From the NCBI GenBank assembly GCA_015231955.1, contig JADGAN010000006.1:1-64000 (forward strand): 64,000 bases of DNA. Reading direction: 5' to 3'. Both the position numbers and the translations under genes were made by a program. This document shows, piece by piece, positions 1 through 64,000 of this stretch. The notes under the pieces were generated by a model. It had not been told where the DNA came from. It ran no database searches and saw nothing but the letters and a program-made list of their open reading frames with translations. Within the stretch, counting starts at the first letter, position 1, and each line of letters begins with the position of its first letter. This stretch comes from Oligoflexia bacterium. Lineage in GTDB: Bacteria > Bdellovibrionota > Bacteriovoracia > Bacteriovoracales > Bacteriovoracaceae.

Positions 1-524
1 TTTCTGGTTCTGGGTATTCAAAAGGCCACTCGTACAGAGCACTTCTGTTTTACTCACAAAATATTTTAACTTTTTCATCCCATCACTAATGAGAGATGCA
101 CTGAGGTTCACCATATGGAATTCGATCATCGGCACGCCTACGCGAGTGGAGGAGCACACTCTGTCCAAAACCTCAGGTATCTATGTAGAGGCCATAACCT
201 ACTTCACGCCATTCATACCTACGGAAGTGAGAAGATGAACAGTTATCTCGGTGGAAAATAGCTGACGTGGTTGTTTACAGGGATGATGGCCATTTTAGTG
301 CGATTTTTACAATTTTTTTTTACTGCATCTCTGCCTCAATGTTTAACCAAGGTAAATCACCCACAAATTATTTAGAAGAACCCTAATTTCTGGCAAACAT
401 GCGACCTTTTTGAAAAAAAAATTATTCAATCGATTTATGGATGGGGATGAAAAAGTTAAAATATTTTGTGAGTAAAACAGAAGTGCTCTGTACGAGTGGC
501 CTTTTGAATACCCAGAACCAGAAA
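1..524. repeat. 81-bp perfect inverted repeat (1-81 / 444-524) around a 362-bp core
   Basis: Bases 1-81 are the exact reverse complement of 444-524; the match breaks at 82/443. The left arm touches the window edge, so the repeat may be longer. The core holds an HNH-nuclease remnant (70-258) and an AT-rich stretch without coding signal. An arm this long without a mismatch points to a recent inverted duplication or a mobile element end. No transposase lies inside. Confidence 0.9.
70..258 (+). pseudogene. HNH endonuclease C-terminal remnant
   Basis: The frame that is open from 70 to the TAG at 256-258 reads as the C-terminal part of a small HNH nuclease. A Cys at 97-99 precedes EFDHRHAYASGG (118-153), and NLRYLCRGHN with a following HAIHTYG complete the zinc-finger-like core: the E-F-D-H metal residues, the Asn, and the final C..H. 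A TAA at 67-69, inside the left inverted-repeat arm, cuts off anything upstream, and the only ATG (115) lies within the motif. This is a broken 3' fragment of a gene whose 5' part was lost or replaced when the inverted repeat formed. The family assignment is by motif only. Confidence 0.72.
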
Positions 525-831
525 AAGGGGGTGAATGGACGGCCCCATAGAGTAAAGAGTGATCATAAATGCAGTAGTTCGGTAGTATATTGAACCTAGA
601 AATTTTGGTAAAAGTTAATGTCGGATTTCGTCGCTAGTTTCAAAAAAAACCAATTATGAGTAAGGGGCCCAAGCTTGCGACTCCTTGGTAAAGATAGCGA
701 TTTTTTTCACGAATCCTTACCGTTAGTTTCTTATCTTAAGAAAAATCTTGCTCAGCAACTAAGTTAAGTGTAATAAGGTAGCAGCATTTTCCTGCACCTC
801 TCAAGGGGTATTACTTTAAAGGACTTACATT
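525..831. other. Intergenic region upstream of the ankyrin lipoprotein
   Basis: No gene is supported here. The last 90 bases hold a plausible sigma-70 promoter (748-776) and an AAAGGA ribosome-binding site about 8 nt before the ATG at 832. Nothing else stands out. Confidence 0.5.
748..776 (+). promoter_or_regulatory. Candidate sigma-70 promoter of the ankyrin lipoprotein
   Basis: TTGCTC (748-753), a 17-bp spacer and TAATAA (771-776) match the -35/-10 pattern. The expected start near 783 would give a leader of about 50 nt before the ATG at 832. Confidence 0.4.
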
Positions 832-2292
832 ATGACTAATCATTACTTACCTGTATTCTTACTATTGCTGCTCTTGTTGGTCAGCTGTCACGACAAAATA
901 GAGAACTCATCATCACCATCGAAAGCCCCTGAAGATCAAGGAAGCACTAATGAAGCAATAAACGACCCGATATTAAACAATCCAACATCGCCTACTCCAG
1001 CGATTTCGCCTATAACGACACCGAACAATACATCTAACAATGCCAGCGTAGATGCTGATACAGCTTTACTTAAGGCCATCACTAGCAATGACTTGGAAAA
1101 AATACGTGAACTAATCACAAAAAAAACGTTATCCGCTAACCCAAGAGATGAACAAGGGAGAACTCCCCTCATGTTGGCCATCACCTCTTCTTCGGAAGAG
1201 ACTATTAAATTACTCTTGGATCAATACCCTTATGATATTTTAGAAACAGACAAGGAAGATCGATCACTCTTTGATTACTTAAAGGATTACAAGGAAGCAT
1301 CAAAAGAGGCATTTCAAGAAGACCTTAGAAAAAAAATCATTCCTGTGGTGAAGGAAGAGATCATTTCGCATAAAGAGAGCAAAGAGATTTCACCTGAATT
1401 TAAAAAGATAGGAACCATTTTTAAAAACCACGACCTTCTTTTAGAAAATAAAAAGAACCTTTTGCAAGAGACATTAACTAAAGAAGCATATCAATTGGCC
1501 TCCTATCTCATTAATGATGCTCAGTATTATCCGAAAAGCTCCGATACGAAGGGAGATAATGTTTTAATGACTGTAGTGAAGATAGATGATTTTAAACTCA
1601 TGGGATCATATCTCTTGCAATTACTCCCCCATTATCAAGAACCCAAAGAATACCTCAATAATGTCAATGTAAAAGGCAAAAACATTTTAAAAGTTTTCTT
1701 TGAAAATATCGAGAACAGACTTTTTGCCCCTGCTGATGACAATGATGTTTCTCCTAAAAACATTGTAGACCTCTTGCTGAAATATGGTGCACCGGATGTA
1801 TCTGCCTCATCCGAATATCCCATCTACTATAGGGCCGCTTATTTTGATGAGCCTACAATGAATAATTTTTATCATGGGAATGTTACATGTAGTGGAAAAA
1901 GCGAAGGACATTCTGCATGGATAGAACTGAACCCCAAAAAAGGAACATTTTCTGTTGATATTGTGCATTTTAAGGACTCAAAATATCTCATTGATTTGTC
2001 GGTAATGGATGGTAAACTTTTGAAAAATGTTCAGAATTTCCAGCTTCATAAGGTACCTAATGGCAATAGGAAGTGGGAGTTTTCCTTTGCAACAGAAGAA
2101 AAATTCATAAATTCTATCGACAACAAAAAAGGAATTATCAGTTTTCAAGTAAAGTATAGAAAAGGTGCTTTCCTAGACACAGACCCTGGAGTTCTTGTCG
2201 GTGTTATCATTGGCCAGAGAGCTACAGCAGAACTCACCTATCTCGGAGAACAATTTACTGATCTTAAGTGTGATCCGACTCAGGACGAATAA
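832..2292 (+). CDS. Ankyrin-repeat lipoprotein
   Basis: A 486-residue exported protein. Residues 1-19 form a short lipoprotein signal ending in LVSC, so Cys19 should be lipidated and the protein anchored in the envelope. A Ser/Pro/Asn/Thr-rich linker (about 24-72) follows. Residues about 77-160 carry two ankyrin-type helix pairs (DEQGRTPLMLAI, ETIKLLLDQ), and a further ankyrin-like helix ends LLLKYGAPD near residue 323. The C-terminal third is beta-rich and matches no family I know. Ankyrin repeats bind protein partners; the partner cannot be told from the sequence. The gene stands alone behind its own promoter. Its last 13 bases overlap the open frame of the decayed ISL3 transposase on the other strand. 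Confidence 0.8.
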   Translation: MTNHYLPVFLLLLLLLVSCHDKIENSSSPSKAPEDQGSTNEAINDPILNNPTSPTPAISPITTPNNTSNNASVDADTALLKAITSNDLEKIRELITKKTLSANPRDEQGRTPLMLAITSSSEETIKLLLDQYPYDILETDKEDRSLFDYLKDYKEASKEAFQEDLRKKIIPVVKEEIISHKESKEISPEFKKIGTIFKNHDLLLENKKNLLQETLTKEAYQLASYLINDAQYYPKSSDTKGDNVLMTVVKIDDFKLMGSYLLQLLPHYQEPKEYLNNVNVKGKNILKVFFENIENRLFAPADDNDVSPKNIVDLLLKYGAPDVSASSEYPIYYRAAYFDEPTMNNFYHGNVTCSGKSEGHSAWIELNPKKGTFSVDIVHFKDSKYLIDLSVMDGKLLKNVQNFQLHKVPNGNRKWEFSFATEEKFINSIDNKKGIISFQVKYRKGAFLDTDPGVLVGVIIGQRATAELTYLGEQFTDLKCDPTQDE

Positions 2293-2851
2293 AACAAAAT
2301 CGGAAACGGTTCTAGTAAGGTCAATGAAGGTGTCCTTTGGCTGACCCGGATTGCAGCAGCATCGATATTCTCTTTTATCTCATCGGGTAATTTCGACCAC
2401 AACTCATTGGCAGAATCTAGTGTTCTGTCTTTAACAACATCAATCCCTACATTCTTGATCTCATCGAGTTCTCTTAGGTCAAATCCTCTTAGAACTGCTC
2501 TCTTTTGAATGTGATGAACTTGATCCCATGAAATACCTAAGAGGCTGGCAGCATCTTTTATGCTTCTACAAGCAAGGATGACATCAACTGCGAAGTGCTC
2601 ATATAGAGCAGTGAAATGTGATCCTGGTACTCTTGATTTTATGATCGTTTGAAATTGCATAGTATCCAGGTGTCGCTAAGTTTTTTCTTCTCGATGATCA
2701 TGAACAGGGCAGGATTTGTTATAAGCAGGGCGTTGAACCCAATATTCATCTGGCCACTGGATACTGATCTCTACTCGTTTTTCAGATAGATTGAAATCGA
2801 CGTCAGTTATCGCCCCAGGATCAGAGAATGTTGATTTAAATTGTTGGTGTT
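2280..2851 (-). pseudogene. ISL3-family transposase remnant
   Basis: The minus strand carries a decayed ISL3-type transposase. The open part (2660-2280) shows the helix-turn-helix stretch HFAVDVILACRSIKDAASLL, then a DDE-domain fragment, VVKDRTLDSANELWSKLP. An internal piece is missing: LDEIKNVGID runs directly into VVKDRTLD, where intact members have roughly 25 more residues including a catalytic Asp region. Upstream of 2660 the same frame continues (DFNLSEKRVEISIQWPDEYW, KSCPVHDHREEKT) but a TAG stands where a Trp codon is expected just before RHLDTMQFQ. The C-terminal catalytic half is lost. The element is immobile, and no clear terminal repeats were found. Confidence 0.8.
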
Positions 2852-2937
2852 TATTTTCATAGGTAATTTAACCTAGAAAACGATCAAAAATCAAAATAAT
2901 TCTCTAGAGGGAGCCCCACAGAAAATCCTGAAGAACC

Positions 2938-3717
2938 TTATTTAAAGAGTAGAGTTAAAGTGAGAAGAATAAGGATTTCAAAAATTTGTTCGGAGGCCCC
3001 TAAGGTATCTCCTGTATAACCACCAATGTTGCTCTTGAAATAGAGTCTTAGCAGAAAGCAACAACTAAGTAGTATGAGCACGAGGGTGAGTGTGATCAAA
3101 GGAGAAGTAATCAAGAGGCAAAGAGAAAATGTGCAAAGAGTTGCAATAGTAAAGTCAAAAAGCGCTAGAGAATCCACTAGTGACTTGGATTTACTCAGCT
3201 CATTATTTCCTGCATAACCATCGCTTAAGAGAAAAAATACTAGAGTATAGCGAGCAAGGGTACTCATGAGCAGCAGGGCCGTTGGCATTTGTAGTGGAGG
3301 AAGCGCTTTGAGTAAGGAAAATTTCAAGAGCAGGTTTAATATCAGCGCGATCACACCAAAGGTGCCCAGGCGTGAATCTTTCATGATGTGTAAAATTTTT
3401 TCGCGGTTGCCAGCACCTCCACCAAAAGCATCGAAAACATCTCCTAGACCATCTTCATGGAGCGCACCAGTGGCGAGGATAAGGATGCCCATGGTTAAAA
3501 GAATGGTTACGTCATAGGGAAGAGAGGGGATGAGCAAGAAGAGCTTGTAGGCGGCGATCGCAAGCAGAGCGATCACCATACCTACGAGCGGAAAGTAGCG
3601 CATGAGGTGTTTCATTTCCGGTTCACTATAAAGTTGTAGTTTATGGGGAAGTGGAATCCTCGTAAAATACATCAGTGCCATAATAAAAATAGTGAATTCA
3701 CGTTTTAGCATTGGCAT
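2938..3717 (-). CDS. cobS: Adenosylcobinamide-GDP ribazoletransferase (cobalamin synthase)
   Basis: CobS joins adenosylcobinamide-GDP to alpha-ribazole (phosphate) to finish cobalamin, and acts in the inner membrane. The 259-residue protein has the family length, about six hydrophobic segments, and the Asp-rich signature HEDGLGDVFDAFGGG at residues 87-101, followed by KILHIMKDSRLGTFG. It is the last gene of the minus-strand cobalamin operon. Its start codon overlaps the stop of cobT at 3717, which implies translational coupling. Downstream is only the decayed ISL3 element. Confidence 0.93.
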   Translation of the reverse strand: MPMLKREFTIFIMALMYFTRIPLPHKLQLYSEPEMKHLMRYFPLVGMVIALLAIAAYKLFLLIPSLPYDVTILLTMGILILATGALHEDGLGDVFDAFGGGAGNREKILHIMKDSRLGTFGVIALILNLLLKFSLLKALPPLQMPTALLLMSTLARYTLVFFLLSDGYAGNNELSKSKSLVDSLALFDFTIATLCTFSLCLLITSPLITLTLVLILLSCCFLLRLYFKSNIGGYTGDTLGASEQIFEILILLTLTLLFK

Positions 3718-4784
3718 TAAACTTTTTTACTCACTTGCGCTTCACTAAAGGATGCCATTTTATTGAGAAAGTTAATGGAGGCCAGGACGATAGGATAGGA
3801 GACAGCAACGCCACTGCCTTCTCCTAAACGCAGGTTGAGATTTAAGAGCGGTTTTGCCTTTAAATGTTCGAGCATCAGCGCATGGGCCCGTTCATTAGAC
3901 TGATGAGTGAAGATGGCGTAATCGAGAACGTGAGGGGAGATTTTGGATGCCCAAAGGATAGCGGCGCTAGTGATAAAGCCATCAACTAAAATAGTTTTAC
4001 CCACTTCTGCAGTTCGTAGCATTGCTCCCGCCATCATAGCAATCTCAAATCCACCAAAGGCACACATCACTTTTTCAGGCGAGGAGAGTGCTGCAGGAGA
4101 GGTATAGCGTGATTTTACTTGTTTGAGAATTTCAATTTTCTTGGTGATGCCTTCACTGGTGTGACCGGCACCTGCGCCTACGCACTCTTCGAGTGAGAGG
4201 TCTGCAAGTGTACTAAAAATGAGGGATGCGCTGCTGCTGTTGCCAATGCCCATCTCTCCAAAACCAATGACGTTGGAGTCCCCTTGGGTGTCTACGATGA
4301 TTGCTCCATGAGTGAGCGCCTTTTCCAGCTCCTGCGCACTCATAGCATCCTCATGAAGATAATTTTTCGTTCCTTTAGCAATTTTGGCGTTAATAAAGCA
4401 GGGGTTTTCTTTTTCCAGTGCCATTGGGGAAAAGTCGAAGTTTACACCAGCATCGATCACTTTGAGGCCTAGCTGATTTTGTTCAGAAAAGACATTGATA
4501 GCGGCACCACCACGAAGAAAATTTAAGACCATCTGATAGGTGACTTCCGAAGGAAAGGGGCTGATGCCACTCTTTTGAATGGCAGCACCATGATCACCAG
4601 CAAAGATAAGTAGCGTAGGGTTTTGAAAAGTTGGGGACAAGCTGTTTTGAATAAGGGCAATTTTTTTTGCCACACACTCCAGTGCACCCAGAGAGCCTAG
4701 AGGTTTTGTTTTGTTGTTGATCTTATGATCGATGGCCTTGGCAAGTTCACTCTCTTGTGCAATTGCTTTGATTTGAACTTTCAT
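3717..4784 (-). CDS. cobT: Nicotinate-nucleotide-dimethylbenzimidazole phosphoribosyltransferase
   Basis: CobT makes alpha-ribazole phosphate from a benzimidazole base and nicotinate mononucleotide, providing the lower ligand of cobalamin. The 355-residue protein has the usual length. It shows the N-terminal NNKTKPLGSLGALE, GEMGIGNSSSAS in the middle, and the C-terminal LRLGEGSGVA whose Glu is the catalytic base in the family. It overlaps both cobU (by 4 bp) and cobS (by 1 bp). No bluB or bza gene for making dimethylbenzimidazole is in the window, so the lower-ligand base is either made elsewhere or taken up. Confidence 0.94.
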   Translation of the reverse strand: MKVQIKAIAQESELAKAIDHKINNKTKPLGSLGALECVAKKIALIQNSLSPTFQNPTLLIFAGDHGAAIQKSGISPFPSEVTYQMVLNFLRGGAAINVFSEQNQLGLKVIDAGVNFDFSPMALEKENPCFINAKIAKGTKNYLHEDAMSAQELEKALTHGAIIVDTQGDSNVIGFGEMGIGNSSSASLIFSTLADLSLEECVGAGAGHTSEGITKKIEILKQVKSRYTSPAALSSPEKVMCAFGGFEIAMMAGAMLRTAEVGKTILVDGFITSAAILWASKISPHVLDYAIFTHQSNERAHALMLEHLKAKPLLNLNLRLGEGSGVAVSYPIVLASINFLNKMASFSEAQVSKKV

Positions 4785-5353
4785 TGTGCTTTACCTCCTA
4801 TTGGAAAATTAAAAGTTAAAGGGATTGCTAGACCTGCAACCATAAAGAAAGCGTGATCAGCTCTTGTTGCCGTCAACTGATTGACACGCCCAAGAGTATC
4901 GCGGTAGTCACGGGCCAGTCTATTTTCTGGAACGATGGAGAGTCCAACTTCATTAGAGACCAAAATAAGATCTGCAGATAATTTTTTCTTAGCAAAGGTG
5001 AGCAAACGTTTCCACTCCGCTAAAATTTGCTTTTCACTAAGTGGAGCAAACATACGATTGCTAACGTAAAGACTTAAGCAATCAAGGATGATCACCTGGG
5101 GGCGCTTTTTTAGAGGAAGTTTTTGAATTTTTTCTAAAACTTCTAAAGGGTCGCCGAAGGCCTCATAGAGTGACCAGCTTTTGGGTCGCTCCTTTTGGTG
5201 TTTTTTCACTCGCTTTTGCATCTCGGGGTCGCCAGGATTGCAGGTGGCAACAAAAGCGATCTTGGAGGGAGGATAGTTCTTTCGAGCAAGCTCTAAGGCC
5301 ATGCGACTCTTGCCACTGCGTGCACCACCTAAAAGAAAGCTAACTACTCCCAT
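4781..5353 (-). CDS. cobU: Adenosylcobinamide kinase / guanylyltransferase
   Basis: CobU phosphorylates adenosylcobinamide and transfers GMP from GTP to give adenosylcobinamide-GDP. From the start chosen here (190 residues) the protein begins MGVVSFLLGGARSGKS, with the P-loop at residues 9-16. The His in RVKKHQKERP matches the residue that carries the GMP intermediate. The longer open frame to 5407 would add 18 residues without family support, while the ATG at 5353 has GGGAG about 9 nt upstream. It overlaps the end of the preceding phosphatase gene by 10 bp and cobT by 4 bp, in keeping with a tightly packed operon. Confidence 0.93.
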   Translation of the reverse strand: MGVVSFLLGGARSGKSRMALELARKNYPPSKIAFVATCNPGDPEMQKRVKKHQKERPKSWSLYEAFGDPLEVLEKIQKLPLKKRPQVIILDCLSLYVSNRMFAPLSEKQILAEWKRLLTFAKKKLSADLILVSNEVGLSIVPENRLARDYRDTLGRVNQLTATRADHAFFMVAGLAIPLTFNFPIGGKAQ

Positions 5354-5946
5354 CTGTTTTTTCTCCCGAAATACTCTAGGGACGTCTTGGTTTTTTTTGT
5401 TAAGCAAATTTTAGTTACGCTGGCAGTGGGTGGAAGATAAGCGAGCAGATCGCTCTTTTTAAAGAGATGGTTTAAGATCATACTGATGGTTCCTCCATGG
5501 GCCACGATGGCGATTGCTTCATGATGATTTTGGATGATTTCACGAAAGGCCTGCAAGACTCTTCTCTTAAAGGTGGAGTGTGACTCCCCTTGGGGAAAAC
5601 GAAAATGGAAGTGATCCTTCATCCAGTGAGCAAAATTTTTAGGATAGCGCTTTTCGATTTCGTTGATGTGTAACCCTTCAAAGAGACCAAAGTCGATTTC
5701 ACAAAGCGCGGCCAGTTTGTGCAGGCGCCGGTGGGGAAAAAGAATTTTAGCGCTCTCAATGGCGCGAGCACGATCGCTGCAAAAGATTTTTTTTATATTT
5801 TTAGTTTCAATCTCTTTTGCTAAAAATTTTTTTAAAGCACGCACCTCTTGGCATCCATAGGGATTTAAGGAGACATCGCTCTTGCCATAGAACAGCTTCT
5901 TGACATTGCAATTTGTTTGTCCATGCCTAATAAGATAGATGATCAT
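5344..5946 (-). CDS. cobC: Histidine phosphatase, probable alpha-ribazole phosphatase
   Basis: A 200-residue histidine-phosphatase (phosphoglycerate-mutase) family protein. The catalytic RHGQT lies at residues 7-11, and the second His motif reads AIVAHGGTIS. In this setting, between cbiB and cobU, the likely substrate is alpha-ribazole 5'-phosphate or cobalamin 5'-phosphate, the step assigned to CobC. The start at 5946 is preferred over 5973 because AGGAG lies about 7 nt upstream and the family begins at MIIYLIRHGQ. It overlaps the end of cbiB by 20 bp. The substrate is inferred from context; the fold and catalytic class are clear. Confidence 0.82.
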   Translation of the reverse strand: MIIYLIRHGQTNCNVKKLFYGKSDVSLNPYGCQEVRALKKFLAKEIETKNIKKIFCSDRARAIESAKILFPHRRLHKLAALCEIDFGLFEGLHINEIEKRYPKNFAHWMKDHFHFRFPQGESHSTFKRRVLQAFREIIQNHHEAIAIVAHGGTISMILNHLFKKSDLLAYLPPTASVTKICLTKKTKTSLEYFGRKNRWE

Positions 5947-6889
5947 GGAGGACTCCTGGTAATAGTTGGACAATTTGAAAAAGCAGCAGGAAGAGTAGGG
6001 CGGTTGTAATAATCATAGTGACGCTCTTTTTGATGTGATCATCGTTAAGTGTAGTGGTGTTATCACCGAGAAGTGGAGCGTGATGGATTTCTCCATCATA
6101 ATAGTTTATGCCACCAAGCTGCACTCTTAAGGCGCCGGCCCAAGCGGCCTCGGCCAGACCTGCATTGGGGCTTGCGTGTTTACGTCCATCACGCCGAAGA
6201 ATTGTAAGTGTTGTAAAAAAATTTCCTCCAACAGCGAGAGCGGAGAGGGCAATCAGCGGAGCGGTTAAGCGCGCTGGAAGATAGTTGAAGAGGTCATCAG
6301 TTTTAGCAGCAAAAAATCCAAAGTGAAAATAGCGCTCATCTTTATGACCCCAGAGGGAATCAAGGGTGTTTACGGCCTTGTAAAGGAGTGCCAGCTCTGC
6401 TCCTCCAAGGAAAGCGTAGAAAAGGGGGGCGGTCACTCCATCCACTAAATTTTCTGCGGCAGTTTCTACGGTAGCACGAATGATCTCTTGGCGACTTAAA
6501 TTTTTAGTATCGCGTCCTACAATGAGGGAGAGCTTTTGGCGGGCCAAAACCAGTTCGCTCCCTTTAAGTTCTCGGTAAACTGCCATAATATGTTGTAATA
6601 AACTTTTAAGGGCAAAGGTGGTGTAGAGAATATAGATTGAGATGAGCGTGCCCAGCAGTGGGTGAATAAAGTGGGATGCAAATTTTTTTGTGAGAAGAAT
6701 GGTCGCTAGAGTGGTGATATAGACTGTGAGTGCGGCCAAGGCCCCACTGCTTTTTGTTGATCCCAGAAGGTGGTGGCGAAAGAAATATTCTACCTTGGAG
6801 GCAAGCGCCGCAATGGCGTTCACTGGATGAGGTAACCGTCTCGGATCTCCTAAAATCAAATCTAAAATAAAAGCAATGGTAATTAACAT
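5927..6889 (-). CDS. cbiB: Adenosylcobinamide-phosphate synthase
   Basis: CbiB attaches aminopropanol phosphate (or aminopropanol) to adenosylcobyric acid in the membrane, giving adenosylcobinamide phosphate. The 320-residue protein has the family length and the N-terminal signature LDLILGDPRRLPHPVNAIA, four to five hydrophobic segments, and the conserved ETAAENLVDGVTAPLFY and NTLDSLWGHKDERY stretches. It follows the cobD-cbiP fusion gene by 19 bp, which fits the pathway: the CobD half makes the aminopropanol phosphate that this enzyme uses. Confidence 0.94.
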   Translation of the reverse strand: MLITIAFILDLILGDPRRLPHPVNAIAALASKVEYFFRHHLLGSTKSSGALAALTVYITTLATILLTKKFASHFIHPLLGTLISIYILYTTFALKSLLQHIMAVYRELKGSELVLARQKLSLIVGRDTKNLSRQEIIRATVETAAENLVDGVTAPLFYAFLGGAELALLYKAVNTLDSLWGHKDERYFHFGFFAAKTDDLFNYLPARLTAPLIALSALAVGGNFFTTLTILRRDGRKHASPNAGLAEAAWAGALRVQLGGINYYDGEIHHAPLLGDNTTTLNDDHIKKSVTMIITTALLFLLLFQIVQLLPGVLHDHLSY

Positions 6890-6908
6890 GCCTTCACTCT
6901 CTCCTCTC

Positions 6909-9524
6909 CTAGCGCTTTAAATTAAGGAGTGAGTAGATATAGTTAAAATCGAGCGAGGCGCGAACCGCATCGGCCAAACGATCGTACTCCTCTTCCATCG
7001 AGTATTTTGCGCTACTTTGCCTTGGCCTGCCTTGCAGTTCACTTAAGAGATGGTGCCTGAAGAGATCATTTTCAAAGATGCCGTGAAGGTAGGTGCCCCA
7101 CACTGTTGCGTCTTGGTTGCAATAACCTATAACACGATCGCCTGATTCAATAAAAGGATAGGCGCTATCTCCACAGGGGATCGTCTCTCCATGGTGAATT
7201 TCATGGCCGACCACTTGATGTTTACTTCTTGTCAGTGTGGCGCTGGTACGCTTTAAAATCTTTTCATGCATAATGGTGGTACGTAAGGGGAGCAGGGAGA
7301 GCCCTTCGGCCTTTTCTATAGGTGATTCTAGATGGAGTGGATCGAAGACCTCTGCTCCAAGCATTTGCAGCCCACCACAGATGCCAGCAATCATCGTTTG
7401 GGGAAATGCCTTAAGCTGATCTTCAATTTTTTTCTGCAGGCCACTTGTCTTTAAAAAGTGCAAATCGTTTAAAACACTTTTACTGCCACCAAGGATGATG
7501 AGGCGTGGTGTTCCGAAATCTTCGGCATTGTCGACAATTCGCAGCTGCACGTCGGGTTCAATTAAGAGTGGATCGATATCGGTAAAGTTGGAGAGATAGG
7601 GTGTGCGAATAAAGATAATATCGATAGTGTTGCTATTACTGATGACATTTGTTGTAAGCAAGCGATTGTTTTTAAGCGCGAGCGAATCCTCCAAAGGAAT
7701 GCGTAATTGCGGTAAGTGTGGAATGATGCCAATCAGTGGAGTCTCTGTCATTGACTGCAGGTAAGCAATTCCGGGAGTAAGGAGCGCAGTGACTCCTCGA
7801 AAATTGTTGATGATCAGTCCCTTTAACAATTTTCGTTCCCACTCATAAAGTGTATTGACGGAGCCAATGAAACTGCCAAAGAGGCCACCACGATCGATAT
7901 CCCCTACCAGCAGTACCTTGGCCTTTGCATATTTGGCCATTCTCATATTGACGATATCGTTTGCTTTCAAGTTGACTTCAGAGACACTACCGGCCCCCTC
8001 TAAAATAATCAACTCATATTCACTGGCAAGAGAGTCATAGGCCTTGGCCACTTCGGAAAAGAGCTCCTGTTTTTGCTTAGTATAATCACTAAAGTGAAAG
8101 TGGCCTAGTGGTTTTCCGTGTAGAATAACTTGGCTTTTCTCTTTCGAGCTGGGTTTAAGCAAGATGGGGTTCATGCGTGCATCCATCGCAATTTGCGCTG
8201 CCTCTGCTTGCACTGCTTGTGCTCTTCCAATCTCTTCCCCTAAAGGAGTGACAAAGGAGTTTAAAGACATATTTTGTGCTTTGAAAGGAGCAACCTTAAT
8301 GCCGTCTTGCTTAAAGATACGACAAAGTGCGGTCACGATTAAACTTTTTCCGGCATCAGAACTGGTTCCTAAAATCATAAGTGCTGGTGTATGAGAACGA
8401 CTGGAGTGAGGAGAGTGAGTGGTTTTACTCCGCTTTGAGGTGGACAGAGGAAGGTGTGCTAAAAGTTTTTCATTCTCTTCTCTACTTTTTATGGCAATGC
8501 GAATGTGGCCATCGCTAAGGCCATCAAAGCTTTTGCAATTGCGAAGGACAATCTTATGAGAGGTGATAAACTCTTTGACGATGTCGTCGCTGCTGCGATT
8601 AGGAAAATGCAAGAGCAGAAAATTTGCTTCATTAGCATAACAGTAGGGGAGGTGGGCAAAATCTTTGCGTAGCTCACTCATCTCTTGCCGTGTACGCTTG
8701 AAGTAATCGAGGTCGTTACTTAAAGCATAAGTTGCAGTTTCTGCCGCTAGTTGATTTAAGTTCCACGTTGGAAGGTAGGCATTCATGGTGATGGCGATAG
8801 CAGGTGTGGCCACTGCATAAGCGATACGCATTCCTGGAATGGAGAGCACTTTCGTAAGCGAGCGCGAGACGATGATGTTATTGACGCTATTTAAGAGTGG
8901 TAGCAATTCAAGAAAGCTCTTTACCTCCCAAGGGGTAAAGTAGATGAAGGCCTCATCCACTACAAAGAGTGCATGAGGAAAATTTTTTGCCACACTTATA
9001 ATCTCTTCCGGATTTAAAACATTGGCGGTGGGATTATTGGGATGACAAAGGAAAACCAGGCACTCCTCTTGGGGATACTTTAAAAGTGTATCGGAGAGTT
9101 GAGTAGCATCGAGCTTAAAGTTTTGCTCTTTCGGAGGATATAACGAGACCAGCTCCATCTTTTGCAACCTTGCACTCTGCTCATAAATAAAGAAGGAGGG
9201 CCTGGGAATGATTGCTACCTTGCGACTAAGCGCCCGGGTTAAAGTGAAGAAAAATTCACTAGCGCCATTAGAGAGGATGATAGCGTCTTCACTTACTTGG
9301 TGGTGTTTGGCAATGGCACTCTTTAACTCTTTATACTCGGGATCGGGATAGCGAGCAACTTTTCCAATATTGGCGATAAGATGCGAGCGAAACCAATCGG
9401 GGAATCCTAGAGGGTTAATGTTCACTGAAAAATCTAAAAGCATCTCTTCGCTTATATTATATTGTTTGGCAATGGAGCGAAGTTGCCCACCATGGGGATG
9501 GTAGTGATAATGGTACTGATTCAT
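6909..9524 (-). CDS. Fused threonine-phosphate decarboxylase (CobD) and cobyric acid synthase (CbiP)
   Basis: One 871-residue polypeptide with two enzymes. Residues 1 to about 355 are a fold-type-I PLP enzyme close to CobD/HisC: SNGASEFFF, HPNNPTAN, VVDEAFIYF and the PLP-lysine motif SLTKVLSIPGMRIAYA; CobD makes (R)-1-amino-2-propanol phosphate from threonine phosphate. After a Ser/Thr/His-rich linker (about 356-378) comes a full cobyric acid synthase: ILGTSSDAGKSL (ATP loop), KAQNMSLNSF, EKSQVILHGKPLG, and a class I glutamine amidotransferase domain with nucleophile Cys in AGICGGLQMLG. CbiP amidates four side chains of adenosylcobyrinic diamide. The start at 9524 overlaps the stop of cbiA by 4 bp. 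The join is in one continuous frame with no internal stop. Confidence 0.92.
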   Translation of the reverse strand: MNQYHYHYHPHGGQLRSIAKQYNISEEMLLDFSVNINPLGFPDWFRSHLIANIGKVARYPDPEYKELKSAIAKHHQVSEDAIILSNGASEFFFTLTRALSRKVAIIPRPSFFIYEQSARLQKMELVSLYPPKEQNFKLDATQLSDTLLKYPQEECLVFLCHPNNPTANVLNPEEIISVAKNFPHALFVVDEAFIYFTPWEVKSFLELLPLLNSVNNIIVSRSLTKVLSIPGMRIAYAVATPAIAITMNAYLPTWNLNQLAAETATYALSNDLDYFKRTRQEMSELRKDFAHLPYCYANEANFLLLHFPNRSSDDIVKEFITSHKIVLRNCKSFDGLSDGHIRIAIKSREENEKLLAHLPLSTSKRSKTTHSPHSSRSHTPALMILGTSSDAGKSLIVTALCRIFKQDGIKVAPFKAQNMSLNSFVTPLGEEIGRAQAVQAEAAQIAMDARMNPILLKPSSKEKSQVILHGKPLGHFHFSDYTKQKQELFSEVAKAYDSLASEYELIILEGAGSVSEVNLKANDIVNMRMAKYAKAKVLLVGDIDRGGLFGSFIGSVNTLYEWERKLLKGLIINNFRGVTALLTPGIAYLQSMTETPLIGIIPHLPQLRIPLEDSLALKNNRLLTTNVISNSNTIDIIFIRTPYLSNFTDIDPLLIEPDVQLRIVDNAEDFGTPRLIILGGSKSVLNDLHFLKTSGLQKKIEDQLKAFPQTMIAGICGGLQMLGAEVFDPLHLESPIEKAEGLSLLPLRTTIMHEKILKRTSATLTRSKHQVVGHEIHHGETIPCGDSAYPFIESGDRVIGYCNQDATVWGTYLHGIFENDLFRHHLLSELQGRPRQSSAKYSMEEEYDRLADAVRASLDFNYIYSLLNLKR

Positions 9525-10921
9525 GATTTTACCGCCCTAATAAAAGAGTTGGCCACAGATGGAGAGTAACTCCAGTGGGCGTGGAGGTAACTTGCAAAAA
9601 GCTTAATGCCTTGATCTGTTCGGAGGTAACCTTCGCTTGTCGTCCCTTTTCTGGTTTTGAGAAGATAAGCGTGGGTGATTGTAGGGTCGTTTTCTCCGCT
9701 TATGATATGCGAGTAACGAAATTGGTGCCCTCGCAATTTTGTTCCCTTGGCACCAAGGAAAGTATCACTAGTTGCAAGGGTCGCTTCAACGTATCCTAGC
9801 GCCTGAAGTTTTGCTTGCATTTCAATGGTAAAGGGGAGTAACCCTAGAAAATTGTATTCACTACCCTCTAAGAGTCGCACCTTACTTGAAAGATAGATGA
9901 GACCTCCACACTCAGCATAGATGGGAATTTTCTTTTGATACGCGTGTTCTAAAATGGAGTCATGTAATGCTAGGTTTTCCGAAAGAGTTTTTGCATAAAG
10001 TTCAGGATAGCCTCCACCTAAGATGAGCGCATCAGTATGCGCTGGAAGTTTTATATCCTCCAAAGGCGAGAATAGCGTGATCTTGGCCCCACACTCTTCA
10101 AGGCGATGAAGATTATACTGATAGTAAAAATGAAAGGCCTTATCGTAAGCAAGAGCAATATTTATTTTAATTTTACTCTCACTTCTGGTCGTTTTTGCGC
10201 TTGTGTAAGAGGCCAGCGGCAGTGAAGCTGACTCTTCTTTGGCAATGGCCAAGAGTGCTGCTGTATCGACATAATTTGCAACTGCAGTGGAGAGGGCATC
10301 GAAGTAGGCGGTGTGGTCGTGATCAAATGCCCATACTAATCCGAGGTGACGTTCGGGCAGTGCCTCTATAAGTTTAGGAACGCCGCCAATGATGGGAGCG
10401 ATGGTAGCAACCTCTGCTTTTAAAAGCTGTAAGTGTGCTACACTACCAATACGATTAGCGATGACCCCAGCGAGGTTTATCTTGTTATCAAAATGTTTCA
10501 ACCCATAGATAATGGCCGCAAGGGTTCTCGACATGCCAGAGACATCGGCAACCACCACCACTGGGGCTTTTAATATTTTTGCAATCTCGGCGGTGGAGGC
10601 CAGATCGCCCTCTTTACCATCGTACAGGCCCATTACTCCTTCAATGATTGCTAAATCGCAGCCTGCACTTGCACTACAAAAAGTAGCGATCAAATCTTCA
10701 CTCTTCATAAACCAACTATCGAGGTTGTGTGCCTTACGTCCTAAAATCTTTTCGTAGTAGGTAGGATCAAGGTAATCGGGACCACACTTAAAGGCAGCAA
10801 CGTTTAGTCCTTGCTCTTTAAAATATTTCAAGAGTCCGATAACCAGTGAAGTTTTTCCAACACCACTATGGGTGCCGGCAATCACCACGCGTGGAATATT
10901 GGAGTTAAGAGTTTGCTTCAT
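9521..10921 (-). CDS. cbiA: Cobyrinate a,c-diamide synthase
   Basis: CbiA uses ATP and glutamine to amidate the a and c carboxylates of cobyrinate. The 466-residue protein has the family length: an N-terminal ATP-binding domain beginning VVIAGTHSGVGKTSLVIGLL, KCGPDYLDPTYY, and VIEGVMGLYDG, and a C-terminal glutamine amidotransferase with the nucleophile in YAECGGLIYLS. It overlaps cobA upstream by 17 bp and the fusion gene downstream by 4 bp. Nothing unusual was seen in the motifs. Confidence 0.95.
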   Translation of the reverse strand: MKQTLNSNIPRVVIAGTHSGVGKTSLVIGLLKYFKEQGLNVAAFKCGPDYLDPTYYEKILGRKAHNLDSWFMKSEDLIATFCSASAGCDLAIIEGVMGLYDGKEGDLASTAEIAKILKAPVVVVADVSGMSRTLAAIIYGLKHFDNKINLAGVIANRIGSVAHLQLLKAEVATIAPIIGGVPKLIEALPERHLGLVWAFDHDHTAYFDALSTAVANYVDTAALLAIAKEESASLPLASYTSAKTTRSESKIKINIALAYDKAFHFYYQYNLHRLEECGAKITLFSPLEDIKLPAHTDALILGGGYPELYAKTLSENLALHDSILEHAYQKKIPIYAECGGLIYLSSKVRLLEGSEYNFLGLLPFTIEMQAKLQALGYVEATLATSDTFLGAKGTKLRGHQFRYSHIISGENDPTITHAYLLKTRKGTTSEGYLRTDQGIKLFASYLHAHWSYSPSVANSFIRAVKS

Positions 10922-11684
10922 AAAAATGTTCTCGTATTTTCACCACTTCTCCAATGATGATCAGTGAAGGACGATCACTCACAAAACAAGCGCAAAGCTT
11001 GGAAGGTAGATCGGCAAGTGTTCCACTCACATAGTGCTCCTCTTGCGTCGTCACCGAGTGCGCGAGCATCGCCGGGGTTTCACTACTCTTACCACAAGCG
11101 ATCAGCTTTTGAAAAAGCAGAGATAATTTTTTTGCCCCCATATAGAGAACCAGTGTGCCTTTGATCTGTGAGAGCTCCTCCACATAAGTGTCAAAATCAT
11201 CCAAGTTTACCTTATGTGCGCTAGCAATAGTAATAGAGGAGGCAGCATGAATTGCAGTCAACGGAAATTTTCCGTAGGCCGCAGCGCCCAGTGCCGCTGT
11301 AATCCCTGGAACAATTTCAAAAGTAAGTTCGTGCTGCAAGAGATCCATGCACTCTTGCAATCCACGACCAAAGATGAAGGGATCACCCGATTTTAGGCGC
11401 ACAACCATCTTGCCTGACTTGGCCAATGCGATTACTTGTGGGTGCATTCCATGTTCAATCTTATGCTCTTGATACCCACGATAACCAATGGGAATCAGCT
11501 TCTCCTTTCCAAAGTGTTCCGATAAAAAAGTGAGCATCTCTTCTGCAATCAAGGCGTCGTAAGCGATCATATCTGCTGCCTGCATCAGTTCATACGCTTT
11601 TAAGGTTAAAAGTTTGGGATCGCCAGGACCTGCACCCACTAAGTAGACATCTGTTTTTTTCTTTATTTTCGTTAGCGAGACCAT
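10905..11684 (-). CDS. cobA: Uroporphyrinogen-III C-methyltransferase (SUMT)
   Basis: SUMT methylates uroporphyrinogen III at C2 and C7 to precorrin-2, the entry step of the corrin and siroheme branches. The 259-residue single-domain protein has VYLVGAGPGDPKLLTLKA at residues 13-30, MVVRLKSGDPFIFGRG, and VPGITAALGAAAYGKFPLT, all typical of the family. It lacks the CysG siroheme domain; a separate precorrin-2 dehydrogenase is encoded at 14035-14517. It overlaps the end of cbiF by 13 bp. Confidence 0.93.
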   Translation of the reverse strand: MVSLTKIKKKTDVYLVGAGPGDPKLLTLKAYELMQAADMIAYDALIAEEMLTFLSEHFGKEKLIPIGYRGYQEHKIEHGMHPQVIALAKSGKMVVRLKSGDPFIFGRGLQECMDLLQHELTFEIVPGITAALGAAAYGKFPLTAIHAASSITIASAHKVNLDDFDTYVEELSQIKGTLVLYMGAKKLSLLFQKLIACGKSSETPAMLAHSVTTQEEHYVSGTLADLPSKLCACFVSDRPSLIIIGEVVKIREHFYEANS

Positions 11685-12457
11685 TTTTCTTTCTCCTCCT
11701 TTCCCTCGCGAAAATCGTGAGAAAAGTTGGCATCGTAGAGTTTGGAGTAGGCCTTGAGGGCGTCGTCGCGAAGAACATTACCAACGACAATCAGTGCAGT
11801 TGCACGGATCTTTTCTATAGCGACGGCACTTTCAATGGTCGCAAGGGTAGCACGAATAACTTTTTGTTCTGGCCAGGAGGCCTTATAGACGACAGCGATA
11901 GGAAAATCGCGATCGTAAACTTGTAGTAACTCCTCCACAATTTCCGCAATCATGGTGATGCTTAAAAAGATCACCATGGTGGCGTGATGTTTTGCTAGCG
12001 ATTGTAAATCCTCTCCGGCCGGAACTTTGGTTCTTCCTGCAAAACGAGTGAGGATGATGGTTTGTGACACCTCTGGAAGAGTCAGCTCTTTTCCTAATGC
12101 CATCGCAGCAGCACTAAAGGAAGAGACACCAGGAACGATCTCCCATTCGACTCCGAGGCGAGCAAGTTCTGCGGTTTGTTCTGCAAGCGAACTAAAGAGA
12201 GAGGTGTCACCTGTATGCACACGAGCAACATCGAGGTCTTGTGCCTTCGCCTCTTTGATGACTGCCATAATCTCCTCTAGATTCATAGAGGCGGAGTTAT
12301 AGATTTTAGCATCTGCTCTTGCTGCTTCTAAAACTCTCTTTGAAACTAAACTTCCCGCATAGATGATGATGGGTGCACGGGCAATAATTTTTGACGCTTT
12401 GACAGTTAAGAGCTCGGGATCACCAGGGCCTGCTCCAATAAAGTAAACTTTCATCAT
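11672..12457 (-). CDS. cbiF: Cobalt-precorrin-4 C11-methyltransferase
   Basis: CbiF methylates C11 of cobalt-precorrin-4 with S-adenosylmethionine. The 261-residue protein begins MMKVYFIGAGPGDPELLTVK, the tetrapyrrole-methylase signature, and continues with ARVHTGDTSLFSSLAEQ and EIVPGVSSFSAAAMALGKEL, both characteristic of CbiF/CobM. Its start overlaps the end of cbiH (CTATGATGA). A second ATG directly after the first could also serve as start. Confidence 0.94.
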   Translation of the reverse strand: MMKVYFIGAGPGDPELLTVKASKIIARAPIIIYAGSLVSKRVLEAARADAKIYNSASMNLEEIMAVIKEAKAQDLDVARVHTGDTSLFSSLAEQTAELARLGVEWEIVPGVSSFSAAAMALGKELTLPEVSQTIILTRFAGRTKVPAGEDLQSLAKHHATMVIFLSITMIAEIVEELLQVYDRDFPIAVVYKASWPEQKVIRATLATIESAVAIEKIRATALIVVGNVLRDDALKAYSKLYDANFSHDFREGKEEKEKWSR

Positions 12458-13272
12458 AGGTGTGAACCATCTCCTTCTTCTTCGTGTAGCTCATATTTTT
12501 TATGATACCCCCGAGGAGTCACCATAAATTGTTCAAATCGATAAGTGGTACTGGCACCGACAATCACCAGCGTTTGCATATCAATCAAGTGGTAGTGCTC
12601 TGCAAGCTGCTTAAGATCAGTAAGCAAGGAGGACTCTTCACTCTCCCGATAAGCATTACTTACAATGGCAACAGGAGTTTCCATCTCTCGATACTTTTTG
12701 ATGATCGCGATGGCCTCCACTAAAAGTGAGCGTCGCTTTTTCGAGGCGGGATTATAGAAGACCAAGACAAAATCGGCAGCAGTGGCCATCTCAACACGCT
12801 TTAAGATCACCTCCTTGGGGGTGAGGAGATCGGAGAGTGAGATGTTAGCATAGTCGTGTCCAAGCGGTGCTCCTACAAGGGAGGCCGCTGAGTTTGCTGC
12901 AGTAATTCCCGGGATCACTTCAACTGCGACCTCTGCTTGTACCTTGGTTTCACGTAAAACCTCAAAGATGAGGGATGCCATCCCATACACGCCAGCATCA
13001 CCCGAGGAGACAATCGCTACCTCCTGTTTTGTTGTACGTGCAAGAAAAACACACTCTTTAGCTCGTTCCACCTCGGCCATCATATTGCTGCCACGATCAC
13101 AAAAACGCTCCTGCGGAAGCTCCGGCAGATTTTTTCGAACGAGGTCGAGGTAGCGTTTGTAGCCTACAATGGTATGCGAACGGGTGAGGGCGGCAATGGA
13201 TTGCCCCGACATCGTTTCTAGTGCACCAGGCCCTATACCAATGATGTTGATTTTTCCGTAAAACTTCTCCAT
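12454..13272 (-). CDS. cbiH: Cobalt-factor III / precorrin-3B C17-methyltransferase
   Basis: CbiH methylates C17 and drives ring contraction in the anaerobic pathway. From the chosen start the protein has 272 residues, and shows INIIGIGPGALETMSGQSI, GYKRYLDLV, IVSSGDAGVYGMA and VIPGITAANSAASLVGAPLG. The ATG at 13272 has GGGAG five bases upstream; a GTG two codons earlier overlaps that site and is less likely. Only 11 bp separate this start from the divergent cbiK start at 13284, so its promoter must lie inside cbiK, or the gene depends on transcription entering from beyond cbiK. Confidence 0.93.
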   Translation of the reverse strand: MEKFYGKINIIGIGPGALETMSGQSIAALTRSHTIVGYKRYLDLVRKNLPELPQERFCDRGSNMMAEVERAKECVFLARTTKQEVAIVSSGDAGVYGMASLIFEVLRETKVQAEVAVEVIPGITAANSAASLVGAPLGHDYANISLSDLLTPKEVILKRVEMATAADFVLVFYNPASKKRRSLLVEAIAIIKKYREMETPVAIVSNAYRESEESSLLTDLKQLAEHYHLIDMQTLVIVGASTTYRFEQFMVTPRGYHKKYELHEEEGDGSHL

Positions 13273-13283
13273 AATCACTCCCT

Positions 13284-14093
13284 ATGAAAACAATAGATCA
13301 AATGGAAAATAAAAAAGTCGCGATTGTTCTCTCCTGCTTTGGATCGGCCATCGATCTTCAAAGCTATGAAGCGTTTCGAGCTCACATGGGAGAAAATTTT
13401 CAGACAATCCCTATCTTTATCGCTTATACCTCGAACATCGTGATAAAAAAACTGCGCAGCGCGGGCCTTGCTGCAAATGTTAAACACCTGAAACAGGTGC
13501 TTTCTGAGGTGGAGAGCGCGGGATTTCAACACATCATTGTCTCCTCGGTCTATCTCTTTCCCACAGAGGAGCATGAGCGTGTAAAAGAGACGGTGGATGC
13601 TTTTGCACACCTCACCTCTTCCAAGGCAAAATATTATGTGACCGACTCTATTTTGAATGCAGTGGAAGATCTGCACGCTTTTGTCAGTGACATTTGCCAT
13701 CCAGAACATCAGCAAGAGGCACAACTTTTTATAACTCATGGTTTTTTCCGTTTAGATCTTAGAGGCGCTAGCTCCTATTTTTATTTAAAAGATATTTTGG
13801 AACGCCTCTCTCCAAATAATATCTTTGCTTCCCTTGAAGGCCCCTACGCCTACTCTTTACAAAAAGAGTTCATCATCAACAGTTGTCGCATTCGCAATCT
13901 TTTAGAAGTCAAAATTGTTCCACTGCTCTTGGTGAGTGGCCACCACCTGGTTAGCGATATTCGAGAGATTGCCACAGAACTGGAAGCAGAGGGATTAAAG
14001 GTAAAAATTGTAGAAAAAAATCTTTTATCCATGCCTATTGTCCTCGCGATTTTAAAAGCGCAGCTAGAGAAGCATCTAGAGGATATTCAATAA
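13284..14093 (+). CDS. cbiK: Sirohydrochlorin cobaltochelatase, CbiK type
   Basis: This chelatase inserts cobalt into sirohydrochlorin at the start of the anaerobic route. The 269-residue length fits CbiK rather than the short CbiX. Features are IVLSCFGSA near the N-terminus, a metal-binding His in FITHG at about residue 152, SLEGPYAYSL, and VPLLLVSGHHLVSDI with a second His pair. It is the only plus-strand gene within the cobalamin cluster: it starts 11 bp from cbiH and its last 59 bp overlap the 3' end of the precorrin-2 dehydrogenase gene on the other strand. No good ribosome-binding site precedes either ATG (13284 or 13302). Confidence 0.88.
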   Translation: MKTIDQMENKKVAIVLSCFGSAIDLQSYEAFRAHMGENFQTIPIFIAYTSNIVIKKLRSAGLAANVKHLKQVLSEVESAGFQHIIVSSVYLFPTEEHERVKETVDAFAHLTSSKAKYYVTDSILNAVEDLHAFVSDICHPEHQQEAQLFITHGFFRLDLRGASSYFYLKDILERLSPNNIFASLEGPYAYSLQKEFIINSCRIRNLLEVKIVPLLLVSGHHLVSDIREIATELEAEGLKVKIVEKNLLSMPIVLAILKAQLEKHLEDIQ

Positions 14094-14517
14094 ATTTTTC
14101 CGAAAGTGTTCTTGCCGCCTTTGGACTTTTGCCATAAGTGCTGACCGAGACCATAAACGCTGCATTTTTTCGAGTGCAAGGGTTGATAAAATTTCCAAGC
14201 TCCGGTTTAGAGGCCACACAGATCAGTTTGCCCTGGCGTTTTAGCTCTTCTACCACTACAGTAGTTGTGCTCAAACTTAGGGTGATATAGATAAGATCAA
14301 AATCCCTAAGCTCCTCTACACTAAGCTCATAGAAATCGACAACTCGCTTGTGCACCTCCTGCTTTGCCTTAATCTCCTCTAGAAAGTTCAAAGAGTAGCA
14401 GTGAACTTGAACTTTAGCTTTAAGTTTAAGTAGCGTATGCACTTTAATCAGGGCGGCATTACCACCGCCGATGATTACGGCGCTTAATTTCTCTTTTGTT
14501 AGTATGATGGGAAACAT
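14035..14517 (-). CDS. Precorrin-2 dehydrogenase (CysG N-terminal domain / Met8-like)
   Basis: A 160-residue NAD-dependent dehydrogenase that oxidises precorrin-2 to sirohydrochlorin. It begins MFPIILTKEKLSAVIIGGGN, with the dinucleotide loop GGGNAALIK, then FDLIYITLS and VASKPELGNFINPC, a close match to the NFI.P pattern of the family, and a short C-terminal helix region. It follows cbiG by 6 bp. Its product is the substrate of CbiK, encoded tail-to-tail with it: the two reading frames share 59 bp on opposite strands. Short for CysG, but full length for the stand-alone enzyme without its C-terminal dimer extension. Confidence 0.85.
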   Translation of the reverse strand: MFPIILTKEKLSAVIIGGGNAALIKVHTLLKLKAKVQVHCYSLNFLEEIKAKQEVHKRVVDFYELSVEELRDFDLIYITLSLSTTTVVVEELKRQGKLICVASKPELGNFINPCTRKNAAFMVSVSTYGKSPKAARTLSEKFIEYPLDASLAALLKSRGQ

Positions 14518-14523
14518 GTTTAC

Positions 14524-15564
14524 TTATTCACTCCTTCTAGCGATGGCCAAAGTCATATTGCGCTTTGAAAGGGGATCGCAATATTTTTGTTTGCTAACAA
14601 TCAGTTTTCCTGGATGGCCTGCAAGTATTGCTGCTGCTTCGGCAACAGATGGTGTGCCTAGATATTTTTCCACTACCGCCGAGGGATTAGGAATATTAGC
14701 AACGCTCTTAAGCTCCTCTTTGCTATAGATGAGTAAGCGCAATTGATACTTTTCTACAAAGCTTGTAATTGCTTTCTCTTCACGCTTTTCTACAATGGTA
14801 GCTATGGCGGTCAGTGACTTTAGTGCAAGTTTATATCTCATCATTGTAGCAGTGATATAATCTTCGAGCGCTGCTATGGGAAAATCGCGATCCATGCCTA
14901 GTCCTAAAACCAGTGTTGGAGGACGATAGTAAATCGCTCGTCCAACCACCTTATGTTCTTGATCGCTAATGATGATCTTAGAGCTAATCCGTCGCTCACT
15001 GTTTCCAAAAAGTTCGTGGCAAATCTCGGGGTTTTCTAAAATATTTTTACCAGCATCTTGGTAGAGAAGGATGGCCTCTGCATTGGCCACATCGGCGCTC
15101 ACTTTAGTGAGTTCCCCTCTTGCACTTGCATCCTCCACAAGCGGCCATCCTCCCATACGTTTTCCGATAAGATCAACTTTTAACTCTCCTAAAACGTCAG
15201 AGGCGGTCGTTAATACCGCTTTGGTGTTGTTACCAAGAAGTGCCGCAAGCTTACAAGCAAACTCATTGGCCCCTCCCAAGTGTCCGCAGAGGATGGGAAT
15301 CACAAACTCTCCCCGCTCATCCAGGCATAAAACGGCAGGATCGCTTTTCTTATCTTGAATCAGCGGTGCAATCACTCTGACCACTACCCCGATGCTGGCG
15401 ACGAAGAGGTGAGTGCGATAGTGATGAAAGTTGTTGCTAACAACTTCCCTTAGCGGATTTGCCTTTAAAAAAAGTGTTGCCTTCTTCTCGTCTCCTCCGA
15501 GAAGTTGCCACAACTTTTGCGCCAGCACGCTTCCACCATCGGTGATAGAGTAGATTGCTAGCAT
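14524..15564 (-). CDS. cbiG: Cobalt-precorrin-5A hydrolase
   Basis: CbiG opens the delta-lactone of cobalt-precorrin-5A and releases acetaldehyde, a step specific to the anaerobic pathway. The 346-residue protein has the N-terminal domain ending FVASIGVVVRVIAPLIQDKKSDPAV, the central LCGHLGGANEFACKLAALL with VLTTASDV, and the C-terminal domain beginning VLGLGMDRD and containing TPSVAEAAAIL. Its start overlaps the end of cbiL by 7 bp. Confidence 0.94.
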   Translation of the reverse strand: MLAIYSITDGGSVLAQKLWQLLGGDEKKATLFLKANPLREVVSNNFHHYRTHLFVASIGVVVRVIAPLIQDKKSDPAVLCLDERGEFVIPILCGHLGGANEFACKLAALLGNNTKAVLTTASDVLGELKVDLIGKRMGGWPLVEDASARGELTKVSADVANAEAILLYQDAGKNILENPEICHELFGNSERRISSKIIISDQEHKVVGRAIYYRPPTLVLGLGMDRDFPIAALEDYITATMMRYKLALKSLTAIATIVEKREEKAITSFVEKYQLRLLIYSKEELKSVANIPNPSAVVEKYLGTPSVAEAAAILAGHPGKLIVSKQKYCDPLSKRNMTLAIARRSE

Positions 15565-16319
15565 CGCTTAAGCGCTCCTTTCCTTTGATGGATAGAGAGA
15601 ATGAGTGTAGAGAAATAGGGTGCCTCAGTGCTATCATCATCGAGGAAAATTCCAATATCGCGAACAATCACCTCGCGCGCCGTGGTGGCATTCGAGACCA
15701 GTGTGGCCTTATCGATCAGTGAATGTTCACGCAAAAAAGCAGCTATTTGTTTGATCTCTTTTCCCGCCTTCATCAAGATGATGGTGTCAAAATCTAAAAT
15801 GAGCTTTGGTAAAATCTCAATGCCATAAGTGGCCGGCAAGATTGCTAGTCGCTCCTCTCCATCGAGTAAGATCTCTTTGGTGGCGGCCGCCACTGCTACC
15901 GCAGTGGTAATCCCAGGAACAAACTCCACCTCCGTCTCTTTGAGCGATTCCATCACTCCTTCGTAAAGGTAGGCCCAGGTGCTATAGATCGAAGGATCAC
16001 CTTCGGTAATAAATGCCACACTCTTGCCTTCTGCAAGTCGCGTGACCACCTCATCGACTGCTTTCTTCCAAGAGAGAATCAGTGTGGAGCTCTTTTTTTC
16101 CATGGGAAAGAGTAGTGGAAGCTTCTCTTGCGATTGGCCGCCGCCGCCGCCGCTACCTAGGTGCTCTTTGCACACCTCTAGTGCAAAGGAGATGGCACCC
16201 TCTGCTTTGATAGGATAGGCCAGCACATCGACACTTTTAATCACTTGCACCGCTTTAAACGTTAAAAGCGCGGGATCGCCAGGGCCTACGCCCACACCAT
16301 AAAGTTTAACCTCTTTCAT
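15558..16319 (-). CDS. cbiL: Cobalt-precorrin-2 C20-methyltransferase
   Basis: CbiL methylates C20 of cobalt-precorrin-2. The protein begins MKEVKLYGVGVGPGDPALLT and carries FITEGDPSIYSTWAYL and FVPGITTAVAVAAA. The start at 16319 is favoured over longer frames because GGAGG lies 5 bases upstream of this ATG and the extra N-terminal residues would be basic and unlike the family. It has 253 residues and overlaps the end of cbiET by 14 bp. A run of Gly codons (GSGGGGG near residue 70) forms an unusual loop. Confidence 0.93.
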   Translation of the reverse strand: MKEVKLYGVGVGPGDPALLTFKAVQVIKSVDVLAYPIKAEGAISFALEVCKEHLGSGGGGGQSQEKLPLLFPMEKKSSTLILSWKKAVDEVVTRLAEGKSVAFITEGDPSIYSTWAYLYEGVMESLKETEVEFVPGITTAVAVAAATKEILLDGEERLAILPATYGIEILPKLILDFDTIILMKAGKEIKQIAAFLREHSLIDKATLVSNATTAREVIVRDIGIFLDDDSTEAPYFSTLILSIHQRKGALKRC

Positions 16320-17577
16320 CATTGCCTCCTCTTTCTTTTTCTGCTTCTTCTTTTGTGATCTTAAAAATAGTGACAGGGTGTTGTGCCTCCATCCGTGTAT
16401 GTGTTCCTCTTCCGAACGAATGAGCATTACTGATATTGACGGTTAGCATCTCCACCTTGTTGCTTAAGTGTTCGAGTTGCTTTTTAATCGCGAAGATATT
16501 TTCCAAAACGACTGCGGTGATCACCAAACGCCCTCCGAGGCAGAGTCGCGCCCATGCATCCTTGATGATCTCCTCTAAATGGCCGCCACTGCCTCCAATA
16601 AAGATAGCATCGGGGCAGGGCCACGCTTTGAAATATAAATTTGTAGGGGCCTCACCACAAATAAGATTTAAATGGTCACACTTATGGGTGATCATGTTTT
16701 CTAAAATATTGGCACACGCCTCGGCATCTTTTTCGATGGCGTAGATGCTTCCGCGATAAGCAAGTTTACCCATCGAGATGGCAACTGAACCCGATCCACT
16801 GCCAATATCCCAACAAACAGCATCGGGGGTAAGCTCTAAAAGCGCAAGTGCTATGGCACGCACCTCTTTTTTGGTGATCATCTCTTTTTTACGTTTGAAA
16901 TAATCTGAATCGCTCTTGCTTGCTTGCTGTTGTTGTCGTTTTCGTATCAAAATTAAAAGATTCAAGGAGTGAACCGAAAACAGTTCATCAGCTACTTCCT
17001 CTGTTGTGAGTTTACGAATGCGTTCATCCTTGCCACATAAATCTTCTGCTACATAGAGATCCCAAATATTACGCTCTCCATAGCGATCAAGATGCCTTCC
17101 CAAAACTTGGGGAGAATTTTTCTCATCGGTTAAAATCACCGCTTTATTGATATGTCCATGATGAAGTTTGGCCACCACTCCCAAAAGCTCTTTTCCATGA
17201 AAAGAGAGGCAGACAGCATCTTCCCAACTCACTCCAATTTTAGCAAAGGCCCATTGAAAAGCGCTGGGTGCAGGATGAAAGCAAAGCTGCTCGCTTCCAA
17301 CACTCTTTAAGAGCGAGTGGCCAATACCGTAAAAGAGGGGATCACCAGAGGCGAGCACACAGACATTATGTTCATAACTGTATTCGATAATCTCTTGAAT
17401 GGTTATTGCCAGTGGCGACTTAAAACAAATTTTTCTACAAGCGAGCTCCTCTCCAAAAAAGGCCAGGAGGCGCTCACTGGCAAATAACACTTGCGCCTTT
17501 GCGACAAGATTCATCGCTGACGCCGAAAGCGACAAACAACCATTGTTACTGATACCAACCACACTAATCTTGCTCAT
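16306..17577 (-). CDS. cbiET: Fused precorrin-6B C5,15-methyltransferase / decarboxylase
   Basis: A two-domain enzyme. The N-terminal CbiE half (about 1-200) is a tetrapyrrole methylase with CVLASGDPLFYGIG and HPAPSAFQWAFAKIG. The C-terminal CbiT half (about 215-423) has a Rossmann SAM motif, VCWDIGSGSGSVAIS, and AIFIGGSGGHLEEI. Together they methylate C5 and C15 and decarboxylate C12 of precorrin-6B/7. The start at 17577 shares an ATGA overlap with the stop of cbiC; the frame extends to 17601 but without family support. Fused CbiET (CobL-like) is common. Confidence 0.94.
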   Translation of the reverse strand: MSKISVVGISNNGCLSLSASAMNLVAKAQVLFASERLLAFFGEELACRKICFKSPLAITIQEIIEYSYEHNVCVLASGDPLFYGIGHSLLKSVGSEQLCFHPAPSAFQWAFAKIGVSWEDAVCLSFHGKELLGVVAKLHHGHINKAVILTDEKNSPQVLGRHLDRYGERNIWDLYVAEDLCGKDERIRKLTTEEVADELFSVHSLNLLILIRKRQQQQASKSDSDYFKRKKEMITKKEVRAIALALLELTPDAVCWDIGSGSGSVAISMGKLAYRGSIYAIEKDAEACANILENMITHKCDHLNLICGEAPTNLYFKAWPCPDAIFIGGSGGHLEEIIKDAWARLCLGGRLVITAVVLENIFAIKKQLEHLSNKVEMLTVNISNAHSFGRGTHTRMEAQHPVTIFKITKEEAEKERGGNDERG

Positions 17578-18272
17578 AGCTTTTTCATACAATTGGCACA
17601 ATCGTGCTTGATGTTGCTAGCTTTGGCCGCAATCCCCATCAGTGCATGAAAGGCCGCAACTGCAAGTGAGCTGCCTCCCTTACGTCCACTACTGACAATC
17701 CACTCACAACCTATTACGGGCGGCAGCTGCATCAACTCTTGCTTAGACTCCTTAGCGGAAACAAATCCCACGGGAAATCCTAAAATCAGAGCAGGTCGTG
17801 CCTCTCCTTCTTTGCAACGTTTAAGTAACTCCAGCAAAAAGGTGGGAGCATTACCAATACAACAGATGGAACCATCGACCACACCTAGGCGTATGGCCTT
17901 GGAGATGGCCTCATGGGCGCGCGTTTGTCCATTTTGTTTAGCATTCACCACTACCTCCTCATCCGCAATAAACGAGTGCACTTTGATGCCAAAGTGTGCA
18001 GTTCGACAACTATTGATGCCCACTGCAACCATATTGGTATCACAAAGGACAGACGCTCCACTCTGGATGGCCGCCACCCCTTTGGCAATAGCAGCAGCGG
18101 AAAAGTGAGTGATGCCATTATAATCAAAATCGCCGCTGGTATGGATCATTCTTCTAACAACACTCCACTCCTCTTGCGAATAGCGATGCTTATCGCAGGC
18201 CTCTTGATCAATAATCGCAAACGATTGCTTTTCAATCGCGTGCCCTTTAAGCGTATCTTGCCGCATCTCCAT
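17574..18272 (-). CDS. cbiC: Cobalt-precorrin-8 methylmutase
   Basis: CbiC moves the C11 methyl group to C12, giving cobyrinate. The protein has FDYNGITHFSAAAI, SVLCDTNMVAVGI (with the family T-D-[TV] region) and PALILGFPVGFVSAKESK, followed by ISSGRKGGSSLAVAA-type sequence. The ATG at 18272 (232 residues) has AGGAGG 6 bases upstream, and is chosen over the ATG at 18287, which overlaps that site. It lies 29 bp after cbiD. Confidence 0.94.
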   Translation of the reverse strand: MEMRQDTLKGHAIEKQSFAIIDQEACDKHRYSQEEWSVVRRMIHTSGDFDYNGITHFSAAAIAKGVAAIQSGASVLCDTNMVAVGINSCRTAHFGIKVHSFIADEEVVVNAKQNGQTRAHEAISKAIRLGVVDGSICCIGNAPTFLLELLKRCKEGEARPALILGFPVGFVSAKESKQELMQLPPVIGCEWIVSSGRKGGSSLAVAAFHALMGIAAKASNIKHDCANCMKKL

Positions 18273-18301
18273 TCCCGTCCTCCTCATCTTTAATAAAATG
18301 A

Positions 18302-19402
18302 TTAAATAGTATTCAGAACTGTTCCATCAAAATCGATCAACACACAAGAGATCGAAAACTTATTTTCCACATACTCCCTCATCTTTCGATGCGCCTCTTG
18401 ATTTAAAAGTGCTGCAAAGGCCTCCAAGAGTCCACACTCTTTGGCCACTTCTAATACCCGCCTTGCTGTGGGTGCATCCCCTAATGCATGAATCATTTTC
18501 GATTCACCACCGACCTTTTCAAAAAGAGACGCCAAAAACTGCAAATCAATGACACTCTCCTTGATATAGGTATTCATCTTTCCTTGGGCAAGTTTACTCA
18601 TCTTCCCCACCATACTGACCACCACCATTTGTGAAAAAATTTGCAGAGCACCCTCTTTTAGCGCCACATCCACACGATCACCACACTGGATGAAAGCGTG
18701 CTCAGGGAGAGTCGGGTAGAGTTTTTTTGCCGCCTCTTCACTTCGGCCACCTGTACTTAAAACAATGGAGGGTGAGTTTTCACTCTTGGCAACCGCAATG
18801 GCATCCACCAAAAAAGCTTTATATGCGGCCGCGGAAAAGGGGCGCACCACTCCTGTAGTTCCTAAAATAGAGATGCCGCCTATAAGCCCTAAGCGAGCAT
18901 TGGTGGTTTGCTTCGCAATCTCCTCTCCGCACGGAACGGAGATGGTAATCTTAAGTCCTGGGCAGCTCCCTCGCTCTTTGCACTCTTCTCTCACCATTTC
19001 GATAATATTTTTTTTGGGAACAGGATTGATGGCACTCTCACCAAGCGCAAGGCCAAGCCCACGCTTAGTCACCTTTGCCACTCCAATTCCTCCCAAGACC
19101 TCTACTACTCCCTCTGTTGCTAAAAACTCCACCTCTGCTACAATCTCTGCGCCGTGAGTGCAATCGGGATCATCTCCGGCATCCTTAATAACCGATGCAA
19201 AAGCTTTACAACCATTTTCACTGAACTCTAGTCCACATCGCACAAGCTGAAAGCTTGCCTGCTCACGATTGGGAAGTGTAATCGTGATCTTTTGCAAAGT
19301 GCTTTCCTGCAGGAGCAACACCTTTGTTGCCGCTTTAGCGGCCGCAGCGGCACATGCTCCAGTGGTGTATCCTGTTCTCAGTTGTTTTTTGCGATGATTC
19401 AT
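18302..19402 (-). CDS. cbiD: Cobalt-precorrin-5B C1-methyltransferase
   Basis: CbiD is the C1 methyltransferase of the anaerobic route. The 366-residue protein has LRTGYTTGACAAAAAKAA at the N-terminus, KDAGDDPDCTHGAEI near residue 73, GGIGVAKVTKRGLGL, and ISILGTTGVVRPFS, all diagnostic. It is the first gene of the minus-strand operon. The ribosome-binding site is weak. No riboswitch in the minus orientation precedes it; the cobalamin riboswitch just upstream lies on the opposite strand and faces away. Confidence 0.95.
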   Translation of the reverse strand: MNHRKKQLRTGYTTGACAAAAAKAATKVLLLQESTLQKITITLPNREQASFQLVRCGLEFSENGCKAFASVIKDAGDDPDCTHGAEIVAEVEFLATEGVVEVLGGIGVAKVTKRGLGLALGESAINPVPKKNIIEMVREECKERGSCPGLKITISVPCGEEIAKQTTNARLGLIGGISILGTTGVVRPFSAAAYKAFLVDAIAVAKSENSPSIVLSTGGRSEEAAKKLYPTLPEHAFIQCGDRVDVALKEGALQIFSQMVVVSMVGKMSKLAQGKMNTYIKESVIDLQFLASLFEKVGGESKMIHALGDAPTARRVLEVAKECGLLEAFAALLNQEAHRKMREYVENKFSISCVLIDFDGTVLNTI

Positions 19403-19422
19403 TTTAAATCTTTACAATTATC

Positions 19423-19452
19423 TTTACGAGAAGAGCGATCTTCCCTTATGCT
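19423..19452 (+). promoter_or_regulatory. Candidate promoter reading into the cobalamin riboswitch
   Basis: TTTACG (19423-19428), an 18-bp spacer and TATGCT (19447-19452) are a moderate sigma-70 match. The predicted start near 19459 falls at the first base pair of the riboswitch, which makes this orientation of transcription plausible. Confidence 0.35.
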
Positions 19453-19460
19453 TATTTTGA

Positions 19461-19619
19461 TTTGTGGTTCGAGGGAACTCAGTGCGAATCTGAGACTACT
19501 CCATAGCGGTAGTAGCGGTATAAGGAACGAAATTCATCATATCCACTGGGCATTTTCTGGGAAGGGATGGAGAGTAGAAAAACTTTAGCAAGGCCTTTAG
19601 TCCGAAGACCTGCCACAAT
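19461..19619 (+). ncRNA. Cobalamin (adenosylcobalamin) riboswitch, plus strand
   Basis: The plus strand reads as a complete btuB-like cobalamin aptamer. The closing stem is TTGTGG (19462-19467) with CCACAA (19613-19618). Then come GAGGGAACTCAGTGCGAATC (the conserved core), a stem-loop with AGCGGTA, CACTGGGCATTTTCTGGG-like kissing-loop region, and the B12 box TAGTCCGAAGACCTGCC ending at 19614. It binds cobalamin and normally represses transport or synthesis genes. Here the transcript would run away from cbiD and antisense into the gene at 19703-20644; the next plus-strand gene starts at 20752. Downstream, AAAAGG/CCTTTT (about 19661-19678) can form a short hairpin without a clear U-run. No minus-strand aptamer was found. 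Confidence 0.88.
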
Positions 19620-19702
19620 TATAAGAAAATTCACTTTCGAAGACAACTCCTAATTTCGAAAAAGGTAGAAACTCCTTTTCCGTCTGTGGTTGTGTTGATG
19701 AT

Positions 19703-20644
19703 CTATGCCTTCGTGAACTTTTTTGCCGAGCAATGGGCATCTTTGGTTAGTAGTTTTAAAAATTCATGGTAATTTTTGCGTGCCTGCTTCTGGTAATCGC
19801 GGCCGCGATTATACTGTTTAATTGCTTGATAGGGTTTTTCGATATCTTTTGTGAGCGAGAGGCCTCCCATCACAAAGAGTGCATGAGAATTATATTTTAT
19901 TAACGAGGCCACATTTTTCATCGAGAGTTTTTTGACTTTTTCTTGCGGATAGTTTGATGACAAGAGTAGCGCTTTTTCCATGACATGGCGATACTCCCAA
20001 CTTGAGATGCGCCAGCGATAGTTCCATTGTAACACTCCAAAATCAGCATGCTTTAAATTGCACTTTTTATATTTGGCCGCAATTTTTTTATCTTTCTTTT
20101 TAGAGAGGAGCAAATCTTTTTTTATACTTTTTCCTGGCAAAGATTTTGTGGTAATTGCTAAGCGGTTTTTGCAATTGGGCTGAACAATCACTCCTTTGCT
20201 TGGCAATCCGAAATTACTCTCTCTCTTCCAAAAAGTTAAAAAGAGCGCTGCAAATTTGATAAAGGGACGATCCCACTTATAATCAAAAAAGGGAGCAAAT
20301 TCGGCCCACACTTTTCCAATAGGAACTTGGTCGCATAAATCTAGTGCACTTTTGATTTTTGAATACTTACCGCGACTGTCATTCTCAAACAAGGCCAAGT
20401 TATCTCCTGCAGAACCAATATCTAAATGCTCCATTAAAAAGGGTTGATTCAAATCATCATTGAAAAAGATATCGCTCTCTATTTCTCCTAATTCAGGCAT
20501 GGCATCTGCATCTGCCTCTGCCTCTTCCTCTTTTTCTGTTACTTCTCCCAGAGAGGATGTTCTAGCACGATCAGCACTTGAACACCCTATAAGCATAAGA
20601 GTAGAAAAGCAGAGCAAAGCAAAAATAAAATTAAAATACTTCAT
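19703..20644 (-). CDS. Lipoprotein with lytic-transglycosylase-like domain
   Basis: A 313-residue lipoprotein: MKYFNFIFALLCFSTLMLIGC puts the lipidated Cys at residue 21. An acidic linker (about 30-60) follows. The rest shows the three signatures of the SLT lysozyme-like fold in order: WKRESNFG (candidate catalytic Glu at about 142), FGVLQWNYRW, and IKQYNRGRDY. This suggests cleavage of peptidoglycan glycan strands from a membrane anchor. The motifs are degenerate, so enzymatic activity is inferred. The frame extends to 20773, but the ATG at 20644 gives the signal peptide. The gene is divergent from the kinase gene at 20752, and its 3' end is opposite the transcript expected from the cobalamin riboswitch. 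Confidence 0.65.
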   Translation of the reverse strand: MKYFNFIFALLCFSTLMLIGCSSADRARTSSLGEVTEKEEEAEADADAMPELGEIESDIFFNDDLNQPFLMEHLDIGSAGDNLALFENDSRGKYSKIKSALDLCDQVPIGKVWAEFAPFFDYKWDRPFIKFAALFLTFWKRESNFGLPSKGVIVQPNCKNRLAITTKSLPGKSIKKDLLLSKKKDKKIAAKYKKCNLKHADFGVLQWNYRWRISSWEYRHVMEKALLLSSNYPQEKVKKLSMKNVASLIKYNSHALFVMGGLSLTKDIEKPYQAIKQYNRGRDYQKQARKNYHEFLKLLTKDAHCSAKKFTKA

Positions 20645-20751
20645 TGTATACTTATCGGCAAACAGAGGGGAATACTTAAGTATTGAAAATGGCCTGAAAT
20701 TGTGTGAAAGTGAAACCTCCTTTTCCGTACTAATTGCACTAAAGGAGTGGC

Positions 20752-21795
20752 ATGAATACGAATAACAAATCACCCTGGGATTTAGAGACCAAATACTTCT
20801 ATGCGCTTACTCCCGAGGTTATTGATCACTCGCTGATGGCACGGGGAGTGCGTCCCTGCGGCCGTGTCTTTGCTTTAAACAGCCTGGAAAATCGTGTCTA
20901 TGAGGTGGAGGTTTCCCCTGCACTACTTTTGCGCCCTCCCTTTTCCCCCGATTCGGTGGTCGTAAAATATTATCGCCCAGGACGCTGGAGTGAGGAGGCA
21001 ATTTTAGAAGAACACGCTTTTTTACAAGAGCTGGTAGAGCTAGAAATTCCAGTGATCGCCCCTTTGACCTTTGAAGGAAAGACGCTCTTTACCTGCCCCT
21101 CCACCGACTTTTATTACGCCATTTTTCCTAAAGTTCGCGGTCGCCTCAAAGATGAGCTAAATCCTTCTGAAATTTCCGAGATCGGTCGTTTGATTGCAAG
21201 AATTCATCTTGCTGGTGCGACCAAGAAATTTACCGCCAGACCAACCATGAATCCGCAAAACTACGTTGATGTGCACTTTAATCACCTCTCGACTGTAAGC
21301 TTTTTGCCCCAGCAAACACTTGCTTACTACCTAATGGTGGCCAAACAACTCTCACAAATGATCGCTCCCTTATTTCACCACCTAAGTTACCAGCGCATCC
21401 ATGGTGATCTCCATCGTGGCAATATTTTATGGACGGCCAAGGATGGGCCTTTTGTGGTGGATTTTGACGACACCGTGTTTGGGCCACGCGAACAAGATTT
21501 ATGGCAACTCTTTCCTGGTCGTGACTCCTATGCGCGAAAAGACCAGGAGCTCTTCTTAGAGGCCTATCATTCGATGGCCAAAGAGCAGATTTCACTTCCA
21601 CCACTGCTGATTGAAGCACTTCGAAGCATGCGCATGATTCACTTTAATGGGTGGATTGCGAAAAGATGGAACGATCCGATCTTTAAAAAAATTTATAGCG
21701 CTTTTGATTCGGAAGCGTACTGGGAAACAGAACTCCTAGGACTAAAAGAACAGATTGGATACTTGCAAGATTTTATTCAAAACGATAGTGCATGA
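20752..21795 (+). CDS. srkA: SrkA/YihE-type stress-response protein kinase
   Basis: A 347-residue aminoglycoside-phosphotransferase-fold kinase. It starts LETKYFYALTPEVIDHSLMA, typical of SrkA (YihE), with VVKYYRPGRWSEEAILEEH (ATP-binding Lys), IHGDLHRGNILW (catalytic Asp) and VVDFDDTVFGPREQDLW (metal-binding Asp). SrkA is a Ser/Thr kinase that counters stress-induced death in Escherichia coli. AAAGGAG lies 6 bases before the ATG. The last 23 bp overlap the convergent acetyltransferase gene. Confidence 0.88.
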   Translation: MNTNNKSPWDLETKYFYALTPEVIDHSLMARGVRPCGRVFALNSLENRVYEVEVSPALLLRPPFSPDSVVVKYYRPGRWSEEAILEEHAFLQELVELEIPVIAPLTFEGKTLFTCPSTDFYYAIFPKVRGRLKDELNPSEISEIGRLIARIHLAGATKKFTARPTMNPQNYVDVHFNHLSTVSFLPQQTLAYYLMVAKQLSQMIAPLFHHLSYQRIHGDLHRGNILWTAKDGPFVVDFDDTVFGPREQDLWQLFPGRDSYARKDQELFLEAYHSMAKEQISLPPLLIEALRSMRMIHFNGWIAKRWNDPIFKKIYSAFDSEAYWETELLGLKEQIGYLQDFIQNDSA

Positions 21796-22252
21796 CTGCG
21801 ATATCATCACCACAAAAGTTAGTACGCTCCATCACCTTCCAGCCAAAACGTGCATACATCGTTTCCCGGTCATGAGTATAGAGGTAGAGATCTTTAATTC
21901 CCATACGAGGAGCTTCTTCCATCACATATTGAAAAAGTTTAGAACCAATCCCTGCACCTCGAAGCTCTTTCTTGATATAAAAACTTGCAAGCCAAGGATT
22001 AAGTGCTGGGCGTGTCGGCAGATCATCATAGGTAAGGGCCACCGAGCCCACTAGCTCCTCCCCTCGGTAAGCCACCCAAGTTGTAGGTAGTTTGTCGTGA
22101 TTGCACAATTTTTTTGTATCAGCAACTCTTCCTTCTAGCTCTTGTCCCGGATGGTAGTGCCCCCACTCTGCATGAAACCACTTAGCAAGTTCAAAAAGTG
22201 CAGGAGAATCTTGTTGTAATTTTTCAATTCGTAACTCTAATTCCAATGCCAT
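21773..22252 (-). CDS. GNAT-family N-acetyltransferase
   Basis: A 159-residue acetyltransferase fold: ELVGSVALTYDDL (beta strands 2-4), the acetyl-CoA loop IKKELRGAGIGSKLFQYVME, and a C-terminal TMYARFGWKVMERT where family members bend over the substrate. The substrate cannot be inferred. The 3' end overlaps the end of srkA by 23 bp on the other strand, and the gene follows the DUF1820-like gene by 13 bp in the same direction, so the two may share a transcript. Confidence 0.85.
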   Translation of the reverse strand: MALELELRIEKLQQDSPALFELAKWFHAEWGHYHPGQELEGRVADTKKLCNHDKLPTTWVAYRGEELVGSVALTYDDLPTRPALNPWLASFYIKKELRGAGIGSKLFQYVMEEAPRMGIKDLYLYTHDRETMYARFGWKVMERTNFCGDDIAVMHYRFE

Positions 22253-22265
22253 AAAAGGCCCTTCT

Positions 22266-22610
22266 TTACTGTGTAGGAGGATCAGTCGGTAACACCAGTA
22301 GGTTATGCTTATCCCTTTTAAAGGACAACCCTTGATGATCTAGGTCCATACCCACCTCCTCGATGGAGAGAATGGTGTAGATCGAAATGTGCAAGGCCTT
22401 GGTGTGCTCAAAGCGCTGCTTAAGTTCATCCTCCACGGGATTGATAATCGTCGAGGAGGTCTCAAACAAAAAATCAGAGATCGCCACAAAACTAAGTCCC
22501 AAATTGGAATCGCAAATACTCTTTGCCTTCAAGGAGACAATTTTGTTATTTTTTGCATCCCGATAGGTAATGATGTAGTGGCCTTTCTTTTCTGTGCTGC
22601 TATTATTCAT
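22266..22610 (-). CDS. DUF1820-like small conserved protein
   Basis: A 114-residue cytoplasmic protein of unknown function. The pattern GHYIITYRDAKNNKIVSLKA, ISDFLFET, NPVEDELKQRFEHTKALHIS and ILSIEEV matches my memory of the DUF1820 family (Y.V.F-like strand, a FGE-like turn, a DPSEEKLK-like helix, and a final IDEV). Family members have about the same length. No catalytic residues are evident. It lies upstream of the GNAT gene in a likely two-gene operon. Confidence 0.6.
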   Translation of the reverse strand: MNNSSTEKKGHYIITYRDAKNNKIVSLKAKSICDSNLGLSFVAISDFLFETSSTIINPVEDELKQRFEHTKALHISIYTILSIEEVGMDLDHQGLSFKRDKHNLLVLPTDPPTQ

Positions 22611-22672
22611 AAAGCTCCATTGAAAAACTTTTTACACTATGAAATAGAAATGAATTTTTGTCAATCTTACGC

Positions 22673-22678
22673 TATAAT
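22673..22678 (+). promoter_or_regulatory. TATAAT box immediately upstream of an ATG (possible leaderless mRNA)
   Basis: A perfect TATAAT ends 6 bases before the ATG at 22685, so transcription starting 7 bases downstream would begin at the A of the start codon. No Shine-Dalgarno sequence is present, and no strong -35 element was found. Confidence 0.4.
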
Positions 22679-22684
22679 GAAAGC

Positions 22685-23275
22685 ATGAAAAACTTTTTAT
22701 CAATTGTAATTGTACTAATTAATCTATCTGTCGTTTTTAATAACTGCTGGCTTCTCTATAAAAAACAGATTCAACCGGCACTTGCGATGTGGATCTTCTT
22801 TACCATTGCAGTGATTTGCTCGCTCTCCACCTATCTTGCAAGCGGTGCCTATTCGATTTTCGACAACATCTTAAACACTGCTGATGTTTTTATGTGTGTG
22901 GCCTGTACGCTTGGGATTGTCATTTGGGGAGACAAGAGCACCAGGCCCAATCGCTTTGATCAGTTCCTCTTTTCCGTAGTGGTGCTGATCTTGCTCTTCT
23001 GGTGGTTTTCTGGAAATTATCTGCTCTCCAATCTTGCGCTTCAAAGTATTATTGTGATTGCTTACCTTCCAGTGGTCACACGGCTTTGGAGTGCTAGCGA
23101 AAACAGCGAATCATTTTGGGTTTGGGGAGCGCTGTTTATCGCAGCAGCGATTGCACTATTTTTGAGCGAAGGCATGCTGGCCAAAATCTATGCCCTGCGG
23201 GCACTACTTTGTACCTTCGGACTAATCTTGCTAATGCTAAAAGTAGAGTGGCAGAGAAGAAAACAAGTGGTGTAG
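22685..23275 (+). CDS. Multi-pass inner-membrane protein, unknown function
   Basis: A 196-residue hydrophobic protein with about six predicted transmembrane segments, separated by short polar loops (KKQIQPA, GDKSTRPNRF, SASENSES). No family recognised. The open frame extends upstream to a TTG at 22658, but the ATG at 22685 starts directly with the first membrane segment. A TATAAT box 6 bases before the ATG and the missing ribosome-binding site suggest a leaderless message. Confidence 0.7.
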   Translation: MKNFLSIVIVLINLSVVFNNCWLLYKKQIQPALAMWIFFTIAVICSLSTYLASGAYSIFDNILNTADVFMCVACTLGIVIWGDKSTRPNRFDQFLFSVVVLILLFWWFSGNYLLSNLALQSIIVIAYLPVVTRLWSASENSESFWVWGALFIAAAIALFLSEGMLAKIYALRALLCTFGLILLMLKVEWQRRKQVV

Positions 23276-23278
23276 AAC

Positions 23279-23599
23279 TTACGAGTGATAGGGATTGTTG
23301 TGAACTTTGTAAATCGACTCTGCTAGCTTTTTTTTCACCTCTTCGATCCCGATATAATTGTGGGTACGCTTATAATGTTCAATGCCAGTCGATTGAATAT
23401 AGCGAGGAGGAAGGGCATTTAAGGTCAGCGCATAGATATCTTCCAGGCAAAGGCCGCAGCGACACCCCACCTCCCCCGAGGAGATGGCCTCCTTGAGCGC
23501 TTCCATCACCAAAATTTCATTGTAGTTGACGATATCGTATAAACTTATATCGCCAATTTTATAATCGAGTTCATCCCTACCAAAAAGTTGTATATGCAT
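23279..23599 (-). CDS. ComFB-like late-competence family protein
   Basis: A 106-residue soluble protein. The centre reads CRCGLCLEDIYALTLNALPP followed by RYI, which is the Cys-containing motif and LPPRY signature of the ComFB family. The Cys residues may bind zinc. In other bacteria, ComFB-like proteins occur near competence, motility or cyclic-dinucleotide genes; no such genes are adjacent here. The gene is convergent with the membrane-protein gene, 3 bp apart. Confidence 0.75.
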   Translation of the reverse strand: MHIQLFGRDELDYKIGDISLYDIVNYNEILVMEALKEAISSGEVGCRCGLCLEDIYALTLNALPPRYIQSTGIEHYKRTHNYIGIEEVKKKLAESIYKVHNNPYHS

Positions 23600-23670
23600 A
23601 CTACCTCACTTACCAAAAAGCATAGCATTGAAGATTTACAATGACTAGGAGATGGTTTAATAGCTAGAAG

Positions 23671-24612
23671 ATGTACACACACGAACATTTACCCTTTTAT
23701 TCTTATAACCACTACCTACAAAAACTCTTTGGAGAAAGGGTTTACAAAGTATCGGTGGACGCAGGTTTTTATTGCCCTAATCGCGATGGCCTTGTGGCCA
23801 CAGGCGGCTGCATCTTTTGTGACGAGAGCGGCAGCTCCTCCCTCACCCGAAAAAGTCCTACCATGACAATTAGGGAGCAGATTTTGTCAAATATTCGCGC
23901 AAGAAGCGATCAAGAGGCAACGCCTAAGAAATTTATCGTCTATTTTCAATCCTACACCAATACCTATGGAAGCGTTCAACTTTTAAAAGAAAAATTGGAA
24001 GAGGCGATCCATAGCGATCCCAACATTGTAGGTGTTGCCCTCTCTACAAGGGCCGACTCCATCGATGAAGCAAAACTACAACTGCTCCAACATTACCGCC
24101 GCACTCTTCCCTATATTTGCGTCGAGTATGGAATGCAATCCATCTACGATCAAACCTTAAAGCGCTTAAATCGTGGCGAGACCCATGAACACTTTCTACA
24201 AGCATGCAAACTACACCAACAAAAATTTCCAGAGATCGATTTTTGTGCTCACGTGCTCTTAAATGCCCCAGGCGAGGAGCGCTTTCAGCAACTAGCGATG
24301 GCGAGTTACCTCGCCAACTTAGGTGTCCCTGGTGTGAAGATCCACCTCTTGACTGCACTGGAAGGAACTCTACTTGCGCGTGACTACCACCAAGGTCGCT
24401 GGCTTCCTCTCACGTTTCAAGAGAGCGTGGCCTTGATTGCAGATTTCTTAGAGCGCCTTCACCCCACGTGTGTCATCCATCGCATTGCCGGCCATGGACA
24501 TCCCAAGCAGATTGTCGCTCCAACCTGGATCAAAGAGGAGCGGGACTCTATCCTCCACCACCTGCTCTTAGAATTTAACCGCAGAAAAAGTTGCCAAGGC
24601 CGCCGGTTTTAA
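23671..24612 (+). CDS. Radical SAM protein, YhcC family
   Basis: A 313-residue radical SAM enzyme. YSYNHYLQKLFGERVYKVSV leads into the iron-sulfur motif CPNRDGLVATGGCIFC (residues about 33-48), which has the spacing typical of the YhcC (TIGR01212) subgroup. YFQSYTNTYG, YGMQSIYDQTLKRLNRGE and HRIAGHGHPK are further subgroup hallmarks. The reaction of this family is not settled; it resembles tRNA-modifying Elp3-type proteins. The gene appears single, with a weak ribosome-binding site. Confidence 0.88.
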   Translation: MYTHEHLPFYSYNHYLQKLFGERVYKVSVDAGFYCPNRDGLVATGGCIFCDESGSSSLTRKSPTMTIREQILSNIRARSDQEATPKKFIVYFQSYTNTYGSVQLLKEKLEEAIHSDPNIVGVALSTRADSIDEAKLQLLQHYRRTLPYICVEYGMQSIYDQTLKRLNRGETHEHFLQACKLHQQKFPEIDFCAHVLLNAPGEERFQQLAMASYLANLGVPGVKIHLLTALEGTLLARDYHQGRWLPLTFQESVALIADFLERLHPTCVIHRIAGHGHPKQIVAPTWIKEERDSILHHLLLEFNRRKSCQGRRF

Positions 24613-24770
24613 GGACTATATTTTTTTTCAATGGGCCGTGAATGCTTAATTTACTTGGCCTCAACAAATTACTAATAGGAGTGATCACATGATCACAATT
24701 ATTTATTGGTGTAAAAGTTGTTAATTTGATGCTTATAAAATTTATTTCTTCTTTAACAGAGGAAAACATT

Positions 24771-25262
24771 ATGAAAAAACTACTTACTCTAGTTACATTG
24801 GTATGTTGGTCTAATTTTTTAGTTGCTACAGAATCTAATGGAGATCTTATGGATAAAGCTTTTGAAGGACTAGATCTTCGAGGTAGCAATTTTATTGGAA
24901 ACGTTTGCTACCATAGTTTTTTTAACAACACCAATCTCTCTAATTCGCAGTTTAAATTCAGTACTGTTATCAGATTTTGCAATTTTCAAGGAGGCGTGGC
25001 CGACGGAACGCTATTTGATGGGTGGTTTTATCATCAGCATTTTGAAGGCACCTCTTTAAAAAAGGCAACCTTCTATATACGACAAAATAGTGTTGCAGGA
25101 GGCCATATCCCTAGTGATATATACTTCAATAAGTGTGATTTGGAAGGAGCAATAATTTACGCAGAAGATATGTCTAAAATTAAATTTCAGCAAACCAATC
25201 TCAGTGGTGCCATCATTAATGGTAAAATGTGTGCAGAAGGATCATTGGATATTTGCCACTGA
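24771..25262 (+). CDS. Exported pentapeptide-repeat protein
   Basis: A 163-residue protein with a Sec signal peptide (MKKLLTLVTLVCWSNFLVA). The mature part consists of A(D/N)LxX-like pentapeptide repeats: LDLRGSNFIGN, FNNTNLSNSQF, DLEGAII and TNLSGAIINGK. Such repeats fold as a right-handed square beta-helix. Two Cys near the C-terminus may form a disulfide. The ATG at 24771, with AGAGGA upstream, is chosen over the longer frame from 24726. Function unknown. Confidence 0.75.
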   Translation: MKKLLTLVTLVCWSNFLVATESNGDLMDKAFEGLDLRGSNFIGNVCYHSFFNNTNLSNSQFKFSTVIRFCNFQGGVADGTLFDGWFYHQHFEGTSLKKATFYIRQNSVAGGHIPSDIYFNKCDLEGAIIYAEDMSKIKFQQTNLSGAIINGKMCAEGSLDICH

Positions 25263-25319
25263 TCATTGGGGCCAATGTACTAAATACACACGTAATCTAA
25301 TTAACCACAAGGAGTTCGT

Positions 25320-26078
25320 ATGTATAGCTACCTTTATCTGTTTCTTGCTACTTTCGCTATAATCTCGCTGCCTGCAATCGCAGCGCAGGCCCAGACTCCA
25401 TGTATCGCTTTTTCTAATGGCGATGGCACTAGCAGCTGCCTTCAATCCGCTGCTCTAAAAGATCGTGGTGTCACCTTTGTCAAGGTAGATCCCCGCGACC
25501 TCTTTGCACGCGCCTACGGGCGTGATACTGAGGGCAAGTTCATGACAGTATTCATAGGTCGGCTCGTCCTCGATTCTAGTGCCCCATTATTACAACCGTG
25601 GGCCAACGTTTACAATTCTGCATATAGAATTGGCCAAGTGACTAGCAACCCGCTACATGGTATCTATCAGCTGGATGCAGCTATTTTACCTATGGGGGCA
25701 AGGAGTATTGAATTCAAGCAAGTAGGTGACCACTGGCGCTTTCTACTAAGTTCCAATGCTACTTGTGAGGTACGCAACGGTGACGAGCGGATCTCTGCTA
25801 TGGTTAGTTGCAAGAGCTTTGGCTTCGGCCTTTGGGAGCAGTTTCTGAGTTTTGGAATGCCGATCCTCTATACTAGCTCTCCGATCGACTGCAATGAGAT
25901 CCGCGGTTCTGTCCTTATGGGCGATGAACCTGTGCTGCCCAAGTGCGATGCAGCTGCACTCCAGTCGTCGCTACGTGAACTATTCCCTGCAAATGGCACA
26001 TTCAACTGGGAACACGAAAGTGACGATATCATCCTGAGTTCAGGGGTGCACCTGAAGCTCCTATCCGTTGGCCCATAG
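25320..26078 (+). CDS. Exported protein of unknown function
   Basis: A 252-residue protein with a signal peptide (FLATFAIISLPAIAAQAQ) and six Cys residues in the mature part, which fits oxidising periplasmic or extracellular folding. It begins behind AAGGAG. I recognise no domain. The codon use (many GCT, CGC, CTA) and base composition seem slightly richer in GC than the flanking exported proteins, which could mean recent acquisition, though this is an impression and not computed. Confidence 0.65.
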   Translation: MYSYLYLFLATFAIISLPAIAAQAQTPCIAFSNGDGTSSCLQSAALKDRGVTFVKVDPRDLFARAYGRDTEGKFMTVFIGRLVLDSSAPLLQPWANVYNSAYRIGQVTSNPLHGIYQLDAAILPMGARSIEFKQVGDHWRFLLSSNATCEVRNGDERISAMVSCKSFGFGLWEQFLSFGMPILYTSSPIDCNEIRGSVLMGDEPVLPKCDAAALQSSLRELFPANGTFNWEHESDDIILSSGVHLKLLSVGP

Positions 26079-26332
26079 GTACCAGAAAGATCAGAAATGC
26101 AGTAGCTGAGCTAGAATGAGCAAGTCCGACCTGCTGACATTTAGGGAATGATTGTACCAATGATCAAGCTCATCCCCTGCAATGCTCGGCCCCCAGTCTG
26201 AGTAGTGTGCAGGGATAATGAAAGTTTTTAATGCCGCTACTTTCCACGAATCCATTCCCACATTGAAGAACCGACAGTAAATCAAACATTCTTTGCTATT
26301 AACTCTTTTCATCGTTTCTACCTACAGCTGTT

Positions 26333-27490
26333 TTATCTATTCCATCCTCCGGCGAGTTTAATGAGCATCAGAAAATCTATGCCAGGTGAAGATGCTCCCT
26401 CCTTTAAATCAGGATGTTCCCTTTTCCCACAGCGCTGGTGACGGTACTCATAACGATACTCCGGTTTATTAAGAGCATCTTCGTTATCAAAATTGGCCAC
26501 CCAATTGAGAATAGAAACAGAAGATTCTCGATTACAATACCAATCAACAAGCGGGATATTCATTTCCAAACTATCATTACAAATTTGCTTATAGACTCTT
26601 TTCTTTATGGGGCGATCTAAAATTTCTGCGGTTATTGCCTGAAGAGTGTTCAAGTGAATGGGGTAGCAAGTAAGATTTCCAATCCTAACTCCCATTGAAC
26701 TGGCCACCATTTCTGCTTCAAAGATGGCCTTGTCGCCACCACTGGGTGCTACTGCTTCAAGCCCTAAGCGAAAGGATAGTTGTCGCATAAGAAAACTTAT
26801 TCCCTTTGTAATCCGGCAATTGAGATGGTTACTCGCACATAAGCTTCCATGTTCGGCGATAAATTTTCGATGCAGCTCCCACATCGATTTAATTTCTGGT
26901 AAGTGGGAGGGGCAGCGAAGCATGCGCATTGCTAGACCAAAAAGCACGCCTGTCTCCTGATCACGAGAAGTTGAGTTGTCGGCATATTCTCCCGGCAAAG
27001 GTTCAAAACGTACAAAAGCGCCATTTCTTATTTGTAAAGATTTAGCAAGAGAGTTCTGGATCTCAGTTCCCTTCTCGCAGGGGAGAATTCCCATTGCCAA
27101 GGAAGACCAAAGCAAGCTGTCTCCTTGGTGAATGGGGTTGTTCTCTTTATCTCTAGAAATAATATAACTGAAATTTTGTTCTCTAGAGATAAAGTGAGTG
27201 AGAAGCCTCTCTTCATAGTACTGCTGCTTAGCTTGTAAAAAATCAAATGATGGGTTAGCAGTTGGCATACAGCTGGGAATAACGTCAAAGCATTTTCCAC
27301 GACATTCCAATTGTTTAAAAAAATTAGATACTCCTGGAAACTTTGCCAAGCACTCGGCATTACAATCTGTGGTACAGGTAATCTTATCTAATTCGGCAGC
27401 AATTGCATAATTGAATGGAAATGAACTCGGAATGATAAAATAAAAGGCCACGATCCAGCAGTAAAGGAAATTTTTTTTCTTAATTTCCAT
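26333..27490 (-). CDS. Cys-rich exported protein of unknown function
   Basis: A 385-residue protein with a signal peptide ending near AIAAE. The N-terminal section is Cys-rich (CTTDCNAECLAKF, CRGKCFDVIPSC), followed by a helical region. The stretch GDSLLWSSLAMGILPCEKG, then RFEPLPGEYADNSTSRDQ, resembles GDSVLYSALLC and RWHRAPQMTNESDHGSG in the exported protein at 33471-34979, so the two are probably distant paralogues. No catalytic motif is recognised. The ribosome-binding site is GGAG. Confidence 0.65.
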   Translation of the reverse strand: MEIKKKNFLYCWIVAFYFIIPSSFPFNYAIAAELDKITCTTDCNAECLAKFPGVSNFFKQLECRGKCFDVIPSCMPTANPSFDFLQAKQQYYEERLLTHFISREQNFSYIISRDKENNPIHQGDSLLWSSLAMGILPCEKGTEIQNSLAKSLQIRNGAFVRFEPLPGEYADNSTSRDQETGVLFGLAMRMLRCPSHLPEIKSMWELHRKFIAEHGSLCASNHLNCRITKGISFLMRQLSFRLGLEAVAPSGGDKAIFEAEMVASSMGVRIGNLTCYPIHLNTLQAITAEILDRPIKKRVYKQICNDSLEMNIPLVDWYCNRESSVSILNWVANFDNEDALNKPEYRYEYRHQRCGKREHPDLKEGASSPGIDFLMLIKLAGGWNR

Positions 27491-27644
27491 CTATGCTCTC
27501 CTAGGGAAAATAAAGATAGTTGCAATTGGATATAATGGATATAGATAACAATTTTAAGAGTCTAATAATAATTAGTGACTATGAGATCATATTTAGTTAT
27601 CGAGATAAGCAAAAGATAGATTTCACAATGCCCGGCCACTACGG

Positions 27645-27804
27645 CGATATAAGCGAAGGTGGTTGAAGAACGTATGTTCTCATGGATGAAAAATTTCCGT
27701 CGCTTAACCACTCGATATGAAGTTAAAACAGAAAATTTTTTAAAGATGGTGAAGCTTGGAGCTTTGATGATTTTATTAAAAACCTGGATTTATGAGGCAG
27801 AATA
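27645..27804 (+). pseudogene. IS5-type transposase C-terminal remnant
   Basis: The frame ending at the TAA of 27802-27804 reads VEERMFSWMKNFRRLTTRYE followed by VKTENFLKMVKLGALMILLK, the C-terminal DDE region of IS5-group transposases (E..F.W...FRRL..RYE). The frame is closed by a TAA about 10 bp upstream of this stretch, and nothing of the rest survives. It lies just before the RHS pseudogene. Confidence 0.72.
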
Positions 27805-27956
27805 ACTGATTCTTATCCTGCTGATTGCTATATTTTTTTGCAATGGACTGTGAATGTTGGCCTTCCTCCATCTTTAGGATTCGGAAGAGTAAGATCAAAT
27901 TCATTATCGAGAACTGTAGGATAAGGGGCATCAGCTTTTTGGTTCTGCTTAAGCGC

Positions 27957-30522
27957 ATGGTGATCACTCCTAATCAGAATAAGAGCAGAAAAACAGAAAC
28001 AGTGGAGTTTAACTATTCCCGGCCATACTATAGTAAAGAGTTACGCCAATTTTTCGGATTTGAAGAGATTATGGCAATTAACTATGGTGATGAATCACAA
28101 AAGGGAAAGATCACATTTACCTCCCATCACAGCGGTCATCCAGATCAAGGAGGAGTTGCTTTGGCCGGGAAAATCAGAGAAGAGAAAATATACTCTTTTG
28201 ATCAGATTAAGGAGATCGATCCCACTTACTATTCCACCTATCAAGCGGAGTTTGCCTCTTCCTTAAAAATGAATGTGGATGAGATGTTTTCTCATTCGTT
28301 GATCGATTATGCGAAGAAGCGCCCCACTCTCGACTATGAAAAATTATTTTCTTTGGCCATTCCGCTGGAGAAAAAAACTTTTACCTTTAGTTCCTCTCCA
28401 ATCCTTCCCTCTTCCGGCGCCTATTTAGTCTGTGAAACATCTTCGCGCACAGATCGCTCCTCCAAAGATTTGTCTCACTATCAACTCCTTGAACGCAAGT
28501 GTAATAGCTATGGTTTTCCACAAGAGGAGAAAGAGAGTTTTTCAAGCGGGCTTGTTGGTTTTCAGTGGAGTGGTGCTAGTGAACGAGCGGTCTTCTTACC
28601 AGAGACGGTCTCTAAAACCACTTCTTACCTCTATGCCGAAGGACTTTACTCTTCACACATCTATAATCGGAGACAAAGAATTGAAGTTACCATTGATAAT
28701 AAAAGACAACAGCAGCAAAATTATCAATATAACGATAAAGGGCAAATGATCGTTAAGGCACAATTTCTTGACAACAGTCGCTACAAAACAGAGAAATTTC
28801 AATACGACTCTTTTGGAAATATGATTGAGATGACAACTCCCATGGGAGGAAAGCACTCACAAACTTTCGACGCTTTCGGAACACGTCTCCTCACGCAGAA
28901 AAATCCCTTGGGACACCAGGAGCAATCGTTTTACAAGTGTGCAGAAGTAAATTGGCCTAAGCAATTGACCTCCGCCGGATATGAGTGCCAACAACACCTC
29001 AATAAGATTGCCTTCAAGGGGAGCAATGGAGTTTGGAGCTATTATGCTTACGATGAACTTGGCCGCTTGGTCGCCTCCTTTACCGCAAGCACCCCGAGTG
29101 AACTCACCACCTACCAATACCTGCGCGCTACTGAAGGCACCTGGAATCGTATTTTATCCACAACTCATCTTCCCGACCACTCCCCATATCAAAAAGCATC
29201 CTTTTACGATTTAAAAGGAAATCTCGTGGCAGAGGTAACGACAGCAACAGAAGGGCGCTCTAAAGTTCGAAACTATACCATTACCAATCGCAACGACCTC
29301 CCAGTAGAACAATTTATGCCTTACTTCCTCACTAAAAGTGTCAAGGATTCATTCACAAGCAGCACCATTGCACTTCCTGAAGAGGGAACAAAGTCGACAC
29401 TTTTTTCCTATGATGCTCTTGGAAGAAAAAAGAGTGAAATTCATCCTTCCAAAAAGAGGATCTATTATCAATATAGCGCAGGAACCATTGCTGAAAAAGA
29501 ACAGCTCACTTCTGCACTAACCGGACAAGAAAGTATGGTCACCAGAGAAAAGACAGTCGATTTTAGCAACAAGGTTACATCAGCAACCAACGAATTAGGC
29601 CACTCCACTATTTTCAAGCGAAATGCTTTAGGCCAACTTACCTCTCTGGTGGATCCGAGCGGACAGATCAGCAAATACAACTACAATGGCCTTGGTCTCA
29701 TCATTACACTAGTTTCTCCCACTGCAGGAATGAATGCTTATCAATAAACAGTTAATCGATCTAAGCGGAATAACAGTAGGAGAGATCTCCTACCACTACG
29801 ATCTTCTCTCAAGAATTGTGCAAAAAGATCATGGCCTGCAAGCATACATCACCTACTCCTACGACGTAGGAGACTCCCAAAAGTGCACATCCTCCAATAC
29901 TAACCTATCCATAGGAAAATTAACCAAGGTAACGGTTGCCAACAAAACGCCAATTACAATCGATTATGGATATGATGAGCGAGGAAATACCACCTGTATT
30001 GTGAAAAATTTTAGTGGAAGAAGTTACAAAGAAGAGTCAAAGTATGATATTTTAAATCGTATGTTGGAATTAACAAACCCTAATGGTCAGAAGGTCTCAT
30101 ACCGCTACAAAGAGGATTTAACTCCGTCCTCTATTGATGGTCTCGTTCATTCAATCACCTATAATGAGCGTGATCAACTTGAATCAATCCTTTATAACAG
30201 TGCAAGCGGCCTTAGCACCAACTATGCTTACGACCCTAGCACACTGATCCTCACCAATATCCGTTCACAAACTACCAACACGGCCATTCAAGATATCTCT
30301 TACCAGATCAATTCGCGAGGCCATATTGAACTCATCCACGATAACATCAGCGACCACCAATCACTCTCCGCAAAGTATCAGTACGATGAACTAGGACAAC
30401 TCTTAAGCTATGAATCGCAAGGAAAGATCAGCAATTATGCTTATGATCCCACAGGAAATTTCACCTTAAACGAAGATTTTTCCAATAGTATCGACTACAC
30501 CCTGTCTCTTACTTCACTTTCC
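27957..30522 (+). pseudogene. RHS/YD-repeat protein gene, truncated and frameshifted
   Basis: Two overlapping frames (to the TAA at 29745-29747, and from about 29734) together encode a large RHS protein with many YD-type repeats: YQYNDKGQMI, FQYDSFGNMIEMTTPMGG, YYAYDELGRLVASF, YQYDELGQLLSYES and YAYDPTGNFTLNED. RHS proteins are secreted or surface shells that usually carry a variable C-terminal toxin. Here the N-terminus has no signal or anchor, a frameshift falls at about 29734-29747 in the middle of a repeat, and the conserved RHS core end and any toxin are missing: the second frame runs straight into a transposase fragment at 30523. IS5 remnants flank both sides. It is almost certainly not functional. 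Confidence 0.8.
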
Positions 30523-31005
30523 ATGAAGCATGGGTTTATGTACCTTGTAGCGATTATAGATTGGTTTAGTCGTTATGTGCTTTCATGGAGATTGAGCAAC
30601 GATATGGGAGTTGAGTTTTGTATTGAGGCACTCGTAGAGGCCATCGTAATGAATGGAGTGCCTATGATTTTCAACACTGACCAAGGGCCGCAGTTCACTG
30701 CTACTGCCTTTGTAAAGACTGTAGAAGCTAACGGCATCCTCATGAGCATGGATGGACGAGGAAGGGCGCTTGATAATGTGTTTATTGAGAGACTATGGAG
30801 ATCATTGAAATATGAGGATGTTTATTTGAATGGCGGCCATACTGATGGCAGAGAAGGGAGAGAGAGGCCGATACAATATTTCAGTTTCTATAATTATGAA
30901 AGGCTTCATCAATCCCTGGGTTACAAGACGCCATATCAGATTTACTTTGAAGGAAGGCATAAATCCGAAGAAGGAAATCCGGCAACCCAGCTATGCCAAT
31001 TGTAA
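30523..31005 (+). pseudogene. IS3-type (OrfB) transposase C-terminal fragment, fused in frame to the RHS gene
   Basis: From MKHGFMYLVAIIDWFSRYVL onward the frame is an rve/DDE integrase core of the IS3 group: FNTDQGPQFTATAF carries the second Asp, DNVFIERLWRSLKYEDVY the Glu, and FYNYERLHQSLGYKTP the typical tail. The first catalytic Asp (normally in a TDITYI-type motif just before) is absent, because RHS sequence replaces it. The left end of the element, OrfA and the N-terminal half of OrfB are gone, so a deletion followed insertion. The fusion ORF (29734-31005) has no internal stop. Confidence 0.8.
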
Positions 31006-31017
31006 CTTCACGTTGAG

Positions 31018-31054
31018 AAAGTCAAGACCCGCTTCGCTCCTGTGTCTTGACTTT
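31018..31054 (+). terminator. Strong hairpin just after the IS3 fragment
   Basis: AAAGTCAAGAC (31018-31028) and GTCTTGACTTT (31044-31054) form an 11-bp perfect stem with a 15-base loop, beginning 12 bp after the transposase stop. It may be a transcription terminator of the lost IS element or part of its right end. There is no long U-run after it. Confidence 0.45.
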
Positions 31055-31354
31055 GCCCTCCTTAGAAGTTCCTTTTGCGCTGCTATGATGGTTTTGGAAA
31101 ATTTGTTTTTTTTTTTTAATAGTTATAGACAGCATGTCATCTATATGAGTCGGCTGGCACTCACTCTCTCTCACTCTCCTTTAACCGCTTCAATCGGTGG
31201 GTACTCAAAGGATTGTGGACAGATTTATTTTTTGCTCTACTAGGAGAAATTGATGAGGAGTGGATTTTCACCAATGGAAGTTAGCTATTATCCCAAGACG
31301 AGATAATAGCAAAAAGCCCAATCCTGAATTTGATGTCCACCTCTACAAACAAGG

Positions 31355-31486
31355 CATCTTGTCGAAAATTTGTTTGCGAGGATGAAGCATTTTCGTAGCA
31401 TCGCTATTCGATATGAAAAATTAGCAAGAAATTTTAAGGCGATGATTATGATTGCCTGTACATTAATCTGGATTAAATTAAAATGA
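31355..31486 (+). pseudogene. Second IS5-type transposase C-terminal remnant
   Basis: The frame ending at TGA (31484-31486) reads HLVENLFARMKHFRSIAIRY followed by EKLARNFKAMIMIACTLIWI, the C-terminus of an IS5/IS427-like transposase. The natural upstream part, NPEFDVHLYKQ, is present just before but in another frame, so a frameshift lies at about 31350. The sequence differs from the IS5 remnant at 27645-27804, hence two separate insertions. The rest of 31055-31554 holds no supported gene. Confidence 0.75.
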
Positions 31487-31554
31487 GGACACGCCTTACT
31501 AATTTTTTTTTTATTTTATAATCACCAATCCTTGTTGTACATTAGAGCAACAGA

Positions 31555-31968
31555 CTAATTGAACGTAAAAGCATCTAAAATGCAGCTGCGGCCTATTCCA
31601 GAGATTGCAGCCTCTGACAGATGAAATGTTACTTGTGTAAGCGTTTTGTTTGAAAGTTTAGCTGCCATAAGCAGAGACATTAATACTTTTCCTTTTTCAT
31701 TTTCTGCCGGAAAATAGAAAGTGCCACTGCCAGTTACAGCATCAGTTCCAGGACAATGGCCACCGCCTTCATGGTTATAACCTGTCTTATCTGATATTTT
31801 TTCAAACGTAACCAATCCAAGTACACTGTTTTCTCCAGTCAGTGCATAACCAGTTGTTCCAATAGTTTTTATTTTCGCAGTATGGTTGTCTATAGCAGCA
31901 TTGACATTCATTTGAATGCAAATGGTTAATGCGAACATGGTGAGAGTAACTAACTTCCTGGAAGACAT
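31555..31968 (-). CDS. Small exported protein behind a sigma-54 promoter (member 1)
   Basis: A 137-residue protein with a Sec signal peptide (LVTLTMFALTICIQMNVNA). The mature part is about 113 residues with two Cys; its second half, GKVLMSLLMAAKLSNKTLTQ, resembles YATLLSAQLAKKEVSL of the protein at 35020-35400 and YLALLTLAFAAQKSVAL of that at 35889-36248. The three appear to be a divergent family of small secreted proteins with the common pattern (Y/M)..LL.A....K.V.L then C. The pattern recalls small beta-barrel subunits such as SubB-like proteins, but this is only an impression. AAGGAG precedes the ATG. Confidence 0.75.
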   Translation of the reverse strand: MSSRKLVTLTMFALTICIQMNVNAAIDNHTAKIKTIGTTGYALTGENSVLGLVTFEKISDKTGYNHEGGGHCPGTDAVTGSGTFYFPAENEKGKVLMSLLMAAKLSNKTLTQVTFHLSEAAISGIGRSCILDAFTFN

Positions 31969-32035
31969 AAAAACTCCTTACTAGTATTTCAATTTCACAA
32001 AAAAACGAAATGTTTCTTGCTTGTAAAATACATAA

Positions 32036-32051
32036 AGCAATAAGCATGCCA
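32036..32051 (-). promoter_or_regulatory. Sigma-54 (-24/-12) promoter of the small exported protein (member 1)
   Basis: The minus strand reads TGGCATGCTTATTGCT: GG and GC are separated by exactly 10 bases as RpoN requires. The leader that follows, including TTTACAAGCAAGAAACATTTC, is nearly identical to those at 35472-35487 and 36331-36346. Confidence 0.72.
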
Positions 32052-32543
32052 AAATACAAAATCAACACTCGAAAACAATCTGAAGCTATCTATAAACATT
32101 ATTTAAGTTAGCTTTGTTACCAACGTAATTTTCTAGGTAATTTCTGGCAAAAGATGAAATTCTAGCATAACAGTAGTAATAAATTGAAACTGCTAGTGAT
32201 TGAATTCATGGTCTTTTTGAGCCAGTGAAATCCAACACCTCAGTAGCTCAACAATTTTTCGATCCACAAGACATCTCCTTACAAGCTTTTTTATAATGGC
32301 CCTCCATCAAAAATTCAATGAGCATTAAGGCCATTATAGGTGGTTATGAGATGGTGTCGTCAAGTAAGAATATTTTGCCCAAAAGTGGTGTCGTTATATG
32401 GGAATAAATTCCTTAAGATTGGTGTTCTATGATGGGACTACATGGGCAAAAAACTGGGCCTCATTCAGTGGGATGTAATAGGTATAGAATAAAGATATTT
32501 TTTGCATTAAACCAACACAAGTACCTACTCATTATTATCAACA
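32052..32543. other. Intergenic region without a supported gene
   Basis: AT-rich sequence with short decayed reading frames. The one clear structure is a perfect 10-bp inverted repeat, TATAATGGCC (32292-32301) and GGCCATTATA (32329-32338), which may be a terminator-like hairpin or a relic of a small mobile element. Any enhancer for the sigma-54 promoter at 32036 would be expected here, but no clear tandem site was found. Confidence 0.4.
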
Positions 32544-33128
32544 CTATTCTTTAAGTAGGTCTTTTTCAAGAATTCCAAAAACAATCCCATCCCAAAAAGC
32601 ATTTTTAAAGAAGTCTCTTTCTCTAAAAACACCTTCTTTTACAAAACCAATTTTCTGTAGCACTACACAGGAAGAATCGTTGCCTGGAGTAACAACTGCC
32701 TCGATTCGATGCCCCTTTAATGTGTAAAAATAAAAATTGACAAACAAGCTCAGCGCTTCAGTCATATATCCTTTTCGCCAATAGCTTTGGTTTAACTCAA
32801 ACCCGATTTCTGCCATTCTATTGATTTCTGAAACAGAAAACAGACCAAGAGTACCAACTAGCTTTTTTGAATCTATCTCTCTAATTGCAAACCTATATTG
32901 TTCTTTATCGTGATAACATTTTATAAAATAATCAACAATTTTCTTAGCATGCTCTTTAGACTCTCTTGTTGTAAAATCAGTAAACTCTGTAACTTTCTCA
33001 TCGCCAAATATTTCAAATATACTATCAAGATCCTCTGGCACTATTTGATCCATTATTAACCTTGAAGAACTCATATTGAACTTATGATTAAATAGATCTT
33101 CTATATTTTGCTTAAAATTATTCTCCAT
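32544..33128 (-). CDS. RimJ/RimL-type GNAT acetyltransferase
   Basis: A 194-residue acetyltransferase: SSRLIMDQIVPEDLDSIFEI at the start, IREIDSKKLVGTLGLFSV, EIGFELNQSYWRKGYMTEAL (acetyl-CoA loop) and NDSSCVVLQKIGFVKEGVFR are typical of the RimJ/RimL branch that acetylates protein N-termini or small amines. The ATG at 33128 has GGAG 6 bases upstream; the frame to 33206 adds a hydrophobic segment without a ribosome-binding site. The substrate is unknown. Confidence 0.83.
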   Translation of the reverse strand: MENNFKQNIEDLFNHKFNMSSSRLIMDQIVPEDLDSIFEIFGDEKVTEFTDFTTRESKEHAKKIVDYFIKCYHDKEQYRFAIREIDSKKLVGTLGLFSVSEINRMAEIGFELNQSYWRKGYMTEALSLFVNFYFYTLKGHRIEAVVTPGNDSSCVVLQKIGFVKEGVFRERDFFKNAFWDGIVFGILEKDLLKE

Positions 33129-33470
33129 AAAAATCTCCATAATATGGCTCATACAAAACAAATATCCTGAAATATTTGAAATAAATAAGACAAGCCAATG
33201 TAACAATAGTATGAAAAATAAAAAATATCAATATAAGATTTTCTAATTCGTTCCCACATTTCTCACTTCTCAGGCTTAAACTACTGTACTCTTTGATGGC
33301 GTCATGTTTTAAATCGATGTGTAGTTCAGCCATTTCTTGAAGAGCGACTACGACTTGAGTTTCAATTGAGATAGGCTTGATTCTAATAGTACCTTATCCA
33401 CTTCATTTTTATTAAGAAAAAGGAAAAAGAGTCCCAAAAGTCGGTTGGCACTTTTTTACTTTTTTACTCC
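33129..33470. other. Intergenic region; one doubtful small membrane ORF
   Basis: The minus strand has a 71-codon frame (33333-33118) with one membrane segment (LILIFFIFHTIVTLACLIYF) that overlaps the start of the GNAT gene. It has no clear ribosome-binding site and no known relatives, so I do not call it a gene. Confidence 0.3.
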
Positions 33471-34979
33471 CTAATTCAAAATCATATTTGTTATGATTGG
33501 AATTATGGCATCTAAATTCTCTGCATCTGGAGTACTTGTGTTGCTTGGGGCCCCAATGAGCAGATTTATCATCGTTACACAATCCCAACCAAGAGAATAA
33601 TTCCAGCGATTGCTGTCATTATCAGGCCAGTGCCATGACCATTTCTTTTTCTCATGTGGAGCAGACCACATTAGAGAACATTGCTTAAATGTCTTACTAA
33701 TAATTTCATCATGAGAAAAACTTCCAGGGTAATATTTGTTTTGCACCCATAATGCTAAAGGATTATTGGTTGTTTGAGAAACAGAAGAGTTGAATATAAC
33801 TTTTGGTGGTCTATCACCTGCATCAGGCCTTCCAATTTCTGCTTGAATAAGTGCAGAAACTATTGAAAGGCCACAGTGGAATCCACCTAAGTTAGGTAGT
33901 TTAATGCTATTGCCGAGAACATTTATATCACCATCACAAGCAACTTCAGTAAATAAATTATAATTTTTTAAACTTTCCTGTCCTTTAGGTGCCAAACCAA
34001 GCGGAATTTTTACGTTTGAGGTGTCTACACCATTATTATGGACGTCTTTAATATTGATAGTTGGTAATGCAACATTGAAATAATTTAAAACGCTGGCAAC
34101 AAGTTGTCCGCGATATTTTTGGTATAGTCCAGTATTCAGTGTGCAGTAATCAGCAAGTGCTGCACGTTCTTCTTTGTTTCCTTTCCAGTCACATAGCCAA
34201 AACACACCGAGGCGGTTTGCACTTTCATTAAGTTGATCCACCCATTTTTGTAACATAACTTTAGCTCTGGCCACTTCTCCCCTATTTTTAAACGCAATAG
34301 CGGTCAATAAAATTCCCATCGCATGATCCCAAGAGAAGGTTGCAGACCCATTACCATCTATTGTATGAGCTGCTGTAGCGCCAATCATATCCAGAATACC
34401 TAGACCAGCTCTTTGAGCAAGAGCATAAGTAATTTTATCCAATATTGTGGCACGCATACTATCGTCATATCGTTGATATGCACCTAAGTATCTATATATA
34501 GCTTCATCATAATAATTGCGATTGTAGGAATAGTCAGCATGATCTAACCACGCTATAGGGGAATCGCACCAAGAATCACTGCTTCCCCATCCTCCACATT
34601 TAAAATGAGTATGCCATAATGACAATGAAGACATTATGTCTACACCTGATCCATGATCACTTTCATTTGTCATTTGCGGGGCCCGGTGCCAGCGCCCAGT
34701 TGCATCTTGTGATGCCTCAACAGACTTGCAGGCCCATTCTTCACCGCTATAACAAAGAAGTGCACTATATAGGACGGAATCTCCATCTCCGTTTGTGCAA
34801 TTAGTGCCACTAAATTTTATTGTTGGTAATTTTCCTGAACAATACTCAGATTGCGCCCTAATGGAATTTCTGAGTGATGCCAAATCAGAGACACTTACAG
34901 CTCTTACATCGTTGGCCAAAAGAGATGCAATGAATAGAAGTATAATATTTATACTCAATAAGATGTTGTTTTTTTTCAT
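33471..34979 (-). CDS. Exported protein of unknown function, possible helical-toroid fold
   Basis: A 502-residue protein with a signal peptide (MKKNNILLSINIILLFIASL, cleavage near VRAVS). The mature part has ten or more Cys, many Trp, and repeated helical segments such as FSWDHAMGILLTAIAFKNRG and YSLGWDCVTMINLLIG, which could be an alpha-helical toroid of the kind found in glycan-active proteins; no catalytic motif is secure. GDSVLYSALLC...RWHRAPQM relates it distantly to the protein at 26333-27490. The ATG at 34979 has GGAG 6 bases upstream. It follows the small exported protein 35020-35400 by 40 bp and probably shares its sigma-54 promoter. Confidence 0.68.
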   Translation of the reverse strand: MKKNNILLSINIILLFIASLLANDVRAVSVSDLASLRNSIRAQSEYCSGKLPTIKFSGTNCTNGDGDSVLYSALLCYSGEEWACKSVEASQDATGRWHRAPQMTNESDHGSGVDIMSSLSLWHTHFKCGGWGSSDSWCDSPIAWLDHADYSYNRNYYDEAIYRYLGAYQRYDDSMRATILDKITYALAQRAGLGILDMIGATAAHTIDGNGSATFSWDHAMGILLTAIAFKNRGEVARAKVMLQKWVDQLNESANRLGVFWLCDWKGNKEERAALADYCTLNTGLYQKYRGQLVASVLNYFNVALPTINIKDVHNNGVDTSNVKIPLGLAPKGQESLKNYNLFTEVACDGDINVLGNSIKLPNLGGFHCGLSIVSALIQAEIGRPDAGDRPPKVIFNSSVSQTTNNPLALWVQNKYYPGSFSHDEIISKTFKQCSLMWSAPHEKKKWSWHWPDNDSNRWNYSLGWDCVTMINLLIGAPSNTSTPDAENLDAIIPIITNMILN

Positions 34980-35019
34980 AAAAAATCTCCATTTCATTAT
35001 CTGATTAATATTCACCTAT

Positions 35020-35400
35020 CTAATTCACGGTTAAGTGATAAAAATTATACCCTTCTACTGCTAGATTATCGGCGGGGAAAACTGGTCTGTAATCACAAGC
35101 AGGTACATCAGTGGCCCCTCCTCGACTCTTGAAAAACAAAGACACCTCTTTTTTTGCAAGTTGTGCTGAAAGTAATGTGGCATAAACCATATTACATTTT
35201 TTACTTGCTACGCTTTCATCTCTCATAAGGCAGATAATGTGATTAGATAAACCTCCAGCGTAAACATATACTCCACCAGTTTCCATATCAAAACCTACAC
35301 TGGGTACTCCTTTGCACACGACTATGGCAAAAGCACTTTGTGTACCAACAAAAGAAACCCACAAAAGGCAGGTCAAGGTAATTTTCTTAACTAACGACAT
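35020..35400 (-). CDS. Small exported protein behind a sigma-54 promoter (member 2)
   Basis: A 126-residue protein with a signal peptide (LTCLLWVSFVGTQSAFA). The mature domain has four Cys, with CNMVYATLLSAQLAKKEVSL as the family-like segment shared with the other two members. It lies 40 bp before the 502-residue exported protein, so the two probably form one operon. AAGGAG lies 6 bases before the ATG. Function unknown. Confidence 0.75.
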   Translation of the reverse strand: MSLVKKITLTCLLWVSFVGTQSAFAIVVCKGVPSVGFDMETGGVYVYAGGLSNHIICLMRDESVASKKCNMVYATLLSAQLAKKEVSLFFKSRGGATDVPACDYRPVFPADNLAVEGYNFYHLTVN

Positions 35401-35471
35401 AAATACTCCTTATTAGTTACTAGTGTTTTTAACGTGGCAAAAAAAATGCTTCTTGCTTGTAAAATAGATAA

Positions 35472-35487
35472 AGCAAATAGTGTGCCA
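35472..35487 (-). promoter_or_regulatory. Sigma-54 (-24/-12) promoter of the small exported protein operon (member 2)
   Basis: The minus strand reads TGGCACACTATTTGCT, with GG and GC 10 bases apart. The 40-base stretch that follows is almost identical to the leader at 36331-36346, including GCCACGTTAA. Confidence 0.78.
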
Positions 35488-35888
35488 GAAGAAATAAGAA
35501 TTTAATCACATTATCAAGCAACGATCATAAGAGTTGATCAGAGTTCATAATATTTAGAAATAACAAAAATACCTTTCTTGTGAGTCAAGGAGAAATGTTT
35601 TCGTATGAAAATATTTTTGATAAATTTGAAAACCCCCCTTTGCCTGGAAAGTTGACCAGTGAACTACTCGGCCCTAAAGGGTTTGCCTTCGGCATTCCAT
35701 CCATAGGAAGGATTTTGAAAAACAATGTTGCTTATAAGTCCTATTACAAGTGTTAATAGAAAAACTTGCAGTTGTTTCGTTGATTTAAATTTTTGCATAA
35801 AAACTTCATGAAAAAATATAATGATAAGGGATTACGGTCTAAAAAAATGAAACGGGGGTGATTTGGAAGTCAGAATGGCAGAAACCCA
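35488..35888. other. Intergenic region without a supported gene
   Basis: A 53-codon plus-strand frame (35595-35756, beginning MFSYENIFDKFENPP) is preceded by AAGGAG at very short spacing. It has no recognised relatives, so I leave it uncalled. No other structure is evident. Confidence 0.3.
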
Positions 35889-36248
35889 TTATCTTCTGAC
35901 TCCTATGTAGCCAATGTGGCATCCTTTATCTTTAGTTGCATGTAATGCAACACTTTTCTGTGCTGCAAATGCAAGTGTAAGTAGAGCTAGGTATGATTTA
36001 TAGTTGCTATCCGACTCTTCCATATAAAACCATGTTCCTGCTCCGGCCTGTGGTCCATTACGATCAAAACCACAATTTGATGCATTCGGTACATCAAGAT
36101 ATACTCTTAAACCGTAATTTCCAGATGGGGCCACATCTAAACCAGTTATTTTTCCAACACTAACTTCGTCCCATGAAAAAGCTATTGGGTTCACGATTAA
36201 CGTGCTAAAGACAAATACAATAACCATTAATGAACTTTTCAATAACAT
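35889..36248 (-). CDS. Small exported protein behind a sigma-54 promoter (member 3)
   Basis: A 119-residue protein with a signal peptide (LLKSSLMVIVFVFSTLIVNP). The mature part has two Cys, and the segment YLALLTLAFAAQKSVALHAT matches the pattern of the other two members. The ATG at 36248 has AAAGGA 7 bases upstream; a TTG at 36269 is a poorer choice. The short C-terminal GCHIGYIGVRR places the last Cys in the same position as in the relatives. Function unknown. Confidence 0.75.
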   Translation of the reverse strand: MLLKSSLMVIVFVFSTLIVNPIAFSWDEVSVGKITGLDVAPSGNYGLRVYLDVPNASNCGFDRNGPQAGAGTWFYMEESDSNYKSYLALLTLAFAAQKSVALHATKDKGCHIGYIGVRR

Positions 36249-36330
36249 AAAAAAATCCTTTGAAAACAAGTTTCCAGTTAGTTGTTAACGTGGCAAAAAA
36301 CGAAATGCTTCTTGCTTGAAAAATAGATAA

Positions 36331-36346
36331 AGCAAATAGTGTGCCA
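36331..36346 (-). promoter_or_regulatory. Sigma-54 (-24/-12) promoter of the small exported protein (member 3)
   Basis: The minus strand reads TGGCACACTATTTGCT, identical to the site at 35472-35487, with GG and GC 10 bases apart. The leader down to GCCACGTTAA is nearly identical as well. A MITE-like element sits 25 bp upstream. Confidence 0.78.
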
Positions 36347-36370
36347 AAAAAAATGAATTTAATCACATTT

Positions 36371-36478
36371 GGTAACTGCTCACACCCCTCAACCTTCACC
36401 TCTCAACCAAATGCTGTTAGCTAAGCAACTTTCAGCATCCGGTAGAGGGTAGATGGCTGAAGGGTGTGAGCAGTTACC
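36371..36478. mobile_element. 108-bp MITE-like element with 17-bp terminal inverted repeats
   Basis: GGTAACTGCTCACACCC (36371-36387) is the exact reverse complement of 36462-36478. The element is bordered on both sides by ACATTT, a 6-bp direct repeat that looks like a target-site duplication. The 74-bp interior has no coding capacity. No transposase with matching ends is in the window. It sits between the sigma-54 promoter at 36331 and any upstream activator site. Confidence 0.72.
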
Positions 36479-36673
36479 ACATTTGAATGTTAAGAGCAAG
36501 AACAGCGAAGAGTCTCTAGCAATGAAGTCAGTGTTTTATAAATAAATTCTATGAACACAAGGGAAGAGAATAAAATAGGGAACACATGAAATCATAAAAT
36601 ATGTGAAAAAGTTGGCACTATCGATTGAGTTTATGGAGGAGGAGGCCTCTTTTATCGGTTCTACTGTCTGTTG

Positions 36674-36682
36674 TGCTATAAT
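36674..36682 (+). promoter_or_regulatory. Extended -10 element of the choloylglycine-hydrolase-family gene
   Basis: TGCTATAAT is an extended -10 (TGnTATAAT) with no good -35, about 46 bp before the ATG at 36729. The remaining stretch from 36479 to 36728 shows nothing else. Confidence 0.4.
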
Positions 36683-36728
36683 TGTATTTTAGTCAACTAA
36701 CTTTTAAGGTACTTTTTTAGGTGTTCTC

Positions 36729-37907
36729 ATGAAAAAAAAGCTCTTAATAATTTTGTTAATCTTCATTACAACACAAATTTCAACAATAGTCCCACTTTTC
36801 CCTTGTACGACATTTTTTATCTCAGAAAAAAACGAGGGTGGTGAAGGCAGTGGTCATGCACTTATGGGCAAGAGTTACGATTGGCATCTTGATAAGGGCA
36901 TCGTCTATGTTAATAAGCGTGGGTTGAATAAACATGCAGTGATCACCGGTGTTGGGGATCCGTTATTGCAAACACACTCTCTTTTGCAACAATCACCTGC
37001 AATGTGGACCTCTCGTTATGGGAGCATAACCTTTAACCAATTTGGAAGAGAGTTTCCGAATGGGGGAATGAATGAAGCGGGACTTGCTGTAGAGATCCTA
37101 TTACTAGAGGGAAGTGAAATGCCCCATCAAGTAGAGCACATAGAACACACTAAAAGTATTAATGAGCTACAATGGATCCAATATCAGTTAGATAATTTTT
37201 CCTCTATAAAGGAGATGGTTGAAAGTTCCAAATTCCTAACCATTATTCCGCTCCATGGAGAGGTCCATTTCTTTGCCTGTGATCGCAGTCGCGCTTGTGC
37301 TACTTTTGAATATTCCAATCGTCATTGGGTGATAACGAGTGGAGAAAAGCTAAAGGTAAAATCATTATCGAACAGTTATTATGCTGATTCGGCCTCTTCC
37401 CTTCCAAAGTATTGTGGTTTTGGTGGAAAGGAGAGCATCCCTACCGATTTTGATTCGCTCTCCCGATTTGTACGCGCTAGCTCGATGGCGTCGCAATTTT
37501 CTACGCAAGATTTTACAAACACAAAAGGTACTGGAGTTGCTGGAACTGATGGAGCTATTGATTATGGTTTCAAAATTTTAGAGAGCGTGGCAGACTCCGA
37601 TGATAACCAATGGCAGATCCTTTATGACCTAGAAAATAAGGGCGTTTATTTCAGAACTAGATCAAAGGGCGGTGATAAAATAAAGTTTATAGATTTAAAG
37701 TCTTTTGATCTCTCCTGCCAACAACCAGTGATGGCGTTTGATGTTCAATCGATCAAGGGCGGAGACGTTACCTCGTACTTTAAGCCTTTTAATCGTGATG
37801 ATAATCTACGGTTGCTCCATTCCGTCCTTCACAAAATGCCTGCCTTTAATGTGCCCGATGCGACCCATACTATGGCAAATTTGCCACAAACATTTATCTG
37901 TCAATGA
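36729..37907 (+). CDS. Exported choloylglycine hydrolase / penicillin acylase family (Ntn) enzyme
   Basis: A 392-residue protein. A signal peptide ends at PLFPC, which leaves Cys as the new N-terminal residue (CTTFFISEK), as needed for the Ntn-hydrolase nucleophile. GHALMGKSYDWHLDKG provides the conserved Asp, FPNGGMNEAGLAVE the Asn-Glu region, and FNQFGREFPNGG the oxyanion loop. Members hydrolyse linear amide bonds (bile salts, penicillin V, acyl-homoserine lactones); the substrate here cannot be told. The export and the first-residue Cys suggest a periplasmic or secreted enzyme. Apparently single, with its own promoter. Confidence 0.82.
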   Translation: MKKKLLIILLIFITTQISTIVPLFPCTTFFISEKNEGGEGSGHALMGKSYDWHLDKGIVYVNKRGLNKHAVITGVGDPLLQTHSLLQQSPAMWTSRYGSITFNQFGREFPNGGMNEAGLAVEILLLEGSEMPHQVEHIEHTKSINELQWIQYQLDNFSSIKEMVESSKFLTIIPLHGEVHFFACDRSRACATFEYSNRHWVITSGEKLKVKSLSNSYYADSASSLPKYCGFGGKESIPTDFDSLSRFVRASSMASQFSTQDFTNTKGTGVAGTDGAIDYGFKILESVADSDDNQWQILYDLENKGVYFRTRSKGGDKIKFIDLKSFDLSCQQPVMAFDVQSIKGGDVTSYFKPFNRDDNLRLLHSVLHKMPAFNVPDATHTMANLPQTFICQ

Positions 37908-37990
37908 TAACCTGAAATAATAATCAGATATAAAAAATCCTGAAAAAAATTTATCCCCATTCAATCAAAAGCGATAGAAACTAAATGGGT

Positions 37991-39232
37991 TCATTCAAAC
38001 ATATGGCGAATTTTATTGCCCACCCCTTTGATCGGAATTAAGAAGAGATCACTGATCCCATTTAATTCTGTGCCATTGGTTCGTTTTACAAAATCTTTAG
38101 CATGCTGTGCATTTACCTCTCCCCAGACTTCTGCCAACTCTTTGCTATTAGGAAGTTTAAGTTCGTTGGCATCATTGGCCTTAGCAAATAGGGTGAATTT
38201 TAGGGTTAGCCAGAGTGAGAGAGAGCGATTAAAAATATAATCTTTGGAATCGGCGTTGATGACGGAAGGAATAAGTAGTTTGGGGTATACTAAGTGCAGG
38301 TTATTTATATTTCCGGTTATAAATGCCATATTCCAAGTTTCATATAAGCTAGTCCATCCGGGAGAAAAATGTTGTTCATAAGCTTTCTTCTCTCCCTCAA
38401 TTTCTGCTTTGGTGTAAGGATTTATGGCCAAGGCAACCCCTGCTAGTAAATTATTTTTAAAATTGGCGAAGTAATCTGCAGCGATGGCCTCGGCAATATT
38501 TAAAATTAATTTAGTTTTTCCAATTTCTGTTTCTTTGTCAGTAACAAAACCCTTGGCCCTCTTTTCCATAATGCCAGTAAATGCCCAATCCATCGCCAAA
38601 GATTTAGCAGGCATAAACCAATCACCATAAATTCGATAAAGATCCTTTACATAAGTTAAACCACTATCGCAGACATTGAATTTATCTTTGCTTACTTGTA
38701 AGTAGTAGTTATAAATATCTCTGGAGAAATCGAGATTATTGGCCATCTCTTTGGTGATTTCTTCTAAAAGAAAAGTTAGATGGAGTGTTCGTGCAATCAT
38801 ATTTTTTGCATTATCATCAGGAATTTTTAGCAGATCTTTTTTTAGTGCCAAACATAAAAATTGAGCTATCGCTGGCTGTTTTTGAATGATAGCTTGTTTG
38901 ATGACTTCTAGCATTGGTCGCATAGAAGTTGCTTTTGTAAGCTTATCCCCAAGTAATTTTTTTGCTGCAGCAAAATCTGCAAGCTGCATATCATGGTCGA
39001 AAATTTCATTTAAGAGTGATATATCAGTTTTCATATCGAGATTGATTTCTAATTTTTCCATAGCTTTTTCTACACAAGCAGTTGCTTGTGCAGATGAGAT
39101 GCCTACTTCCGTATCTACCGTGTTTACCGTTTCTGCCTTTGCCTCAAAATAAAAATTTCCCAGCAATGATAAAATAGATATTATATAAAAAAATAGATTT
39201 TTTCTCAGATCAGCTCGCAGAAGCATAGACAT
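37991..39232 (-). CDS. Exported protein, member A of a three-gene paralogous family
   Basis: A 413-residue protein with a signal peptide (NLFFYIISILSLLGNFYFEA). It shares with the proteins at 39622-40788 and 40830-42038 a C-terminal signature: WTSLYETWNMAFITG, then LLIPSVI, YIFNRSLSLWL and WGEVNAQHAKDF. Similarity to the 402-residue member is strong throughout, for example in ACVEKAMEKLEINLDMKTDI and RTLHLTFLLEEITKE. No domain is recognised. It is all helical by appearance, with two conserved Cys. The gene is divergent from the other two across a 389-bp region with two palindromes. Confidence 0.72.
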   Translation of the reverse strand: MSMLLRADLRKNLFFYIISILSLLGNFYFEAKAETVNTVDTEVGISSAQATACVEKAMEKLEINLDMKTDISLLNEIFDHDMQLADFAAAKKLLGDKLTKATSMRPMLEVIKQAIIQKQPAIAQFLCLALKKDLLKIPDDNAKNMIARTLHLTFLLEEITKEMANNLDFSRDIYNYYLQVSKDKFNVCDSGLTYVKDLYRIYGDWFMPAKSLAMDWAFTGIMEKRAKGFVTDKETEIGKTKLILNIAEAIAADYFANFKNNLLAGVALAINPYTKAEIEGEKKAYEQHFSPGWTSLYETWNMAFITGNINNLHLVYPKLLIPSVINADSKDYIFNRSLSLWLTLKFTLFAKANDANELKLPNSKELAEVWGEVNAQHAKDFVKRTNGTELNGISDLFLIPIKGVGNKIRHMFE

Positions 39233-39621
39233 TCTCCTTAATTTAATTAAACAAGTAGCGCAGACTAAAAGTGCAATTATAATTTTAGAAATAACTATTG
39301 AGGAAAAAATAATTTTTACGAATGTAAGTCATGGATATTAAAGGAACAGTCGTGCAATGTGAATATCACATTTGCCTACTATTGTTGGCAAATAGTGCCA
39401 ACTTAATTACACATGATGATGCTCGATATTCCTGCTTTTTTAGGAAAATGTTCATTAGATAAAGGTTTGTTTTTTTACAGAATATAATGAAAAATCATAA
39501 AAATAATATTTTTTTAAAACCATGATGTATTATAATACCCCATCTTTGTGTAATGCTATTTGCTTTAAGAAAATTTATGAATATTTGTAAAAAAAAAGTA
39601 AATAACAAACAGGAGTTTTAA
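39233..39621. promoter_or_regulatory. Divergent regulatory region with two palindromes
   Basis: This AT-rich stretch separates the divergent paralogues. It carries AATGTGA-ATA-TCACATT (39356-39372) and GTTGGCA-AATAG-TGCCAAC (39384-39402), both with perfect 7-bp arms, 12 bp apart. They resemble operator sites of dimeric regulators and could control both directions. The first is not a standard CRP site, because its spacer is 3 and not 6. A GGAG ribosome-binding site precedes the ATG at 39622. Confidence 0.5.
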
Positions 39622-40788
39622 ATGAAAAAAATTAAAGTTTTGTTCTTGTTGCTAATATTATTTTTAGTACCTCTATCAATAATAAATGCAAGCGATGAAG
39701 CACCTATTGATTCTTCAGTTTCTAAAATGATTGCTCACTCACTCAAGAAAAGCATAAAAGAGTGGAATTCAAAGGAGATCCATGAGGTGATGAAAAGACA
39801 ATATATCAAAATGCGCTTAATGGATAAGCAAGGTCAATGGTTGGTTCCTGAATTGGCAACAATTTCTCAAGAACTTTTACCTACTGATCTCTCTCCCCAA
39901 TATATAGACAACTTTATCGACAAAATGGCCGTTAATGCTGAGAAAAATTCTTATCTAAAAAAATTTTTAGATCAAACCAAATTAGATAATTTCCCAAAAT
40001 TAAAAGAAAAAATGCAATCAGAGGAACAATATGTGTTTCCAGATGTTATTGCCTATGCTTTGGTGTTGGATAAATTTACCAAAGCATCCAGAGAAGATTG
40101 GAGAGTACTAAAGGCCTGTTATCATCACTGGAAGGATCAATCACGACCTGGTTCTGGAATTTATGATAATATTTCATGGTTTCAATTGGCAAAACTTTTT
40201 AGTGTAGAAGCAGCAATAAAAAAAATGATCGAATTTCATGAAAATCCTCAAGCGTTAGTGGACAATCCAGGATTTTGTTCATTTTTATTACCACTCAATA
40301 TTTGGGAGGCAATTTTAGATGATTTTAGAAAAGGCAATTTTGATAATGGTATTTGTGGTATTACTTTGGCCAATTATGGGCCAGATGAGCAAATCAATGA
40401 AGCCACCGGAACTGGTCCAGCGGAATGGTCTAAAGATAATAAGGGGATCCTTTTAGGCATCCCCTTGGCAAAGAAATGGGACGATCTTTATTCTACATGG
40501 AATATGGCCTTTGTAAGCGACTATTCTGATTTTCCATATAAGATTGCTAAATTGATTATCCCACAAGTTGGAGATCATATCAAAAATGATAAAGAGTATA
40601 TTTATAATAGAGGAATCGCTCTCTATGCCCATGTTCACCATGCCTACTTTGGTTATGCAGATTTAATTGCTCAAGGTAAAAAAACAATCGATTGGTCTGA
40701 TCCTGTTTTGACTGAACAGTGGGGTAAAATAAATCAAGAAAGTGCAAAAGAGTATGTAGCAGAATTACGTAAATTGTGTTCGCATTAA
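39622..40788 (+). CDS. Exported protein, member B of a three-gene paralogous family
   Basis: A 388-residue protein with a signal peptide (VLFLLLILFLVPLSIINAS). It is the most divergent of the three relatives, but keeps WDDLYSTWNMAFVSDY, LIIPQVG, YIYNRGIALYAHVHHAYFGY and WGKINQESAKEYV. The N-terminal half differs, with a large helical region. No catalytic motif or metal site is evident. It is followed by member C after 41 bp, and the two are probably cotranscribed. Confidence 0.72.
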   Translation: MKKIKVLFLLLILFLVPLSIINASDEAPIDSSVSKMIAHSLKKSIKEWNSKEIHEVMKRQYIKMRLMDKQGQWLVPELATISQELLPTDLSPQYIDNFIDKMAVNAEKNSYLKKFLDQTKLDNFPKLKEKMQSEEQYVFPDVIAYALVLDKFTKASREDWRVLKACYHHWKDQSRPGSGIYDNISWFQLAKLFSVEAAIKKMIEFHENPQALVDNPGFCSFLLPLNIWEAILDDFRKGNFDNGICGITLANYGPDEQINEATGTGPAEWSKDNKGILLGIPLAKKWDDLYSTWNMAFVSDYSDFPYKIAKLIIPQVGDHIKNDKEYIYNRGIALYAHVHHAYFGYADLIAQGKKTIDWSDPVLTEQWGKINQESAKEYVAELRKLCSH

Positions 40789-40829
40789 AAAATATGTCAT
40801 TGAATGTTTTTTAAAAGAGGAAGTTTTTT

Positions 40830-42038
40830 ATGAAAAAGAATTTATTATTTTTTATGAGTTTAATAGTAGTAAATTGCTGCGCTATTAGTTGTTTGCAAAC
40901 ATTTGGTTCTAATGCACGTAACATAGCATCGGTATCTTCCAATGCGTGTGTTAATAATTTTATACATGCATTGAAAATCGATTTAGAGATGCAGAGTGAT
41001 TTGAACTTAATTGATGATTTGATGAAAAATGAAATGTATCTAAGTGATTTTCCTCGGTCTAAGGAAATTTTTGGTTCTAAAATAACTACTTCCATGCCTC
41101 TACAACCAATGTTAGAGGCAATTATAGAGAGTATTGATAAAAAACATCCGGCCATTAGTGAATTTTTTTGTGCAGTAGTGGAAAATAAGCTTTTACCAGA
41201 GATGGATGAGAATGCACAGCTGATGGTTAAACGTGTAATCCACCATACTTTTTTACTTGATGCCATTACCAAAGCGGCCGGTGATAATATTCAAATCATG
41301 GAAGAACTTCAGACTCATTTTTATAAAAAAAGGCAAGCGTTTGGAATTAGAAGTGATTTCTTTAATTCTGCCATTGATATGTATAGAGTGACAGGAACTT
41401 GGTTTGCACCAGCAAAGACGTTAACCATGGATTGGGTCTACAATAACACTTTGGCCACTAGAAAACTAGGTCAACTGACCTCTGCCAACTTTAAAAAGAT
41501 GCAAGTGCAATTAGCATTAAATATCGTTGAGGCAATATTGAAAGACTATACGACGGGGTATTATAGCAATGCTCTCACGGGGGTTGCTCCCGCCATCACT
41601 ATTGCAGATGCTGGTCGCTTAGTCGGTCAGGAGTATTTTTTAGAAACTTCAACCCATCAAGATTGGATCAGTCTCTATGCCACATGGAATTTGGCGTTTA
41701 TGACAGGTTACTCTCCAACAATGAATCTTTTCTATTCCAAGTGGCTCATCCCTATTGTTTTGGATGTTGCCCCTAATAAATTTTTGCAGTATCGAATGGT
41801 GTCACTATGGCTTGCAGAGAACTTTAGACTCTTTTCAATGATCACCAATCCTAAAGGACATCCAATTCCTAGAAACCGTGAGATCTCTACGCTATGGGGA
41901 GAGGTTAATTTAAAGTATGCAAAAGAGTATACACTCAAATATAAAAATCGAGAGCTGACAGGAGTCAAAGATTTGATTATGATTCCGATGGTAGAGCTGC
42001 GTGATAAAATTATTAATCTCATTCCCGCTTATCTGTAA
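40830..42038 (+). CDS. Exported protein, member C of a three-gene paralogous family
   Basis: A 402-residue protein with a signal peptide and a Cys at the expected cleavage region (LLFFMSLIVVNCCAISC), so it may be a lipoprotein. It closely follows member A: IHALKIDLEMQSDLNLIDDL, QPMLEAIIESIDKKHPAISE, VIHHTFLLDAITKAAGDN, TGTWFAPAKTLTMDWV, WISLYATWNLAFMTGY, LLI-like WLIPIVLD and WGEVNLKYAKEY. AGAGGA precedes the ATG. Function unknown. Confidence 0.74.
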   Translation: MKKNLLFFMSLIVVNCCAISCLQTFGSNARNIASVSSNACVNNFIHALKIDLEMQSDLNLIDDLMKNEMYLSDFPRSKEIFGSKITTSMPLQPMLEAIIESIDKKHPAISEFFCAVVENKLLPEMDENAQLMVKRVIHHTFLLDAITKAAGDNIQIMEELQTHFYKKRQAFGIRSDFFNSAIDMYRVTGTWFAPAKTLTMDWVYNNTLATRKLGQLTSANFKKMQVQLALNIVEAILKDYTTGYYSNALTGVAPAITIADAGRLVGQEYFLETSTHQDWISLYATWNLAFMTGYSPTMNLFYSKWLIPIVLDVAPNKFLQYRMVSLWLAENFRLFSMITNPKGHPIPRNREISTLWGEVNLKYAKEYTLKYKNRELTGVKDLIMIPMVELRDKIINLIPAYL

Positions 42039-42360
42039 GGGCAAAATAATCCGCGGTAAATTTCATGGATTATATGATCTCGTTTAAGTACGATTAAAAT
42101 GTACTCCTAACTCTAAATTTTATTTGTCCTGAAATGCTCTTAAATACTTAAAACAAAACTGTTTTTTACTCTAAATAAAAACACACATTTTATCAAAAAC
42201 AGTTATCGTGGTATAATCAAAAAATTCACCGCCTTAAGAAAGTAATAATTTGCTCTCGGCTTCGCAACTGGTTGTACGTAAGATCATACCGTACGTGTGT
42301 TGAAGGTTTCGACGTCGCTAAAAGGGATAACAACGTTATCCTTATTTCATATCAATACCC
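42039..42360. promoter_or_regulatory. Lipase leader: extended -10 and a hairpin at the start codon
   Basis: TGGTATAAT (42209-42217) is an extended -10 element, with TTTATC 17 bp upstream as a weak -35. Close to the lipase ATG, GGATAAC-AAC-GTTATCC (42325-42341) forms a tight hairpin followed by TTATTT. No Shine-Dalgarno sequence is visible between the hairpin and the ATG at 42361. A second inverted repeat around GTACG lies near 42280. Confidence 0.45.
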
Positions 42361-43386
42361 ATGAAAACGCTTGTTTTAATTTTCGTTATTTCCTTGCTCT
42401 CACCTTTTGCTACTGCCAATGGAGAGGGTGCTTCTTTTCTCAAAACAAAATATCCTATTGTCTTTACTCACGGGATTTTGGGATACGATACACTCTTTAA
42501 AAAAGGCAAAATAGGTTCTCTAAATCTAGGTGTACAAGAAATTGATTACTACTTTAAAATCATTGACCAACTGAAAAACTTAGGTGCAACTGCTTATATG
42601 GCAAAGATACCATCCTCTGCATCGTCTCAATCACGCGGGGATGACTTAATCAAGCATATTAAAGAAATATTGGCCAAAGAACATGCCAACAAAATACATT
42701 TACTTGGTCATTCACAAGGAGGTCAAACTATACGTTACGTTCTTGCAAAAGCGCCTCACCTCCTTGCAAGTGTTACTACAATGGCCACTCCCCATCAAGG
42801 CTCGGCCATTCCCGATTTTTTATTATCAAAAGAAGTTTCGCCAAAACCTTTTTTTAAAAGCATTATTTACAAATTTTTCAATCTATTAGGAATCACCATG
42901 GAATTCTTGTCTGATAGCGAACACCCACAAAACTCCAAAGCAGCACTTTATGAACTCTCTAGTATAGGTGCACGTAATTTTAATGAGCAGTACCCTATTG
43001 GTCTTCCTAAAAACTGGAGAAACGATCCTTGTGATCGCTCTGCGCTGGAAACCAATTATCAAGGAGTCTATCTTTATTCTTGGAATGCTGTGAGACCATA
43101 TGATTATTACAATGCACTTGATCCCATTGACTATCTATTGCTGTGGACTGGGAGGATTTTTGTTCATATGGAAAATATTGATGGAGAAGAAAATGATGGA
43201 TTAGTTGGTAAATGTTCTATGTATTTTGGAGAAATTATCAATGAAGAACCATATATCCAAAATCATTTAGAGGAGATCAATCTAAGTGTGCGTTCCCTTC
43301 TAGGGTTACCTTTTAGCAGATGGCGTACTGACCCCATGCCTATCTATATTAATCACGTAAAACGCTTACAAACGATTGAACAGTAG
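42361..43386 (+). CDS. Secreted triacylglycerol lipase (family I, foldase-dependent type)
   Basis: A 341-residue alpha/beta hydrolase with a signal peptide (LVLIFVISLLSPFATANG). It has YPIVFTHGILGYD (oxyanion region), the nucleophile elbow LLGHSQGGQT with Ser118, TMATPHQGS, a calcium/acid segment GEENDGLVGKCS, and His in QNHLEEINL. This arrangement matches the Pseudomonas/Burkholderia family I.1/I.2 lipases, which need a membrane-bound foldase and the type II pathway. A foldase-like gene follows directly, overlapping by 11 bp in the long frame. There is no obvious ribosome-binding site, but a hairpin just before the ATG. Confidence 0.87.
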   Translation: MKTLVLIFVISLLSPFATANGEGASFLKTKYPIVFTHGILGYDTLFKKGKIGSLNLGVQEIDYYFKIIDQLKNLGATAYMAKIPSSASSQSRGDDLIKHIKEILAKEHANKIHLLGHSQGGQTIRYVLAKAPHLLASVTTMATPHQGSAIPDFLLSKEVSPKPFFKSIIYKFFNLLGITMEFLSDSEHPQNSKAALYELSSIGARNFNEQYPIGLPKNWRNDPCDRSALETNYQGVYLYSWNAVRPYDYYNALDPIDYLLLWTGRIFVHMENIDGEENDGLVGKCSMYFGEIINEEPYIQNHLEEINLSVRSLLGLPFSRWRTDPMPIYINHVKRLQTIEQ

Positions 43387-43393
43387 GTGCTTT

Positions 43394-44038
43394 ATGAAGA
43401 CTATTTACGTTAGAATCATTACTGTCATACTCATCCTAATAATGGTAGTAATCACAAGAACGATGATGACATCGACCGCTAAAATAATTCCAATAAAAAA
43501 AGAGATCATGCTCTATGCAGAAGGTACTATTCTAGAGCATAGGTCTTCCACAAAAACAACTATACAACAGAAGCAGCAACCGCAGCAACAACAACAACAA
43601 CAACAACAGCGATTACCAAAGGCCACAAAAGTTGATGCGCCTGTAATAGTCAATGGTGAATTTCAAGTTGATCAACAAGGACATCTCCTTGCCACTTATG
43701 ATATCAAACTTATCTTCGATCAATTTTTGAATTTTGATTCGCAAAACGACCAGGAAACCAGAGAACGAATTTTGCATGGCTTTATTGAAAACAAGTTAAA
43801 GGAACCGGCCCTAAGTGAGGCAAAATCAATTTTAAAAAAGTATCTTTTGTATTTAGATGAAATGAATGTCATCGATGATGAATATTTAAACACGCTCACC
43901 CAAGCTGAACTCATGATTTTTCTTGAAAAAATTCATCAAAGACGCATAGATATTTTTTCAAGTAAAATAGCTACTATTTTCTTTGAGCAAGATGAGACAT
44001 CTGCAAAAAAAATGGTTCAAATTTCCCATTTAGATTAA
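43394..44038 (+). CDS. Short lipase-specific foldase (Lif/LipB) homologue
   Basis: A 214-residue protein: an N-terminal membrane anchor (IITVILILIMVVITRTMM), a Gln-rich linker encoded by CAA/CAG repeats (about 43567-43610), then the first foldase domain, VNGEFQVDQQGHLLATYDIK with LIFDQFLNFD in place of the usual RxxFDYFLS motif, and helices like the start of the extended helical domain (ERILHGFIENKL, AKSILKKYLLYLDEM). The family is typically about 340 residues; here the second mini-domain and half the helical arm are missing. The stop at 44038 is followed at once by the convergent kinase gene, and the two overlap by 9 bp. The position after the lipase supports a role in its folding. Confidence 0.72.
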   Translation: MKTIYVRIITVILILIMVVITRTMMTSTAKIIPIKKEIMLYAEGTILEHRSSTKTTIQQKQQPQQQQQQQQQRLPKATKVDAPVIVNGEFQVDQQGHLLATYDIKLIFDQFLNFDSQNDQETRERILHGFIENKLKEPALSEAKSILKKYLLYLDEMNVIDDEYLNTLTQAELMIFLEKIHQRRIDIFSSKIATIFFEQDETSAKKMVQISHLD

Positions 44039-45982
44039 GATGCGTTTAATGAGGTCGATGCTAAAGGGTTTTGGGATAATTGCTCCTACGCGCGCACGGA
44101 TTTGTGGTGGTAGATAGGAGACATCTTCCAGGTCGATTCTGCCTGAAGTGATAAAGAATTTGCACTTGGTCTCTGGGTGATCTTTTAAGATGAGTTCAAT
44201 CATCCTTTCTCCGGTGATCTTGGGCATGTTGGAATCGACGATCACATAATCAAAATGCTCTTTAGAAAAGAGTGTGCGACCCTCTTCGCCAGAAGAGGCG
44301 GTGGTGACATTAAATCCGAGCACAATTAAAATACGACTGAAAAAGAGGCAAAAATCTTTTTCATCATCAACCACTAAGATGCGGTTATTGGCGGTTGGGC
44401 GTTGCCACTCCTTGCCGCGTTTGTTTTGGAGCTCCTTTTGTGCCGAAAGAAAATGTTCTGAGGGGTAGACGCGTGGAAGGGAGAAAACAAAGGTGGTGCC
44501 ATCAGCGTTGGTGTTTAAAAGTCGTAGCTCTCCATTCATCTCATGCGCAAGCTTTTCACTGATGGCCAAACCTAGGCCCGCACTTCCACGTTCCAAACGC
44601 GTAGAGAAGAAGGGCTCGAAAATTTTATGTTGGATTTCAGGAAGCATGCCTGGGCCGTTATCGCTAATGATAAAATCGATAAAGTGTTTGCGTTCATCTA
44701 CGGTAATGCTAATTTTTCCTTGCTCGGGAGATGCCGATTCTTTTATCGCCTCACTTGCATTGCTTAAAAGGCTAATGAGAATTTGATGAGTTGCTGCTAG
44801 TGGAGCATTGGTAAAAATCTCTTCGGGTAAGTGTTGGTAGTTGATATTGAACTCAATGTCTCCTTTTAAAATTGGAGATACCAGTGGGGTCATTCCATGA
44901 ACAAGATCTTTAACGGAGATGATATCGCTGGTGCCATCGTTACTAGCACCAAAAACAGGGCCATTGATGACACTACCAAGAGAACTTTTTCCTAATTTAG
45001 TGGGCCTGCGGTAGAGAACTTTAAGGCTAGAGACGAGGCCAAAAATTTTTGAAGAGGCCACTAAAGTGCGTTCAATGAGTTCCCGGGTCAGAGAGTCGTT
45101 ATTTCCATACTTGTCATTTAACACTTCCATGCACGATTGAATCACCTGCAAGGGATTGGTGATTTCATGAGTGATACCTGCAGTGATACTTCCTAAAGTG
45201 ATCAATTTTCCTGTTGTGTAGGCCTGCTTTTCTTGCTTCTTTCTTTCGGTGATATCACGGCAAAAGATGACCACTCCAGACTCTGTAGGAATCGTTTGTT
45301 GATAGTAATGGCCGGGGGCCAGGTGTTCAGAGATCACTTCATACTCTTCTTCGCAAGGAAGTTGTTTTATAAACGCCTCCTTGCAGCGATAGAAGGAGAT
45401 TTTTCCACTTTTGGTAAAGTAGAGTTCATTGATCTTGTGTCCGATTAGCGCTTCTTTGGGCGTTTGAATCTGTTTTTCTGCAGCAGGGTTGACGTAGATG
45501 ATTTCAAAATCGCGAATGTCACGGCGATGATTGTAGAGTGCTTTTAAGATAAAGACTGCATCCACTGAGCTGGCGAGCGCCTTCGAAAGGGAAGATTCTT
45601 TACGTTTTTCCTCTGTAATGTCATCAAACATCACAAAAAACATGTTGTTTGGAAGTCCAAAGTACATCACTCGATACCATCGATCGAGGTGTTCAGAGTA
45701 TTGAATGGTGTCTTCATGGCCACCTTGAGCAGCAATTCGCCCATAAATTTTTATCCAATCGGCAGAGTCTTTTTCGATTCCAGGAAAGAGCTCTGTTACT
45801 TTATGACCGACCACCTCTTCTTTGCTTTTGTTGAGAACTTCACAAAATTGTTGGTTAACGTAAGTATAAGTGTAGTTGCAAGGTTCATTATTTTGATCAA
45901 ACTCCACTTTGTGAATGGCCACTGCACGTGGAAGATTATCTAAAATCATATAGTCGTTAAACCCGTAAGTCAGATCCTTCAT
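44030..45982 (-). CDS. Hybrid sensor histidine kinase (PAS-PAS-HisKA-HATPase-REC)
   Basis: A 650-residue cytoplasmic sensor without membrane segments. Two PAS domains (about 12-125 and 132-247) come first. The phosphoacceptor is His272 in SITAGITHEITNPLQ, an HATPase domain follows with N-box LLSNASEAI and G-boxes DNGPGM and GSAGLGLAI, and a receiver domain with VVDDE and phosphoacceptor Asp in DYVIVDSNMP. No output domain is attached, so a phosphorelay partner is needed. It is divergent from the CAP-domain gene and its sigma-54 promoter, a possible but unproven regulatory link. Confidence 0.9.
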   Translation of the reverse strand: MKDLTYGFNDYMILDNLPRAVAIHKVEFDQNNEPCNYTYTYVNQQFCEVLNKSKEEVVGHKVTELFPGIEKDSADWIKIYGRIAAQGGHEDTIQYSEHLDRWYRVMYFGLPNNMFFVMFDDITEEKRKESSLSKALASSVDAVFILKALYNHRRDIRDFEIIYVNPAAEKQIQTPKEALIGHKINELYFTKSGKISFYRCKEAFIKQLPCEEEYEVISEHLAPGHYYQQTIPTESGVVIFCRDITERKKQEKQAYTTGKLITLGSITAGITHEITNPLQVIQSCMEVLNDKYGNNDSLTRELIERTLVASSKIFGLVSSLKVLYRRPTKLGKSSLGSVINGPVFGASNDGTSDIISVKDLVHGMTPLVSPILKGDIEFNINYQHLPEEIFTNAPLAATHQILISLLSNASEAIKESASPEQGKISITVDERKHFIDFIISDNGPGMLPEIQHKIFEPFFSTRLERGSAGLGLAISEKLAHEMNGELRLLNTNADGTTFVFSLPRVYPSEHFLSAQKELQNKRGKEWQRPTANNRILVVDDEKDFCLFFSRILIVLGFNVTTASSGEEGRTLFSKEHFDYVIVDSNMPKITGERMIELILKDHPETKCKFFITSGRIDLEDVSYLPPQIRARVGAIIPKPFSIDLIKRILI

Positions 45983-46063
45983 AAAATTACCTCAGAAATC
46001 AAAGAAGTGGAGTGTGCTTTGGGGCGATACTAGTATGGGATGAATAGATTTGTGAAGCTTTTT

Positions 46064-46077
46064 GGCACACGCATTGC
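46064..46077 (+). promoter_or_regulatory. Sigma-54 (-24/-12) promoter of the CAP-domain gene
   Basis: TTGGCACACGCATTGCAT has GG (46064-46065) and GC (46076-46077) exactly 10 bases apart. Transcription would begin near 46089 and run into the gene at 46166. Confidence 0.72.
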
Positions 46078-46165
46078 ATTGTTAAGCAATGAGAAGAGTA
46101 AACAGGACGTGTTTAGTGCTCGCAAGGAGGCCAATATCTGGTAACTGAAGAATAGAGGTTTTAAG

Positions 46166-46906
46166 ATGATGAATGTTAAAAGTGTGCAACTAATTGATTT
46201 TCGAAAGGCAAACTCTTATTATATGCGCGTATTTGTCTTATGGATGTGCTGTTCTCTGCTTTTAATGCTGCTAGCGATTCAAGAGGGTAACTGTAAAGTT
46301 TATGAGCATACGTACAAATTATCTACACCATTAGTAGCGGAGGAGAATACGACTGAGGGGAGTGGTGACGCTGCTTATCGCAATTGGCGAGGTCGCATGG
46401 CCGATCGTTTTAAAAATTTTTTTCAAGCATTTACTGGAAGGAACCACTCCAGTACGGTGATGGGGGATAACAATTTTTGTCAAGCAGGAGAAACTCAAGC
46501 GGAGGTGAGGCAAGAGCAAGACATAGCTATAGCTACTGCCGAGGAGCGAAGATTAGTCGGGTACATTAATCAATATCGTAAACGCCATCACTTATCCCCT
46601 TTGCGCATCGACCATCGTGTCACCAAGATCGCTCGTGATCATAGCGACAATATGGCGATTCGCAAACGCATGAACCATCGAGGGCATGCTTATCGTTTTG
46701 CAATGATGGATCGTTGGTACCCTAGCAAGGGCGAAAATGTGGCCATGAATTTAGGCCATGACGATCCGATACTCTCCGCTTTTAAGCAGTGGATTAACAG
46801 TCCCTCCCATCGTGAAAATATCCTAGGGGATTTCACCACCACTGGCATCGGCATAGGGGTGTCTGCTAAGGGAGGATATTACTTCACTCAACTTTTTGCA
46901 AAATAG
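46166..46906 (+). CDS. Exported CAP/SCP-domain protein
   Basis: A 246-residue protein. A hydrophobic segment (VLWMCCSLLLMLLAIQEGNC, about 19-43) acts as signal or anchor, possibly with lipidation, though the fit to a lipobox is poor. Residues about 125-246 are a YkwD-like CAP domain: EERRLVGYINQYRKRHHLSP, KIARDHSDNMAIRKRMNHRG, GENVAMN and INSPSHRENILGDF, with the two His and Glu that line the CAP cavity. The function of bacterial CAP proteins is mostly unknown. AGAGG precedes the ATG. The sigma-54 promoter suggests conditional expression. Confidence 0.82.
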   Translation: MMNVKSVQLIDFRKANSYYMRVFVLWMCCSLLLMLLAIQEGNCKVYEHTYKLSTPLVAEENTTEGSGDAAYRNWRGRMADRFKNFFQAFTGRNHSSTVMGDNNFCQAGETQAEVRQEQDIAIATAEERRLVGYINQYRKRHHLSPLRIDHRVTKIARDHSDNMAIRKRMNHRGHAYRFAMMDRWYPSKGENVAMNLGHDDPILSAFKQWINSPSHRENILGDFTTTGIGIGVSAKGGYYFTQLFAK

Positions 46907-46969
46907 TCAAGGCCAGAGTATAGTTAAAGTGTAGTTACCTATTCACTATTACTCCAAGGTTCTTTTCTT

Positions 46970-48649
46970 ATGGAATGGTTCATTGCCCTCTTTCGTGATC
47001 ATCATACAGTCTCTCATGCGGTTTTAACTTTTGGCCTTACCATCACTCTAGGGCTTGCTCTCGGGCAAGTACAAGTGATGGGGATTAGTCTTGGGGTTGG
47101 AGGTGTTTTATTTGCAGGATTATTGCTAGGCCATCTTAAGATGGCGATTGCCCCTGAGATCTTAGAGTTTATGCGAGAGTTTGGACTCATTCTCTTTGTG
47201 TATGCGATTGGTTTACAGGTAGGGCCAGGATTTTTTTCCTCGCTTCGGCGCCACGGACTAAGCTTAAATCTCTTTGCGATTGCCATTGTCCTCATAGGCA
47301 CCACCATTGCAATTTTCATTACTCTCTTTACCAATATCGAATTTACAGCAGTGGTCGGTATGCTTTCGGGGGCAGTCACTAACACGCCAAGCTTGGGCGC
47401 TGCTCAGCAAGCATTAAAAGATATTCCCAGTGTGGCCGCTGAGCAGGTTGAACTTGTTGGTTTGGGTTATGCAGTTGCCTACCCTTTTGGCATTCTTGGA
47501 ATCATTATCACCATGCTCTTGATTAAGAAAATTTTTCGTGTGGATATCAAGAAGGAGGCAGAGGAGTTTGCCAAGTTGGATGAGAGCGTTTCGCTTCCGC
47601 TGCTGGGAAGAAGCTTTGAGATCACCAATCCTAATTTAGAGGGAAAAAATCTTGCTGAGCTTTTGGATTTGCTAGGACAGCGAGTGGTGATCACTCGCGT
47701 TTACTGTGGAGGTGAAGAGGGACAACTACTAGCAAGGCCCGATTTAAAATTACAATTAGGGCATCATATTCATGCCATTGGACATGCCAAGCAGTTGGAT
47801 GCGCTAAAGATTGTGGTTGGACGTGAAAGTGCATTCGATCTTACTGCACTTCCTAGTGAAATTAAGGTTGCTACTCTCTTGGTTACTCAAACAGAGGTGG
47901 TGGGCAAGGAGCTGGTGGCGCTCGATCTTGCTGATCGCTTTGGAGTGATTGTGACTCGGGTGATGCGTTCGGGAGTGGAGTTTGCTCCGACGAAGGGACT
48001 GCGAATCCAATTTGGAGATCGCTTAAAGGTTGTAGGCCTTGATACTGCCATTGGCGATGTCGCCCAGGAGGTGGGCAACCAAGCACAAGCACTCGATCGC
48101 TCTCACATCATGCCGATCTTTGTGGGAATTGCTTTAGGAGTGATTGTGGGTTCGATCCCCTTTGCACTTCCAAATATTCCGGCCCCAGTGAAGCTTGGGC
48201 TTGCAGGAGGACCACTTTTAGTGGCGATTATGATGGGACGTTTTGGAAAAGTGGGACCGATTTTAAGTTATATGCCGAGCTCGGCAAAGATGCTCTTGCG
48301 AGAGTTTGGGATCTCGATCTTTTTGGCCTGCGTGGGGATTAAATCGGGAGAGCGCTTACTAGAGATTATCACCAGTGGTGATGGTCTTAAGTGGATGGCG
48401 TTTGCCGCTCTCATCACCTTTGTTCCTCTGCTCATTGTTGGTATATTGGCGCGCGCTTGGAAGAAGATGAACTATCTGACGATTTGTGGTTTGCTGTCAG
48501 GGAGTATGACCGATCCACCAGCGCTTGCTTACGCCACACAAATTTCCAAACACGATGCTCCCTCCATCTCCTATGCAACGGTCTATCCGCTTACCATGCT
48601 TTTACGAGTGGTACTTGCACAGATTATCGTTATTCTCTTTTTAAGCTAA
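46970..48649 (+). CDS. AspT/YidE-family membrane transporter
   Basis: A 559-residue protein with the duplicated YidE/AspT membrane domain at both ends: LTFGLTITLGLALGQVQVMG and VGMLSGAVTNTPSLGAAQQA in the first half, and LLREFGISIFLACVGIKSG with CGLLSGSMTDPPALAYATQI in the second. Two RCK-C (TrkA-C) regulatory domains (about 205-380) lie between them, for example VVITRVYCGGEEGQLLARPD. AspT exchanges aspartate and alanine; the substrate of this branch is often unknown. It directly precedes the microcompartment operon, with a weak terminator between, so a joint role (for example in substrate or product transport) is only a guess. Confidence 0.88.
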   Translation: MEWFIALFRDHHTVSHAVLTFGLTITLGLALGQVQVMGISLGVGGVLFAGLLLGHLKMAIAPEILEFMREFGLILFVYAIGLQVGPGFFSSLRRHGLSLNLFAIAIVLIGTTIAIFITLFTNIEFTAVVGMLSGAVTNTPSLGAAQQALKDIPSVAAEQVELVGLGYAVAYPFGILGIIITMLLIKKIFRVDIKKEAEEFAKLDESVSLPLLGRSFEITNPNLEGKNLAELLDLLGQRVVITRVYCGGEEGQLLARPDLKLQLGHHIHAIGHAKQLDALKIVVGRESAFDLTALPSEIKVATLLVTQTEVVGKELVALDLADRFGVIVTRVMRSGVEFAPTKGLRIQFGDRLKVVGLDTAIGDVAQEVGNQAQALDRSHIMPIFVGIALGVIVGSIPFALPNIPAPVKLGLAGGPLLVAIMMGRFGKVGPILSYMPSSAKMLLREFGISIFLACVGIKSGERLLEIITSGDGLKWMAFAALITFVPLLIVGILARAWKKMNYLTICGLLSGSMTDPPALAYATQISKHDAPSISYATVYPLTMLLRVVLAQIIVILFLS

Positions 48650-48672
48650 CAATAAAAGTTTGCTTTTGAGAC

Positions 48673-48698
48673 TTGCCTTATAGGGGCAAATTTGTTTT
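48673..48698 (+). terminator. Weak intrinsic terminator after the transporter gene
   Basis: TTGCC (48673-48677) and GGCAA (48685-48689) form a 5-bp stem followed by ATTTGTTTT. The stem is short, so read-through into the next operon is possible. Confidence 0.35.
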
Positions 48699-48719
48699 GA
48701 TTGAGGCCACTTCTATAAA
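48692..48719 (+). promoter_or_regulatory. Candidate sigma-70 promoter of the microcompartment operon
   Basis: TTGTTT (48692-48697), 16 bp, TATAAA (48714-48719). The ribosome-binding site AAGGGG is 6 bases before the ATG at 48755. Confidence 0.35.
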
Positions 48720-48754
48720 TCTTTAAGTGGTAATTAAGACAAAAGGGGTTTTTT

Positions 48755-49051
48755 ATGTCAGATGCTCTAGGTATGATTGAGACGAAAGGTTTTGTAGCAA
48801 TGGTTGAGGCCGCTGATGCCATGTTAAAGGCCGCTAAAGTGGAACTGGTTGGTTATGAAAAAGTTGGTGGTGGACTGACCACTGCGATTATTAGGGGTGA
48901 TGTGGCCGCAGTGAAAGCGGCAACCGAAGCGGGTGTGCGTGCTGCTGAAAAGGTTGGCGAACTTGTCTCCGTGCATGTGATTCCTCGCCCTCACCAAAAC
49001 ATCGAGGATGTTTTACCTCTAGGAAGAGCAGGACAAAATAAAACAAAGTAA
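48755..49051 (+). CDS. Microcompartment shell hexamer protein (BMC-H)
   Basis: A 98-residue PduA/EutM-like protein that forms the hexagonal facets of the shell. [20 protein letters not shown], then [20 protein letters not shown] (the pore loop is KVGGG) and VHVIPRPH are hallmarks. It is the first gene of the operon, behind a strong ribosome-binding site, as expected for the most abundant shell component. There is a short polar C-terminal tail. Confidence 0.95.
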
Positions 49052-49066
49052 AAATAGGGAATAAAA

Positions 49067-49354
49067 ATGCAAATTGCCAAAGTCATTGGAACAGTTGTGT
49101 CCACAAAAAAGGATGCAAAGTTTGATGGACTCAAACTTCTCTTGGTTCAGGCCGCCGATGTTGAGGGGGCAGCTAAGGGTGGTGTTCTTTGTGCGATCGA
49201 TGCTGTTGGTGCCGGAGTCGGAGAGGTGGTGCTGCTTACTACGGGAAGTTCTGCTCGCCTCACCGATGTAACAGAGAATCGTCCTGTCGATACCGTGGTG
49301 GTCGCGATTGTGGATATGATCGAGACTGAAGGGAAGATCCGTTACAATAAATAA
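49067..49354 (+). CDS. Microcompartment vertex protein (BMC-P), copy 1
   Basis: A 95-residue EutN/CcmL-family pentamer that caps the shell vertices: IAKVIGTVVSTKKDAKFDGL, VQAADVEGA, AIDAVGAGVGEVVLLTTGSS and TVVVAIVDMIE. One of three BMC-P genes in the operon. Lies 15 bp after BMC-H. Confidence 0.95.
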   Translation: MQIAKVIGTVVSTKKDAKFDGLKLLLVQAADVEGAAKGGVLCAIDAVGAGVGEVVLLTTGSSARLTDVTENRPVDTVVVAIVDMIETEGKIRYNK

Positions 49355-49391
49355 ATCAATTAAGCTTAAGCAATGGGATAGGTAGCAATCA

Positions 49392-50861
49392 ATGAAAATC
49401 ACAGAGTCGCAACTAGAGGGGCTGGTGAATAAAGTGGTGTCTGAGATTCGCTCGCGCCAGGCCTCACCACCTGCACAGGCAGTAGCAGCAGTGGCCGCAG
49501 TGCCTGTCGTGCCAGCGGTATCCTCCACCTCCACCTCTACCTCCACCATGGGGTGCTTTGAAACCATCGATCAGGCCATCGCTGCTGGAAAGCGCGCTTT
49601 TCAAGAGTTTCGAGAGGTACCACTAGAGCAACGAAAACGTATTATCACGGCCATTCGCAAATTTGCTCGCGCTGAGGTGAAAGAGCTTGCACGAATAGCG
49701 CACGAAGAGACGGGGCTTGGCCGTTACGAGGATAAAATTCAAAAGAATTTACTTGCTATCGACAAGACTCCTGGAGTGGAAGATATTGCACCAGAGGTGT
49801 TTAGTGGTGATCATGGACTTACGCTGGTCGAGTTTGCTCCATATGGAGTGATAGGCAGTATCACCCCTTGTACCAATCCCTCCGAGACCATCATCAATAA
49901 TGGGATTGGGATGATTGCTGGTGGCAATGTGGTGGTGTTTAACCCCCACCCTTCGGCCAAGAAGGTCTCGGCGTTTACCGTTTCTCTTTTAAATCGTGCC
50001 GTTCTTTCTGAGGGTGGCCCTTTAAATCTCTTTTCGACAGTCATCAATCCCACCATTGAGTCGGCACAGCGATTGATGACCCATCCCGAGGTGCAGCTCT
50101 TGGCGGTTACAGGTGGCCCTGCGGTGGTGAAGGTGGCGATGAAGTCGGGGAAGCGAGTGATTGCAGCAGGTCCAGGTAATCCTCCTACAGTTGTTGATGA
50201 GAGTGCCGATTTTGAACAGGCGGCAGCAGATATTGTGACCAGTGCGAGCATGGATAACAACATCATCTGTGTTTTAGAAAAAGAGATCATCGTAACCGAG
50301 AAGGCGTACGCTGCTTTTAAGAAGGCGCTGGTGAGTGCAGGAGCGTATGAACTCTCTGGCTTTCATACAGGAAGGCTGGTGCGCTTGTTAGTCGATGAGC
50401 ATGGTTATCCCAATAAAGATTTTGTGGGAAAAGATGTAGGGGTGATTTTATCAGAAGTAGGACTGGATCACGCTGTAGGTCCTAAGTTGCGCTTGGCCTT
50501 TGCCGATGTTGGCCCAGACCATCCCTTTGCCACGACAGAGCTTTTAATGCCGATTATTCCACTGATCAAAGTTTCCAATATTGATCAAGCGATCGAGCTT
50601 GCTTGCAATTTGGAAGGTGGCCGTGGGCATACGGCAACCATGCACTCTCGCAATTTGCAAAATTTGCATAAGATGGCGGTAAAGATTAATACTGCAATCT
50701 TTGTAAAAAATGGCCCGGCACTGGCGGGAATAGGCTTTAAGGGCGAGGGGGTAACCTCGTTTACGATTGCCTCACCTACAGGTGAGGGGGTGACTACCGC
50801 AAGACACTTTGTGCGTTCGCGCCGGTGTGTGCTGGGGTCGGGGTATTTTAGAATTGTATGA
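49392..50861 (+). CDS. CoA-acylating aldehyde dehydrogenase of the microcompartment (PduP/EutE type)
   Basis: This enzyme oxidises an aldehyde with NAD+ and coenzyme A to acyl-CoA within the shell. The 489-residue protein has EFAPYGVIGSITPCTNP, VTGGPAVVKVAMKSGKRVIA, GPGNPPTVVDESAD, and the nucleophile Cys293 in NNIICVLEKE. The N-terminus (ITESQLEGLVNKVVSEIRSR, residues 3-22) is an amphipathic helix followed by an Ala/Pro/Ser/Thr linker (23-52), the layout of an encapsulation peptide. It shares an ATGA overlap with the next gene. Confidence 0.95.
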   Translation: MKITESQLEGLVNKVVSEIRSRQASPPAQAVAAVAAVPVVPAVSSTSTSTSTMGCFETIDQAIAAGKRAFQEFREVPLEQRKRIITAIRKFARAEVKELARIAHEETGLGRYEDKIQKNLLAIDKTPGVEDIAPEVFSGDHGLTLVEFAPYGVIGSITPCTNPSETIINNGIGMIAGGNVVVFNPHPSAKKVSAFTVSLLNRAVLSEGGPLNLFSTVINPTIESAQRLMTHPEVQLLAVTGGPAVVKVAMKSGKRVIAAGPGNPPTVVDESADFEQAAADIVTSASMDNNIICVLEKEIIVTEKAYAAFKKALVSAGAYELSGFHTGRLVRLLVDEHGYPNKDFVGKDVGVILSEVGLDHAVGPKLRLAFADVGPDHPFATTELLMPIIPLIKVSNIDQAIELACNLEGGRGHTATMHSRNLQNLHKMAVKINTAIFVKNGPALAGIGFKGEGVTSFTIASPTGEGVTTARHFVRSRRCVLGSGYFRIV

Positions 50862-52279
50862 TAAATAGGCATGAAGCACTTTTAAAGATTGCCCGAGCAG
50901 GCGTGATTGGCGCTGGAGGCGGTGGCTTTCCGGCCTATGGAAAATTTTTAGCATGCACCAAAATTGATACAGTTATTGCTAACGGTTTAGAGTGCGAGCC
51001 GCTGCTTTGGTGTGACAAAGTGCTGATGCGACGGATGCCCTCCGCGATCATCAATGGATTAGAGCTTTCCATGAAGCTTGCAGGTGCAAGCGAAGGGGTA
51101 GTGGCGCTTAAGCGTGACTATGCCGAGATTGCAAAGGGACTGCAAGCAGTGATTGATGAGCGCGAGGAGAGTGGATATTACCACCTAAAATTTCGAGTGC
51201 GCTTGTACCTTAGTGATAACTTCTATCCCGCTGGTGATGAACTGATTTTGGTTCATGAGGTCACGGGAAAAGTGGTGGCCGAGGGGGCGCTTCCCTTATC
51301 CGTTGGGGTTTTGGTTCATAATGTTTTAAGCTTGCAACAAATGGAAAATGCTATTGCTGATGTTCCCGTCGTCAGTCGCTTGGTCAGCGTTGTGGGTGAA
51401 GTGGAGGAGAATAAAGTTTTCCTGGCGCCGCTAGGGGTTTCTTTGCAAGAACTCTTGCGCCTTGTTCGATTAAAACGACCATTAGAGGAGCTGCGGGTGA
51501 TTGAGGGTGGCCCAATGATGGGACGCCTTTTGAGCAAAAGTGAAGTAGAGTCTTTTGCTGTCGGCAAGCGCACCAGTGGTATCTTGTTGTTGCCACAGCA
51601 GCACCCGGTAGTGCGTAGTAAAGAGATGAGTGTGCAAGAGGTGATTAAACGTTCTAAGGCGGTTTGTTGCCAATGTTATCGCTGTAGTGATCTTTGCCCA
51701 CGCTCTCTCTTGGGGCATGCAATTTTTCCTCACCAGACTATGAGGAGTGTGGATTATGGATTATCAGAACCGACAAGCGCAATCACCTCAGCGTTTTTAT
51801 GTAGTCAGTGTGGGATTTGTGACCTCTATGCATGCGATGTCATGGAGCTCTCTCCACGCAAAATATTTTCAGAGTATCGAAAAATGTTACAGCAAGCGGG
51901 AGTAAAAAATCCGCACAAAAGCGAGAGTAAAAAAGATCTGAGTCGACAGGAGATGTTGAAGCTACCCATGAGTGCGCTCCTTCGTAAAACCAGACTTAGT
52001 GAATATGTCCATAAAGATGCTCTATTCGAAACCATTTATCCTAGTAGTGTTGAGTCCCAGGTTGCTATCAATATAGGAGAGCATATTGGAGAGCGCGCCC
52101 AGGTAGTGGTGAAGGTGGGGGATCAAGTTAGTGTGGGCGAGATGATTGCCATCTCGCCAGGACTTGCCAGTGGGGTAGTGGAAAAGCTTGGTTCCAGCTA
52201 TCACGCCTCTATGAATGGCATTGTGAGTGAAGCAACGAGTGAGCGCGTGGTTATCATCAAGGGAGAGGCGTATGTTTAA
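50858..52279 (+). CDS. PduS/RnfC-like flavin and iron-sulfur electron-transfer protein
   Basis: A 473-residue PduS homologue. GAGGGGFPAYGKF is the N-terminal Gly-rich nucleotide/flavin loop of RnfC/PduS proteins, LSDNFYPAGDELILVHEVTG and GVLVHNVLSL belong to the central domain, and two cluster motifs, CCQCYRCSDLCP and CSQCGICDLYAC, can hold 4Fe-4S clusters. The C-terminus has a barrel-sandwich part (VVKVGDQVSVGEMIA). PduS reduces cobalamin in propanediol microcompartments and can pass electrons from NADH across the shell with PduT. Its partner here is the BMC-T directly after it, with an 8-bp overlap. Confidence 0.92.
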   Translation: MINRHEALLKIARAGVIGAGGGGFPAYGKFLACTKIDTVIANGLECEPLLWCDKVLMRRMPSAIINGLELSMKLAGASEGVVALKRDYAEIAKGLQAVIDEREESGYYHLKFRVRLYLSDNFYPAGDELILVHEVTGKVVAEGALPLSVGVLVHNVLSLQQMENAIADVPVVSRLVSVVGEVEENKVFLAPLGVSLQELLRLVRLKRPLEELRVIEGGPMMGRLLSKSEVESFAVGKRTSGILLLPQQHPVVRSKEMSVQEVIKRSKAVCCQCYRCSDLCPRSLLGHAIFPHQTMRSVDYGLSEPTSAITSAFLCSQCGICDLYACDVMELSPRKIFSEYRKMLQQAGVKNPHKSESKKDLSRQEMLKLPMSALLRKTRLSEYVHKDALFETIYPSSVESQVAINIGEHIGERAQVVVKVGDQVSVGEMIAISPGLASGVVEKLGSSYHASMNGIVSEATSERVVIIKGEAYV

Positions 52280-52844
52280 AGATCCGGCAGTCGGGGCGAT
52301 CGAACTTAAATCGATTGCTCGTGGCATGAGAAGTGCCGATGTGATGGTTAAGCGTGCACCCATTGAACTGATTAAGGTTCATCCCATCTGCCCTGGAAAA
52401 TTTTTCATTATGATTGCGGGAGAGGTAGATCCGGTGGCGGAAGCGATGAAGGCCGGTTGTGAAGATGCCGCCGATTTGATGGTAGGCGAGATCTATCTTC
52501 CTTACGCTCACCTTGGAATCATTCCCGCCTTAAGTGGAACCGTCAATTTTGAGAGTGTGCAGATGCAGGAAAAGTCGCTAGCGATTGTTGAGAGCTTTTC
52601 AGTGGCATATGCTCTAAAAGCACTCGATTTGGTTTTAAAGCGTACCGACGTTTTAGCACTCGATTTGCGATTAGCAAGTGGTCTTGGTGGCAAGGCCTAT
52701 TTTATTTTAATTGGTGAGCTTCCGCAGATTGAGAGTGCGCTTGCGATTTCCGCAGAGTTTTTAAAGAGTGAAGGAAGTCTTGCTTGTGCGGAACTCATCC
52801 GTGCTCCTCACCCGGAGTTTTTAATCAAGGGATTGGCAACATAA
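52272..52844 (+). CDS. PduT-like trimeric shell protein (BMC-T) with iron-sulfur Cys
   Basis: A 190-residue tandem BMC-domain protein: AVGAIELKSIARGMRSADVM in the first domain and KSLAIVESFSVAYALKALDL in the second. Cys40 in VHPICPGKFF sits where PduT holds the Cys that binds a 4Fe-4S cluster at the centre of the trimer pore. The start at 52272 has GGGAGAGG upstream and overlaps the end of the PduS-like gene; the longer frame to 52227 is not supported. Together with PduS it probably moves electrons out of the shell. Confidence 0.92.
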   Translation: MFKDPAVGAIELKSIARGMRSADVMVKRAPIELIKVHPICPGKFFIMIAGEVDPVAEAMKAGCEDAADLMVGEIYLPYAHLGIIPALSGTVNFESVQMQEKSLAIVESFSVAYALKALDLVLKRTDVLALDLRLASGLGGKAYFILIGELPQIESALAISAEFLKSEGSLACAELIRAPHPEFLIKGLAT

Positions 52845-52878
52845 AGCTAAAGCTAGAATGCTTGGAGAGTAGTATAAA

Positions 52879-53151
52879 ATGAGAATAGCAAAGGTTATAG
52901 GAACGGTGGTGGCCACCATCAAAGATCGGCGCCTGCTGGGAGAAAAGTTACTCTTGATTCAACCCTTAAATGAGGAGTTGAAAAATAGTGGTGAGCTTTT
53001 GGTGGCCATCGATTCAGTTTCGGCGGGGCCTAATGACTTAGTCATCTACACCTTATCTAGAGAAGCCGCCTTAGCGGCTTACGATCCCGATGCTCCTGTG
53101 GACGCCGCCATCACCGGGATTATTGATGAGGTAAATCATGAAACTCGCTAA
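52879..53151 (+). CDS. Microcompartment vertex protein (BMC-P), copy 2
   Basis: A 90-residue EutN/CcmL-type protein: RIAKVIGTVVATIKDRRLLG, LLVAIDSVSAGPNDLVIY and AAITGIIDEV. It overlaps copy 3 by 14 bp. The variable loop (DPDAPVD) differs from copies 1 and 3, so the three may occupy different vertices or bind different partners. Confidence 0.94.
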   Translation: MRIAKVIGTVVATIKDRRLLGEKLLLIQPLNEELKNSGELLVAIDSVSAGPNDLVIYTLSREAALAAYDPDAPVDAAITGIIDEVNHETR

Positions 53152-53410
53152 AGTGATTGGTAATGTTGTTTCCACGATGAAACACCCTTGCTATAAAGGA
53201 TTAAAAATTTTAATGGTGCAACCAATTGATCACTTGGGAAAGAGTGATGGCCCAGTGGTCTTGTCGTGCGATCATGCGGGAGCGGGCCCTGGTGAGATTG
53301 TACTGCTACAACAAGATGGAAATGCAGCACGCGAACTCTTAGGAACAAAACACGATCCCTTTCACTCTGTTATAGTGGGGATCGTCGATCAGATCGATGT
53401 GGAGAAATAA
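53138..53410 (+). CDS. Microcompartment vertex protein (BMC-P), copy 3
   Basis: A 90-residue EutN/CcmL-type protein: KLAKVIGNVVSTMKHPCYKG, VLSCDHAGAGPGEIVLLQQD and VIVGIVDQID. Three BMC-P genes in one operon is a trait I recall for Planctomycetes/Verrucomicrobia-type and Haliangium-type loci. Confidence 0.94.
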   Translation: MKLAKVIGNVVSTMKHPCYKGLKILMVQPIDHLGKSDGPVVLSCDHAGAGPGEIVLLQQDGNAARELLGTKHDPFHSVIVGIVDQIDVEK

Positions 53411-53413
53411 TTT

Positions 53414-54196
53414 ATGAGTAACGAAAAAGCTACTACCACTCGCACCTATGGTCTATGCACACTAAAATTCAAAGGGGCCGAGAACGAGAAAGCGAAGGAG
53501 CAAGAGAGAGCGGTTGCCAGTGAGGCCTATGATCAAGAGCTGGCCTCGCTTATCGATCACACCCTCTTAAAACCTGAAGCGAGCAAAGAGGAGTTACAGC
53601 AGGTGTGTGCAGAGGCAAGGCAATACCGTTTTGCTACCGTTTGTGTAAACTCTTCCAACATCCCTCTGGTTGCGACTCTCCTTCTAGGATCGAGTGTGAA
53701 ACCCATTGCGGTGGTGGGATTTCCTTTAGGGGCCGCTACTGCCAAAGCAAAAGCGTATGAGTCGCGGGAAGCGATTGCGGCCGGTGCACGTGAAATCGAT
53801 ATGGTGATCAATATCGGTGCGATGAAATCCAAAGAGTACCGAACTGTGTACGAAGATATTTGTGCTGTGGTTTTGGCCTCGGCCCCTTATCCTGTGAAGG
53901 TGATCTTGGAGACCTCCGGGCTCACCCACGACGAAAAGGTTGCCGCTTGCGTGCTCTCTAAAACTGCTGGGGCCGCCTTTGTTAAAACCTCTACCGGCTT
54001 TGCCAAAGGTGGGGCCACGGTTGAAGATATCGCGCTGATGCGCTCGTTGGTTGGGCCAGAGATGGGCGTGAAGGCCTCGGGTGGTGTGCGCACTCGTGAA
54101 GATGCCGATGCCATGATCAAAGCAGGGGCAAGCCGCATTGGTGCCTCTTCAAGTGTGGCCATCGTGACTGGAAAGAAAGGATCATCTAGTTATTAA
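53414..54196 (+). CDS. deoC: Deoxyribose-phosphate aldolase within the microcompartment operon
   Basis: DeoC splits 2-deoxyribose 5-phosphate into acetaldehyde and glyceraldehyde 3-phosphate. The core (about 45-255) has [49 protein letters not shown], the Schiff-base Lys191 in AFVKTSTGF, and [14 protein letters not shown]. An N-terminal extension of about 44 residues, absent from ordinary DeoC, is charged and helical ([18 protein letters not shown]), and may be a targeting segment. Acetaldehyde made here could feed the aldehyde dehydrogenase of the same operon. Confidence 0.93.
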
Positions 54197-54253
54197 AATT
54201 AAAATAAGATAAAAAAATAATCATTACTCCCCAATTATCTTTAGGAGGAACCC

Positions 54254-54916
54254 ATGAGCGGTAAAGCTAATACTCAGTTTGAATTACGGACATTAATTTT
54301 TATCGATAGTTTGCAACCGCAGTTGGCGCAATATACTGCTAAAGATAATCGCGTTTACGATCCTGCTGAGTTCGATAGCGCGCTTATGATTGAGATTGCA
54401 CCCGCAATGGAGATCCATGGGCTGATCGATCTTGCCTTAAAAGCAACCAGCGTGCGCTTAAGCTCTGTAGTCACTGAACGACAGTTTGGTATGTTACAAG
54501 TGCACTCACCTGATCAAGGGGAAGTCAAAGAGGCGGGACGAGCGATCTTAGCGGCGACGGGATTAAACGAAAATGATCGGGCAGAAGTTAAAATCTTAAC
54601 CAAAAAAATCATTCGCGGAATTCAACAAGATCACGCCATCATGTTTACCGGCATGGCCCGTGGAAATATGGTGCTTGCAGGAGAGTCCGTTCTCATTCTC
54701 GAGACGACTCCTGCTGCTTACCTGACTGTTGCTTGTAATGAGGCCTTAAAGAGCGCCAATATTAAACTTGTCGATATTATTCCTTATGGTGCCAGTGGGC
54801 GCTTAATCATGAGTGGAAGCGAGTCGGAGATCGATTCAGCGGCCGAGGCAGCACTAGCAATCTTGGAAAAATTGAATGAAGTGCAAAAGAGCAAACTGGG
54901 AAGTCAGTTATCATGA
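54254..54916 (+). CDS. Second tandem BMC-domain shell protein (BMC-T)
   Basis: A 220-residue protein with two BMC-like halves: LRTLIFIDSLQPQLAQYTAK to KATSVRLSSVVTERQFGMLQ, and MVLAGESVLILETTPAAYLT to VDIIPYGASGRLIMSGSESE. Sequence identity to PduT/PduB is low. It may belong to the double-stacking BMC-T type that gates a large pore. AGGAGG precedes the ATG. It ends with a 4-bp overlap into the first class II aldolase. Confidence 0.82.
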   Translation: MSGKANTQFELRTLIFIDSLQPQLAQYTAKDNRVYDPAEFDSALMIEIAPAMEIHGLIDLALKATSVRLSSVVTERQFGMLQVHSPDQGEVKEAGRAILAATGLNENDRAEVKILTKKIIRGIQQDHAIMFTGMARGNMVLAGESVLILETTPAAYLTVACNEALKSANIKLVDIIPYGASGRLIMSGSESEIDSAAEAALAILEKLNEVQKSKLGSQLS

Positions 54917-55659
54917 AGCAAAATCGGTTTGCGGAGATTGTAAAATATTGCCACCTTCTCGATAGCAAAGGTTTTGTCGCCAATCACGATGGAAATATCA
55001 CCATTTGTTCTGGTGAGGGTAGTTTATGGGCCACTCCTACGGCGATTGCGAAAAGAGAGATGCAAGAGAGCATGATCATTACCTTGGATACTGAAGGCAA
55101 AAAGCTGAGTGGACCTGGTGCAGGCAAGGCCTTTTCTGAGGTGAAGTTGCATCTATCGGCCTACCGTGCTCGTAGAGATGCCAAAGCGTGCATTCACGCT
55201 CACCCTCCCCATGCTATGGCCTTCGCTCTAGCTTTTGCCGGCAGTGGCATGGAGATCTTCATTCCAGAGGCGATCATCTCCATTGGGCATATCATCCCCA
55301 TCGTTCCGCTGGCGCTTGCTGCAAGCGAAGAGCAAATGAGTGGAGTTGCCACTGCATTAAGTTCTAGTGACGTTGTCTTGCTTGCTGGTAATGGAGTGCT
55401 CTCTATCGGAGAAGATTTAGAACAGGCCTATTTGCGCCTTGAACTTGTCGAGCATATGGCCAAGGTTAACTATCTTATGCAGGTAAGCGATAGGGTACCC
55501 ACTCGTCTCTCCAGTCAGCAGCTCGAAACGCTGTTGCAAAAGCGCCGTGAACTAGGATTTGCGAGCAGTGGCATTGTCAGCGACCGAGGCACTGCCAGCG
55601 GCGATGATGTGGTTAAACAAGTAGTAGAGAACGAACTACGGAAACTTTTTGGAAAATAG
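54913..55659 (+). CDS. Class II aldolase (fuculose-phosphate-aldolase-like), copy 1, metal His replaced
   Basis: A 248-residue member of the class II aldolase/adducin family. It keeps the catalytic Glu76 (SEVKLHLSAY) and the metal pair His95 and His97 (IHAHPPHAMA). The third zinc ligand, the His in the RNHG motif of FucA, is replaced: LLAGNGVLSIG has Asn160 at that position. The C-terminus (DDVVKQVVENELRKLFGK) is an amphipathic helix after a Gly/Ser linker, as in encapsulation peptides. The usual product would be lactaldehyde plus dihydroxyacetone phosphate, but altered metal binding leaves activity open. Confidence 0.88.
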   Translation: MKQNRFAEIVKYCHLLDSKGFVANHDGNITICSGEGSLWATPTAIAKREMQESMIITLDTEGKKLSGPGAGKAFSEVKLHLSAYRARRDAKACIHAHPPHAMAFALAFAGSGMEIFIPEAIISIGHIIPIVPLALAASEEQMSGVATALSSSDVVLLAGNGVLSIGEDLEQAYLRLELVEHMAKVNYLMQVSDRVPTRLSSQQLETLLQKRRELGFASSGIVSDRGTASGDDVVKQVVENELRKLFGK

Positions 55660-55664
55660 AAACT

Positions 55665-56405
55665 ATGGATAAACTTAAGAGTGAAATTGTCAAAGTCGTT
55701 CAGTTAATGTACCAGAAAAACTATATCGTTGCAAGCGATGGCAATGTCAGCGCACTGATCGATGAAAACTCCATATTGACCACTCCCAGTGGTATCGTCA
55801 AAGGATTTATTACGGTAGATGATTTGGTTGTGGTCAATCGTCAAGGAGAGAAAATTGCAGGGCCTGCTCATCTTAGGCCTTCGAGCGAATTGAAAATGCA
55901 CCTTAAGGTGTATGATATGCGAAAAGATGTGCGCGCTATTGTTCACGCTCATCCCCCCATCACCACCGCTTTTTCTGTTGCCGACATTCGTCTAAACGAG
56001 ATCATCTTGCCTGAAGTGATTTTCACATTGGGTATGATTAAATTTACGGAATACGCTACTCCCACAACCGAGGCGGTTCCTTTGGCCATTGATGAAGCGA
56101 TTCGTGATAACGATGTGATTGTGCTTACTCGCCACGGTTCACTTACTGTTGGAAAGAATTTGATGGATGCTTATGCTAAATTAGAATCCCTTGAACACAC
56201 TTCCAAAATCATCAGTGAAGCAATGAGGCTCGCCTCGGCCCACGGGACGATCTCTCCGCTGGCACAAGAAGAGGTTTTAAAACTTCGAGCAATCAAGGAA
56301 AGCATGTCTTCTGATAAACAACCAGAACAAGAAAAAAGTATTGAGTTAAACGATCACACCATCGCCTATATTATTGAAGAGGTCTTAAAGCGCTTTCGCG
56401 AATAG
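55665..56405 (+). CDS. Class II aldolase (fuculose-phosphate-aldolase-like), copy 2
   Basis: A 246-residue class II aldolase with all key residues: Glu75 (SSELKMHLKVYD), His94 and His96 (VHAHPPITTAF) and His157 in LTRHGSLTVG. It is probably the active zinc enzyme that splits fuculose- or rhamnulose-type 1-phosphates to lactaldehyde and dihydroxyacetone phosphate. A charged linker leads into a C-terminal amphipathic helix (NDHTIAYIIEEVLKRFRE) that matches an encapsulation peptide. It is the last gene of the operon, 5 bp after copy 1, with which it shares about a third of its residues. Confidence 0.9.
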   Translation: MDKLKSEIVKVVQLMYQKNYIVASDGNVSALIDENSILTTPSGIVKGFITVDDLVVVNRQGEKIAGPAHLRPSSELKMHLKVYDMRKDVRAIVHAHPPITTAFSVADIRLNEIILPEVIFTLGMIKFTEYATPTTEAVPLAIDEAIRDNDVIVLTRHGSLTVGKNLMDAYAKLESLEHTSKIISEAMRLASAHGTISPLAQEEVLKLRAIKESMSSDKQPEQEKSIELNDHTIAYIIEEVLKRFRE

Positions 56406-56579
56406 TGCTGCCAATGACAACTTTGATTCTCGTATGTTTTTTGTTTATGATTTCACCACGGAGATAGGCCCTCTATTTTAAAGAGTAAAAAAATAAATTT
56501 TTTCCTGGAGAAAATGTATCAGTAAAATGGTTACTAGTTCTAGGCATGAAGATTACTTACCTTTTTCAGGAGGAGTATA

Positions 56580-57854
56580 ATGCTTTTTAGGTTTTCTATT
56601 TATAAACTATTTTTATTGATTATGCTGGCATTGCCAGTGCTAACTTATGCCAATGAAACTTATGTTTTGGCAGAGGATATAGAGAGTATCACGATGCTTG
56701 GAAATGCGCATCCTCCAAAAGAGTTGCTAGTTGCTCTTGTGGAGGGCAATGAGGCGTTTGTAAAGTCCATGGCAGGGGTTGTTGCTGCTATCAATAGTAG
56801 TAAAAGACATCCCATAGAGCTGCGCTTAAGAATTGCCAATGCAACGAAAGAGCAGCTAGCGTCTTTGCAGCTGGAGCAAAACTCCCAAATTTGTTCTCTA
56901 AGCAGTAATCTTAATTCCAAGCAAGATCCTTGGATGCGCGATGTTTACAAGCTTGCTATTGCTAAACTTAGAGGCGAGAAAAATCCTAAACTACTGATTA
57001 TCGATACGAACAGAGGGAGAGATACAAAAGAAATTCCCCAGGAGTTACACAACATTTGGAAAGAGAGTGTAGTTTTAAATTTGCAAAATCCTGGCAACAA
57101 AAGTGACTATGGTGGGAATATTGAAGTTACCGCCAATGATGTCCTCTATACAGGCAGCAACCTTTCCGCTACCATGAGGAACTTTTTTAGCAGCAAAGGG
57201 TATGCAGACAAAATGGTGGTGATGAAGAATGATTGGCTTGTTGCTGGCCATGTTGATGAACAAGTTTCTATGGTCAATCTTCCAAACGATCGTTGTGGTA
57301 TGGCGATTGTCAAAGCAGATCCTCTATTGGCAATCTCTATTATAAAGAAACAATCAATGATTAGCAGTAAGCAGCTTCCGCAAAGGTATCAAGCAGGGAG
57401 TACACTTGATTTTGTAATGCTCCTTCAACAATTTGTAAGATCGAGTACAAAAGATCTTCAAAAACAAAATCCACGAGAGTTAAGTCCTTTGGTAGTAGCG
57501 CAACTGGAGAGTGCAAAAATGATTGATGCTAATGTTGCCCTTTTGAAACAAAAAATTATGGAGAAGACACCGGCCTGTAAGAAGATCAAAGTGATCTCTC
57601 TTCCGGTCTTATTTCAGTGTGAAGATGTCCATGTTTTGCAAGGCTGTGTATCGGTTCTCCCGAATAGTGTTAATATGAGTGTTCTTGGACAACATTTAAT
57701 TGTGCCAGATCCTCTCTTTGCCCCTTTTCAAAAATATACCAAAAAGGCCTTGCAAGCAGCAAAACAAAAGGTTCATTTGCTAGATGATAATGATTGCTAT
57801 CATGAGAACCTGGGGGATATTCATTGTGGAACTAATGAACTAAGAACCCTCTAG
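56580..57854 (+). CDS. Exported protein-arginine-deiminase (PAD)-like enzyme
   Basis: A 424-residue protein with a signal peptide (LFLLIMLALPVLTYANE). The catalytic set of PAD enzymes appears in order: DPWMRD (Asp121), NKSDYGGNIEV, AGHVDEQVSMV (His224, Asp226) and the C-terminal LGDIHCGTNELR with the nucleophile Cys416. In animal PADs the equivalents are Asp350, His471, Asp473 and Cys645. PADs convert peptidyl-arginine to citrulline with calcium. The N-terminal immunoglobulin-like domains of animal PADs are absent, replaced by about 110 residues of unknown fold. GGAGGAG precedes the ATG. The gene is single, between the microcompartment operon and a hybrid kinase. Confidence 0.82.
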   Translation: MLFRFSIYKLFLLIMLALPVLTYANETYVLAEDIESITMLGNAHPPKELLVALVEGNEAFVKSMAGVVAAINSSKRHPIELRLRIANATKEQLASLQLEQNSQICSLSSNLNSKQDPWMRDVYKLAIAKLRGEKNPKLLIIDTNRGRDTKEIPQELHNIWKESVVLNLQNPGNKSDYGGNIEVTANDVLYTGSNLSATMRNFFSSKGYADKMVVMKNDWLVAGHVDEQVSMVNLPNDRCGMAIVKADPLLAISIIKKQSMISSKQLPQRYQAGSTLDFVMLLQQFVRSSTKDLQKQNPRELSPLVVAQLESAKMIDANVALLKQKIMEKTPACKKIKVISLPVLFQCEDVHVLQGCVSVLPNSVNMSVLGQHLIVPDPLFAPFQKYTKKALQAAKQKVHLLDDNDCYHENLGDIHCGTNELRTL

Positions 57855-57925
57855 TTTTTTATTTGAAGATTATAAAAAAATTAGTATGGTTGCTTTGCTT
57901 GTGAAGGCCTTACTAGGAAAAGAGT

Positions 57926-59908
57926 ATGACTCATGAAAAATTAGAATTGAAGTACCAACAGCTCTATAAAAGCATGATGGATGCTTTTGCTAGCGTGAAT
58001 ATGCAAGGACAGCTTCAAGAATTTAATGAGAGCTTTCAGCAGATGCTGGGGTACACCTCAGAAGAGTTACAAAAACTCAGCTATGTGGATTTGACCCCTA
58101 CAAAGTGGCATGCGATGGAAGCGGAAATTATAGAAAAGCAGGTGTTTATTCGCGGCCATTCCGATATTTATGAGAAAGAGTATCGTCGTAAGGATGGAAC
58201 AACCTTTCCCGTGGAGCTTAGAACCAATCTGCTTCGAGATGAGGCAGGTAGGCCAGTTGCAATGTGGGCAATTATTCGTGATATTAGCAAGCGCAAAGAG
58301 ATGGAACAGCTGATTATAGAGCAAAGGCGAGTGGAGGAGGAGCTACGAGAGATCAAAGTCATGCTTCAGGCGGCAATGGATCAGGGGCAAGTGGGCATTG
58401 CCATCGTAGATGCCCCTGATGGCAAGATTCGCTATGTCAACGATGCTAGTCTGCTTATTCATGGGATTACACGAGAGGAGTTGACCAGTGCGATGAGTGT
58501 TAACGAGGATGTCTCGCTTTGGAAACTCTTGGATTTAGATGGAGAGGTGTTGCCACTGGAAGAGGTTCCCTTAATGCGTGCAATCCTCTATGGAGAGAGC
58601 AATGGGCGTGAACTTATTATTCGTAGGAGCGATAGAGAGGATCGTATTGTCTTGTCCAAGGCCACACCGATTAGGGATGAGCAACAAAAGGTGATTGCCG
58701 CAGTGGTGGTTTTGATAGACATCACCGAGACCAAAAAGCTTGCAGAAAGGCTTATGAACACTCAAAAATTGGAGTCTCTAGGCGTTTTAGCGGGAGGGAT
58801 TGCTCACGATCTTAATAACCTCTTGTCTGGAATTTTTGGGTATATCGATTTGGCCCAGGAAAAAATTTTGACCAAGGAGTGTGATGAGGGCCTAACATTT
58901 TTGAAAAAATCTATGGAAACGTTTGCACGGGCCAAAGATTTGGCAAAGCAATTGCTTACCTTCTCTAAAGGAGGGGAACCTCTGAAGAAAGTTTGTAAGG
59001 TAGAAATGCTTTTAAAACAAAGCATGCAATTTGCCTTGAGTGGTTCCAATATCTCGATCAACTTTCAAATTGCAGAAGATCTTTGGGGCTGCAAAATTGA
59101 TGAGAATCAAATTGGGCAAGTCTTAAGTAACATTACTATTAATGCCCACCAGGCCATGCTACACGGAGGAGTGTTGCAAGTAACGGCCGAGAATGTTGTG
59201 ATTACTAGTGCCGATTTGCGTGTAGGCCACTTGCTGCAAGCAGGGGATTACGTAAAGATTATGATCAGCGACACCGGCGTAGGCATTGCTCCGGAAAACT
59301 TATCACGAATTTTTGATCCCTATTTTACAACCAAACAATACGGAAAAGGTTTAGGATTAGCAATTTGTTACTCCATTATCAAAAAACATGATGGAGTGAT
59401 TGAAGTGCAATCTGAAGTAGGAAAAGGGACAAGCTGCACTCTTTTTCTGCCGGCCACAGATTTGATAGATTTAGATTTTAAGGATCACTCTCCAGCAAAC
59501 CTGGAGGTAAAGCAGAAGCAGCAAAAGAAGGGGCACATTCTCATTATGGATGATGAGGATTACATTCGTGATTTCTTAAGAGAGGTCTTAGAGTTCCATG
59601 GGTACACTGTTTCTGAGGCGGCAAGTGGGCAGGAAGTTTTACAATTTCTTAGAGAGCAAGATGAGAAAAAAGCGGAACCCCTTGATGCTCTTATTCTTGA
59701 TTTGACGATTCCAGGTGGAATGGGTGGCCTCGAGACTATCACAGAAATTCGTAAACAAAATAATCGTATCCCCGCTTTTGTCTCTAGTGGATTTTCAAAA
59801 GATCCTGTGATTGCACAACCTCTGAAATTTGGTTTTACCGATAGTCTTTCTAAACCTTACCTTATTCAAGAGGTGATACAACTCCTTGAGACTTATTTGA
59901 ACGTTTAG
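57926..59908 (+). CDS. Hybrid sensor histidine kinase (PAS-PAS-HisKA-HATPase-REC)
   Basis: A 660-residue soluble sensor. PAS domains at about 8-125 (with PAC segment KEYRRKDGTTFPVELRTN) and about 145-270; phosphoacceptor His294 in LAGGIAHDLNNLL, the type found in DHL-group kinases; HATPase boxes ITINAHQAM, DTGVGIAPENLSRIFDPYF and GKGLGLAICYSI; and a receiver with MDDEDYIRDFL and phosphoacceptor Asp in ALILDLTIPGGMGG. No membrane segment. Its last 4 bp overlap the convergent low-complexity protein gene. The target is unknown. Confidence 0.9.
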   Translation: MTHEKLELKYQQLYKSMMDAFASVNMQGQLQEFNESFQQMLGYTSEELQKLSYVDLTPTKWHAMEAEIIEKQVFIRGHSDIYEKEYRRKDGTTFPVELRTNLLRDEAGRPVAMWAIIRDISKRKEMEQLIIEQRRVEEELREIKVMLQAAMDQGQVGIAIVDAPDGKIRYVNDASLLIHGITREELTSAMSVNEDVSLWKLLDLDGEVLPLEEVPLMRAILYGESNGRELIIRRSDREDRIVLSKATPIRDEQQKVIAAVVVLIDITETKKLAERLMNTQKLESLGVLAGGIAHDLNNLLSGIFGYIDLAQEKILTKECDEGLTFLKKSMETFARAKDLAKQLLTFSKGGEPLKKVCKVEMLLKQSMQFALSGSNISINFQIAEDLWGCKIDENQIGQVLSNITINAHQAMLHGGVLQVTAENVVITSADLRVGHLLQAGDYVKIMISDTGVGIAPENLSRIFDPYFTTKQYGKGLGLAICYSIIKKHDGVIEVQSEVGKGTSCTLFLPATDLIDLDFKDHSPANLEVKQKQQKKGHILIMDDEDYIRDFLREVLEFHGYTVSEAASGQEVLQFLREQDEKKAEPLDALILDLTIPGGMGGLETITEIRKQNNRIPAFVSSGFSKDPVIAQPLKFGFTDSLSKPYLIQEVIQLLETYLNV

Positions 59909-60996
59909 AAAGCAAAACTACGAGAGTTTGCACTGGAGGGAGCGCTTTGTCCGCGTGAACCAGCATAGATTGTATTATTGGTGACACTTGAAATGTCGGG
60001 CATCGTGCCCATGGGTGATCCCATTCCTACTCCCATTCCCATTCCCATTCCCATCCCTATTCCCATTCCACCCATTCCGTTTCCCATCATGCTGTTAATA
60101 CCGCCTGCACCTCCTGCGACAAGTCCTCCCATAAAGAGAGAGTTTTGTTGGTTATAGTGCTGGCCTAAAAGCACGTTTTGAAGTGTGCTCATGGGAGAGT
60201 TTAAATTTTGAGGCGAAAACTGCATCTTCATCATCTCCGACATCAAGTAGTTGTTTAAGAGAGAAGACATCAGCGGCTGTTGGTACATGCTTTCCAGGAG
60301 CGAGGGATAACTCATTCTCATCATCGGGGGGGTAAAGAGTTCTTGCATGTTATTTTGCGATCCTGGATACATGCTAGGAAAAAAGGGCGTATTGTAGAGC
60401 GGGGATGGGGTGTTGGGAATGGCAGCAGCAGATCCGGTAGCAGATCCGGCAACAGGGCCACCATTTCGTTCTAAATCTAAGCTTGCGTACTTGGAAAATC
60501 CTACTACCTTATTGAGATCCTCTAAATTGTTAACAGGTAGTAGCACGTAACTTGGATTTAACTCTTTAGGAAGGCAGCGCTCCTCTGCTTCTTCTAGAGA
60601 TAAGATCTCTTCATCTTCTGCAAGTTTCTTCTTTTTGAGATCACGTTTTTCTTTTTCTACTTTGTTCTCCTTGTTGTTTTCTTTCTCTTCTTTCTCTTCT
60701 TTCTCTTCTTTCTCTTCTTTCTCTTCTTTCTCTTCTTTCTCTTCTTTTTTTTCTTCATCGGCGGGGGAAGAGCTTTCGACAATCGTTGCTATCTTATCTG
60801 TATCTGCTTTAGCGGTATCGGCAGCAGGTGCAGTGTTGGCAATAGAGCGCGAAGGTTCAACACCATACCCATGTCCATACCCTGGGGTCTTTAAATTACT
60901 GACAAGTTTTAGCTCAATATCGCCACTTTCCTTTAAACAAAACATCAACACCATGGTGCTGATAGCAGTGAGCGAGAGGTGAAAAATGCGATTCAT
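59905..60996 (-). CDS. Low-complexity exported protein with EEK and GMG repeats
   Basis: A 363-residue protein. A hydrophobic N-terminus (FHLSLTAISTMVLMFCL) is a signal peptide or lipid anchor. Residues about 78-107 are an almost pure EEK/EKE repeat encoded by 9-bp units, followed by a Lys-rich stretch. A Pro/Met/Asn/Ser-rich region (about 175-290) leads to a Gly/Met repeat (GMGIGMGMGMGMGVGMG) encoded by 6-bp units. No enzyme domain is visible. The repeats could change in number by slippage; since the units are multiples of 3, the frame would be kept. Function unknown, perhaps envelope or adhesive material. Confidence 0.6.
   Translation of the reverse strand: MNRIFHLSLTAISTMVLMFCLKESGDIELKLVSNLKTPGYGHGYGVEPSRSIANTAPAADTAKADTDKIATIVESSSPADEEKKEEKEEKEEKEEKEEKEEKEEKENNKENKVEKEKRDLKKKKLAEDEEILSLEEAEERCLPKELNPSYVLLPVNNLEDLNKVVGFSKYASLDLERNGGPVAGSATGSAAAIPNTPSPLYNTPFFPSMYPGSQNNMQELFTPPMMRMSYPSLLESMYQQPLMSSLLNNYLMSEMMKMQFSPQNLNSPMSTLQNVLLGQHYNQQNSLFMGGLVAGGAGGINSMMGNGMGGMGIGMGMGMGMGVGMGSPMGTMPDISSVTNNTIYAGSRGQSAPSSANSRSFAF
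60024..60078. repeat. 6-bp tandem repeat in coding sequence (CCCATT units)
   Basis: About nine near-perfect copies of CCCATT (with CCTATT and CCCATC variants) encode the Gly-Met run of the low-complexity protein on the minus strand. Confidence 0.75.
60676..60750. repeat. 9-bp tandem repeat in coding sequence (TTCTCTTCT units)
   Basis: About seven copies of a TTCTCTTCT-type unit, the last running into a T-rich stretch, encode the EEK run of the low-complexity protein on the minus strand. Copy number should vary between strains. Confidence 0.8.
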
Positions 60997-61158
60997 AAAG
61001 CAGTCCTTTGTTACTTTTGTGTCCGTTAGCCGCTATATGTGCAAATTGAATACCAAGATTTTATTAAGAGTGAAGATGAGTTTTTAATAAGTTAAGCTAA
61101 GGGGGCCGTTTAAGAGTTGGACACTTGCAAATTTAAGTAACGACTTTTTTAAATGAAT

Positions 61159-61845
61159 TTAGAGAAGGCAATATTTGTTAAGCAGGTCACTGGTTAACAA
61201 GTCTGTAAGTGCTAGTTTGTTTTCATCCCACACATCGCGAAGAGTGCGCAAATGACCGATGCGAGGGAGTTCATAGGTAAGAACGGGAGCAGAGTATTTT
61301 TCTGGTAGGTAATCACCAAGAGAGCCAGGGGTTGCATAGCCGATGGAGGGAGCAATCGGGTATTGATTGCGTTCGGCCAGGAAGTGCGCTACTTCGATAC
61401 AATCTCCATTATAGTTTAAAATTGGGCGCCAAGAGTGCAAGCTAATGGCAATGCCTGGGGGATATTTTTGAAAGAGAGAGACAAGAAATTGATTTTCTGG
61501 TTCGCTTAAGGGGGTAAGGCCAGGGTGGTATTGGGGTTCGGTGATAACGTGGCTCCAGGAAGAGGCCGGCAAGTTGCGATTTAAATCAACGCCATGGGAG
61601 TTGGTTCGAGTACCAATGCGATAGCCATCAACGTTGACAATCGGAACGACAATGGTGGGACGATTGATTTTCTCCCAGAGTTCGGCATTGGCCAAGAGCT
61701 CTTTCAAAACGTAAATGCTTTCTACCTCATCACCATGGACACCGGCCAGGATGTAGATGTAACGTCCATTATTGACATCACTCTTGTAGGCGTGAATATC
61801 ACTCATTTCAACACTTTTTCCCGGTTTTAAATCAATAAGCTTCAT
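61159..61845 (-). CDS. M14-family zinc carboxypeptidase, MpaA-like
   Basis: A 228-residue cytoplasmic-looking peptidase without signal peptide. The zinc site is HGDE in ILAGVHGDEVES plus His in ISLHSWRP; substrate residues are NVDGYRIGTRTNSHGVDLNR, and the catalytic Glu is in LTYELPRIG. The compact size and NSHGVDLNRNLPA are like murein peptide amidase A (MpaA), which cuts the gamma-D-glutamyl-diaminopimelate bond of recycled wall peptides. Substrate is inferred by similarity only. It probably has its own promoter; 61021-61158 upstream of the neighbouring gene holds nothing evident. Confidence 0.8.
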   Translation of the reverse strand: MKLIDLKPGKSVEMSDIHAYKSDVNNGRYIYILAGVHGDEVESIYVLKELLANAELWEKINRPTIVVPIVNVDGYRIGTRTNSHGVDLNRNLPASSWSHVITEPQYHPGLTPLSEPENQFLVSLFQKYPPGIAISLHSWRPILNYNGDCIEVAHFLAERNQYPIAPSIGYATPGSLGDYLPEKYSAPVLTYELPRIGHLRTLRDVWDENKLALTDLLTSDLLNKYCLL

Positions 61846-61909
61846 GTTTTAAACATTCCTTCGTCTATAGACCTAACTTAAGATCTGCACTTGAATACAA
61901 GAGAGTTAA

Positions 61910-62437
61910 CTATGATGTCAATTGGAAAGTTGCTGTTGCCGATTGCCCCAAAGACTCTTCAACCTCAATAGCTAGTGAACTTTCACTGTTTGCAAAGAGG
62001 TGGGCCGCCACACTCATCTTGCTTAACAGCTTTATTAACTCCTCACCAATATAGGCGGCAAGGCGTTCGGCGGTAATATTGGGGAGGGGGAGGAGTAACG
62101 TATCATGCTTGGGAAGTGAAAAACTGCTTTCCCCAACTTTCAAGAGGAAATTCGCTGCATAGAGGGGATCTTCTACGATGCTCAACTCTCGATTGTAAGT
62201 GGGAAGCAGGGTTTTGTGATCGAGAGAGCTACAGAGCTGTTTGATGAGCGGTTTTAAGTCATCAAAGTCTAAAACCATATCTTGTTCTAGCGTGTTCGTT
62301 GAGAGCTTTAAACGGACTGCATAGTTGTGTCCATGTAAAAGCTCGCGCCGCTCTTTACTATAGATGACAAAATGGGCCGATGAAAAGTGGAACGACTCCT
62401 TGTAGAGACAAATTTGATAACGACACTTCGTCGACAC
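61910..62437 (-). CDS. 6-pyruvoyl-tetrahydropterin synthase / QueD family protein (PTPS-III-like)
   Basis: A 175-residue tunnelling-fold enzyme. Zinc ligands are in SFHFSSAHFV and LLHGHNYAVRL, followed by VLDFDDLKPLIKQLCSSLDH, and TAERLAAYIGEEL with a C-terminal EVEES Glu. The Cys of the QueD CxxxHGH motif is missing; the sequence is ELLHGH, which fits the ExxHGH pattern that I recall for PTPS-III, a variant that makes a folate precursor from dihydroneopterin triphosphate and replaces FolB. Whether it serves folate or queuosine is unresolved. Confidence 0.75.
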   Translation of the reverse strand: MSTKCRYQICLYKESFHFSSAHFVIYSKERRELLHGHNYAVRLKLSTNTLEQDMVLDFDDLKPLIKQLCSSLDHKTLLPTYNRELSIVEDPLYAANFLLKVGESSFSLPKHDTLLLPLPNITAERLAAYIGEELIKLLSKMSVAAHLFANSESSLAIEVEESLGQSATATFQLTS

Positions 62438-62596
62438 TCATCACTCCTTAGTTAATAAGCAAAAATTAAATATTTTTTCACACTAAGTCTACATATAACT
62501 ATGCTTTAAATTGTGAAGAGGATAGGAATCGGATGGCCTTTTAAGTGCAAAAAATGTAGCTTATTGCAGAGGCATTTTTAGTTTGAAGGAGCTCTT

Positions 62597-63106
62597 TTGA
62601 ATCTCACCATTGAATTTGACACTAGCATCAAGAGTTGGCGCTCTGGGGAAGAGCAGCTTTTGCAGCAATTGATTCGCCGGCTGTGTAAAGCTGTCTTACA
62701 GGAAAAGTGGTTTTTACAGCAAAAACTTGGAACTGTGATGTGCCACGTTTGGGTGGTAGGGGCCAAGCGGATCCAAGGGATGAATAAAGTTTATCGCCGC
62801 AAGGATAAGGTAACTGATGTTCTCTCTTTCCCTCAATACGATCAGCAGTGGTGGAACTCTTCACTCAAAAAACGCAAAGCACACCCCTGTATGCACCTTG
62901 GGGATGTGGTGGTTTGTTATCAGAAGGCCTTACAAGACGCTAAATGCTTCGGCATCAGCTTTGAGGAAGAGATAGCAACTCTTTTAGTGCATGGGGTGCT
63001 TCACCTGGTGGGTTTTGATCATGAGCGCTCAAAACTAGAGGAGAAGAGAATGTTTTCCTTACAAGAGAAGTTGGTCAATACAATTTTAAAAAAGGCAAAG
63101 GTATAG
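62597..63106 (+). CDS. ybeY: Endoribonuclease YbeY, rRNA maturation factor
   Basis: YbeY takes part in 16S rRNA 3'-end maturation and late 30S quality control. The 169-residue protein has NKVYRRKDKVTDVLSFPQYD and the zinc motif HGVLHLVGFDHE at about residues 131-142. The start codon is TTG, with AAGGAG 6 bases upstream; no in-frame ATG lies in a suitable position. A somewhat long insert of basic residues (SLKKRKAHPC) follows the DVLSFP motif. It is followed by prfB after 6 bp. Confidence 0.93.
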   Translation: MNLTIEFDTSIKSWRSGEEQLLQQLIRRLCKAVLQEKWFLQQKLGTVMCHVWVVGAKRIQGMNKVYRRKDKVTDVLSFPQYDQQWWNSSLKKRKAHPCMHLGDVVVCYQKALQDAKCFGISFEEEIATLLVHGVLHLVGFDHERSKLEEKRMFSLQEKLVNTILKKAKV

Positions 63107-63112
63107 AGTTCA

Positions 63113-64000
63113 ATGGAAGATTCACTGACGATAAAATTGGAAGAGCAGAAGGCGAGCGTTGCAGAGTATCGGGAAAAGCTGCAACTGATGGGAGAGCTTT
63201 TGGATATCGCTGGCAAAGAGAAGCGCTTAGAAGAGATTCGCGAACTCGAAGAGAGGGAGGATTTATGGCAAAATCCTGCGCAAGCACAAAAAATTATGCA
63301 GGAGAAGTCGCGCTTAAATGAGGTGCTGGCGTCGTACGAAAATTTAAAGAAAATGATTGACGACTATGGGGTGTTGGAGGAGTTTTCTTTAAGTGGTGAC
63401 GATGAGGATTCCGCCCGTGAGGCGATTGCACTCTATGGGAAGATGGCCCCGGCCATTGATAGCGCAGAACAAAAGGTGCTACTTTCAGGGGACATGGATT
63501 ATAACAATGCCATCGTTTCCGTGAATGCGGGGGCCGGTGGAACTGAGTCGTGCGATTGGGCGATGATGCTTTCGAGGATGATTATTCGCTGGAGTGAACG
63601 CCAGCGTTTCAAGCTGAAAACCATTGATGTTCTTGAGGGAGAAACTGCAGGAATTAAGTCGATGACCTTACTAGTGGAGGGGCCATACGCTTTTGGCATG
63701 TTAAAATCGGAGACGGGAATTCACCGCTTAGTGAGGATCTCCCCTTTTGATTCGAATGCGAGAAGGCACACCTCCTTTGCCTCGATCTTTGTTTCACCAG
63801 AGATTGATGATGAGATTGAGATTGAGATTGCTGATAAAGATTTAAAGATCGATGTTTATCGCGCGGGAGGAGCAGGTGGGCAGTCGGTCAACACCACCGA
63901 CTCTGCAGTTCGGATTACACACTTGCCAACGGGGATTGTGGTTACCTGCCAAAATGAACGCTCACAACTACAAAATAAAATGTTCGCGATGAAGGTGCTA
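63113..64000 (+). CDS. prfB: Peptide chain release factor 2 (5' part; runs off the window)
   Basis: An open frame of 296 codons without stop to the window end. It encodes RF2: [20 protein letters not shown] at the start, the stop-codon-recognition tripeptide SPF in [18 protein letters not shown], and the catalytic GGQ in [20 protein letters not shown]2 ends translation at UGA and UAA. In many bacteria, codon 26 is an in-frame UGA that needs a +1 shift; here the corresponding place reads GGAGAGCTTTTGGAT and is open, so no frameshift is needed. About 70 C-terminal residues lie outside. Lies 6 bp after ybeY, probably in one operon. Confidence 0.95.

Follow-up and report, generated by a model that had tools for sequence, protein, structure and literature searches.

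A plus-strand cobalamin riboswitch aptamer facing away from a cbi operon is probably an orphaned btuB-type leader

The cobalamin riboswitch aptamer that faces away from the cbi operon of an Oligoflexia bacterium is probably the orphaned leader of a btuB-type cobalamin riboswitch of its family, in which the parts that act as a switch are decaying. We analyzed a window of 64,000 nucleotides, which is part of contig C81 of a 5.6 Mb genome. When the window was searched using Infernal cmscan, the only Rfam match was to RF00174, covering the full length of the model (positions 1-189) and exceeding the gathering (curated) cut-off of 31.5 bits (Table 1). The match lay on the plus strand, and a permissive Infernal search of positions 18500-21500 detected no minus-strand RF00174 match for cbiD even at E ≤ 5. 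The earlier note had placed a plus-strand riboswitch here, heading into the 3' end of an opposite-strand gene and more than 1.1 kb from the next plus-strand gene, and this two-strand search and the distances agreed with it. The aptamer is 45 nt from the start codon of cbiD, 71 nt from the 3' end of the convergent minus-strand lipoprotein gene and 1,121 nt upstream of the next plus-strand gene, srkA, and no B12-related gene lies directly behind it on the same strand. The 69-bit score is higher than those of the two further RF00174 matches in the genome, each of which has an intact L5 and a gene in cis (cbpA/cbpB and cbiM, respectively). A hairpin-like inverted repeat, GAAGA-GCGA-TCTTC (window 19430-19443), is located between cbiD and the aptamer and could be an operator or a product of chance.

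Table 1. Features around the cobalamin riboswitch aptamer (positions in the window)
Feature	Position	Strand	Evidence or remark
cbiD, first gene of the cbi/cob cluster	18302-19402	-	PF01888, E 3e-82
Promoter-like TTGCGA-18-TACAAT, could transcribe the aptamer	19389-19418	+	9/12 consensus match
Cobalamin riboswitch aptamer (RF00174), lesioned	19448-19631	+	cmscan 69.3 bits, E 5e-15; plus strand only
P5/L5 lesion: CTAC TCC, then 9-bp tandem duplication; kissing-loop CCG reads CCA	19496-19520	+	locus comparison
First copy of the 9-bp duplication, ATAGCGGTA	19503-19511	+	
Second copy of the 9-bp duplication, GTAGCGGTA	19512-19520	+	
Promoter-like TTGTCT-17-TATAAT, at the 3' edge of the aptamer	19618-19646	-	10/12 consensus match
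Possible degenerate remnant of the L13/SD hairpin, TTTCGAAAAAGGTAGAAACTC versus GATTTTCGNGGGAGAAATC	19654-19674	+	local alignment
22-nt direct repeat (82%), left copy, flanking the lipoprotein gene	19662-19683	+	
Convergent ORFan gene for a lipoprotein (lipobox LIGC)	19703-20644	-	no Pfam/NCBIfam family
22-nt direct repeat, right copy, in the srkA leader	20707-20728	+	
srkA, next plus-strand gene	20752-21795	+	PRK11768, 324 bits (cut-off 194)

The fold of the aptamer is largely preserved, and corrinoid binding might still be possible. P1 (TTTGTGG at 19461-19467 with CCACAA at 19613-19618), P3 (CTCAG/CTGAG), GGGAA and the box AGTCCGAAGACCTGCC are present, and P2 is absent. The lesion lies in P5/L5, which reads CUAC-UCCAUAGCGGUA-GUAG, in contrast to CUGC-(C/U)CC-GCAG in the family. 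At this place the window reads CTACTCCATAGCGGTAGTAGCGGTA, in which CCG is replaced with CCA (CCAT versus CCGC) and a 9-bp tandem duplication is present. The CCGC of P5/L5, which holds the kissing-loop CCG and is missing from the window, is kept in 42 of 44 other RF00174 matches from the family, the phylum and the same genome, and both exceptions score under the curated cut-off. In a tested corrinoid riboswitch, mutagenesis showed that the C-C-G of L5 (C70-C71-G72) carries the kissing loop formed with L13; expression became constitutive upon mutation of L5 and L13 (PMC10653944). Note that the second copy of the duplication can re-form the CUAC/GUAG stem of P5, leaving an L5 of 12 nt; our reading of decay is based on the sequence and geometry of L5 together with the missing expression platform, and the P5 stem forms no part of its basis.

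In six relatives, the platform GATTTTCG-N-GGGAGAAATC or a close variant was found 4-23 nt past the aptamer, and ATG follows it immediately in five of them (loci L005, L006, L028, L030 and L031), giving the order aptamer, GATTTTCGNGGGAGAAATC and then the ATG of btuB. This platform is an L13 hairpin with the Shine-Dalgarno sequence embedded in it, and it is complementary to the CCC in L5. Behind the aptamer of the window, no match to the motif was detected within three mismatches. A gapped alignment to the platform was obtained just downstream of the aptamer (p = 0.024 at the expected place and 0.085 over 150 nt, compared with shuffles), in a stretch without a start codon. This alignment is no more than suggestive of a trace of the L13/SD hairpin, and the weakness of the remnant counts against the orphaned leader. 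Further, no terminator-like site was found between the aptamer and position 19793, matches to the L13 motif elsewhere in the genome were no commoner than those to a reversed-pattern control, and the plus- and minus-strand transcripts were not unusually stable (z = 0.59, -0.25 and -0.32). Thus, the aptamer is real, but the description of a complete cobalamin riboswitch with all hallmarks does not hold: P2 is missing, L5 is altered and the L13/SD hairpin is lacking. As a candidate for a small peptide gene behind the aptamer, we found only a 28-codon GTG ORF antisense to the tail of the lipoprotein gene, which was rejected as unsupported.

RF00174 matches were found in 82 of 129 genomes of the same family. 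At nearly all of the fetched loci, a same-strand ORF, mostly a TonB-receptor gene, lies within about 110 nt behind the aptamer, and the window was the only surveyed locus in which the same-strand gene is more than 400 nt behind. On the other side of the full-size aptamers in relatives is a gene for a binding protein of the BtuF type (seven of the eight tested matched PF01497). Wherever its start codon could be placed clearly, it lies 16-58 nt from the aptamer, and elsewhere the predicted ORF overlaps the aptamer; in genome G085, cbiM takes the place of btuF, 139 nt from the aptamer. The window shares with these loci the aptamer class, the box AGTCCGAAGACCTGC and the back-to-back placement beside a B12 gene, cbiD occupying the position of btuF. 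However, the relatives keep the CCGC of L5, GATTTTCGNGGGAGAAATC-ATG and btuB directly behind the aptamer, all of which are absent from the window. No btuB remnant was detected in 19600-20760 using tblastn (best E 0.12), and the best BtuB candidate of the genome, on contig C37, has a TonB-B12 score of 250 bits, under the model cut-off of 600, and no riboswitch.

None of the four other CbiD-bearing genomes of the phylum shows the arrangement of the window. In these genomes, the riboswitch is either upstream in cis, as is a weak RF00174 match ahead of the operon in the cbiD-bearing genome G138, or away from cbiD. The sole relative detected in one scan of a genome collection belongs to Elusimicrobia (52% identity) and has a partial cbiD with no nearby riboswitch. 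The earlier note had listed, as a finding that would speak against its interpretation, relatives whose element stands immediately ahead of a plus-strand B12 gene lost only here. In its general form, with btuB as the gene, this is largely what was observed, but not at a syntenic locus.

We propose that the ancestor possessed a divergent pair, in which a minus-strand cluster of B12 genes was adjacent to a plus-strand riboswitch followed by btuB or another B12-controlled gene; this plus-strand gene is suggested by analogy, the searched genomes having included no other species of the genus. The gene would have disappeared, moved or been displaced, and an insertion carrying the ORFan lipoprotein gene may have been the cause. 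The leader has lost the kissing-loop sequence of L5, the L13/SD hairpin and the start codon, so that the aptamer has nothing to switch on its own strand. Of the explanations put forward earlier, the orphaning of a leader when a transport gene was lost or inverted is favored by the btuF<-|RS->btuB geometry of the relatives, the missing btuB, the broken L5 and the absent platform. Against it stand the well-kept remainder of the fold, the re-formable P5 and the score of 69 bits, which could mean continued selection or recent orphaning.

CbiD is rare, being found in 5 of 129 genomes of the family and 5 of 369 genomes of the phylum; therefore, the cbi cluster was probably acquired here or widely lost elsewhere. 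The aptamer has probably been retained, at least as DNA, for the sake of the cbi operon: with no more than 45 bp between aptamer and cbiD, the promoter and mRNA leader of the operon must lie within the aptamer or beyond it, and in the gap upstream of cbiD (19403-19447) no sigma-70-like site of at least 9/12 was detected on the minus strand. The promoter-like site TTGTCT-17-TATAAT would start the cbiD mRNA near 19611, and the resulting leader of about 209 nt would run through the aptamer complement. The promoter sites given here are consensus matches and not mapped starts, but they offer a straightforward explanation for the persistence of this DNA. Between 19200 and 20800, 11 sigma-70-like sites were counted versus 3.5 expected from shuffles, and a TTGATA-16-TATAAT is present on the plus strand inside the lipoprotein gene. 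Within the otherwise minus-strand cbi cluster, cbiK (window 13284-14093) is on the plus strand, 5 bp from a divergent TP-methylase gene (13278), and it also overlaps the tail of the following gene; this arrangement suggests a local inversion. The window also encodes a protein of 871 residues (6909-9524) that combines a class I/II aminotransferase (CobD-like) with a cobyric-acid-synthase-like part (CbiA, GATase_3).

A functional antisense role, in which the plus-strand riboswitch RNA controls the cbi operon through B12-dependent convergent transcription or pairing with the cbiD leader, is unlikely. It would be consistent with the mostly kept aptamer fold, with the plus-strand promoter-like site upstream of the aptamer and with the location of the best minus-strand site just past it, from which the cbiD mRNA would carry the aptamer complement. 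Antisense cobalamin riboswitches such as that of pocR do exist (PMC9943018), and cobalamin is one of the over-represented classes among antisense-acting riboswitches (Serrano-Gutierrez and Merino, 2023; PMC9943018). Such placement is rare but already known, since 190 antisense and 10,769 sense cobalamin riboswitches are catalogued in public genomes (190/10,959 = 1.7%; PMC9943018). However, the logic at cbiD is backwards, because antisense control needs the plus-strand RNA to repress cbi at high B12, whereas a switch of the usual repressing type would produce RNA at low B12 and shut cbi off when B12 is needed. An activating corrinoid riboswitch is known, but it likewise depends on the kissing loop (PMC10653944), which is broken here, and behind the aptamer there is neither a terminator nor an L13 platform.

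Further, the described antisense cases have the riboswitch at the target's 3' end, whereas here it is at the 5' end of cbiD. In Listeria AspocR and the Clostridium acetobutylicum ubiG S-box, a riboswitch is likewise placed opposite a metabolic or regulatory gene, but it is 3' of the target and the ligand relieves antisense repression; the same logic applied to cbiD would be counterproductive. The earlier suggestion of a B12-controlled antisense or small RNA found no positive evidence, and conventional repression would turn cbi on at high B12. Control of the cbi operon from its 5' end by a plus-strand B12-binding RNA lying wholly inside the antisense cbi leader is, taken by itself, improbable. 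If true, and given a similar overlap at btuF in several related genomes, it would make a two-way element out of one riboswitch.

That the aptamer belongs to srkA, either through a 1.1-kb leader today or as a formerly adjacent leader that was separated when the lipoprotein gene inserted, is quite improbable. The direct repeat around the lipoprotein gene argues for former linkage: joining the DNA at the repeat would leave about 76 nt between the aptamer and srkA, and the CTCCTTT of the right copy can pair with the srkA Shine-Dalgarno sequence AAAGGAG. The two intergenic flanks matched equally well in only 0.1% of shuffled pairs (p ~0.001) and their match was equalled by none of 2,388 comparison windows, although 15% of shuffles contain an exact 12-nt repeat within 1.5 kb. 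On the other hand, srkA is present in 114 of the 129 family genomes, and no RF00174 match is listed near any srkA gene found in relatives. No B12 role is known for srkA. The very long leader for srkA considered earlier is thus without parallel among the srkA genes found in relatives, while the flanking repeat leaves room for a former short linkage of riboswitch and srkA. For the orphaned leader, the repeat hints that the insertion bringing the lipoprotein gene may have done the separating. The GC content of this gene is 38.5%, versus 46% for cbiD and srkA, and no homologue was found among the 129 family genomes; its earlier label as lytic-transglycosylase-like found no support in Pfam or NCBIfam. 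Elsewhere in the window (29734-31005), an ORF begins as a YD-repeat (RHS-like) sequence and continues as an apparent IS3-type transposase, probably reflecting an insertion into an RHS gene.

It is very unlikely that the lipoprotein gene is itself the target of an antisense-acting riboswitch in the sense of Serrano-Gutierrez and Merino, even though the geometry fits: as in the cases they described (PMC9943018), the aptamer heads toward the 3' end of a convergently oriented gene, a placement that holds for the lipoprotein gene but not for cbiD, and the gene contains a GC-rich hairpin at 19793-19812. In the validated cases, however, the function of the target fits the ligand, whereas the lipoprotein gene is an ORFan not known to be linked to B12, the B12 genes are on the far side of the aptamer and no platform is present. 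Moreover, the same survey deems most antisense matches on small genes without orthologues spurious (PMC9943018). A trans-acting B12-binding small RNA of the sponge type, like Rli55/EutX, is the least probable explanation; the aptamer stands alone with a possible promoter of its own, but no further RNA family match was detected over or behind it and nothing specific points to a small RNA.

As a relic, the orphaned leader shows how an antisense-oriented riboswitch match can arise from gene loss, and checks of L5 and L13 together with comparison of relatives separate relics from candidates. The overlap of riboswitches with divergent B12 genes in this family, a by-product of the analysis, may matter more than the relic and is the most testable lead. 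At loci L005, L006, L030, L033 and L067, the btuB riboswitch is 16-58 nt from the divergent btuF or overlaps it, so close that the promoter or leader of btuF must overlap the aptamer DNA; no consistent minus-strand position of a btuF promoter was found in the relatives. With leaders and promoters overlapping in this way, one aptamer could influence both directions, and two-way B12 control at the btuF/btuB riboswitch loci of the family is possible. At three loci from two genera (L007, L034 and L015), an RF00174 match lies near a gene that, annotated from sequence only, is acyl-CoA-thioesterase-like, directly ahead of it in L015; this is an unusual target for a B12 riboswitch. The cbpB-side riboswitch of the genome studied here (L055, 1924-2532) precedes a predicted 58-codon peptide gene and a radical SAM gene of the CbpB type (TIGR04163, 690 bits). 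Behind its aptamer come a long hairpin and a T run, an apparent intrinsic terminator, and the locus would be a B12-controlled radical-SAM peptide system.
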